Part shown: piece by piece, positions 1 through 37,805 of the stretch | Numbering within the stretch: the first letter of the stretch is position 1 | Layout: each line of letters begins with the position of its first letter | Assembly: GCA_017656165.1 (NCBI GenBank) | Contig: JACDOL010000014.1 | Coordinates: 1 to 37,805 of the forward strand | Reading direction: 5' to 3' | DNA length: 37,805 nucleotides | Source: Desulfotomaculum sp. | Lineage (GTDB): Bacteria; Bacillota; Desulfotomaculia; Desulfotomaculales; Desulfohalotomaculaceae | Program-made: the position numbers and the translations under genes | The notes under the pieces: generated by a model | Seen by the model: the letters and a program-made list of their open reading frames with translations, nothing else | Told to the model about the DNA's origin: nothing | Database searches by the model: none

Positions 1-60
1 ATATAGTAGATTAAGTAACAAATACTGTCAAGAGATGTCAAAAAACCTCCACTAAATTAA

Positions 61-87
61 TTTGACCAACCCTAAGGGTTGGTCAAA
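61..87 (-). terminator. Perfect 12-bp hairpin after the small gene at 98-268
   Basis: Bases 61-72 pair perfectly with 76-87 around a 3-base loop (taa). It lies 11 bases beyond the stop of the minus-strand small gene, so it probably ends that transcript. The downstream tract on the minus strand is A/T-rich rather than a pure U run, so termination efficiency is uncertain. Bases 1-60 hold nothing else I can support. Confidence 0.55.
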
Positions 88-97
88 AACTATGTAA

Positions 98-268
98 TTA
101 TACTTCAATATTTTCTACTGCATGTTCCCAGCTGGGAAAATAATACAATGCACTTCTCATTAATTCTGGATGTGCTTGTTTAACTTTCTTTTTGCTTAAA
201 GATTCTCCCTTTTCTTTTAACTGTTTAATTTGATTCAGCACTTCATCGACACTCATACTAACCTTCAT
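98..268 (-). CDS. Small 56-residue protein with a HPEL...YFPSWE repeat-like motif
   Basis: This reading frame is too short for usual ORF cut-offs. It starts at ATG 268 behind AAGGGGG with a 9-base spacer and ends with TAA at 98. The protein starts MKVSMSVDEVLNQIKQLK and continues to a KKVKQAHPELMRSALYYF stretch and a SWEHAVE tail. From memory, the pattern x-HPxL-x-AAxxYF-x-SWxxAL occurs in short Firmicute proteins and as a repeat resembling homing-endonuclease-associated modules; this is family recall, not a search. No catalytic residues are visible, so a small DNA- or nucleic-acid-binding role is only inference. A perfect hairpin follows the stop. Confidence 0.65.
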   Translation of the reverse strand: MKVSMSVDEVLNQIKQLKEKGESLSKKKVKQAHPELMRSALYYFPSWEHAVENIEV

Positions 269-350
269 GCCTTAATGCCCCCTTATATAGTTTTTTATAT
301 TTTTTCCATATAAACCACTTTTATACACAGGTAAGGGGGTATAATTATCT

Positions 351-689
351 TTACGTCAACCACCTAAGCCACCATGGTCTTTTCCTCGGGCCTTTAACCT
401 CATGCCTGCTTAAAGTAGACCATTTTCCTGCCTTCCTATGTTCTGCTGGAGAATTGAAAGTTTTATTATTATTTTCTGCCTCTTTATTATCTAAAACCTG
501 GTGGTTAACTTTTTTTACAGGCAGCAGTTTAAACTCTGTATCAAAAAATTCATCCACGTTTAAAGGAACCCAATCTTTTTTATGACAACCCTTGCGAAAT
601 GCTTCCTGAATATAATGGTTATATTCCTTAATCAGCTGAAATAATATGCGCGGTTTAATATTATCAGGCGACTCATTTAATATTGGCAT
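351..689 (-). CDS. Hypothetical 112-residue basic protein
   Basis: I do not recognise this protein. I chose ATG 689 (MPILNESPDNIKPRILF) because AGGGGAAGGGG stands 8-15 bases upstream. The upstream ATG at 713 would add MNRGRGRK but has only a weak ribosome site. The N-terminal 60 residues look helical and aromatic (ILFQLIKEYNHYIQEAF). The C-terminal third is basic and Trp-rich and ends RKRPWWLRWLT. There is no signal peptide or obvious motif. It lies between the small gene at 98-268 and the pepF terminator. Bases 714-882 upstream are A/T-rich and hold a short direct repeat ATGAGAAAAT, but nothing coding that I can support. Confidence 0.5.
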   Translation of the reverse strand: MPILNESPDNIKPRILFQLIKEYNHYIQEAFRKGCHKKDWVPLNVDEFFDTEFKLLPVKKVNHQVLDNKEAENNNKTFNSPAEHRKAGKWSTLSRHEVKGPRKRPWWLRWLT

Positions 690-882
690 CTTCCGACCCC
701 TTCCCCTATTCATTTTCTCATCTTATATTTTCTCATAAATATCTTAAATTTGATAAAAAAATTTGTCTTACACCGCTAAGTATTTAGCACTTAACCTAAT
801 ACGTCACTGGACCTTCGAGAACTGCGTCGTTCTTTGAATGTGCTGTAAAAACTATTAGGAGAATAATTTTGCTTTTTTTATA

Positions 883-919
883 CTAAAAAATGAGACTTAT
901 AATAAGCCTCATTTTTTAG
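883..919 (-). terminator. Rho-independent terminator of pepF
   Basis: Arms at about 883-900 and 902-919 form a long hairpin that overlaps the pepF stop codon. In the minus-strand RNA the single mismatch becomes a G-U pair, while in plus-strand RNA it is an A-C mismatch. This supports minus-strand function. A run of U (TTTTTTTA on the minus strand) follows at 873-880. Confidence 0.85.
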
Positions 920-2708
920 TCTCTGCTGTAATTGTTTCTAATTCTTGAAGCAGTTCATTAAATAAATTTAATGTATCCTGAACGGGTTTGGAAGATTTCA
1001 TATCCACTCCTGCATCCTTCAATAAATTAAGTGGATAATCTGACCCTCCCCTCTTTAAAAATCTTATGTACTTATCCACAGCAAGTTCTCCCTCTTCCAA
1101 CAGCTGCCTGCTTATTGATGTGGCGGCAGAAATACCGGTGGCATACTTATAAACGTAAAAGGCATTATAAAAATGAGGGATGCGTGCCCATTCTAATGAA
1201 ATATTTTCATCCAAAACCATTTCTGGTCCATAATAATCCTTATTTAACTGCTGGTAAATGCTGCTCAGCATTTCAGAAGTCAAGGCTTCTCCCGCTTCTG
1301 CTTTTTCATGAATGATCTTCTCAAACTCGGCAAACATCACCTGCCGGAATAAAGTACCCCTAATCTGCTCCAGGTAGTGGTTTATGAGATAAAGTTTTTT
1401 ATTGAGGTCATTTACCGTATTGAGAAGGTACTTCATAAGCAGTGCTTCGTTAACTGTAGAAGCCACTTCTGCAGTAAAAATAGAATAGTGAGCATTTATG
1501 TAAGGCTGTTCTTGATAAGAATAATAAGAATGCATGGCGTGCCCCATCTCATGGGCCAGTGTAAAAACATCATGCAGGCTTCCCTGGTAATTTAACAGTA
1601 TAAACGGGTGTACGCCGTAAGGCCCCCAGGAATAAGCACCGTTGGTTTTTCCCTTCCGCTCATAAACATCTACCCAGCCGGAGTTAAATCCTTGGGTCAT
1701 TATCTGCACATATGAATCTCCCAGAGGTACTAATGCTTTTTTAACCATTTCAACAGCTTCAGGGTATGGTATTTCCCACTGAATATTCTTGACAAAAGGT
1801 GTGTAAACATCGTACATGTGCAGTTCATTTAATCCCAGAAGCTTTTTGCGCAGGGCCATATAGCGGTGCATTAAACTTATATTTTGTCGTACCGTCTCTA
1901 TAAGATTGCTATATACTTCCTGGGGAACATTATCTGCAAATAATGCTGCCTCCAGGGCTGAATTGTGTTTTCGTACTCTGGCCAGAAAAATATCCCTTTT
2001 TACACTGGAAGCCAAAGTGGCAGCCATAGTATTTTTATGACTGCTGTAGCCGGAATACAAGGAATTATATGCATCTCTGCGAACCCGCCGGTCACCGCTT
2101 AACATAAGCTTTTGATAACTGCCATGAGTAACTGGAATTTCTTTACCTTCTTCATCTTTTATGCTGGGAAAAGTCATATCAGCATTATTCAGCATGCGAA
2201 ATATTTTTCCCGGTGCCTGGGTCACCTCGCTGGATTGAGCAAGAATATTTTCTTCCGCTTCAGATAAAACGTGCGGTTTTTGCCGGATTAATTCGTCCAG
2301 GAAAAAACTGAAGGTTGACAGGCCCGGTTCCTGCTGGCGAAAACTATTAAACTTTTCCAGCGGGATGGACAAAATTTCGGGCACTATGTAGGATACTGCT
2401 GCATTAACACGGGCATTGAGACCGGCCGCTCGATCTTTTAAAGCCTGGTAAGCAGTATTGCTGTTGTCTTCATCCTGCCTCATACTGGCATATGTATATA
2501 CTTTTTCATTAAGCATCTGCAGACGTTCATAAGTTTGAAGCGTTTCCAGCAGCATTTGTGCAGACTGGCCCAGCTTACCCTTGTATTTTGTTATTTCCCG
2601 CTGCAGTTCTTCAACCTGCTGGAAGTCTTTTTCCCACAGCTCATCACTAGGATAAATATCTTCTAATTTCCACCTGTACTGTTTTTCATCATTGGCCAAG
2701 GTATGCAC
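909..2708 (-). CDS. pepF: Oligoendopeptidase F, M3 family metallopeptidase
   Basis: This is a 599-residue zinc oligopeptidase that hydrolyses short peptides. The M3 zinc signature TLAHEMGHAMHS has its HEMGH at residues 386-390. The N-terminal half is the helical PepF domain and the C-terminal half carries the active site; length matches the family (about 600). The start used here is GTG 2708, with AAGGG 8 bases upstream. However, the same frame stays open for 36 codons further, back to CTG 2816. That stretch encodes a hydrophobic segment (VFLIITILIIFFITIP) and is preceded by GGGAGG, so the real product may be membrane-anchored or exported (see findings). It is transcribed alone and ends at a strong hairpin that overlaps its stop codon. 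The substrate cannot be read from sequence. Confidence 0.93.
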   Translation of the reverse strand: MHTLANDEKQYRWKLEDIYPSDELWEKDFQQVEELQREITKYKGKLGQSAQMLLETLQTYERLQMLNEKVYTYASMRQDEDNSNTAYQALKDRAAGLNARVNAAVSYIVPEILSIPLEKFNSFRQQEPGLSTFSFFLDELIRQKPHVLSEAEENILAQSSEVTQAPGKIFRMLNNADMTFPSIKDEEGKEIPVTHGSYQKLMLSGDRRVRRDAYNSLYSGYSSHKNTMAATLASSVKRDIFLARVRKHNSALEAALFADNVPQEVYSNLIETVRQNISLMHRYMALRKKLLGLNELHMYDVYTPFVKNIQWEIPYPEAVEMVKKALVPLGDSYVQIMTQGFNSGWVDVYERKGKTNGAYSWGPYGVHPFILLNYQGSLHDVFTLAHEMGHAMHSYYSYQEQPYINAHYSIFTAEVASTVNEALLMKYLLNTVNDLNKKLYLINHYLEQIRGTLFRQVMFAEFEKIIHEKAEAGEALTSEMLSSIYQQLNKDYYGPEMVLDENISLEWARIPHFYNAFYVYKYATGISAATSISRQLLEEGELAVDKYIRFLKRGGSDYPLNLLKDAGVDMKSSKPVQDTLNLFNELLQELETITAETKK

Positions 2709-2885
2709 ACCCTCTTCCCTTATGCTTTTATCATTAATTATATAAATTGTAGGAATGGTTATAAAGAAAATTATTAGTATTGTTATTATTAAAAATACAG
2801 TTTTCCTGTCAATCAGTCTTTCCTCCCTGCATATATTATCGGGCCTGGTTTAATACATTCTTCCATTTCTCAGCTTCTTTCATTC

Positions 2886-2911
2886 AAAAATAAAAATGCT
2901 GCATCTCAGCA
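2886..2911 (-). terminator. Terminator of mutT
   Basis: A 5-bp stem (2897-2901 with 2907-2911) overlaps the mutT stop. On the minus strand it is followed by TTTTTATTTTT at 2886-2896. The stem is short but the U tract is strong. It would separate mutT from pepF. Confidence 0.6.
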
Positions 2912-3301
2912 ATTAAAGACACAGCTTTCCGCCAATTTTTTTACCAACGGAATATCTGCCGGTGAAAATTCATATTTTAGCATTTCACCGGGGGTTACCC
3001 ACCTGACCTCTTGATGAACAGTGGGCATTAATTTTCCCCCATTCCAGTAAGCCAGGTAAGCCAGCAGGTGAATGGTCCCGTGCTGGTAATGATAGACACT
3101 ATCTCCAAAATATTCGCCTATCGAAATATTTATCTGAAGTTCCTCCATTATTTCCCTCTGGAGGCATTCTTCCGGGGATTCTCCATCTTCAATCTTACCA
3201 CCAGGAAACTCCCACTTTCCCGCCAGCTTTTCCCCTTCTTTTCGCTTGGCAATCAGCACCAGGCCATCTTTAATTATGATTGCCGCAGCAACTTTTATCA
3301 T
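2906..3301 (-). CDS. mutT: MutT-type Nudix hydrolase (8-oxo-dGTP diphosphatase)
   Basis: This 131-residue Nudix protein probably removes oxidised nucleotides such as 8-oxo-dGTP from the pool before DNA synthesis. The Nudix box is visible at about residues 34-56: GGKIEDGESPEECL followed by REIMEEL, with all consensus Gly, Glu and Arg positions present. The KWEFPGGK lead-in and short length are typical of MutT rather than of larger ADP-sugar hydrolases. It starts at ATG 3301 with GGAGAGG 5 bases upstream. A sigma-A-like promoter lies at 3340-3367, so the gene is probably monocistronic. Substrate specificity within the Nudix family is not certain from sequence. Confidence 0.87.
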   Translation of the reverse strand: MIKVAAAIIIKDGLVLIAKRKEGEKLAGKWEFPGGKIEDGESPEECLQREIMEELQINISIGEYFGDSVYHYQHGTIHLLAYLAYWNGGKLMPTVHQEVRWVTPGEMLKYEFSPADIPLVKKLAESCVFNC

Positions 3302-3339
3302 TTAAACCTCTCCATTCACTGATTATTCTGCACTCTAAT

Positions 3340-3367
3340 TTTATACTATTTTAAATAAAAAATTCAA
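3340..3367 (-). promoter_or_regulatory. Sigma-A-like promoter of mutT
   Basis: On the minus strand TTGAAT (3367-3362) is followed after 16 bases by TATAAA (3345-3340), about 40 bases before the mutT start. The intergenic stretch 3302-3580 separates mutT from the divergent dut. I saw no clear plus-strand -35/-10 pair for dut in it. Confidence 0.5.
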
Positions 3368-3580
3368 TTTTTGGTAAGCGTCGAGCTTTGTTTAAACGCA
3401 GCCAGTTATGTACGGGTTTGCTGTTATTTATTTTTAAGAAAAAGATATCAAAAAAGCTCCCCGCCGGCACATCCAGTCACACCAGTAAAAAATAGTAATA
3501 TATTTTATTTGAAAGGAAATAATAAATAGCTGTCGAAAAAATAACTACAGCTTTATTTCACAAATTAAGGAGGTCCAAGG

Positions 3581-4150
3581 GTGAGACAAACCTGTAACCG
3601 CTGCAAGTATGGAGTAGAAATATTACGTGGTGACTACAAGTGCGAAATAATGGAAGTAAAAATTCCTCGAGAAGAGGCCCTCTACCCCTTCAGACACTGT
3701 GATAAATTTGTGTTTAAAAACAGTTTTGTGAAAGTAAAAAAGCTGCACAGCAGTGCCAAAATACCAAAGCGTGCCACACCTGACAGTGCCGGTTTCGACC
3801 TTCACTGTATTGAAAATTTTACAATTAAGCCGGGTGAGCATAAAACAATTAAAACAGGGTTAGCTTTTGAATTACCCCCCGGTTATGTTATGCTAATTTA
3901 TGCTCGCAGCGGTAATGCTAAGAAGTATGGAATTACATTGAGCAATGCTGTTGGTGTTATAGATTCTGATTATCGTGGTGAAGTCTGTGTATTATTACAC
4001 AATACCGGGAAATCCCCTGTTTTATTTAAAGAAGGAGATAGAATTGCTCAGGCTGTAATACACAAAATTCCTGATGTTGAGCTGGTAGAATGCGAGATGC
4101 TCAGCGAAACAGACAGAGGCGAAGGTGGATTTGGCAGTACCGGATCATAA
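3581..4150 (+). CDS. dut: dUTP diphosphatase with an N-terminal Cys-rich extension
   Basis: This enzyme hydrolyses dUTP to dUMP and PPi, keeping uracil out of DNA. All five trimeric dUTPase motifs are present in order: ATPDSAGFDL, ARSG, GVIDSDYRGEV, GDRIAQAVI and the C-terminal RGEGGFGSTG. The protein is 189 residues, about 45 longer than a normal dUTPase (~145). The extra N-terminus contains Cys5-x2-Cys8, Cys21 and His39-Cys40, spaced like a small zinc- or metal-binding unit. The start is GTG 3581 behind an excellent AAGGAGG. It leads a two-gene plus-strand unit with yaaR. The core assignment is firm; the role of the extension is unknown. Confidence 0.93.
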   Translation: MRQTCNRCKYGVEILRGDYKCEIMEVKIPREEALYPFRHCDKFVFKNSFVKVKKLHSSAKIPKRATPDSAGFDLHCIENFTIKPGEHKTIKTGLAFELPPGYVMLIYARSGNAKKYGITLSNAVGVIDSDYRGEVCVLLHNTGKSPVLFKEGDRIAQAVIHKIPDVELVECEMLSETDRGEGGFGSTGS

Positions 4151-4170
4151 AAAGGTAATGGTGAGATAAA

Positions 4171-4596
4171 ATGAAAATTTCTAGCATTAATAAACAAACA
4201 TTCTGGCCCAGCTTAACTAAAGTAGAAACAAAGGGAAAAAAATCCTTTTCAAACCTGCTTGATATGGCTCATCAAGATAATACCAGACAGCAGCTGCTGC
4301 AGATGCTGAACAAGATTAAAGAAATTGGAAATAAATTAAAGGTGCAGGTTACTGAACCAGTAATAGCAGAATATAAGCAGTTAATTGCAGAATATTTATC
4401 ATATGTGCTGAAAAATTTCTATGTACTGAGAAAACACAGAAGCCTTGATTACAGCACTTTATATACCAGAATAGAAATTATTGACAAAGAAGTTGATGAA
4501 CTGACTAAAAAATTATTGAATGACCAAAAAGAAAATATAGATATTGTTGCTTCATTAGATAAAATTATTGGTTTATTAATTGACATTTACCAGTAA
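4171..4596 (+). CDS. yaaR: YaaR family protein (DUF327)
   Basis: This 141-residue, mostly helical protein matches the YaaR/DUF327 family by its overall form: an N-terminal FSNLLD-like segment, a central helix with LQQMLNKIKEIG-type heptads, then EYKQLIAEYLSYVLKNFY and a KHRSLDYSTLY motif, all as I recall them for the family. The biochemical function is not established. It follows dut by 20 bases with a GGTGAG ribosome site before ATG 4171, so the two are probably cotranscribed. The transcript ends at the bidirectional terminator shared with spo0A. Confidence 0.8.
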   Translation: MKISSINKQTFWPSLTKVETKGKKSFSNLLDMAHQDNTRQQLLQMLNKIKEIGNKLKVQVTEPVIAEYKQLIAEYLSYVLKNFYVLRKHRSLDYSTLYTRIEIIDKEVDELTKKLLNDQKENIDIVASLDKIIGLLIDIYQ

Positions 4597-4627
4597 GAAG
4601 CAGCTCTATATAATAAAAAATGAGTAA

Positions 4628-4671
4628 AAAAAATGGGTAAAACTTATAAGAGAGAGTTTTACCCATTTTTT
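4628..4671. terminator. Bidirectional terminator between yaaR and spo0A
   Basis: A perfect 17-bp stem (4628-4644 with 4655-4671) with a 10-base loop begins with A6 and ends with T6, so it can terminate both converging transcripts, yaaR from the left and spo0A from the right. Confidence 0.92.
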
Positions 4672-4686
4672 ATTCAAAGATTTCTT

Positions 4687-5448
4687 TTAACCTGCTTTAG
4701 ACTCTATACGCAGTTTATCTGCCACCATAGCAATAAACTCACTATTAGTAGGTTTACCCCGTTCAAGGTTAATAGTATAACCAAAAAACTTTGTCATCAT
4801 TTCTATATTACCCCGGTCCCAGGCCAGTTCTATGGCATGCCTAATGGCGCGCTCTACCCTGCTGGGTGTAGTATTATATTTCTTAGCTATCATGGGATAC
4901 AGTTCTTTAGTAACAGCACCAAGCAGATTAATTTCTTCAATTACCATAAGAATAGCATCACGCAGGTAGTGATATCCCTTTATATGTGCCGGCACTCCCA
5001 TTTCATGAATAATATTGGTTACAGCAACATCCAGGTTCTTTGTTTTGGAAGGTGCTATATACTCCGAAACTTCAACACCCTGGGCCAGCTGTCTAATTCT
5101 CTGACCTAGAACGGAAAAATCAAATGGTTTTAAAATATAGTAATCAGCACCAAGTTCAACAGCACGTTGTGTAATACTTTCCTGTCCAAAAGCAGTTAAC
5201 ATAATAACCTTGGGCCTAACCCCGACTGCACCGGAGGATATTTTTTCTAATACACCTATCCCGTCCAGGTGGGGCATTATAATATCAAGTACTACCACAT
5301 CTGGTTTTTCTTGTTCAATAAGTTCTAGTGCCTCAACTCCATTGGATGCCATTCCAGCCATCTGTAAATCTTCTTGTGATTTAACAAATTCCTTCAGCAG
5401 TTCACAAAATTCCCGGTTATCGTCAGCGATAAGCACTTTAACAGCCAT
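4687..5448 (-). CDS. spo0A: Sporulation master response regulator Spo0A
   Basis: This transcription factor commits the cell to sporulation after phosphorylation. The receiver domain (about residues 1-120) shows the acidic pair D9-D10, phospho-acceptor D55 in [11 protein letters not shown]85 and K107 of YILKPFDF. The C-terminal effector domain (about 145-253) has the Spo0A-specific recognition segment with [20 protein letters not shown]. Length (253) is slightly below the Bacillus protein. It starts at ATG 5448 with GGGGGCGGAG upstream. A near-perfect sigma-H promoter lies 70-100 bases before it, and spoIVB lies upstream in the same direction, the conserved spoIVB-spo0A arrangement. Confidence 0.98.
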
Positions 5449-5518
5449 AATTTCAAACTCCGCCCCCTAACCATTGTATAATTTACCATTATCTGTATTT
5501 TTGTATATGTGCTTACAC

Positions 5519-5546
5519 ATTCGCCAACCAGACTGCAAAGTCCTCT
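5519..5546 (-). promoter_or_regulatory. Sigma-H promoter of spo0A
   Basis: On the minus strand AGAGGACTT (5546-5538) fits the sigma-H -35 form RnAGGAnWW. After exactly 12 bases GGCGAAT (5525-5519) fits the -10 form RnnGAAT. This corresponds to the sporulation-induced promoter known for spo0A in Bacillus. No clear TTGTCGAA-type Spo0A box was seen next to it. A/T-rich DNA fills the rest of 5449-5636. Confidence 0.75.
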
Positions 5547-5636
5547 TTTCAATTGTAAAAAATTATCAATTATTTTAAAAATCTTTAATGTTAAGAAATA
5601 TATAACTAGAACTAAAATTATGCCAAGTTATGTCTG

Positions 5637-6986
5637 TTATGCTGGCTTTTTCACTGTTTTAATTATCATTTCTTTTGATAACACTTTAGTTTCTTCCACC
5701 ATCCACTCGGCTAGAACAGCATATCCCCTGGTAGGGTCGTTTATAAAAACATGAGTTACAGCTCCAACTAAAACAGGCTGTCCATTATCCATGTATTGGA
5801 TTACGGGGCTTCCTGACATACCCTGTATAATACCACCAGTCATTGTTAATAATTTAGGATCTGTTATTTTTATAATCATTCCTTTGCCGTCAGGGCGAGA
5901 CTGCCTGCTAATTTTTTCAATATTTATTTTAAATCTCTCCATTTTGTTGTCTTCAAGTACAGTAATAATTTCCGCTGGACCTTTTTTGATCTGTTTTGGC
6001 AGTGCTACCGGTATGGGTTCTTTAAAATATGGATTGCTGATTGGCTTTGTCAGCTGTCCAAATATGCCATAAGGTGTATTTTTTCTTATATCACCTGAAA
6101 GTTCACTACTGTTATTTAAAACTCCCACTTTTTCTCCCGGGTGGCCGCTTTTTCCCGGGTGAATTTCTTGAATAGATGCTTCAAAGATGCGTCCATTGGA
6201 CAGATCTATATTCTGTCCTGTATCACTGTCCGTAATTATATGACCCAGTGCACCATAAATTCCTGATTCTTGGTGATAAAAAGTTAATGTACCTACTCCA
6301 GCAGCACTATCTCTTATTAATAGTCCTAAACGGTATCCATTAGTTTCTTCACAGTAAACGGGGGCAACTTTTACAGAAAAAATTTTGTTTTGTCTTTTAA
6401 CTTTTATAGTTACATGATCGCCACTGCGGCCTGCTTGTGAAACTATTTTTCTGAGTTGGTTTTCCGTTTCTATAGGTTTATTATTTATTTTTAACAGCAC
6501 ATCTCCCACTTTAATCCCTGCTTCCTTGGCAGGGTTATAACTTTTCCCGTGTTGATCTTCCACTGCTTCCAGACCTACAACAATAACCCCATGTGAGTAA
6601 AGCATTACTCCTATCGATTGTCCTCCTGGCAGAACTTTCGTCTCTGGAACAACATCCACAGTAACATGCCTAAGAGGAATAATGCCGAACAATTTTAAAT
6701 ACAGGTTAACCTTTCCTGGGCTGGTGGCAACCGGAGCCGATTCTAACATAGTAAGGCTGCTTTTTTCCTTCCATATACCCTGGAGACAGCTGCTGTCTTC
6801 AACATCTATGTGCAGGGCCTGTAAAAATTCCCTGCTTTCAAAGCCTAGATCTAACGTGTCTCCAACCATTATTTTATGCTGGGCAGGTAATGTCCCTAAA
6901 TGCATTACATCTGTATTAAAACAAAATACTGATAATATAAGTATGGCAGCAAATGTTACAAGCTTAATTTTTTTATCATTGTTCAA
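5637..6986 (-). CDS. spoIVB: SpoIVB serine peptidase
   Basis: This forespore-made serine peptidase is secreted into the intermembrane space, where it signals activation of pro-sigma-K processing. Residues about 7-24 form a signal/anchor helix (LVTFAAILILSVFCF). A PDZ domain follows at about 130-210 (KVGDVLLKINNKP). The peptidase region has GALGHIITD, containing the catalytic His, and the QGMSGSPVIQ motif with the catalytic Ser. At 449 residues it is near family size. The start is TTG 6986 with GGGGGG 8 bases upstream; no ATG fits. A sigma-F/G promoter is expected, but I could not find a convincing one in 6987-7191. Confidence 0.96.
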   Translation of the reverse strand: MNNDKKIKLVTFAAILILSVFCFNTDVMHLGTLPAQHKIMVGDTLDLGFESREFLQALHIDVEDSSCLQGIWKEKSSLTMLESAPVATSPGKVNLYLKLFGIIPLRHVTVDVVPETKVLPGGQSIGVMLYSHGVIVVGLEAVEDQHGKSYNPAKEAGIKVGDVLLKINNKPIETENQLRKIVSQAGRSGDHVTIKVKRQNKIFSVKVAPVYCEETNGYRLGLLIRDSAAGVGTLTFYHQESGIYGALGHIITDSDTGQNIDLSNGRIFEASIQEIHPGKSGHPGEKVGVLNNSSELSGDIRKNTPYGIFGQLTKPISNPYFKEPIPVALPKQIKKGPAEIITVLEDNKMERFKINIEKISRQSRPDGKGMIIKITDPKLLTMTGGIIQGMSGSPVIQYMDNGQPVLVGAVTHVFINDPTRGYAVLAEWMVEETKVLSKEMIIKTVKKPA

Positions 6987-7191
6987 ATTTCTTTTCCCCC
7001 CTTTTCTTGATATTTTTTACACGTAAATACAAGCATTTTTTAAAAAAACAGCGTAATATTAAAGTAACCTTCATAAATAACAAATATTATGCCTAAATGT
7101 ACCGTATTTTAACAAATTCACTTTTTATAATTGATAAGAGCAATTTTGTAACTTCTTGTTTTATTTCCATATCAATTATTTGTTTTTTACA

Positions 7192-7217
7192 AATAAAAAA
7201 AGCGCATAAATGCGCTT
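7192..7217 (-). terminator. Terminator of recN
   Basis: The stem 7200-7207/7210-7217 (AAGCGCAT with ATGCGCTT) is followed on the minus strand by a run of T at 7194-7200. It lies 41 bases beyond the recN stop and separates the metabolic block from spoIVB. Confidence 0.85.
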
Positions 7218-7257
7218 GTTAACAATCTGCTTGTTATTTATATTTTTAATAAATTAT

Positions 7258-8940
7258 TTAATTAGCAGACCTTAACAATGCTTCAGCATGTTCTAACGCC
7301 GGGCCTGTTAATTCTTTACTTCCCAGCATTCTTGTCAGCTCAGCAAGCCTGCCCTCATAATCTAAACACTTAATTTTGGTATATGTTCTTTCACCACTTA
7401 TTTCTTTACTAATTAAATAATGAAGTTTAGCAAAACAAGCAACTTGCGGTGCATGTGTTACAGTAATTACCTGGTGTTTCTCTCCAATTTGAGCCATTTT
7501 TTCTCCTACTGAATGTAAGACTCGTCCTCCAACCCCGGTATCTACTTCATCAAATATTAATGTGGGAACTTTATCTAACCCGGCTAAAAGGCACTTAACT
7601 GCCAGCATAAACCTGGATAATTCCCCTCCAGACGCAATTTTGTGCAGTGGTTTTAAAGGTTCACCGGGGTTAGTAGAAATCAGGAATTGAACATTATCAA
7701 TACCTTTTGCACTTGGCTTGGACAATTTTTCAAAACTCACTCGAAATTGAACCTTATTCATTTCTAGACCGGCCAGTTCTTCCTTTATTTTTTCCTGCAA
7801 TTTTACTGCTGTTTGGCGGCGCATATTTGATAATTTCTGAGCTTCTTTTTTTAATAACTGTTCATATTCCTCTTTTTGCAGCCTTAATTCATCCAATTTT
7901 TCCTCACTGGCCTCCAATTCTTCCAGCTGCTGCAAAACTTGTTTGTGATAATTAAGGATGTCTTCAACAGTATCCCCGTATTTTTTCTTCAGGCGGTTTA
8001 TTTCATGTAGTCTTTTTTCTATATAATCTAAACGCTGTGGGTCGTACTCTATATTATTTAAATAACTTGATATCTCCCGCGACACATCTTCTACTGTGTA
8101 CAGTGCTTCCTCCAGTGAACTTAAAAACTTTTCTACCTTTTTATCGTATTCAATAAGTTCCCGTAATGCACTTACTGCTTCTCCCATCAACTCTACTGCA
8201 GGAACACGGTAATTTCCTCCCCCGCTGTACAGCGTTTCTCTAATGGTGTTTCCCAGCAGGGCAATTCTTTCTGCATTGGCCAGTACTTTTCTTTCCTCGG
8301 TCAGCTGCTTATCTTCATCTAGAGTAAGGTTAGCTTTGTCAATTTCTTGGGCTTCAAACTGCAGAATATCAATTTGCCTGGCCTTATCCCTGGCGTTATC
8401 CTGCAGCTGTGCCAAGCGGCTCTGCAGCATATTCCACTGGTAATAATACTCTGCTACTTTTACTTTCTGTTCCTCTATCTCATTTCCCCCAAAACTGTCC
8501 AACAATTCCAGGTGCCGATCTGGGTCCAGCAGTGACTGCTGCTGATGCTGGCTGTGTACATCTACCAGCCCGGAAGCTGCCTGCCGGTACATTGCTAATG
8601 TAACAACCTGGCCGTTAACGCGGCACCAGTTCCGCCCGTTCCGGCTGATCTCACGGGAAAGTATAAGTACACCATCTTCTGATGGTTGAATCCCCAATGA
8701 TTCCAGTCGTTCTTGTATGTCTGCATTTACAGGTTCAAATGCAGCCTGTACAACAGCCTTATCCTCTCCAGCACGTATATATTCCGCTGAAGCCCGTCCA
8801 CCTACTGCCACCTGGAGAGCACCTAATAAAATTGACTTACCGGCACCTGTTTCACCAGTTAATACATTTAATCCCGGTCCAAATTCTACCGTAATATCAT
8901 CAATAAGGGCAAAATTTTTAATATACAATGAACGCAGCAA
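7258..8940 (-). CDS. recN: DNA repair protein RecN
   Basis: RecN is an SMC-like ATPase that gathers and tethers DNA ends in recombinational repair of double-strand breaks. The Walker A motif GETGAGKS is at residues 29-36. A long coiled-coil middle follows, and the C-terminal half has the ABC signature KIASGGELSRFMLA and Walker B PTLIFDEVDTGVGG. I chose TTG 8940 (MLRSLYIKNFALIDDITVEF) because AAGGAG lies 7 bases upstream and this is the family's normal N-terminus. The frame is open 23 codons further back, but that stretch only overlaps argR. The resulting 560 residues match the family. It follows argR by 4 bases, and the argR stop overlaps its ribosome site, so the two are translationally linked. 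Confidence 0.96.
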   Translation of the reverse strand: MLRSLYIKNFALIDDITVEFGPGLNVLTGETGAGKSILLGALQVAVGGRASAEYIRAGEDKAVVQAAFEPVNADIQERLESLGIQPSEDGVLILSREISRNGRNWCRVNGQVVTLAMYRQAASGLVDVHSQHQQQSLLDPDRHLELLDSFGGNEIEEQKVKVAEYYYQWNMLQSRLAQLQDNARDKARQIDILQFEAQEIDKANLTLDEDKQLTEERKVLANAERIALLGNTIRETLYSGGGNYRVPAVELMGEAVSALRELIEYDKKVEKFLSSLEEALYTVEDVSREISSYLNNIEYDPQRLDYIEKRLHEINRLKKKYGDTVEDILNYHKQVLQQLEELEASEEKLDELRLQKEEYEQLLKKEAQKLSNMRRQTAVKLQEKIKEELAGLEMNKVQFRVSFEKLSKPSAKGIDNVQFLISTNPGEPLKPLHKIASGGELSRFMLAVKCLLAGLDKVPTLIFDEVDTGVGGRVLHSVGEKMAQIGEKHQVITVTHAPQVACFAKLHYLISKEISGERTYTKIKCLDYEGRLAELTRMLGSKELTGPALEHAEALLRSAN

Positions 8941-8944
8941 AGTA

Positions 8945-9403
8945 TCACTCCTTGAATAGTTTGTTAAACCTTTCCACCACCGAACCAGTAGCTTTTTTAG
9001 GTTTAACAATCACCAAAATGTTATCGTCACCGCCTATTGTTCCTATAATTTCCGGCCAATTGGCATTGTCTATGGCCGATGCAACTCCCATAGCCTCACC
9101 GGGCATGGTCTTTATCACAATCAAGTTTTCACTGTAGTCAATGTCCAGAACAGAAGTCTTAAAAAGCCTTCTTAAACGTTCGTCACTATGCCGTATTATT
9201 GGTTCATTGGGCAGGGCATACTTGGAAATATTGTTTTCACCAGGAATTTTTATCAGCCCTAGTTCTTTGATATCCCGGGAAACGGTGGCCTGTGTAACGT
9301 CAAAGCCGGCTTTTCTTAGGGCACTAACTAGTTCTTCTTGAGTTTCAATTACCTGTTCTCTCACTATTTCTTGTATTTTTAATTGTCGCCTGGCTTTAGT
9401 CAA
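8945..9403 (-). CDS. argR: Arginine repressor ArgR/AhrC
   Basis: This hexameric regulator represses arginine biosynthesis and activates catabolism when arginine is bound. The N-terminal winged helix-turn-helix is at about 1-70 with [17 protein letters not shown]. The C-terminal oligomerisation and arginine-binding domain has [14 protein letters not shown], with the paired Asp that contact arginine. Length (152) is normal. It starts at TTG 9403 with GGTGG 6 bases upstream. In this gene neighbourhood argR sits between nadK and recN rather than with arg genes, as in many Firmicutes. Its targets are not in the window. Confidence 0.95.
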
Positions 9404-9404
9404 T

Positions 9405-9971
9405 CTAACCCACCCTTTCTATAAAAAATAATACGGGAGCATTGGCAGGCCTGTTAATAAACCTGGTCCCCACCACCCAGAATAAATGCGAGTCCAATTT
9501 ATGCAGCGTTTTTTCAACAGCATTTAACTCCTCTAGGCCACCTTCATGCCCGGTATAAACAACAATGCTTATTTTCCCACCCACTTTTAAGAGCTGCAGT
9601 GCCTTATCCAGTGCAGCAGCGGTACTTTCAGGCCGAGTAATAATACCATGATCTCCACCTGGTAAATAACCGAGGTTAAACATTACAGCATCTACCGGTT
9701 CATTCACATATTGGTCCATATTTTCATGTCCGTCTCTTATTAAATTAACTGTTTTTATTAATCCATGTTCCTTAAGCAGCTCAGCAGTATTATTTATAGC
9801 CTGTTCCTGTATATCAAAGGCAAAAACTTTTCCTTTTTTCAAGTGCTGGGCTAAAAACAGGGTGTCATTTCCGTTACCTGCCGTAGCATCCACTGCCACA
9901 CCATTTTCATCTAAGTTAGCAGCGATAAATTCATGAGCCATAGCCACAGCACTTCTACGCTGTCTAAACAT
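9405..9971 (-). CDS. Putative rRNA methylase, YtqB/MraW_2 family
   Basis: This is a class I SAM-dependent methyltransferase of the YtqB type (about 190 residues). Motif I is [17 protein letters not shown] near residue 25, followed by the acidic end of strand 2 ([11 protein letters not shown]) and a catalytic-loop-like segment [13 protein letters not shown] chose ATG 9971 ([20 protein letters not shown]), which overlaps the nadK end by 8 bases. The longer frame upstream to 10112 lies wholly inside nadK and has no ribosome site. GGAGGAG stands 13 bases before this ATG, a long spacing. The methyl acceptor is unknown; family annotation as rRNA methylase is by homology only. Confidence 0.85.
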
Positions 9972-10830
9972 TTGAACTGTTCCACTCCTCCAGTTTTTCC
10001 CTGAGTACACTGTAAAAACTATTTTTCTGTGTTCTGATAAACTTAGCTTTAAAGGGAGCCCTGCGCACCTGTACTTCATCATGTGTTTCCAGCCTAAAAC
10101 CATATTGACCATCTAAGGTGAGCATTATTTCCCCCCTTGACGTTTCTGTAGTAACTGATACAACATTGCCGGGGGATAACACCAGGGGCCGGGCCGATAA
10201 AGTGTGCGGGCAAATTGGAGTAACAACCATCAAGTCAATATTAGGTCCTACCAGGGGGCCACCGGCAGACAGCGAATAAGCTGTCGACCCGGTAGGACTG
10301 GCTATGATCACTCCATCGGCCGGGTAATTATTAACAAGCTCATTGTTTGCATATATTTTTAGCCATATCAGCCGGGCAAATGCACCTTTAGAAATTACAG
10401 CATCATTTAATCCCCAGGATGTCTCTACCAGCTTACCCTGCCGGTACACCCTGGCTTCTAACATCATTCGTTCTTCAATTACATACCTGCCGGACAGCAG
10501 GCGCTCTAATCCAGGTAAAATGTCCGGAATGTCTACTTCAGTGAGAAAACCTAAACGCCCGGCATTAATCCCGTAAAGCGGGGTCCCTAGGGGAGCAGCT
10601 ACTCTAGTACAGTTCAGTATTGTTCCATCCCCGCCCCATACTAAAATACAGTCAGATACCCTGGCCAGTTTTTCCGGCGGGAGACCTTCCTTCGGCTTAC
10701 CCAGGGTTTCAGCGCATTCATCACTGAGCAGTACGTTTAAATTTCTATTTTTCAGCCAGTGATAAATTTTTTCAACCACCGGTGCCACTTTATACTTTTC
10801 CTTGTTTAAAACCAGACCAATGGTTTTCAA
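9964..10830 (-). CDS. nadK: NAD kinase
   Basis: This enzyme phosphorylates NAD to NADP with ATP or polyphosphate. Visible motifs are the GGDGT loop in VWGGDGTILN (about residues 65-74), NAGRLGFLTE, and the substrate segment PADGVIIASPTGSTAYSLSA. Length (288) is typical. It starts at TTG 10830, overlapping the upstream gene's TGA as TTGA, with GGGAGG 9 bases upstream, so translation is probably coupled. NADPH supply is relevant to its neighbours: dxs/ispA isoprenoid synthesis and folate metabolism. Confidence 0.96.
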   Translation of the reverse strand: MKTIGLVLNKEKYKVAPVVEKIYHWLKNRNLNVLLSDECAETLGKPKEGLPPEKLARVSDCILVWGGDGTILNCTRVAAPLGTPLYGINAGRLGFLTEVDIPDILPGLERLLSGRYVIEERMMLEARVYRQGKLVETSWGLNDAVISKGAFARLIWLKIYANNELVNNYPADGVIIASPTGSTAYSLSAGGPLVGPNIDLMVVTPICPHTLSARPLVLSPGNVVSVTTETSRGEIMLTLDGQYGFRLETHDEVQVRRAPFKAKFIRTQKNSFYSVLREKLEEWNSSNV

Positions 10831-11351
10831 CCAATTAGTCCTCCCTTAACTAGTAGTAATCCTAATAAGGCGCCTGCCGCCAAGGCAGCAAGGTGGGAAA
10901 AAATGTTTTTAATCTGCCAGGGCATTTCAATTTCAAACTCCACAGCATGAATTCTTTTATTTTCCATATCTAACAGCAGTACGCCGTTTGTCCTGTAAAT
11001 AAGGTAATATTCCAAAAGCTGCCGCCTGATACCTGCACTGGTAGGTTTTTCAACTTGTTTTCCCGTTTTTACTTCCACTACATATTTTAAACCATCTTTT
11101 TTAACTATAAAATCTGCCTTGACATGATTCTTAAAACTTTTACTGTCAATTTTAGTTATAATGGGAACTCGTTTCTGCTGCGCAATAATTGAATAGCCCT
11201 GCTGCTCCAAATATTTTTGTGCAGCAGCCTCTGCTTTCTTTGACTTCTTGTAACGGTGTTTTAATTTAAAAGATTGCAGCAACCTGATTAAATAGTAAAC
11301 TAAAAGGCCCCCAAAAACAATGCCTAATATAAATAGGTCTGAAGACTTCAT
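10827..11351 (-). CDS. Membrane-anchored PD-(D/E)XK nuclease-like protein
   Basis: This 174-residue protein has an N-terminal membrane helix (about 5-25), a soluble middle, and a C-terminal hydrophobic pair-like segment (about 150-172). The middle carries D80 in VKADFIVKKDG and E93-x-K95 in YVVEVKTGK, with E41 or E49 in a preceding helix. This is the spacing of the PD-(D/E)XK nuclease fold, similar to Holliday-junction and restriction endonuclease-like domains. A nuclease role is inference. It sits between tlyA (2-base gap) and nadK (4-base overlap), so it belongs to this housekeeping operon. The start is ATG 11351 with only a weak GTGGGG ribosome site, consistent with coupling to tlyA. Confidence 0.78.
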   Translation of the reverse strand: MKSSDLFILGIVFGGLLVYYLIRLLQSFKLKHRYKKSKKAEAAAQKYLEQQGYSIIAQQKRVPIITKIDSKSFKNHVKADFIVKKDGLKYVVEVKTGKQVEKPTSAGIRRQLLEYYLIYRTNGVLLLDMENKRIHAVEFEIEMPWQIKNIFSHLAALAAGALLGLLLVKGGLIG

Positions 11352-11353
11352 AA

Positions 11354-12163
11354 CTACAGCCCCACATGGGCAGCCTCTACTACCCTTGTTATATCAATAT
11401 CATTTATTTTAAATTCCTCTCGTTCTTTATTTCTAGTAAAATAAAGTAAAAATTCTATATTCCCTTCCGGGCCTTTTACAGGTGAGTAGTCCAAGCCCAG
11501 CACCTTGTATTCCAGTTCTTTAGTTAAGTCTAAAACTGCTCTTATAACATCCCTGTGAACAGCTGGATCGCGAACAACACCCTTTTTACCTACTTTTTCG
11601 CGACCGGCCTCAAATTGGGGTTTAATCAGTGCTACCCCGTCAGCATCTACTGTGGTCAGCTCCAGCAGTTTAGGAAGCACTTTTGATAATGATATAAATG
11701 AAACATCAATTGTTACAAAGTCAGGTAAATCATCAAGTTTATCAGCCGTCAGGTGGCGAATATTTGTTCTTTCTAAAACTACTACCCTCGGATCCTGACG
11801 CAGTGACCATGCCAGCTGTCCATAACCAACATCTACAGAGTATACTTTTTGTGCACCGTTTTGCAGTGCACAGTCAGTAAACCCCCCTGTAGAAGCACCA
11901 ACATCCAGCACTATCTTCCCGTTAAGGTCGATTTGGAAAGATTTTATAGCTTTCTCCAGTTTTAAACCGCCCCTGCTTACGTAAGGCAGGAGATTCCCCT
12001 TTACTTCTATCTTTACATCATCACTTACCTGGTACCCGGGTTTATCTACTCGCTTACCATTGACAAAAACTAAGCCCGCCATCACTGCAGAGCGGGCTTT
12101 TTCCCGGCTGGCAAACTGGCCCCGGGATACAAGTACCTTATCCAATCTCTGTTTACCAGACAT
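11354..12163 (-). CDS. tlyA: TlyA family 2'-O-methyltransferase with S4 domain
   Basis: TlyA proteins methylate ribose of 16S/23S rRNA and are often called hemolysin A. The N-terminal S4 RNA-binding domain (about 1-60: RLDKVLVSRGQFASREKAR) is followed by a Rossmann methyltransferase with motif I IVLDVGASTGGFTDCAL and later IKPQFEAGRE. I chose ATG 12163 (MSGKQRLDKVL), 5 bases after GGAGG. The frame extends 7 codons further to 12184 without a better site. At 269 residues it fits the family. It starts 21 bases after dxs, as in many Gram-positive dxs-tlyA pairs. Confidence 0.94.
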   Translation of the reverse strand: MSGKQRLDKVLVSRGQFASREKARSAVMAGLVFVNGKRVDKPGYQVSDDVKIEVKGNLLPYVSRGGLKLEKAIKSFQIDLNGKIVLDVGASTGGFTDCALQNGAQKVYSVDVGYGQLAWSLRQDPRVVVLERTNIRHLTADKLDDLPDFVTIDVSFISLSKVLPKLLELTTVDADGVALIKPQFEAGREKVGKKGVVRDPAVHRDVIRAVLDLTKELEYKVLGLDYSPVKGPEGNIEFLLYFTRNKEREEFKINDIDITRVVEAAHVGL

Positions 12164-12184
12164 GAGCACCTCCAGTAATGGCAT

Positions 12185-14080
12185 TTATTTCTGGGCCGCA
12201 TGCAGTTTTGGACGCTTTCCAACCATGTGCAGGGCTTTCATTACAATATTGTCCACTGTCAAACCGTATTTTTCCCGCATTATGGACGGAGCACCGTGTT
12301 CTACAAATTCATCTTTAATTCCCAGCCTGTTAACTTTAATGTTGTGTAATCCTTTGGCCTCCAGCATTTCTAATACAGAACTGCCAAACCCACCGGCTAG
12401 AACATGTTCTTCCACTGTGATAAGCCGCCCGGTTTCAGCGGCATAATGAGCAATGCACTGGTCATCCAGCGGCTTTATGAACCGGGCATTTATTACTGCA
12501 GCTTGTACACCTAATTTAGCCAGTTCCCCAGCGGCCTCTTCAACAAGCGGCACCATGTTCCCAATGGCTGCCAGTGTCACATCACTTCCCCGCCGCAGCA
12601 CCTCTGCTTTCCCCACCGGCAGTGCCAGCGGTTCCTCATCCATGGGGGACCCTATACCTGCCCCCCTGGGATACCTTACAGCACAGGGCCCCGGCAGTTC
12701 TAATGCCGTTTTCAGCATATGCTGCAGCTCATTTTCATCCTTTGGAGCCATTATAGTAATATTAGGTATGGAGCGTAAAAAAGTAATATCAAATAAACCC
12801 TGGTGAGTGGCACCATCATCTCCCACAATGCCGGCCCTGTCTATGGCAAATACTACCGGCAGGTTCTGGAGGCAGACATCATGCAGAACTTGATCGTAGC
12901 CCCTCTGTAAAAATGTCGAGTATAATGCCACCACCGGTTTATACCCCTTAATGGCCATCCCAGCCGCTAACGTTACTGCATGCTGCTCTGCTATGCCGAC
13001 ATCAAAAAAGCGGTCGGGATAATGCTGAGCAAATTTATCCAAGCCTGTCCCGCTGGCCATTGCTGCGGTAATGGCTATGATTTTTTTATTTTCCCCGGCT
13101 AATTTTATCAGCGTATCACTGAACACAGAAGTATAGGTGGGAGCAGAATTCTTCTTCAATGCTTCCCCAGACACAATGTCAAAGGGGCCTGTTCCGTGAA
13201 ATTTATCCGGGTTTTCCTCTGCTGGTTTATATCCTTTACCCTTTTGGGTAATAACATGAACCAGTATGGGCCCTTTCATGGCCTTTGCCTGCTTTAATAT
13301 ATTAATGGTTTCATCAATATTGTGGCCATCTATTGGCCCAAGATAAGTAAATCCCAGTTCTTCAAAAATCATCCCTGGTACAACCAGGTATTTTAAACTA
13401 TCCTTCAGGCGGTCTGCCACTTTTAAGACCTGTTTACCAATGGGAAGTTTTTTCAGCAGATTTTCAATTTCGTCTTTTCCCCGGGAATACATGGGATCAG
13501 TTCGAATGCGGGTTAGGTACTTGGATAATCCCCCCACATTTTCTCCAATACTCATCTCATTATCGTTTAAGATTACTATAAAATCTGTCCCCAGGTGACC
13601 GGCATGGTTAAGGGCTTCAAAGGCCATGCCGCCTGTCATAGCCCCATCCCCAATTATTGCTGCTACCGAATATTTTTCCCCGCTCATATCCCTGGCTAAA
13701 GCTAAGCCAAGGGCTGCAGAGATAGAAGTACTGCTGTGCCCAGTTCCAAAGGCATCATGATTACTCTCTGAACAACGAGGAAAACCTGACACTCCCCCGT
13801 ACTTTCTCAGAGTATAAAATTCATTCCTGCGCCCGGTAAGCAGCTTATGCACATAGCATTGGTGACCTACGTCAAACACTATTCTATCCCTGCTGGTATC
13901 AAAAACTTTGTGTACCGCCAGGGTAAGTTCAACCACTCCCAGGTTGGGTGCCAAGTGCCCTCCATTCTTAGAAACAGTTTCAATAATTGCTTCTCGCAGT
14001 TCACCGGCCAGCTCTTTCAGCTGGTTGTTATTTAATTCCTTTAGATCACGAGGTGAATTAATACTATTCAGTAAATTCAA
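12185..14080 (-). CDS. dxs: 1-deoxy-D-xylulose-5-phosphate synthase
   Basis: This enzyme condenses pyruvate and glyceraldehyde 3-phosphate to DXP, the first step of the MEP isoprenoid pathway, using thiamine diphosphate. Visible are the N-terminal [14 protein letters not shown], the TPP/Mg motif [18 protein letters not shown] ... NDNEMSI, and the transketolase central and C-terminal domains with [16 protein letters not shown]. Length (631) is normal. It starts at TTG 14080 with AAGGTGG 10 bases upstream. That ribosome site is displayed in the loop of an 8-bp hairpin. It follows oapA by 29 bases and, with ispA beyond the OLE RNA, supplies isoprenoid precursors. Confidence 0.97.
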
Positions 14081-14108
14081 GATAACTATACCACCTTTTT
14101 TAGTTATC
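14081..14108 (-). promoter_or_regulatory. Hairpin presenting the dxs ribosome site
   Basis: GATAACTA and TAGTTATC (14101-14108 and 14081-14088) form a perfect 8-bp stem with a 12-base loop. The loop holds the dxs AAGGTGG, and the dxs TTG start directly follows the stem. The stem begins 1 base after the oapA stop codon. It may couple dxs translation to oapA or affect ribosome access. Confidence 0.5.
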
Positions 14109-14109
14109 C

Positions 14110-14694
14110 TTAATGAGAACGTTTTTTGCGAAAAGGATCTTTACCCATTAATTTTTGAATCCAAGCTATATTTTTACCCACAAAAAAAATAATGTTGTGA
14201 CAATATCGCAGAGCAAATTTTTTACCCAGGGCTTTCCCTGCCACTGTCATTGCAGCAATGGAAGCAGTAATCAGTATATTAAGGATAAAAACGTCCCACT
14301 GAGGTTTAATTATTATTAAACGGGCCACAATGCTTATTCCTAAAGCACCAGAAACTGTTCCAGCTATGTCCCCGATAACATCATTGGCTATGTTTGCCAC
14401 TCGGTCTGCATTTCGTATTAAATAAACACTCTGCTGGGCTCCTAAAACACGATTTGCAGCCATGGCGTGGAAGGGTGCTTCCTGGGCCGCTGTCACTGCT
14501 GTTCCCAGGACATCAAAAGTAATTCCAATAAATATAATTACCAACAATATAATAAAAGATAAGGCTATACTTTCTAATTCCCTGATAAATAATTCCGAAA
14601 TGATGGAAAAAATTACTGCCAGTGTAAAGGATCCTATTCCAATTATTAATACATAAAAAATAGAAACACTGGATTTATTGTTATTATGGCCCAA
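14110..14694 (-). CDS. oapA: OapA, OLE RNA-associated membrane protein
   Basis: This 194-residue integral membrane protein has about four hydrophobic segments: residues 11-33, 43-66, about 116-128 and 133-152. Between them is a charged, conserved-looking stretch: [16 protein letters not shown], then [19 protein letters not shown] with a DxxxD motif (D105, D109). The basic tail FRKKRSH suits RNA contact. It lies directly downstream of a ~640-base structured RNA and upstream of dxs, the diagnostic position of OapA, which binds OLE RNA as a dimer and brings it to the membrane in Bacillus halodurans. It resembles DUF21-type transporter domains superficially but lacks CBS domains. It starts at TTG 14694 behind GAGGTGG. 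Confidence 0.88.
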
Positions 14695-14718
14695 ACATTA
14701 CCACCTCATCAAAATATG

Positions 14719-15359
14719 GGTGTGGGCTGCTAAACAGCAGCCCACACCTATCGATCTATGTAACGTGTGCCGGTGATAACTTGCCGGGTAAATGTTGCGG
14801 CTTAGGTCTAGCAGGTTTTCCCAAAAGACCACCAGCTGTCGCCAGACTGGCGGTTTCCCTTTAAGGTCTTTTCCGGCCGTTACCGTCACCGGGGCTAGAT
14901 TGCCACTTAGTCCGCACTGCAATCCCCGGCAAGCCCTGGACACAACCAGACAGCCTAGGAGTTTTCCTCGGCAGAACACTCCTTTTCTAGCCTCTTTTGC
15001 AGCAATGGTTTCATCCAGCTTTATACCAGGATGGGCCCAAACTGGAATAAAGCTTTTCATGGAATCCACCATTACCACTCAAGGCAGGCTACGCTACACG
15101 CAGCTTTCCCCACGTGTAGGTTTTCCCAAGCCGCAGTACTTAACAGTACCACAAACTTGGGCCTCCGCGGTGACAGGGTCAATTCCCACATGCCCTTGTG
15201 GGCTGCCCTACCACCTTAACTCCCAGCACCACCCCCGACTGGGCGTCGAAAGCAAGCACCAGGAACTTCATCGATGTGCCCTTAGCGGATTTTTAGGCCC
15301 GCTTTCGAAAAGGCTGTTCTGACTAGGATACTGCATCACCGACACGCCTTTTTTTCTGC
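14719..15359 (-). ncRNA. ole: OLE RNA (ornate, large, extremophilic)
   Basis: No gene fits 14699-15510; the frames seen there lack plausible protein character. Instead the minus strand is rich in complementary segments. Bases 14823-14830 pair with 14865-14872, enclosing 14841-14845/14847-14851. Bases 15094-15100 pair with 15113-15119, extended by 15087-15090/15129-15132. At the 3' end a perfect 13-bp hairpin is formed by 14719-14731 and 14736-14748. A sigma-A promoter sets the 5' end near 15359, giving ~640 bases, close to the known ~610-base OLE RNA. The location between ispA and oapA-dxs is the classic OLE context. OLE RNA forms a membrane ribonucleoprotein with OapA and is linked to stress tolerance; its exact mechanism is unsettled. 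The 3' hairpin has no good U tract, so the RNA may be processed from an ole-oapA transcript. Confidence 0.9.
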
Positions 15360-15365
15360 AATCAG

Positions 15366-15395
15366 ATTATAGCATAATTAAATATACAATGACAA
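15366..15395 (-). promoter_or_regulatory. Sigma-A promoter of OLE RNA
   Basis: On the minus strand TTGTCA (15395-15390), an 18-base spacer and a consensus TATAAT (15371-15366) predict a transcript start near 15359. This is the best sigma-A promoter in the block and would give OLE RNA its own transcription apart from ispA. Bases 15396-15510 hold a near-repeat of AAACCTATs (15418-15446) and no gene. Confidence 0.8.
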
Positions 15396-15510
15396 AGTCG
15401 ATGTTAGACCGCTAACCTCCAGATAGGTTTAGTACTGTCATAGGTTTTGCAGTAAGTTAATCGCTCTCCGCCGCAATAGTCCGTATTTCGTTTTTTAGCC
15501 GTTTTTAATA

Positions 15511-16395
15511 TTAATAATCTCTATTAATAATAAAATTTACAGCACTGCGCAAAAATTCTCCTCTAGGGCCAAAAGCCTCTAAAGCATTTATGGCATTATC
15601 TGCCGCTTCCCTGGCTTTTCTCCGGGCAGCCTCAATGCCAAACAGTGCCGGGAAAGTAGCTTTTTGATTTTTTTCATCACTGCCTACAGGCTTGCCAATT
15701 TTTTGAGAATCGCCTTCCACATCTAAGATATCATCTATTATTTGAAAGGCCAGACCTAAGTTTTCAGCATAGTTAGTTAATGCCTGCAGCTGCAGGTCAC
15801 TGGCTCCACTTAATATGGCCCCTGCACGAACAGAAGCCCGGAACAAAGCACCGGTCTTGTGCCGGTGAATATATTCCAGGGTTTGGGCGTCTACTTCGCT
15901 GCCTGCTGAAATAGTATCAACCACCTGTCCACCTATCAGCCCCTTAGATCCTGACAGCTCGGCAACTTCCTGAATTACCCTGACGACTAAATCTGCCGGG
16001 GCGGTTTTTGCATTTTCAGCTAACAGCTGGAACGCTAGAGTTAAAAGAGCATCTCCAGCTAAAATGGACACAGCCTCACCAAAAACTACATGATTGGTAG
16101 GCTTTCCTCGACGCATATCGTCATTATCCATAGCTGGCAAATCATCATGTACCAGTGAATATGTGTGAATTAGTTCCAGCGCACAAGCTGTCGGCAATAC
16201 CCGCTGTGGGTCGCATCCAACTGCTTCTGCGGCTCCAATAACCAGTGCCGGCCTTAATCTTTTTCCCCCGGCGAGAAGGCTGTAACGCATAGCCTGGTGT
16301 ATTATTGATGGGTAAGTGGATTCTTGAGGTACGTACTTTTCAAAAGCTTTCTCCACCAGTTCTGCTCGTTCTTTTAACTGCTGTAGAAACTCCAC
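15511..16395 (-). CDS. ispA: Polyprenyl (farnesyl) diphosphate synthase
   Basis: This prenyltransferase makes farnesyl diphosphate from IPP and DMAPP/GPP. The first Asp-rich motif is DDLPAMDNDDMRRGKP (about residues 79-94), containing DDxxxxD, and the second is IIDDILDVEGD. The spacing of the first motif is that of bacterial type II FPP synthases. Length (294) is normal. It starts at GTG 16395, sharing one base with the xseB stop (TAGTG), with GGAGG 9 bases upstream, so the two are translationally coupled. The xseB-ispA order is common in bacteria. OLE RNA is the next gene downstream. Confidence 0.95.
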   Translation of the reverse strand: MEFLQQLKERAELVEKAFEKYVPQESTYPSIIHQAMRYSLLAGGKRLRPALVIGAAEAVGCDPQRVLPTACALELIHTYSLVHDDLPAMDNDDMRRGKPTNHVVFGEAVSILAGDALLTLAFQLLAENAKTAPADLVVRVIQEVAELSGSKGLIGGQVVDTISAGSEVDAQTLEYIHRHKTGALFRASVRAGAILSGASDLQLQALTNYAENLGLAFQIIDDILDVEGDSQKIGKPVGSDEKNQKATFPALFGIEAARRKAREAADNAINALEAFGPRGEFLRSAVNFIINRDY

Positions 16396-16643
16396 TAAGC
16401 CTGTCCTCCCCCGTTAATTACCTGCTGTTCTTTTAAAAATAATCCCCCGTCTTGATCTTCCAATAATGTGCTGATGCTCTTCTCCGCATTCTCCAATTTT
16501 TCATTACATAATTTAGCCATTTTAATACCTTCGGCAAATAACTCCAGTGCCTGATCTAAAGGCAGCTCCCCGTCCTCCAGCTGCTTAACCACTTCTTCCA
16601 AACGGGCAAGGGCCTCTTCAAATTTTATATTTTTTTCCGGCAT
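16395..16643 (-). CDS. xseB: Exodeoxyribonuclease VII small subunit
   Basis: XseB joins XseA to form exonuclease VII, which degrades single-stranded DNA. The 82-residue protein has the family core [20 protein letters not shown], ending in [16 protein letters not shown] chose ATG 16643 ([12 protein letters not shown]) because AGGAGG lies 6 bases upstream. The frame is open 10 codons earlier but only within the preceding gene's end. It starts 12 bases after the fchA-like gene and is separated from xseA by that gene and folD, an arrangement seen in acetogen-like Firmicutes. Confidence 0.95.
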
Positions 16644-16654
16644 TGACATCCTCC

Positions 16655-17287
16655 TCAGCCTAAGCGAGAGCAAACAATTTGAACGGTTTTATTTCTTAGA
16701 TCCGTCGCTTCTGCAGTTAACCGTTCTTTCTGTTGATTTGCTGCATTTATAAATTCCTGATCTTCTATCCTGGGAATGTTGCAGTCAGCAGTTATTAATG
16801 CTGCCTTGACCGCTGCCTCCGCTAAATAAGCTGCAACAGCAGCATCGCTGATTGCATTTTTAGTTCCTTTTTCGGCCACCTGCAGGGCCAAAGACAGCAC
16901 TTCCACCCCTGCGGAAGCAATATTTAAGGGGGTGTTGGTAGCACTTTTTAAAGCCTCTTGAAGCTGCTTCTTTCTTTCTATTTGTTCTTCAGCTGTATTC
17001 TTGGGGAGTTTTAATACCTTCATGAAAGTTTCAAAATGGTTCATGTCTTCCCGGGCTAAATACTGCAGTTTCTCCATCAGCTCAGATCCGCGCTGAATTA
17101 GCTCGTTAATTTCTTCTTCTACATGACGGTATTTTTCTTTACCAGTGGTAAGATTGCCCACCATTTGTACAAGGGCTGCTCCCATAGCTCCAGTTAAAGC
17201 CGCAGCACTACCTCCCCCGGGGACAGGGCTGTCTGATGATGTTATTTTTAAAAAATCTCCCACACTTTTCTTTAGTACATCACTCAT
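16655..17287 (-). CDS. fchA: Cyclodeaminase/cyclohydrolase family protein (FchA-like)
   Basis: This 210-residue helical protein of the FTCD-C/FchA family has the signature [20 protein letters not shown] near residues 17-36. Relatives act as methenyl-tetrahydrofolate cyclohydrolase (FchA of acetogens) or formimino-THF cyclodeaminase. No histidine-degradation genes are near, whereas folD is directly upstream (20-base gap). I therefore infer cyclohydrolase: methenyl-THF to 10-formyl-THF. This fits the observation that the adjacent FolD lacks its own cyclohydrolase residues. It starts at ATG 17287 with AAAAGGAG 8 bases upstream. Subfamily assignment by sequence alone is moderate. Confidence 0.85.
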
Positions 17288-17306
17288 TCTCTGTTCTCCT
17301 TTTTAC

Positions 17307-18185
17307 TTAATTATTAACTTTAATATTAACAAGACTTTCCTGCATGGATATTCCTTTCAACAGGTTTTTCAGCATCAGAACGGTGGTCAAACTGCCGACT
17401 CCTCCCGGAACCGGTGTAATTGCTCCAGCCGCTTCCTTTACAGCATCAAAATCTACGTCACCACAAATTTTACCATCCACTTCACTAATACCGGCATCCA
17501 CTACCACCGCTCCCTCCTTTACCATATCCCTGGTAATTAAACCTGGTTTACCTACAGCTGTAAAAAGTACGTCTGCCTGCCTTGTATGGTAGGATAAATC
17601 CGGGGTGCGGGTATGGCAAACAGTAACAGTAGCGTTTTGGGACAATGCCATATATAAGAGCGGTTTACCAACAGTCTCCCCCCGCCCTACTATTACAGCA
17701 TGTTTACCTGCCAGTTCAATCCCCGACCGCTTCAGTATTTCCAAGCAGGACAGCGGTGTAGCCGGGTAAATGCATTGACCATTGCTTAAAATATAACCGC
17801 GATTTATTGGATGCACACCATCCACATCTTTGGCCGGTAAAACAGAATCCATCACTCTCTGTTTATCAATATGTTTGGGCAGGGGAAGAAGCAGCAGAAT
17901 CCCATGAATTTCTTTGTTATGGTTTAACTTATCTATGGTTGATAATACATCATCTTCCGATACTTCGCTGTTCAACTGTTCAAGATGAAATTTCACGCCC
18001 ACGCTGGAAGCAACTTTCTCTAAGAACTTTGCATAAGCAATAGAAGCCGCATCATCACCCACCAGGAGCACACTCAGACATGGTATTACTCCCCTGCTTT
18101 TCCACTTATTAACCTCTAATTTAATTTCTTCTTTAATCTCACCAGCTATTTTTTTACCGTCCAGTATTTTAGCCACATTAATCAT
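17307..18185 (-). CDS. folD: FolD methylene-THF dehydrogenase, cyclohydrolase residues lost
   Basis: FolD usually oxidises methylene-THF to methenyl-THF and then hydrolyses it to 10-formyl-THF. The fold is clear: PAKDVDGVHPINRG, HAVIVGRGETVGKP and the C-terminal AITPVPGGVGSLTTVLML. However, the motif normally written SxxYVxxK reads SIAYAKFLEK: Tyr51 is present but the catalytic Lys position is Leu55. The normal QLPLP reads LLPLP, with Leu99 for the conserved Gln. Asp122 is kept. I infer a dehydrogenase-only enzyme, with the neighbour FchA doing the hydrolysis. AAAGG directly abuts ATG 18185, so the GTG nine bases later (MAKILDGKKIAG) may be the true start. Length is 292 or 289. Confidence 0.94.
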   Translation of the reverse strand: MINVAKILDGKKIAGEIKEEIKLEVNKWKSRGVIPCLSVLLVGDDAASIAYAKFLEKVASSVGVKFHLEQLNSEVSEDDVLSTIDKLNHNKEIHGILLLLPLPKHIDKQRVMDSVLPAKDVDGVHPINRGYILSNGQCIYPATPLSCLEILKRSGIELAGKHAVIVGRGETVGKPLLYMALSQNATVTVCHTRTPDLSYHTRQADVLFTAVGKPGLITRDMVKEGAVVVDAGISEVDGKICGDVDFDAVKEAAGAITPVPGGVGSLTTVLMLKNLLKGISMQESLVNIKVNN

Positions 18186-18230
18186 CCTTTCATATAAATC
18201 CTGCAGTGTTATGTAGTTTATTTATTTTAT

Positions 18231-19433
18231 TCATTTTTCTTCGCGGTTGTTAACGGTACAAATGAGGCTGCCCTGATGCAGTTTTACCTTTACCCGGCTG
18301 CCTATTTCAACTTCAGCAGCATTTTTTATTAATCTACCGCTGCTACTGGTACAGATACTGTAACCCCTAGATAAAGTAGCCAGTGGACTTAAACTGTGAA
18401 GTGCTGAAGATAGTTCACCCAACCGGTTGGCTTTATGAGCTAACTGCAGGCGAATATTTTTTATCATTTCCCTCTGAAGCTGATCCACCTGCTGGCAGCG
18501 GGTGTCAACTATTATTCTCCGGGGTGTTTTCAATGCTTTGTTTTGGATAAGCCGCTGTACTGACAACCGCTTATGCCCAAGATACTGCTTTACAGCCCGG
18601 CAAAGCCTAGATGATAGTATATGCAGGTGGCGTGTTATTTCATCCTGGCTGGGTACCACCATTTCAGCGGCATTGGACGGGGTAGCAGCCCTGGCATCTG
18701 CAGCATAATCACATATAGTAATATCTGTCTCGTGTCCCACTGCCGATATTATGGGAATCCTTGAAGAGGCCACTGCCCTAGCCACTAACTCGCTGTTAAA
18801 AGCCCACAACTCTTCCAGTGAGCCGCCGCCCCTGCCGACTATAATTACATCTGCTTCTCCCCACCTGTTTACCTGTTCTATCCCCCGCCTGATATCCTCC
18901 GGGGCACCATAGCCTTGGACCAGTACTGGTACCAAAACAAGTCTGGCCTGGGGCCAGCGGGTTGTGATGATTTTAATCATGTCCCTGACCGCCGCCCCGG
19001 TGGGAGAAGTTATTATAGCTATGCAGGATGGAAACCTGGGAAGCGGCTTTTTATTGGCAGCATCAAAAAGACCTTCCTGCTGAAGCTTCTTTTTTAACTG
19101 CTCAAAGGCCAGGTACAGGGCGCCTAATCCCTCCGGTTCCATTTCTTGGGCATAAAGCTGGTAACTGCCTCCAGGTTCATAAACAGAAACATAGCCTCGA
19201 ACGGTCACAGCCATGCCGTTCTCCGGTTTAAAATGAAGCTGGCTGGCCCTGGAACGAAACATTACTGTTCTAATACAGCTGTAATCATCTTTTAAAGTGA
19301 AATATACATGCCCGGAGGTGTGTCTTTTGCAATTAGATATTTCACCTTTTATCCAAATGTTTGCCAGCAAATAATCATTATCCAGTTTTCTTTTTATATA
19401 CTTGGTTAATTCAGATACTGACAATACATTCAT
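18231..19433 (-). CDS. xseA: Exodeoxyribonuclease VII large subunit
   Basis: This is the catalytic subunit of exonuclease VII. An N-terminal OB-fold (about 1-100) contains ANIWIKGEISNCKRHTSGH and VYFTLKDD. The catalytic region has FPSCIAIITSPTGAAVRDM, VGRGGGSLEELWAFNSE and ISAVGHETD. It is followed by the long coiled-coil that binds XseB and the C-terminal LSRGYSI. Length is 400. The start is ATG 19433 with GAGG 11 bases upstream, a somewhat long spacer. It precedes folD by 45 bases in the same direction. Confidence 0.95.
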   Translation of the reverse strand: MNVLSVSELTKYIKRKLDNDYLLANIWIKGEISNCKRHTSGHVYFTLKDDYSCIRTVMFRSRASQLHFKPENGMAVTVRGYVSVYEPGGSYQLYAQEMEPEGLGALYLAFEQLKKKLQQEGLFDAANKKPLPRFPSCIAIITSPTGAAVRDMIKIITTRWPQARLVLVPVLVQGYGAPEDIRRGIEQVNRWGEADVIIVGRGGGSLEELWAFNSELVARAVASSRIPIISAVGHETDITICDYAADARAATPSNAAEMVVPSQDEITRHLHILSSRLCRAVKQYLGHKRLSVQRLIQNKALKTPRRIIVDTRCQQVDQLQREMIKNIRLQLAHKANRLGELSSALHSLSPLATLSRGYSICTSSSGRLIKNAAEVEIGSRVKVKLHQGSLICTVNNREEK

Positions 19434-19494
19434 AAGCTGTTTAACCTCGCAAAGTTAAAAAGAACACCCTAAAAACCATAATTTCATAAACAAC

Positions 19495-19528
19495 AAGAAC
19501 ACCCGGCCCTGTTCGGCAGGTGTGTTCT
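19495..19528 (-). terminator. Hairpin between nusB and xseA
   Basis: Minus-strand AGAACAC (within 19519-19528) pairs with GTGTTCT (within 19495-19504), plus inner G-C pairs, and is followed by TTGTTGTTT. It is a moderate terminator or attenuator after nusB. A second copy of GGGTGTTCTT followed by TTT occurs at 19456-19470 and could pair with the same left arm (see findings). Confidence 0.5.
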
Positions 19529-19555
19529 CTTACAGATCACTTTGAGTATTTAAAC

Positions 19556-19975
19556 TTATTTCTTTATTTTATATTTTTCAGGGTTTTCTGCAACTTTGCC
19601 TACAATGCCGTTGACAAAGCGCCCCGATTCTTCTCCCCCGTATATTTTTGCCAGTTCCACCGCTTCATTTATTGAAACTGCCGGGGGTATATCATCACGG
19701 TATAATATTTCATACAGCGCCACACGCATGATGTTGCGGTCAACATACGCAATACGGTTAAAGTCCCAGCGTTTCGAAACCCTTTTTATTATTTGATCAA
19801 GCACATCCTGGTTTTCAATTGCACCTATAACCAACTCCCGGGCAAATTTTTCAGCCTTTTCAACAGCACCAAAGGAATCAATTACATGTGCAAAAGCATG
19901 GTCAATATCCGTTTTGCCCAGTTCAACTGCATAAAGTACCTTTAGAGCAATTTCTCTGGCCTGTCTTCTGCTCAA
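19556..19975 (-). CDS. nusB: Transcription antitermination factor NusB
   Basis: NusB, with NusE/S10, binds boxA RNA in rRNA antitermination. The protein is 139 residues, all-helical and typical: RRQAREIALKVLYAVELG at the N-terminus, VDRNIMRVALYEILY in the middle, and INEAVELAKIYGGEESGRFV near the end. The start is TTG 19975 with AGGGGGT 6 bases upstream. It lies 71 bases downstream of the DUF2273 gene, as in many Firmicutes where asp23-nusB-folD are clustered. Confidence 0.96.
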   Translation of the reverse strand: MSRRQAREIALKVLYAVELGKTDIDHAFAHVIDSFGAVEKAEKFARELVIGAIENQDVLDQIIKRVSKRWDFNRIAYVDRNIMRVALYEILYRDDIPPAVSINEAVELAKIYGGEESGRFVNGIVGKVAENPEKYKIKK

Positions 19976-20046
19976 TTTATTACCCCCTGATTAACCTTAC
20001 GTTGTTATAATAGTTTTGCCCGTACAGTTGAAAATTACCCAGTTGG

Positions 20047-20268
20047 CTAGCGGTTACCAAATAAGCGATCAAAAATGCGCTTTACATCTTTATCTTCGTC
20101 AAGTTTTTTGCCAATTGAAAAACCAACGACAATACAAAAGGTAACAAAAACAGCCTTAAATAACCCGTATGTAATAGCAAACCAGCCAAAAAGCAGTCCC
20201 AGTATTACACCTAGAGCTTTTCCGCGGTGATATTCCAACACTTCCTGAATAAAATGCTTGAACGCCAA
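20047..20268 (-). CDS. Small membrane protein, DUF2273 family
   Basis: This 73-residue protein has two hydrophobic helices (about residues 17-33 and 37-53) and a charged C-terminus with KKLDEDKDVKRIFDRLFG. The DUF2273 family is consistently found with Asp23 and AmaP in Gram-positive bacteria. I chose TTG 20268, 8 bases after GAGGGG. A GTG three codons earlier directly abuts that ribosome site and is unlikely. It follows amaP by 18 bases. The role is presumed to be envelope-associated, with AmaP/Asp23. Confidence 0.87.
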   Translation of the reverse strand: MAFKHFIQEVLEYHRGKALGVILGLLFGWFAITYGLFKAVFVTFCIVVGFSIGKKLDEDKDVKRIFDRLFGNR

Positions 20269-20286
20269 TACCCACACCCCTCTGTA

Positions 20287-20823
20287 CTATTCTACTCGGG
20301 TACGATTTGCCGAAATACTTTCAATCATTATTTTGACATTTTGTACTGATATTCCTGTTATTTCTAAAATATATTCTTTAACTTGATACTGCATCTGCCT
20401 AGAAGCTTCAGGTATATTTATATCCGGGGCAACCGTAGCCTTTATATTAATACTAATTCCTGAGCCGCCAGGAATTATCTTTGGCTTTACGTCTCTAACC
20501 CCTTCAACTTTTAGAGCAGCCTTTTTAACCAGCTCTTCAATGGCTGAAAGTGATATACGAACCTGCCCAAGAGAATACTCCTGTACCACAGCCCGCTGCT
20601 CATTTGTAGGTCGCAGACTGGCCCAAAACAGCCAAGCGCCTACCAGTACCAGTGCAGCAGTGCTTGTCCACAGAACTGCACTCTCATCGGGATTATTAGG
20701 AGCATTTAATATTATATCCAAAGGTTCCGTCCACAACCCCAAAAGAGAAGCTGTGCTCAGCAGTACCAGTATCGTAACTGTTAATGTGTACACAGCCAGC
20801 AGTCCCCGCTCAAAAAAACCCAT
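20287..20823 (-). CDS. amaP: AmaP, Asp23 membrane anchor protein
   Basis: AmaP anchors the abundant Asp23 protein at the membrane in Staphylococcus. This 178-residue version has two N-terminal membrane helices (about 7-27 and 49-69) and a C-terminal cytoplasmic Asp23-like domain with GQVRISLSAIEELVKKAAL and VEGVRDVKPKI. I chose ATG 20823 (MGFFERGLLAVYTL), 7 bases after GGGAGG. The 38 codons upstream overlap the asp23 end and have no ribosome site. The gene order asp23-amaP-DUF2273 supports the call. Confidence 0.92.
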   Translation of the reverse strand: MGFFERGLLAVYTLTVTILVLLSTASLLGLWTEPLDIILNAPNNPDESAVLWTSTAALVLVGAWLFWASLRPTNEQRAVVQEYSLGQVRISLSAIEELVKKAALKVEGVRDVKPKIIPGGSGISINIKATVAPDINIPEASRQMQYQVKEYILEITGISVQNVKIMIESISANRTRVE

Positions 20824-20850
20824 CTGCACACCTCCCACAAAAATAAGATA

Positions 20851-20872
20851 GAAGTGGGGATAAACCCACTTC
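20851..20872 (-). terminator. Intercistronic hairpin between asp23 and amaP
   Basis: A perfect 8-bp stem (20851-20858 with 20865-20872) and 6-base loop lies at the asp23 stop. On the minus strand it is followed by a TATCTTATTTTT tract, so it may act as a partial terminator or RNA-stabilising hairpin that raises asp23 over amaP. Confidence 0.5.
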
Positions 20873-20875
20873 CTC

Positions 20876-21286
20876 TTAACGTACCCGGGTAGGTTCTTCT
20901 TCTTTTTCTTCGTTGGGGAATACCACACCTTGAACATGTATGTTAACTTCTACCACCGTTAAACCTGTCATGCCTTCAATAGCCTGTTTAACATTACTTT
21001 GAATGGCTGCCGCAACCTCAGGTATGCGGACGCCAAAATTTACTATTACATAAAGGTCAACTGCAGCTTCCTTTTCACCAACTTCTACTTTTACGCCTTT
21101 AGACAGGTTCTTGCGGCCCAGCATTTCTGCAATTCCCCCGCCCAGTCCACCGCTCATTCCGGCCACACCGGGCACCTCTGTAGCAGCAAGTCCTGCTATT
21201 ATGCCCACCACATCATCGGCTATTCGAATAGAACCCAAGTTATTTTCCATGTCGTGAACATAAATATCTTTTTTAGTTTCTACCAC
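20876..21286 (-). CDS. Asp23/Gls24 family envelope stress protein
   Basis: This 136-residue Asp23/Gls24 protein is of a family linked to cell-envelope stress and is cytoplasmic, held near the membrane by AmaP. Typical features are GSIRIADDVVGIIAGLAATE, followed by VPGVAGMSGG, then VDLYVIVNFGVRIPEVA and VEVNIHVQGVVF, and an acidic tail. It starts at GTG 21286 with GGAGGT 9 bases upstream. It is the first gene of asp23-amaP-DUF2273 and follows accC by 75 bases. The asp23/accBC proximity is common in Clostridia. Confidence 0.94.
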   Translation of the reverse strand: MVETKKDIYVHDMENNLGSIRIADDVVGIIAGLAATEVPGVAGMSGGLGGGIAEMLGRKNLSKGVKVEVGEKEAAVDLYVIVNFGVRIPEVAAAIQSNVKQAIEGMTGLTVVEVNIHVQGVVFPNEEKEEEPTRVR

Positions 21287-21361
21287 TTAATGGCACCTCC
21301 AAGTTTATCAACTTCATAATTAACCGAGTAATTTTAGGTAATTATACCAAAAAAATGCTGC

Positions 21362-22726
21362 TTACCGCAACTTAAGTTCTTCTTCGGGCAAAATTCGGCG
21401 CTGAATAAAGTTTGTATACACTTCACCACGGCGGTAAAAGGCGTTGGCCAGTATTCGCTGGTGAAAAGGTAGGGTGGTGGGTATCCCTTCAATAACCAGT
21501 TCATGCAATGCTCGTTCCATACGAGCAATAGCTTGATCACGGTCAGGTGCCCAAACTATCAGCTTTCCAATCATCGAATCATAGTAAGGTGGAATTTTGT
21601 ATCCCTGGTAAATAAAGCTGTCCATCCTTACACCAGGTCCCCCTGGTGGCAGGTAAGCAGTTACAGTGCCAGGACTGGGCATAAAGTTCTTTGCCGGGTC
21701 TTCGGCATTAATACGGCACTCAATGGCCCATCCCCGGATTTTTATATCACTTTGTTTATAACCAAGCGGCTCACCAGCGGCAACTCGTATCTGCTCCTTT
21801 ATTAAATCTACACCTGTTACCATCTCGGTCACCGGGTGCTCCACCTGTATCCTGGTATTCATTTCGATAAAGTAAAAATTATTATGTTTATCAAGCAAAA
21901 ATTCAACTGTTCCGGCATTATAATACCCCACAGCCTGGGCCGCCCTAACAGCCGTTTCCCCCATCCGCCGGCGGAGTGATGGAGTAAGCGCACAAGACGG
22001 AGCCTCTTCCAGCAGTTTCTGGTTCCGACGCTGGATAGAACAATCCCTTTCACCTAAGTTAATAATATTACCATGTTTGTCTGCCAGTATCTGAAACTCA
22101 ATATGCCTTGGCTGTTCCACATATTTTTCCAAATATACTCCGCTATCCCCAAAGGCCGCTTGGGCTTCAGACTGGGCTGCCGATATTGCTTTCAGCAAAT
22201 CATCCCGGTTGTGTGCCACTCTCATACCCCGGCCGCCGCCGCCGGCAGAGGCCTTAATTAGTACCGGGTAACCTATTTCATCAGCTACCTTTACGGCCTC
22301 CTCGGTATCTTTAATAACACCTTCTGAACCTGGAACAACCGGCACCCCAGCTTCAATCATAGTTTTGCGGGCCAGCGCCTTGTTGCCCATGCGTTCAATG
22401 GCTTCCACTGGGGGGCCAATAAAAGTAATACCGCAGTTTTCACAGACATCAGCAAAGTTGGCATTCTCAGATAAGAAACCATAACCTGGATGAATGGCTT
22501 CTGCCCCACAAAGTTCAGCTACGCTGATAATATTTGCTATATTCAAGTAGCTTTTATCTGAAGAGGCAGGACCTATACAGTAAGCCTCATCAGCAAGCCG
22601 GACGGGTAAGCTTTCTCTATCTGCTTCAGAGTAAACAATGACTGTTTTTATACCCATTTCCCTGCAGGCACGAATTATTCTTATTGCTATTTCTCCCCGG
22701 TTAGCTATTAATATTTTTTTAAACAT
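21362..22726 (-). CDS. accC: Biotin carboxylase
   Basis: This ATP-grasp enzyme carboxylates biotin on a carrier protein using ATP and bicarbonate. Motifs are the N-terminal [31 protein letters not shown], the glycine loop [25 protein letters not shown] and the catalytic [18 protein letters not shown]. Length (454) is that of stand-alone AccC. It starts at ATG 22726 with GGAGG 4 bases upstream and lies 15 bases after the carboxyltransferase-carrier fusion. It can therefore serve a two-component pyruvate carboxylase, acetyl-CoA carboxylase, or both. No accA/accD is in the window. Confidence 0.95.
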
Positions 22727-22741
22727 TTTTCCTCCGCTGGG

Positions 22742-23224
22742 TTAAGATTTTCTTATCATAAACAGTGGTTGGCCGTACTCAACGGGTTGGCCATTTTCTA
22801 CTAAGATGTCTACTATCTCACCGGGGAATTCAGCTTCGATTTCATTCATCAGCTTCATAGCCTCAATAATGCACAGCGTTTGTCCTGCCTCTACACTTTG
22901 GCCAATTTCTACAAAAGGATCAGCATCTGGAGCTGGTGCCCGGTAAAAAGTCCCTACCATAGGAGCTGTAACTGTTTCTAAGTCTTTATCTTGAATTTCT
23001 GCTTTCTTTTCCGCTTCCTGAACCTCTTTTTGCGGCTCTGCAGCAGGTTTTTCTTCAATGGCTGCTGCATCAGTAACCTCCGGTGCACTTACAGCAGCGT
23101 CTTCAGCACGCTGTTTTGTACCTTTCTTAATAGCTACTTTTACACCGTCACTTTCAAGGGAAATCTCTGATATATCAGTATTATTAATTATTTTTATTAA
23201 CTCCTGCAATTCCTTAATATTCAC
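22742..23224 (-). CDS. accB: Possible internally initiated stand-alone biotin carrier (AccB)
   Basis: Inside the fusion gene and in frame, a GTG at 23224 follows AAGGAGG with an 8-base spacer, stronger than many real starts nearby. Starting here gives 160 residues beginning [15 protein letters not shown], the normal length and N-terminus of an acetyl-CoA carboxylase biotin carrier, ending with the biotinyl domain. The signal suggests that an ancestral pycB and accB fused by stop-codon loss, with the old accB start kept. Whether it is used is unknown. Confidence 0.5.
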
Positions 23225-24658
23225 CTTATTCCCCTCCTTGGTTGCACTTTGTTTACTCGTTTCCTTACCTTTCTGGGCAGCCTTTTTCATTTTCTCAGCT
23301 TCAGCCTTGGCTGCAAGTTCTCCCCTTTCCCGGGCCTGCATAAACCTCCTGGCTATTTGTGGAAACAAAGCGTATGAAATTACATCTTCTTCACTTTTTG
23401 CCAAATCTTTTATTTCTTCCCTTAGTTTATCCAATTTAGGTTCCAGCAAGTCTGCCGGGCGGCAGCTAATCATCTCTTTATCCCCCAGCACCCTGCGGGA
23501 TACAGCCGGATCAATGGTACCGGGGGGTTCCCCGTACAGTCCCTGTACATAGGCCCTAACCTCCCCGGGAATCAGCTTGTAACGCTCACCCGTCAGTACA
23601 TTTAAAACAGCCTGGGTTCCAACTATTTGGCTGGTGGGAGTAACAAGGGGAGGATATCCCAGCTCTTCCCGCACCACAGGTATTTCCTCCAGCACTTCAT
23701 TCAGGCGATGTAAGGCTTTTTGTTCTTCTAATTGGCTGACCAGGTTGGTTATCATCCCCCCGGGAACCTGGTGATCAAATACCTTCATGTCATTTATTCT
23801 TGTTACGCCCCGTTCTTTTCCATATTCCTTACGCAGTTTTTCAAAGTAGTCGGCCACTTCAAACAATGCACGAAGGGATAAGCCCGTATCGTAAGGTGTA
23901 GATTTTAATGCCCGCACCACTGTTTCCACTGGCGGCTGTGAAGCACCAAAAGCTAGGGGTACTGATGCTGTATCAATAATATCTACTCCTGCTTCAATAG
24001 CCTTTAGGTAAGCACCTACTGCCATACCTCCAATATAATGACAGTGAAGCTGTACAGGCAGTCCAATCTTTTCTTTGTACAATTTAACCAGTTCGTAAGC
24101 ACGGTACGGGGCCAAAAGTCCAGCCATATCTTTTATACAGATGGAATCGGCTCCCATTTCAGCCAGCTGTTCAGCTGTCTGCAGGTAGTTTTCAATAGTA
24201 TGCACAGGACTTACTGTATAGCATACTGTAGCCTGGGCGTGGCCTCCGGCAGCCTTAGTAGCTTTAATAGCCACTTCCATGTTGCGCACATCATTTAAGG
24301 CATCAAAAATTCGGATAATATCTATACCGTTTTCCACGGCTTTATGTACAAAAGCTTCAACTATATCGTCCGGATAATGGGTGTAACCCACCAGGGATTG
24401 TCCCCTTAAAAGCATCTGCAGGGGAGTATTTTTAACCACACTTTTTATAGAGCGCAGCCTTTCCCACGGATCTTCATACAAATATCGAAGGCATACGTCA
24501 AAGGTAGCGCCGCCCCATACTTCTAGGGAATGATATCCTATTTTATCTAACTTCTCTGCAATGGGCAGCATATCCTCCGTACGCATCCTGGTTGCCCATA
24601 AACTTTGGTGTCCATCTCGCAGCGTTGTGTCGGTAATTTTTACCCGGCGGTGTTGCAA
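22742..24658 (-). CDS. pycB: Carboxyltransferase (PycB/OadA type) fused to biotin carrier AccB
   Basis: Residues about 1-440 are a pyruvate/oxaloacetate carboxyltransferase: [24 protein letters not shown] with the Lys that is carbamylated in the family, and the metal-binding HCHYIGG. A Lys/Ala-rich linker leads to a complete biotin carrier starting at residue 481 of the 24664 frame ([19 protein letters not shown]) and ending in a biotinyl domain with EAMKLMNE (biotin-Lys604). With AccC next door, the likely product is a two-subunit pyruvate carboxylase making oxaloacetate. A sodium-pump decarboxylase is less likely because no beta/gamma subunits are seen. I prefer TTG 24658, 8 bases after GGGGGG, over TTG 24664. 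Internal initiation at 23224 is possible. Confidence 0.93.
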
Positions 24659-24683
24659 AACCAAGTCCCCCCTATTCCCAATA

Positions 24684-24718
24684 TAAAAACTCAGGCTACC
24701 GCAAACTGCTCACCTGAG
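24684..24718 (-). terminator. Terminator or attenuator ahead of pycB-accB
   Basis: CTCAGG/CCTGAG (24713-24718 with 24690-24695) close a 17-base loop and are followed on the minus strand by TTTTTAT. It sits about 25 bases before the pycB start and 228 bases after spoIIIAH. A candidate -10 TATAAT lies upstream at 24780-24785 (minus strand) with a weak TTTCCA -35. So it could end spoIIIAH read-through or attenuate the carboxylase operon. Bases 24786-24945 hold no gene I can support. Confidence 0.6.
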
Positions 24719-24945
24719 CTGTGATTTGCAGAATTATCAAAAAATATGTTCCAGGTTATATATTTTGTTTTGCAAAATTATTATAGTATAACTACAGTTG
24801 AATGGAAACAGTTTAATCTTAAGTATACATAATGCTTTCTTTACAACAACACCCGCTGCCTGGCTTTTTAAAAAATAAGAAACTGGGTAAAATACCATTA
24901 AGGCATAATTTCGCAAACAAAAACTAAAACCCTGGTTGAACAAGG

Positions 24946-25515
24946 TTAAGGTTTAGGTATTATTACTATATTGGGCATTGGTATGCCAGTGTTGCGTGAA
25001 ACAAGCTCTGCTATTTTTGCCGCCCGCTCAGTGGTCAATGCCTCAGCCTGTACCACCACTGTGGCCACCTTATCCTGCAGAAGAACTACCGCATCTTTAA
25101 ATCCCTTGGCCCTGATTAAACTTTCTATCTCCATTTCTTTGCCAATATTCCGGGTTATAGTGTACAGCTCTTCCTGGGCTTTCTTTCTTGTTTCAGCCTC
25201 AGCGTTAGGATTATTAATTATTTCTCTTAACCATTCTACCTGCTGTCCCCTGGTTCTTTCTCGTTCCAGCCGGTATTCAATGAAAAAACCATCTTTATTT
25301 TTAGACTTTGGCTTACTATTATCTACAATCTGCCTTTCATTTGTACTGTTCACCTGGCTGCCGGGCTGATCAGTTTTAATTATAGTTGTGGCAGCAGGTG
25401 CTGCCGGTTCAGGATTAATCTTACCTATACCGTTAACCCCCACAAATATTAATGCAGCTCCCATCAGGATAAGCACTGTTAAAACAGCACTTCGTTTATA
25501 TAATATTATCTTCAC
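24946..25515 (-). CDS. spoIIIAH: Stage III sporulation protein AH
   Basis: SpoIIIAH is the mother-cell half of the channel that docks with forespore SpoIIQ. A single membrane helix (about residues 9-28) precedes a Pro/Ala-rich linker, a charged helical region (EYRLERERTRGQQVEWLREI) and a C-terminal EscJ/FliF ring-building domain ending in TGIPMPNIVIIPKP. Length (189) is slightly short of the Bacillus protein. It is the last gene of the operon, 15 bases after spoIIIAG. Confidence 0.95.
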   Translation of the reverse strand: MKIILYKRSAVLTVLILMGAALIFVGVNGIGKINPEPAAPAATTIIKTDQPGSQVNSTNERQIVDNSKPKSKNKDGFFIEYRLERERTRGQQVEWLREIINNPNAEAETRKKAQEELYTITRNIGKEMEIESLIRAKGFKDAVVLLQDKVATVVVQAEALTTERAAKIAELVSRNTGIPMPNIVIIPKP

Positions 25516-25530
25516 TATTGTACCCCCTTC

Positions 25531-26133
25531 TTAATTAACTTCTTTGGCCAGTACAAGGATTTTCTGCGGTTCTACTCCCAGTGCCACCCGCACAGCTTTA
25601 AATAATTTAGCCTTAATTACAGGATCACCGGCACCTTCCGCCACTACCAATACACCGGATACTTCTGGTGCTGTTTCCTGGCGCAGCACGGGAATTTCTT
25701 CACCATTATCACCCCTTACCAGCACCAGCTGGGTTGTATCAGTATCTTCGGTCAGCACCCTGGTTCCCCCAGCCTGATCCTTCTCCTGGGTAGTTTTGGT
25801 TCCAGTTGTGGTATTTATGGCATACTCGGCCCGGGAAGAACTTTCTAAACGAACAGTCACCTGAACTTCTCCAGCACCTTCCACCTGTTCCAGCATGTTC
25901 TGCAGCTTTTCTGCCAGGTATTTTTCTTCTGCTGCAGTACTCGGTTGAGGATGGCTGCTTTCATTTTTATTTTCTTGACTTTCAGAAGCCCCCTGTGCCG
26001 GATCCTGTGGTGGTGCAGGCTGATCAAAAGGATTACCGCTAATTATTAACAACAGGCCCACTGCCACAGCAAAAACTGTCCCCAGCCATCTCATTTTATT
26101 CTTATCCAGGTTTTTAAAAAAATTTGAGTTCAC
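25531..26133 (-). CDS. spoIIIAG: Stage III sporulation protein AG
   Basis: SpoIIIAG forms the large ring of the mother cell-forespore channel. The 200-residue protein has a membrane helix at about 16-33 (WLGTVFAVAVGLLLIISG), a Pro/Glu/Ser-rich linker, and a ring-building domain with MLEQVEGAGEVQVTVRLES and GVLVVAEGAGDPVIKAKL. It starts at GTG 26133 behind GGGGGG. It follows spoIIIAF by 29 bases. Confidence 0.95.
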   Translation of the reverse strand: MNSNFFKNLDKNKMRWLGTVFAVAVGLLLIISGNPFDQPAPPQDPAQGASESQENKNESSHPQPSTAAEEKYLAEKLQNMLEQVEGAGEVQVTVRLESSSRAEYAINTTTGTKTTQEKDQAGGTRVLTEDTDTTQLVLVRGDNGEEIPVLRQETAPEVSGVLVVAEGAGDPVIKAKLFKAVRVALGVEPQKILVLAKEVN

Positions 26134-26162
26134 TTATACTAACCCCCCTTTGAGAAAGTGAG

Positions 26163-26774
26163 TTATTTACCAGAATATATAACCTTTACCTTATCGTCCG
26201 GCAGGTTATAAAAATCCGCCACAGTTTTTGCCAGTTTGTTTACAGTCTGCTGTCTCTCAATATCCTGTTCATGTGCTGTACTTCTCTCTCCCGTTTGAAC
26301 CTTTATCTCTACCGGTTTTACTTTATTAGAATCATTACCACGAGATTTCTCAGCTACAGTAAGCTGAATAAACTGCAGCTGGCCGAAGTTTTTACCTTCA
26401 CTTGTATCCAGTTCTACCCCAGCATCCAATACTTCAACTTCTTGGTTCAAACTGGCCAATGCCATTACCTGCTTTTTTACTCCCTGCCTGTAGTCCTCTA
26501 CAGCCTTATCTTTATATTCTTCAGACAGTTCTTTGGCATTAACCTGTATTTGCTCCAGGGTAATTGAAGGTTCCGCTGATATTTCAGGTACATACAGGTT
26601 AAAATCAGCGTGAAAGAAATCAAATAGAACCTGCAGCACTGCTATAACTACCAGCAAGCCCATCACCATTTTCACGTAATTTTGCATTGTACTTGTGGGT
26701 AAAAGCAGTTCTAAAAACACCGCCAGCATAACGATGACCACCAAACTTTCTACCAGCCGGCTCAGTATTTCCAC
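26163..26774 (-). CDS. spoIIIAF: Stage III sporulation protein AF
   Basis: SpoIIIAF has two N-terminal membrane helices (about 9-28 and 36-54, with KMVMGLLVVIAVLQVL) and a soluble C-terminal domain of the mother-cell channel complex. Length is 203. The start is GTG 26774, immediately after the purine-rich GGGGGTGATGGGAG, an unusual crowded ribosome site. No ATG fits. It lies 14 bases after spoIIIAE. Confidence 0.93.
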   Translation of the reverse strand: MEILSRLVESLVVIVMLAVFLELLLPTSTMQNYVKMVMGLLVVIAVLQVLFDFFHADFNLYVPEISAEPSITLEQIQVNAKELSEEYKDKAVEDYRQGVKKQVMALASLNQEVEVLDAGVELDTSEGKNFGQLQFIQLTVAEKSRGNDSNKVKPVEIKVQTGERSTAHEQDIERQQTVNKLAKTVADFYNLPDDKVKVIYSGK

Positions 26775-26788
26775 CTCCCATCACCCCC

Positions 26789-27955
26789 TTACCTGAGCAT
26801 AACAGTGAGGTCACCCATTCCCACCACCACCGTAATGGCAAAGAAGAACAGCAGACCCACAGTTGCCACTGCACCAAAAACAGTTAACAAACTGCTGCCC
26901 AGCTGTGTTAAGCAATCAGCCATTTCACTGTCACCAATGGGCTGTACAAGCGCCCCCGCTAGGCGGTAGATAAAAGCAATGGCAAGAATTTTAATCAGCG
27001 GCAGAACAGTTATTAAAATAATAATTACTACTCCGGCAATACCCACGGCATTTTTCATCAATAGTGCCGACCCCATTACTGCCTCCAGTGCGTCAGACAG
27101 TGTTCTTCCCACTACTGGTACAAAAGCATCGGTGGTATATTTGGCTGTGCGCAGCGCCACCCCGTCAGTCACCGCCCCAGCTGCACCGTGGGCAGCCAGT
27201 ATGCCGAGAAATACAGTGGAGCAAAGTCCTAAAACGGTCATGCTTAGAGTTTTAAATAAGTCTGCCATCCTGGAAACTTTAAATTTAGCCGACACCCCGT
27301 TAACCACACCCAGCACTGCTGAAAAAAATATCAGCGGCAGCACAACATTTTTTATTACCGTACCGATGACAGTTATAGACCCCAGGATAATGGGATGAAA
27401 TAATGCCGACGAAGCTATACCTCCCATAGCCGCCAGCAGAGTAAGCAGAAGAGGAAGCAGGGCCTGCATGAAACTTACCATGTTATCAACTGCTTCCCGG
27501 CCGATATTAATAGTCAGGGTAAAGGTTCCAACTGCCATTGTAACCAGTACCAAGTAACAGATGAAATAAGCTATTTTACCTACTGTTGCTTTTTCAAAAG
27601 CAGTCATTAAATTCTGCAGTACGGCAGTAATAATAGCCAGCACCACCAGCTTACCCAAGAGCGATAAATTAGCCAGTACTTCATTAAAAATCACCTTTAT
27701 CAGCCAGTTAAATATTTCAGCAGCGTTCCAATCTATTTCTCCCCGGGCTAATTTAGATACCAAGATCCGGAAATCTAATTCCGGCACAGCCTGTTTAATT
27801 TCATCGTCCAGTTTTTGAACCACATTTTCTACTGCATTCATGTCCAGTTCCGATATGCCTAGATCCACCAGGTTGTCCCCCTGCTCAGCCTGAGCAGGCT
27901 GTGTAAGCAGCAGTGACAACATAAGAACGAAAAAAAAGCATACTTTTTTATTCAT
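26789..27955 (-). CDS. spoIIIAE: Stage III sporulation protein AE
   Basis: SpoIIIAE is the large polytopic membrane protein of the SpoIIIA channel. An N-terminal signal peptide (residues about 4-23, VCFFFVLMLSLLLTQPAQA) is followed by a soluble segment and about seven or eight membrane helices from residue ~97 to 380. Length (388) is as in Bacillus. It starts at ATG 27955, 8 bases after spoIIIAD. Confidence 0.96.
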   Translation of the reverse strand: MNKKVCFFFVLMLSLLLTQPAQAEQGDNLVDLGISELDMNAVENVVQKLDDEIKQAVPELDFRILVSKLARGEIDWNAAEIFNWLIKVIFNEVLANLSLLGKLVVLAIITAVLQNLMTAFEKATVGKIAYFICYLVLVTMAVGTFTLTINIGREAVDNMVSFMQALLPLLLTLLAAMGGIASSALFHPIILGSITVIGTVIKNVVLPLIFFSAVLGVVNGVSAKFKVSRMADLFKTLSMTVLGLCSTVFLGILAAHGAAGAVTDGVALRTAKYTTDAFVPVVGRTLSDALEAVMGSALLMKNAVGIAGVVIIILITVLPLIKILAIAFIYRLAGALVQPIGDSEMADCLTQLGSSLLTVFGAVATVGLLFFFAITVVVGMGDLTVMLR

Positions 27956-27963
27956 TGCATCAC

Positions 27964-28353
27964 CTACGTCGGTATGATTTTCAGAAGGGCCTGCAGCACC
28001 GCCACAATTATCGGCACTGCTAGAACCAGCACCAGGATTTTAGCTGCAAACTCCACTTTAGCTGCCAGGGCTCCTTCACCGGCATCACGGCATATCTGGG
28101 CTCCAAAATCAGCTATATATGCTATACCAACTATCTTTAATATTGTTCCCAAGTAAGCCATACTCACGTTTGCCCTGTTGGCCAAATCTTTCAGCACCTG
28201 AAAAACAGAACTGATTTGTGATAAAACCAGGAAAAATATTATTAGGCCCGCAGTTAAACTGAGCAGTACTCCTATTTCACTCCTGCCAAATTTAACAATA
28301 CCCGCAAGTATGGTGGTCACCAGGGCTATTCCTATAATCTGCATGATTTCCAT
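27964..28353 (-). CDS. spoIIIAD: Stage III sporulation protein AD
   Basis: This is a 129-residue membrane protein with about four hydrophobic helices, starting MEIMQIIGIALVTTILAGIV. SpoIIIAC and SpoIIIAD are homologous, SpoIIIAD being the longer. Together with AE they are thought to form the membrane part of the secretion-like apparatus. It follows spoIIIAC by 19 bases. Confidence 0.95.
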   Translation of the reverse strand: MEIMQIIGIALVTTILAGIVKFGRSEIGVLLSLTAGLIIFFLVLSQISSVFQVLKDLANRANVSMAYLGTILKIVGIAYIADFGAQICRDAGEGALAAKVEFAAKILVLVLAVPIIVAVLQALLKIIPT

Positions 28354-28372
28354 AAGCTACCACCTTCATAAT

Positions 28373-28573
28373 TTAGAACAAGTTAAATACTGACTTAACT
28401 TCGTTAAAAAAAGACCCCAGAAAGCGGACTACCCAGAACAATATAACAACCACTCCGCCTACTGTAACCCAGTGGGCATACTCCTCCTTACCTGAATATT
28501 TCAGCACCGTATGCAGTGCAGCCACAAGAATACCTATCCCTGCAATCCTGAAAATTATATCTATACTACCCAT
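28373..28573 (-). CDS. spoIIIAC: Stage III sporulation protein AC
   Basis: This is a 66-residue protein with two membrane helices (GIGILVAALHTVLKY and GGVVVILFWVVRFLGSFF) joined by a short KEEYAHW loop, the normal size and form of SpoIIIAC. It starts at ATG 28573, 14 bases after spoIIIAB. Confidence 0.95.
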   Translation of the reverse strand: MGSIDIIFRIAGIGILVAALHTVLKYSGKEEYAHWVTVGGVVVILFWVVRFLGSFFNEVKSVFNLF

Positions 28574-28587
28574 GGTGCATCCCCCTT

Positions 28588-29106
28588 TTATATAAAAATT
28601 AGAATAATGGTCAGGCCGCCTAAAAAGCCCAGGTAGTTATAAAGCTTAACGTTCTTTGCCGCTTCTTCCTCAGCCTTGGCAGCCTCTATTTTTAACTGCT
28701 CTCGTGCTAGGCGCAGGTGTTTTACCTGATCTTCCCGGTCTGAAATCCCTAGACTGCTTCCTAAAACCCTCAGCACTTCCAAGTCACTGGTTTTGAGGGA
28801 ACTCTTCCGGTGAAATTTTTTTAATGCTTCTTCCCATGCCTCCCCGGCAGTAATTCCTTCACCTTTTAATAAATTTTGGCTTGTAATCATGAATAGGGAG
28901 CTGACAGTACTCTCACAGCGCTTTCCAACCTGTTCCAGTGCATCCGGCAGCGGGGTAGCCCCGTAAGAAATTTCTGTCTCCAGCATCTGCAGCGCTGACT
29001 GCAGTAAGCGGAGCTCTACAGGGCGTCTCCGGTAGTCCCGGGCCACTGAAAACCCAGTGCATGCACAAGCACATAATATTAAGGCTGCACCAATAAGCTT
29101 AAGCAT
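28588..29106 (-). CDS. spoIIIAB: Stage III sporulation protein AB
   Basis: SpoIIIAB is a GspF-like protein of the channel complex. The N-terminal helix LIGAALILCACACTGF is followed by a helical cytoplasmic domain starting DYRRRPVELRLLQSALQMLE, and a C-terminal hydrophobic helix (LGFLGGLTIILIFI). I chose ATG 29106 (MLKLIGA) 4 bases after GGGGGTGG. It overlaps the spoIIIAA stop by one base (TAATG), so translation is coupled. The longer frame to 29130 lacks a ribosome site. Length is 172. Confidence 0.94.
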   Translation of the reverse strand: MLKLIGAALILCACACTGFSVARDYRRRPVELRLLQSALQMLETEISYGATPLPDALEQVGKRCESTVSSLFMITSQNLLKGEGITAGEAWEEALKKFHRKSSLKTSDLEVLRVLGSSLGISDREDQVKHLRLAREQLKIEAAKAEEEAAKNVKLYNYLGFLGGLTIILIFI

Positions 29107-30125
29107 TATACCACCCCCAGGGAACGGCAAGTTTTTCCGTCAAGTATATGTTTTATTGTTCCCGGCCCTTTACTCCGATCCAGTATTACAAAACGTTCTA
29201 TAACTTTTAGCTGCAGGAGTTCCCGCAGTGCCGGGCGGCGGCTTATTTCTTCCAGTGACGCACCATGAACAGTAGTAAGCACTTTAACCCCGGCATTAAA
29301 TACCTCTTCCAAGGCATTCACATCTTCCAGGCGTCCTATCTCATCGGTGGCAATTACCTGGGGAGACATAGATCTAAGCAGCATTATCATCCCTGCCGCT
29401 TTAGGGCACGAATCCAAAACATCGGTACGCACACCCACGTCCTGCTGCGGAACACCCCGGTAGCACCCGGCAATTTCTGACCGCTCGTCCACTACAGCCA
29501 CAGTAACCCCGGGAAAATTTAAATGCGGTATACCATTTGAAAGCTGCCGCACTATGTCCCGGAGCAGGGTGGTTTTACCACAGCGGGGCGGTGAAATTAT
29601 CATGGTGTGATGTACCTCTCTTTGAAAAGATATTAAGTGTTTTATCAGCTTATCTGCTGCACCCAATACCTGCCGGCAGACCCGGAAGTTAAATCCTGAT
29701 ATGTATTTAATACTTCTTACCTGACCTTGTTCAGCCAGAACTTTTCCCGTAATGCCAACCCGGTGGCCGCCGGGAAGGGTTATATAGCCATTTCTCAACT
29801 CTTCCTCTAGGGCGTATAATGAGGATCCGCTGACTAACTGTACAGTGCGCTGTATATCTTCTTCACCGGCACAATAAGCCTGCTCAGGATTTTCAGTTAG
29901 TCCACCGTTTTTGTTAATAAAAAAGTCTCTATTGTTAAAGGATAAAATTACAGGACGGTCCTGCCTGAGGCGCAGTTCCTCCAGTCCTCCCAATATCTCC
30001 GGTCCCAGCTGCCTTAGATACTGCCTGATGCTGGACGGCACCATATTAAATATTGCTGCTGTTGGATTCTTAGTGTTGGCCGGTTCAGCTTTTTTCTTTT
30101 TAGACGCCAGGTTTACAGCATTCAC
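29106..30125 (-). CDS. spoIIIAA: Stage III sporulation protein AA (ATPase)
   Basis: SpoIIIAA is the AAA/secretion-type ATPase that energises the SpoIIIA channel in the mother cell. Walker A is PPRCGKTTLLRDIVRQL (middle of the protein) and Walker B-like VIATDEIGRLEDVNALEE. The N-terminal 100 residues include LEELRLRQDRPVIL. Length (339) is slightly above the Bacillus protein because of a basic N-terminal tail (ASKKKKAEP). The start is GTG 30125 with AGGAGG 8 bases upstream. It is the first gene of the spoIIIAA-AH operon, 23 bases after a sigma-E-like -10. Confidence 0.96.
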   Translation of the reverse strand: MNAVNLASKKKKAEPANTKNPTAAIFNMVPSSIRQYLRQLGPEILGGLEELRLRQDRPVILSFNNRDFFINKNGGLTENPEQAYCAGEEDIQRTVQLVSGSSLYALEEELRNGYITLPGGHRVGITGKVLAEQGQVRSIKYISGFNFRVCRQVLGAADKLIKHLISFQREVHHTMIISPPRCGKTTLLRDIVRQLSNGIPHLNFPGVTVAVVDERSEIAGCYRGVPQQDVGVRTDVLDSCPKAAGMIMLLRSMSPQVIATDEIGRLEDVNALEEVFNAGVKVLTTVHGASLEEISRRPALRELLQLKVIERFVILDRSKGPGTIKHILDGKTCRSLGVV

Positions 30126-30147
30126 TTGATGTCCCTCCTCAGGGATA

Positions 30148-30176
30148 TATTTATGGCTTGTACAGGAAAAATATGC
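30148..30176 (-). promoter_or_regulatory. Sigma-E-like promoter of the spoIIIA operon
   Basis: On the minus strand GCATATT (30176-30170), a 14-base spacer and CATAAATA (30155-30148) match the mother-cell sigma-E pattern (about kmATATT, 13-15 bases, CATAnAnT). It is immediately upstream of spoIIIAA, which is a sigma-E operon in Bacillus. Confidence 0.7.
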
Positions 30177-30218
30177 TATAAATTTTTAATTTGCCGCCTG
30201 TCGTTTTATCAGGTACAT

Positions 30219-30254
30219 AAAAAAAAGGAACTCCTGTCTTATGACAGGAGCTCC
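30219..30254 (-). terminator. Terminator of the SASP gene
   Basis: A 12-bp stem (30227-30238 with 30243-30254, one G-U in the RNA) with a 4-base loop is followed on the minus strand by T8. It is a textbook terminator that ends the SASP transcript 14 bases after its stop, before the spoIIIA promoter. Confidence 0.95.
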
Positions 30255-30267
30255 CTAGCTGGGGAAG

Positions 30268-30426
30268 TTATAACAGGCTCTGTTCTGCTCTTTTTATGGC
30301 GTACCTTACAAAGTTACCACATTCCCGTGATGTCAACTCGCCATAGTCAGACCCTTTAATTTTGTGAGCTACACCCATTTCCTGGGCAATCTCGTATTTA
30401 AGAGCATCACTCATATATTTGGCCAT
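30268..30426 (-). CDS. Small acid-soluble spore protein, alpha/beta type (SspF-like)
   Basis: This 52-residue protein starts MAKYMSDALKYEIAQEMGVA and ends RYAIKRAEQSLL. The pattern LKYEIAxExG...YGELTSRECGNFV..AIKRAE matches alpha/beta SASPs, which coat and protect spore DNA, and is closest in form to SspF (FKYELAKDLG...[21 protein letters not shown]). The start is ATG 30426, 7 bases after AGGAGGGG. It would be made in the forespore under sigma-G; a CATTCTA -10-like element lies at 30447-30453. Its ribosome site lies in one arm of a 12-bp inverted repeat, and a strong terminator follows. Confidence 0.9.
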   Translation of the reverse strand: MAKYMSDALKYEIAQEMGVAHKIKGSDYGELTSRECGNFVRYAIKRAEQSLL

Positions 30427-30487
30427 ATAACATCCCCTCCTAACAATAGAATGACCTTTCTCTATGAATGAATACAGGGGATGTTAT
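30427..30487 (-). promoter_or_regulatory. Inverted repeat masking the SASP ribosome site, with a candidate sigma-G promoter in its loop
   Basis: Bases 30427-30438 and 30476-30487 are perfectly complementary over 12 bp, separated by 37 bases. In a transcript reading through from the upstream reductase gene, the second arm, which covers most of the SASP AGGAGGGG and ends at the base before its ATG, would be base-paired. The loop holds CATTCTA (30453-30447), resembling a sigma-G -10 (CATnnTA), 17 bases after a weak TGTATT (30476-30471). A transcript started there lacks the first arm. Confidence 0.55.
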
Positions 30488-30499
30488 GGTTTTTATGTC

Positions 30500-32209
30500 T
30501 TATTTTTTCTCGAATTCTAAATCATACGGCCAAGCATTTAAGCCGCCCTCAAGAACTTTAACATTTTTAAATCCGGCACCATGCAGTATCCGGGAAGCTT
30601 CATACGCCCGGGAACCCATAGCACAAATGGTAATAATCTCCTTGTCTTTAGGAATTTCATTAATACGTTCCCTCAGGTCACTCAGTGTGACCAGCATTAC
30701 CCGGTCATCTTCAAAATGCTTGGGAGCGAACTGTTCTTGTGTACGTACATCCAGCAGAACCATATCGTCTCCCCGCTCCACTTTTTCTTTGAATTCCTTG
30801 GCAGAAATGCCGGTGGCCAGTCCTTCGAACTTGTTACCAATAAAGTTAACAGCGTGTACAACAGGATCAATAGGAGCTGAGAAAGGCGGTGCATATCCCA
30901 GGTCAAGATCATGCAGATCATCAATTTTAGCACCAAAGGTTATGGCAGTGGCTATAACATCTATACGCTTGGCCACTTCAGCCTTACCGATAGCCTGGGC
31001 TCCCAGAATACGCCTGCTGTCTGCATCGGCAATAACCTTAATTACCATCATCCCATGAGCAGGGTGATAATGAGTACGGTCAAAAGCTGTATGCAGGGCA
31101 GTAACTACATTGTAACCTTTTTCCTTGGCCTGAAATTCACCAAGGCCGGTCCGGGCCACTTTCATTTCGAATATTTCTGCCACGCCGGTTCCAAGAACAC
31201 CCCTGAACCTGCTGTTTCCGCCGGTTATATTGTCACCAACCACGCGTCCCTGGCGGTTAGCATAGGTGGCCATGGGTGTATATACTTTTTCACCAGTGAT
31301 TAGGTGAGTGTTTTCCACACAGTCACCGCAAGCATAAATGAACGGATCGCTGGTCTGCATAGAATCATTAACAACAATAGCCCCGGTTTTTCCTATTTCT
31401 AAACCAGCCTCTTTAGCCAGTTCAACATTTGGGCGTACCCCCGCAGCCATTAAGACCATCTGGCATTCAATAAAGCCGCGTTTTTCGGTTACTACACCTT
31501 TTACTTTTCCTTCTTCGTCTCCTTCAATGCGCAGTACCTTATCACCAAGTGATAAATCTACATCTTCTTCTTTCATGTGCTGGTGAAGTTTTTCTGCAAT
31601 ATCCGCATCCAGCATCCCAGGCAGTACTTGAGGCTGCAGTTCAATAATGGTTACATCAACCATTTTATTAAATAAAGCGTCAGCACCTTCTAAACCAATT
31701 AATCCTGCTCCAATTACCACAGCTCTCTCAATTTCACCAGTATCCACAGCTTCTTTAATTCTCAAGGCATCTTCAGGATGATTTAACTTATGTACACCTT
31801 TTAAATCTCTTCCTTCAATTGGTGGTTCAAAAGGAGTGGCACCGGTGGCAATAACCAACTGATCATAGGGGAATACCATTTCTTCACCTGTATTCAAATT
31901 AACTGCTTTAACTTCTTTTTTATCACGGTCAATTGCTTTAGCCTCGGTGCGGGTATAAAGTTTTACACCTTTTTCCCTTCCAAAATACTGGGCATCACGC
32001 TTAACACCATAAGCTGTCATAAACAGCTGGTTGTAATCCCTCACCATGTCAGAGATAAAAAAAGGCATACCGCAGCCAGCATAAGATGTGAGCTCACCCC
32101 GCTCCAGCATAATAATTTCTGCATCGGGGTTGCGGCGGCGGGCACGAGCAGCAGCTTTAGGTCCTGCAGCCACACCACCAATAATTACTATTTTTTGTTT
32201 TTCGCCCAT
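30500..32209 (-). CDS. CoA-disulfide reductase/rhodanese fusion flavoprotein
   Basis: This FAD/NAD(P)H-dependent disulfide oxidoreductase is fused to a C-terminal rhodanese domain (CoADR-RHD type). The N-terminal FAD motif is VIIGGVAAGPKAAARARR. The single redox Cys46 in SYAGCGMPFF is the CoADR signature, since there is no CxxxxC pair. NAD-binding VVIGAGLIGLEGADAL follows, then FAD-contact YACGDCVE. The rhodanese part (about 460-569) has the active loop ICAMGSRAYEA. Homologues reduce CoA disulfides, persulfides or polysulfides; the substrate here is unknown. It starts at ATG 32209 behind AGGGGGT. No terminator follows it, so read-through into the SASP gene is expected. Confidence 0.92.
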   Translation of the reverse strand: MGEKQKIVIIGGVAAGPKAAARARRRNPDAEIIMLERGELTSYAGCGMPFFISDMVRDYNQLFMTAYGVKRDAQYFGREKGVKLYTRTEAKAIDRDKKEVKAVNLNTGEEMVFPYDQLVIATGATPFEPPIEGRDLKGVHKLNHPEDALRIKEAVDTGEIERAVVIGAGLIGLEGADALFNKMVDVTIIELQPQVLPGMLDADIAEKLHQHMKEEDVDLSLGDKVLRIEGDEEGKVKGVVTEKRGFIECQMVLMAAGVRPNVELAKEAGLEIGKTGAIVVNDSMQTSDPFIYACGDCVENTHLITGEKVYTPMATYANRQGRVVGDNITGGNSRFRGVLGTGVAEIFEMKVARTGLGEFQAKEKGYNVVTALHTAFDRTHYHPAHGMMVIKVIADADSRRILGAQAIGKAEVAKRIDVIATAITFGAKIDDLHDLDLGYAPPFSAPIDPVVHAVNFIGNKFEGLATGISAKEFKEKVERGDDMVLLDVRTQEQFAPKHFEDDRVMLVTLSDLRERINEIPKDKEIITICAMGSRAYEASRILHGAGFKNVKVLEGGLNAWPYDLEFEKK

Positions 32210-32283
32210 AATATATTACCCCCTATTCTTAATAATAAGCTTTGAATATAATCCCAAATGATTACTATATTTCCATCAATAAC

Positions 32284-32312
32284 ATTTTATTTTATTATCC
32301 AAATATATTCAA
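32284..32312 (-). promoter_or_regulatory. Candidate sigma-A promoter of the reductase/rhodanese gene
   Basis: On the minus strand TTGAAT (32312-32307), a 17-base spacer and TAAAAT (32289-32284) lie 75 bases before the start codon. The rest of 32210-32487 is A/T-rich with no gene I can support. Confidence 0.4.
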
Positions 32313-32487
32313 GGGGGGCTAAAAGTAATTTTCTACATTTTCTGACATTATCTTCAGACAGAAAGAGTAAAAACCTTTTGTTTTATTACCGCCAAAGTAT
32401 TTACACTTCAAAAACACGCCGGTACATATACTTGAACGAACTTTCTCCGGTAAATCCTTGGCTAGTTATTCCACAAATTTATAAATA

Positions 32488-32521
32488 AAGCGCGTAAATT
32501 GCTGCAGCAACATACGCGCTT
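32488..32521 (-). terminator. Terminator of the CD1247-domain gene
   Basis: AAGCGCGTA and TACGCGCTT (32488-32496 and 32513-32521) enclose a second self-complementary TTGCTGCAGCAA, making a long hairpin 18 bases after the stop. The following minus-strand tract TATTTAT is only partly U. Confidence 0.7.
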
Positions 32522-32539
32522 GCAAGAGCTATCACAATT

Positions 32540-33022
32540 TTATAAATCCTCTTTTACAGAAGGCTTAGAGATCAATTCTTCCGGCTCATCAGCTGAAATA
32601 TATGAATAGTCATTTACAAAAACAACCTCATCACAGTTTGGACAGGTAACCTCAATTAATTCCGCATCATCAAGAATATCTGATTTAAACATAACTGTTT
32701 CCCCACAGCGTGGACAGTTTACCTCTACATATTCATCATATTTTTCATTTTTTTCATAGTCATCATCTTCTTCAAAGTCATCATCGAGATAATATGTCTC
32801 ATCGTAAAAGTCGCCTTCCAGCTGATATAGGTCTTCATCCAGCGCTTCAATATATTCTTCCATCTGTTCATGTGAATCCTGGAGTTCCCTGACTTCCTCA
32901 GCAAAATCTGTCAGTACATCTACTATACCCTGCAGCAGCTGACCTTCCCTGCTGTCCTCCGGGATATTTAAACCGTTAGCCAGTCCCTGCAGGTAAGAAA
33001 CTCTTGCTCTTAAATCCATCAT
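32540..33022 (-). CDS. CD1247 N-terminal domain protein with C-terminal zinc ribbon
   Basis: This 160-residue protein begins MMDLRARVSYLQGLANGLNI, the CD1247-type helical domain known from Clostridia. It continues with a coiled-coil-like stretch (about 27-70), a very acidic linker (residues ~70-95, mostly Asp/Glu/Tyr), and a zinc ribbon with paired CPRC and CPNC (about residues 103 and 127). The function is not known. The location downstream of efp is recurrent in this group, which hints at a translation or stress role, as inference only. GGGGGG lies 11 bases before ATG 33022. Confidence 0.82.
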   Translation of the reverse strand: MMDLRARVSYLQGLANGLNIPEDSREGQLLQGIVDVLTDFAEEVRELQDSHEQMEEYIEALDEDLYQLEGDFYDETYYLDDDFEEDDDYEKNEKYDEYVEVNCPRCGETVMFKSDILDDAELIEVTCPNCDEVVFVNDYSYISADEPEELISKPSVKEDL

Positions 33023-33050
33023 AAAAAACTAAACCCCCCTTGGAAATTTA

Positions 33051-33074
33051 ATACCAGCATGGCAATGCTAGTAT
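33051..33074 (-). terminator. Hairpin after efp
   Basis: A 10-bp stem (33051-33060 with 33065-33074, one G-U in the RNA) with a 4-base loop lies 55 bases beyond the efp stop. There is no strong U tract, so it may be a weak terminator or part of the leader structure of the following gene. Confidence 0.5.
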
Positions 33075-33128
33075 ATTATTTCACTTCAGGGGGCTTTTTA
33101 AACAAGTCAGTACTAAATTTATGCAGTT

Positions 33129-33686
33129 CTATACCCTCTTAATGTATTCCCCGGTACGTGTATCTATCTGCAGGACATCCCCGACATTTACAAAGAACGG
33201 CACGTTAACCACTGTGCCAGTTTCCAATGTTGCAGGCTTACTTCCCCCGGATGCTGTATCTCCTTTAATGCCGGGAGCTGTGTCCACCACTTCCAGCTCA
33301 ACAAAATTGGGCAGTTCAACACCTATGGACTGTCCTTTATACAGCAGATTTGTAATGGTCATGTTTTCTTTTAGATATTTAACAGCACTGCCCAGCTGCT
33401 CTTTTGACATATCAAACTGGTCATATGTTTCCATGTCCATAAAGTAATAGTTAGCTCCATCATTGTATAAATACTGTACTTCCCGGCGGTCTATATGAGC
33501 TCTAGGTATTTTTTCCCCAGCGTTAAAAGTCTTGTCAATCACAGCACCGGTACGCAGATTTTTTAACTTGGAACGTACAAAAGCCGACCCTTTACCGGGT
33601 TTTACATGCTGGAAATCAACCACCTGGTAAACATCACCATCATATTCAATAGTTAAGCCTGTTCTGAAATCGTTAGTTGAAATCAC
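33129..33686 (-). CDS. efp: Elongation factor P
   Basis: EF-P relieves ribosome stalling at polyproline stretches. The three-domain protein (185 residues) starts [20 protein letters not shown]. The modifiable tip is [11 protein letters not shown] with Lys32. The C-terminal OB domain ends [11 protein letters not shown] modification enzyme is not in the window. It starts at GTG 33686 with GGGAGG 8 bases upstream and follows the Xaa-Pro peptidase by 36 bases; aroQ-pepP-efp is a conserved Firmicute order. Confidence 0.97.
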
Positions 33687-33722
33687 TTTCTTTTCCTCCC
33701 TATATTTTAAATTTGTAGAAGT

Positions 33723-34793
33723 TTATATTATCAGCAGTTCCTCTTTTGGAGATTTTGTTAAAATGCGATACCCGTTCTCTGTAACCAGTACAACATCCTC
33801 TATCCTAATTCCACCCCAGCCGGGCAGGTAGATACCTGGCTCAATGGTGATTACCATGCCTGGTTTAAGAATAACTTGTTCTGAGTAAGATACCCTGGGA
33901 CTTTCATGAATGGCTAATCCCACTCCGTGCCCGGTGCCGTGGCCAAAATTTTCACCGTAACCGTATCTTTCAATAACTTCTCTAGCTGCTTTATCTACTT
34001 CAGATGCATAAATTCCCGGTCTAACTGCCTCTATTCCGGCTTTTTGCGCTTCTAAAACTATATTGTATATTTTCTTATGCATTTCTGCAGGCTGTCCCAG
34101 AACAAAGTTCCTGGTCATATCAGAATGGTAACCCTTATAAACAGCCCCACAGTCCACTGTAACCAATTCGCCATCTTTAAGTTTCTTCTCAGACGCTACG
34201 CCGTGGGGTAGAGCCCCTCTTTTCCCTGACGCCACTATAAAATCAAATGCCCTACCTTCAGCTCCCAGTCTTCGCATTGTATATTCAAGCTTTAATGATA
34301 ATTCCAATTCGCTGATGCCTGGCTTTACGTATTTTAGTGTTTCAGACCATGCACGGTCTGCAATATCAACTGCTTTCTGTATCAGCTGCAGCTCCTCAGG
34401 ATCCTTTATAATTCTCAATTCCTCAACCATATTTTTTACCGGTATAAGTTCTACGCCTGAAAGCTCCCTGCTCATTCGATCATAATTTTCAAAAGTTACA
34501 AAATCGGCTTCAAAGCCCAGGCTTTGGATTTTCAAATCCAACAAGATATTTTTCAGCTTTTGTATAAAGTCATTACTTATTTGAACCAGCTGAAAATGCG
34601 GGCTCTGTTCCTTGACCTGTTCAACGTAACGAAAGTCTGTAAATATATAAGCACTATTTTTTTCAATTAAAAGTATCCCCGAAGTACCGGTGAAACCGCT
34701 TAAATAGCGGCGGTTTTCAGGCCTGTTAATTAACACCGCATCAATCTTATAACGGTCCAAAGCTTGTTGAAGTTTAACTACCCTGCCGTTCAT
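33723..34793 (-). CDS. Xaa-Pro aminopeptidase (M24B family)
   Basis: This metallopeptidase removes N-terminal residues before proline. The N-terminal creatinase-like domain spans about 1-125 and the pita-bread catalytic domain about 130-356. The five metal ligands are visible in [16 protein letters not shown] (two Asp), [23 protein letters not shown] and RIEDVVLV. Length (356) fits the YqhT/PepQ-like group. The start is ATG 34793 with GGGGGC upstream, overlapping the aroQ end by 20 bases. The neighbour EF-P also concerns proline-rich proteins, a conserved but unexplained pairing. Confidence 0.94.
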
Positions 34794-35238
34794 TTTCTGC
34801 CCCCATTTGCTTAACCAGTGCCACTGCCGCCTGCAACCCCAGTAAATAACTGTCTACCCCAAAACCTGAAATCTGGCCATCAGCCACTGGAGCTATAACT
34901 GACCGGGAACGAAAATTCTCCCGGGCATATATATTTGAAAGGTGAACTTCTATGACGGGAAGACTTACTGCCTCTACCGCATCCCTCAAGGCAATGCTGT
35001 AATGGGTAAAGGCACCAGGGTTAAAAACAACAGCTTCAAATTCATTTGCAGCCTGGTGAAGTTTATCTATTAGTATACCCTCATGATTGGATTGGAAGCA
35101 TTCTATATTAATATTTAGTTCATCGGCCAACTGCTCCAGGCGTTTATTTATTTCATCCAGGGTTATTGTGCCATAAATTTCTGGTTCTCTATGACCTAAC
35201 AAGTTTAAATTAGGTCCATGCAGAACCAATATTTTCAT
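34774..35238 (-). CDS. aroQ: 3-dehydroquinate dehydratase, type II
   Basis: This enzyme dehydrates 3-dehydroquinate to 3-dehydroshikimate in the shikimate pathway. Type II motifs are [19 protein letters not shown] (catalytic Tyr22), [36 protein letters not shown] and FRSRSVI. Length is 154. The start is ATG 35238. It is separated from the upstream pmbA gene by a hairpin and 129 bases, so it probably has its own promoter; none was clearly identified. Confidence 0.96.
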
Positions 35239-35336
35239 AAATTAACACCTGCCTACTTAACCGAAAACATTTTACCACAATATCAATATGTTGCAAAGAT
35301 AGAGAAAAAACCTTAGCTGCATTTGATATAGCAGCA

Positions 35337-35363
35337 AAGACGCCGTAAAGAACACGGCGCCTT
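35337..35363 (-). terminator. Terminator of the TldE/PmbA gene
   Basis: A 10-bp stem (35337-35346 with 35354-35363, one G-U in the RNA) with a 7-base loop lies 4 bases after the stop codon at 35368. The following minus-strand tract (TGCTGC) is not U-rich, so it may be inefficient. Confidence 0.6.
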
Positions 35364-35367
35364 AATT

Positions 35368-36714
35368 TTATTGCTTACCGCTGACTGTCATTTGAGAAAC
35401 CCTAATTGTTGGTGCCCCTTTACTGCCAAAAAACTGCAGGTCACTGCCAACCATATCTATAGATTGTAAAAGCTCCATCACATTACCGGCGATAGCCACA
35501 CCACGCACCGCTCTTGTAAACTCCCCGTTTTCAATCCAAAGCCCCGCTGCTCCCAGTGAAAAATCACCGGATATTGGGTTGGCAGTATGCATACCCATTA
35601 CTTCAGTTACATATAACCCCTTGTCTATCCCTCTTATTATATCTTCCGGGCTGGTTTCCCCGGGCTCTATGTAAAAGTTTGTAATACCAACCTCAGGTGT
35701 GCTTTTAAAAGAACTGCGCACCCCGTTACCTGTAGATTGAACGCCATCCTTGGCTGCAGTATACGTATTGTACAAATACCCTTTTAAGTTGCCATTTTTA
35801 ATCAATACTGTTTTAGATGAAGGAACCCCTTCTCCATCAAAAGGTGCGGAAGCAATACCGCCCGGCCTTGCCCCATCATCAATAATACTGACATGTTTAG
35901 AGGCCACCCTGCTGCCCACTTTCCCTGCAAAAAGTGATCTCCCCTTTTGTACCGCTTCAGCAGTTAACGCTGGACCAAGGAGTCCCAAAAAGCTGGTAGC
36001 AATATAGGGATCGAGTACAATGGGCACTTTCTGGGTTGGTACAGATTTTGCCCCCAGCATCCGTACAGCTCGTTCTGCAGCTAGTTTTCCTACTCTTTCA
36101 GGATTAAGCTCTTTAATCTTTAAGCCGTAATCCAGTGCAAACCCTGTTTGACTGTCATCACCTTCACCGGCCACTAGGGACATATACAGACCGCTGTAAG
36201 CCCCATTGTAACTGGTTTTAATCCCTTTAGAATTAACAATAAAAACCTCGGTTTCACCGTCTAAATAGCTGGAACTTTCTATAACTTTTACCCGTGGATC
36301 ATAATTTCTGGCAGCCTGTTCCATCATCATTGCCAGTTCAATTTTATCCTCCACCGGGGTAGCTTTAATATCCGGATCATATAAATCCAGCTGTGGGTAT
36401 TTTTGAACTGGTTCTGGTAGGTTGATGTTTTTATCATATTCGGAGTTCTGGGCATTTGCTATTGCTCTTTCAACGAGTTCTTTTATACCAGTTTCAGATA
36501 AATTTGTACTATAGGAAAATCCGCTCTTACCATCTTTAATTAACCTTAAGCCAATCCCTCTATCATCGGCTAACTTCATAGTTTCAACTTCACCATTTCG
36601 TACATCGATAGATAATTCCTTTGATCTAACTATATAAGCCTCAGCCATGCCAGCTCCACTTTTACCGGCAGCTGTCACGGCATTTTCTGCAATACTCAGT
36701 AAATTTTCATCCAT
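35368..36714 (-). CDS. pmbA: TldD/PmbA family protein (TldE-like)
   Basis: This 448-residue protein is of the TldD/PmbA (U62) family. It resembles TldE/PmbA: an N-terminal domain with AYIVRSKELSIDVRNGEVE and DDRGIGLRLIKDGKSGF, and a C-terminal part with PISGDFSLGAAGLWIENGE. It has no HExxxH metal site, which TldD subunits carry. In other bacteria TldE pairs with TldD to process peptides such as microcin precursors. No TldD partner is visible in the window. I chose ATG 36714 (MDENLLSIAENAV), 11 bases after AAAGGAG; the 18 codons upstream have no good site. Confidence 0.9.
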   Translation of the reverse strand: MDENLLSIAENAVTAAGKSGAGMAEAYIVRSKELSIDVRNGEVETMKLADDRGIGLRLIKDGKSGFSYSTNLSETGIKELVERAIANAQNSEYDKNINLPEPVQKYPQLDLYDPDIKATPVEDKIELAMMMEQAARNYDPRVKVIESSSYLDGETEVFIVNSKGIKTSYNGAYSGLYMSLVAGEGDDSQTGFALDYGLKIKELNPERVGKLAAERAVRMLGAKSVPTQKVPIVLDPYIATSFLGLLGPALTAEAVQKGRSLFAGKVGSRVASKHVSIIDDGARPGGIASAPFDGEGVPSSKTVLIKNGNLKGYLYNTYTAAKDGVQSTGNGVRSSFKSTPEVGITNFYIEPGETSPEDIIRGIDKGLYVTEVMGMHTANPISGDFSLGAAGLWIENGEFTRAVRGVAIAGNVMELLQSIDMVGSDLQFFGSKGAPTIRVSQMTVSGKQ

Positions 36715-36788
36715 TTTAATTACAACTCCTTTCCCAATATAAACATAATATAATTCAATAACAGACAAAATATTCCTTTAATAGGGTA

Positions 36789-36815
36789 TAAAAAAACTAC
36801 CCATTTCGGGCAGTT
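36789..36815 (-). terminator. Terminator of the YabG-like gene
   Basis: An 8-bp stem (36795-36802 with 36808-36815, including one G-U) with a 5-base loop overlaps the stop codon and runs into a minus-strand T run at 36789-36796. It would separate the small gene from pmbA. Confidence 0.8.
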
Positions 36816-37026
36816 AATGAACCATAGTACTGGCAGTCAAGGCAAATAAGTCCCGGGCGGAAACAGGGCACAATTCCTGAACTGACGCTTCTACAATTAA
36901 ATTGGGATCCAGCAGTGCAAGGATTGCCACCCTTTCCCCGTTACTTTGATTTGTATAAAAACCCAGAACACAAAACTGCATATTTTCACCATAAACCTTT
37001 TTTGTTACTATATCACCTATTTTCAC
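36814..37026 (-). CDS. Short protein resembling the N-terminal domain of YabG
   Basis: The 70-residue product starts at GTG 37026 (MKIGDIVTKKVYGENMQF), 6 bases after a G7 run that serves as ribosome site. It continues with a small beta-rich domain (CVLGFYTNQ, GERVAILALLDPNLIVEA). From memory this resembles the first ~60 residues of the spore-coat protease YabG (IGDLVARKSY... IGIE... VAILHGDEVRL). The protease part is absent and a terminator overlaps the stop, so this is a stand-alone domain rather than a truncated gene. A second start, ATG 37051 with an ideal GGAGG, opens an overlapping 12-codon frame (MFDFRGG...), discussed under findings. Confidence 0.7.
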   Translation of the reverse strand: MKIGDIVTKKVYGENMQFCVLGFYTNQSNGERVAILALLDPNLIVEASVQELCPVSARDLFALTASTMVH

Positions 37027-37214
37027 CCCTACCCCCCCTAAAATCAAACATAAAAAACCTCCGGCCGCATCATTCTTTGAATTTGCCGGCTATCATTTTC
37101 TTCAGTAAATACCTTGGTTGTATACTCTGATAGTGCAATAAAGATTATTAATAATAATTTTTAATGTAGGATATGTCCCCATAAAGGCAGATGTGTATGG
37201 AATAACCTTGTATA

Positions 37215-37436
37215 TTAAGGATAAAATTGGGTAGGAGGGCTGAATGAGTGCATTTTTACACAGTTTCCCCTTGATCCCTTAAACATAATTTTAAAAAACC
37301 TATCAAATTCTTCTTTTTTCATACAGATGGGGTGCTGAGGGTTAGTTAACACACCATTTACATACATGTCAAAGTGTATGAAATATTTACTTTCCAGAAC
37401 AACAACCAGCCTGTACTTATCCAATTTACACACCAC
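37215..37436 (-). CDS. Hypothetical 73-residue protein
   Basis: I do not recognise this protein. It starts at one of two tandem GTG codons (37436/37433) with only a weak AAGAG upstream. It shows a beta-like stretch (YRLVVVLESKYFIHFDMYV), then KKEEFDRFFKIMFKG. Composition is protein-like and no better frame overlaps it. No signal peptide or motif is seen. Bases 37048-37214 between it and the YabG-like gene hold only that gene's leader. Confidence 0.4.
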   Translation of the reverse strand: MVCKLDKYRLVVVLESKYFIHFDMYVNGVLTNPQHPICMKKEEFDRFFKIMFKGSRGNCVKMHSFSPPTQFYP

Positions 37437-37507
37437 TCTTAATTATAAAAGTTGCATGGCTATAATAAAATTACCTGCTTAAAGAAGACTGATTACCATT
37501 AATGGGC

Positions 37508-37535
37508 TTGATTATATTTAATTTTCTGATATCAT
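37508..37535 (+). promoter_or_regulatory. Candidate sigma-A promoter of the 41-residue membrane peptide
   Basis: TTGATT (37508-37513), a 16-base spacer and TATCAT (37530-37535) lie 31 bases before the TTG start on the plus strand. Confidence 0.5.
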
Positions 37536-37566
37536 AGTTAGTAAAATAGTAACAGAGGTGATTAGA

Positions 37567-37692
37567 TTGGTTCAAGCACTAATATTTTTCGGGTTCTTAG
37601 GTACAGCTGCATTGCTGGCCTTTATGCTGGGTTGGGTGCAAAATGGTTACAAGCCTGCAGGCCACAGGGATGGTCGTACCCTAGGTGGTTAA
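37567..37692 (+). CDS. Single-pass 41-residue membrane protein
   Basis: This gene is too short for usual ORF cut-offs. It starts at TTG 37567 with AGAGGTGA 5 bases upstream and stops with TAA at 37690-37692. Residues 3-24 form one membrane helix (QALIFFGFLGTAALLAFMLG), followed by a polar tail GYKPAGHRDGRTLGG. A promoter-like pair precedes it and a clear terminator follows, so it is a complete stand-alone transcription unit. Function is unknown; small membrane subunits of respiratory or sporulation complexes have this form. Confidence 0.68.
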   Translation: MVQALIFFGFLGTAALLAFMLGWVQNGYKPAGHRDGRTLGG

Positions 37693-37714
37693 ATTTTAAT
37701 TTTAACTTATTAAC

Positions 37715-37745
37715 TGCCGTATTAATTTTATACGGCATTTTTTAT
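37715..37745 (+). terminator. Terminator of the 41-residue membrane peptide gene
   Basis: An 8-bp perfect stem (37715-37722 with 37730-37737) with a 7-base loop is followed by T6 and more T-rich sequence on the plus strand. The remaining bases to the window end are A/T-rich with no feature seen. Confidence 0.9.
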
Positions 37746-37805
37746 TTTAATTAAAGAATAAAATGTAAATATTAGGGGTATTAATAAAATATATTTAAAA
37801 CTCTC

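Follow-up and report, generated by a model that had tools for sequence, protein, structure and literature searches.

Few conserved bacterial RNAs whose chemical function is unknown are, to our knowledge, as large as OLE, and this RNA has been claimed, strikingly, to span the membrane. Alignments, partners and cryo-EM models have already been published for it. An all-protein counterpart of the OLE-OapA complex has been proposed, namely MpfA, the occurrence of which reportedly anticorrelates with that of OLE. In Halalkalibacterium halodurans, OLE is part of a membrane-located ribonucleoprotein (RNP) that contains OapA and is involved in metal-ion and stress adaptation (PMC12265935, PMC10898510); the published functions of the OLE RNP are described in PMC12265935, PMC11332333, PMC9723947 and PMC10898510.

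The locus analyzed here belongs to a 37,805-nucleotide stretch of DNA from Desulfotomaculum sp. (contig JACDOL010000014.1; hereafter, the window). Scanning the whole window, on both strands, against 4,227 Rfam families yields only one match above threshold, namely OLE (RF01071) at positions 15355-14757 of the minus strand (526.3 bits, E 9.6e-152). The gathering score of this family is 50 bits and the match spans model positions 1-616, that is, the full length of the model, so that the OLE RNA recognized in the preliminary description is recovered in its entirety; its length, previously given as about 640 nucleotides, is corrected to about 600 (599 by the model). We put at about 0.97 the probability that the segment is a full-length OLE RNA accompanied by its partner OapA and, as such, an ordinary example of the known system. 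The features of the locus, in the direction of transcription, are as follows.

16395..16673, minus strand: xseB, upstream neighbour (NCBIfam TIGR01280, 78.5 bits against a cut-off of 35)
15511..16395, minus strand: ispA, farnesyl diphosphate synthase, upstream neighbour (NCBIfam NF045485, 391 bits)
15390..15395, minus strand: -35 element TTGTCA (from the sequence; TTGTCA or TTGATA in four family relatives)
15366..15374, minus strand: extended -10 element TGcTATAAT, 18-nt spacer to the -35 element (from the sequence; conserved in family relatives)
14757..15355, minus strand: OLE RNA, 599 nt, full length (Rfam RF01071 and covariation in 36 sequences)
14719..14748, minus strand: 13-bp hairpin just 3' of OLE (exact inverted repeat, conserved core)
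14110..14694, minus strand: oapA, 194 aa, TTG start, ribosome-binding site AGGTGG at 14706-14701 (DxxxD motif, position, CNNM-like fold)
12185..14080, minus strand: dxs, downstream neighbour (NCBIfam TIGR00204, 882 bits)
11354..12184, minus strand: tlyA, downstream neighbour (NCBIfam TIGR00478, 298 bits)

The previously noted gene order xseB-ispA-RNA-oapA-dxs-tlyA is borne out by NCBIfam, Pfam and the open reading frames, the complete arrangement being xseA-folD-fchA-xseB-ispA-OLE-oapA-dxs-tlyA (with xseA and folD assigned from open reading frames only). The OLE-oapA pair thus belongs to a conserved cluster of isoprenoid, DNA-repair and translation genes. The source genome (2.29 Mb, 169 contigs, 99.9% complete) contains a single copy of OLE. 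The single genomic copy and the ispA-OLE-oapA-dxs setting are shared with the OLE RNAs of H. halodurans, Clostridium acetobutylicum and other Bacillota, as are the full extent of the model, all the helices and the dimer loops. Unlike in those RNAs, P8 is short, as it also is in the relatives from the same family and order-level group (including L031 and L032), and an additional conserved hairpin is found just 3' of the RNA in the family to which the window belongs. The reduced forms of OLE known as variant 1 and variant 2 (PMC11332333) both differ from the window RNA, in which P7, P8 and the 3'-domain hairpin with the GGCGAC loop are all present.

The published structure of OLE is strongly supported by covariation. 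In the window, 147 of the 155 mappable pairs of the Rfam model are standard pairs and, across 36 OLE sequences, 91.3% of the cells are paired under the Rfam structure, compared with 40-48% when the partners are slid. Changes on both sides of a pair number 98 in these 36 sequences against 77.6 +/- 2.9 in shuffles, and the covariation score is 0.518 against 0.204, with none of the 500 shuffles performing as well. Chance is excluded because of this excess of two-sided changes over the shuffles and the 91% pairing as opposed to 40-48% with the partners slid. The same data bear on the possibility that the segment encodes a protein, for example, the 176-aa antisense frame (14792-15322, plus strand) or the 126-aa frame on the minus strand (14698-15078). 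Such open frames do exist, but the Rfam match accounts for the whole segment, conservation tracks base pairs, as indicated by the 98 pairs changed on both sides, and the long minus-strand gene begins only past OLE in every relative. Both frames were ruled out given that conservation follows the base pairs, and the probability of a protein-coding origin of this segment is negligible. The segment was earlier described as gene-free and, indeed, there is no plausible minus-strand gene between the end of ispA (15511) and the start of oapA (14694).

Several elements of the OLE fold have been assigned specific roles. The P4, P5.1/P6.1 and P9 loops are the dimer contacts identified in the cryo-EM work (PMC12286853, PMC12265935), and the location of the k-turn for OapC has been described as well (PMC9723947). 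The corresponding elements of the window RNA are the following.

15284..15303, minus strand: P4-type hairpin with the A-rich loop CCUAAAAA (loop conservation; role in the A-A dimer contact from PMC12265935/PMC12286853)
15214..15279, minus strand: putative OapC k-turn region, GCACAUCGAUGAAGUUCC ... CUGGGAGUUAAGG around P5 (almost invariant alignment columns)
15240..15244, minus strand: P5.1 loop GCCCA, proposed to form an intermolecular kissing contact with the P6.1 loop (from the sequence)
15192..15195, minus strand: P6.1 loop GGGC (from the sequence)
15032..15039, minus strand: P9 apical loop UGGGCCCA, a self-complementary loop assigned to the symmetric kissing contact of the dimer (from the alignment)

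The A-rich loop is identical in 30 of the 36 sequences, the remaining 6 carrying a single C/G change. The P5.1 and P6.1 loops of the window could form 4 G-C pairs; the P5.1 loop reads GCCCC in three sequences, all of which have GGGC in P6.1. The core of the P9 loop can pair with itself in every one of the 36 aligned sequences, 34 of which have GGCC and 2 AGCU. In two sister genomes (L007 and L008), the P9 kissing loop is GAGCUC in place of GGGCCC, a change that preserves self-complementarity and thereby supports the published symmetric dimer contact. All three published dimer-contact features are intact in the window RNA, which is predicted to dimerize.

The size, conservation and intricate fold of OLE, together with the many invariant columns in the present alignment, would also befit a ribozyme, for example, a synthase of a nucleotide signal, with OapA serving as a mere tether. 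The nucleotide-signal synthase idea is a speculation of the discoverers of OLE (PMC11332333). Catalytic activity has never been demonstrated, however, and the window sequence is neutral in this respect, and we regard a ribozyme as an unlikely alternative to an RNP that functions in ion handling and stress adaptation.

The OLE RNA is preceded by what appears to be a strong promoter of the extended -10 type, in which TATAAT itself occupies positions 15371-15366 and is preceded by TG. The promoter had been described as TTGTCA-18-TATAAT, and it is found exactly so and is conserved in four relatives from the same family (L002-L005), which have, at the same place, TTGTCA or TTGATA, a 17-nt spacer and TGnTATAAT. 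Transcription is expected to start near position 15359.

At the opposite end of the RNA, the 13-bp hairpin reported in the preliminary description is exact, with perfectly paired arms (14748-14736 and 14731-14719) and a 4-nt loop. This hairpin separates OLE from the ribosome-binding site of oapA and is family-specific: its core, GGGCUGCU...AGCAGCCC, is retained in L002-L005, and the outer pairs are altered on both sides yet remain paired in these four relatives (e.g., G-C to A-U), whereas it was not found in the order-level relatives L031 and L032. Because the U run that follows is weak (CCCAUAUUUUG), the hairpin may be only a partial terminator or else an element involved in processing, stability or protection of the RNA end. 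Ahead of oapA, a promoter is followed by a structured leader and then by a hairpin conserved in the family, an order compatible with a segment acting mainly in cis, in which the leader and its terminator-like hairpin would control the expression of oapA and dxs. Such a role is highly improbable considering that the structure of about 600 nt and the dimer loops are conserved far beyond the needs of a leader, that the hairpin is absent in the order-level relatives, that OLE persists in genomes where it adjoins neither oapA nor dxs, and that the published OLE functions as an RNP (PMC12265935).

The product of 14110-14694 was proposed to be OapA, a four-helix protein with a DxxxD motif, and this assignment is upheld by the motif, the position, homology and the fold. 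The motif is DVIGD (residues 105-109), and both D105 and D109 are invariant in sets of 14 and of 26 diverse OapAs; DxxxD separates OapA from CNNM domains, which lack it (PMC11332333). The AlphaFold model (pLDDT 85) contains four long predicted helices (12-39, 43-69, 96-129 and 135-163). In a Foldseek search of 350,542 PDB chains, the top five were all CNNM/CorB/CorC proteins; the probabilities were 0.99-1.00 for the first four chains, the E-values were weak (0.03-1.1) and no other family came close. Profiles of OapA and MpfA align collinearly (E 7.7e-5), and the Pfam CNNM model is matched by 6 of the 14 OapAs (best E 3e-6). The window OapA alone matches no Pfam or NCBIfam family above the cut-off, CNNM included, so the link to CNNM rests on the profile and fold comparisons; a search of PDB sequences with the OapA profile gave no match. 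Together, these comparisons suggest that OapA is a CNNM/CorB-like four-helix membrane protein with a distant relationship to CNNM. The membrane-domain fold and the collinear profile match are thus common to OapA and the MpfA/CorB/CorC (CNNM) Mg2+ transporters; unlike these, OapA possesses DxxxD and has neither CBS nor CorC domains, the window protein (194 aa) consisting of the membrane domain only, with no CBS pair and CorC domain after it. With respect to known OapAs, length, the four membrane helices, the invariant DxxxD and the place directly after OLE are all the same, with no notable difference. Identity to the other OapAs compared is about 35-78%; among named Bacillales, the OapAs of Lentibacillus, Pontibacillus and Alkalihalobacillus share about 44-46% identity with the window protein and are encoded directly downstream of OLE, and the nearest titled record in the public genome collection, 'Bacillota bacterium isolate MES5', encodes an OapA with 79% identity.

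Genes for the other partners are present in the same genome. The OapB gene (102 aa) lies between map and infA; it was missed by the KOW Pfam model and was identified by this position and by a match to PDB 7k9b, 'OLE-associated protein B' (E 6.8e-9). The OapC/YbxF gene is found between rpoC and rpsL, and there is a gene for bS21 (Ribosomal_S21, E 2.7e-21). With OapA and the genes for OapB, OapC/YbxF and bS21, the genome therefore holds every confirmed partner that has been published; as with the identity and fold of the RNA and of OapA and with the dimer loops, these assignments derive from sequence analysis.

The only CNNM protein of this genome besides OapA, with the MpfA-type CNNM-CBS-CorC architecture, is encoded by a broken gene (G000:C118:2020-3157, equivalent to L045:2020-3157, minus strand). 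The CNNM part stops at ...KVMVPRTAG*, the second CBS/CorC part resumes in another frame and, compared with an intact relative, about 65 codons corresponding to the first CBS domain are missing. The break may reflect decay of a redundant system or else a fault in the assembly, the latter being possible because the genome is fragmented. Relatives have from none to two intact CNNM copies, and some close relatives keep OLE in addition to one or two of these; OLE and MpfA thus do not strictly exclude each other within the family.

By analogy with the published work on H. halodurans, from which the membrane location, partner binding and the stress role are transferred to this organism, a mechanism can be outlined. 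OLE would be transcribed from its own promoter, probably also by read-through from ispA, fold, and then dimerize via the P4, P5.1/P6.1 and P9 loops. OapA would hold the dimer at the membrane, and OapB, OapC and perhaps bS21 would also be bound. The resulting complex would most likely adjust the handling of divalent metal ions and stress adaptation; ions would probably be moved by OapA, and OLE would take the place of the CBS/CorC control domains that MpfA has in the cytosol. To this ion-handling mechanism we assign roughly even odds.

OLE is widespread in the phylum, being present in 284 of the 399 genomes sampled, and in 6 of the 7 genomes of the family. An additional OLE sequence adds little given this abundance, also in covariation, for which the preliminary description expected a new variant to be useful. 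The OapA gene starts shortly after OLE in all 35 phylum loci with flanking sequence, the window included, and, among the 80 closest OapA loci of the public genome collection, 77 have OLE ahead of OapA; these come from such genera as Moorella, Thermoanaerobacterium, Lentibacillus, Pontibacillus and Clostridium, and the 80 do not include BH2780. In at least two relatives, Desulfovirgula sp. (L054:2974-3582) and Peptococcaceae BICA1-7 (L056:2995-3579), oapA is located between ispA and dxs, directly after ispA, without OLE. A complete OLE is found elsewhere in both genomes (L132:1501-2059 and L133:1501-2060, both minus strand), with a TetR-type gene on one side and a helix-turn-helix gene on the other; the RNA is unlinked from oapA in these genomes and therefore must act in trans. 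In a Desulfotomaculum metagenome-assembled genome (L083:1-305), oapA similarly lacks an OLE directly upstream, and pieces of OLE are found on another small contig (G406:C122), which could mean either an unlinked OLE or a broken assembly. Total absence of OLE is ruled out for all three genomes, each of which contains it elsewhere. No mention of the unlinked arrangement was found in PMC11332333, although it may have been reported elsewhere.

Altogether, the locus is a clean and complete example of OLE from a little-studied family of Bacillota, and its sequence is in line with the fold and dimer contacts published for this RNA; taken alone, it leaves the open question of the chemical activity of OLE unchanged. 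More interesting than the locus as such are the broken mpfA and the relatives in which OLE is unlinked from oapA. With a complete OLE RNP, the sole MpfA-type gene broken and a trans-acting OLE in some relatives, this lineage could, quite tentatively, represent a natural test of the interchange between OLE and MpfA. These are small new data points that bear on the idea that OLE-OapA and MpfA share one job.
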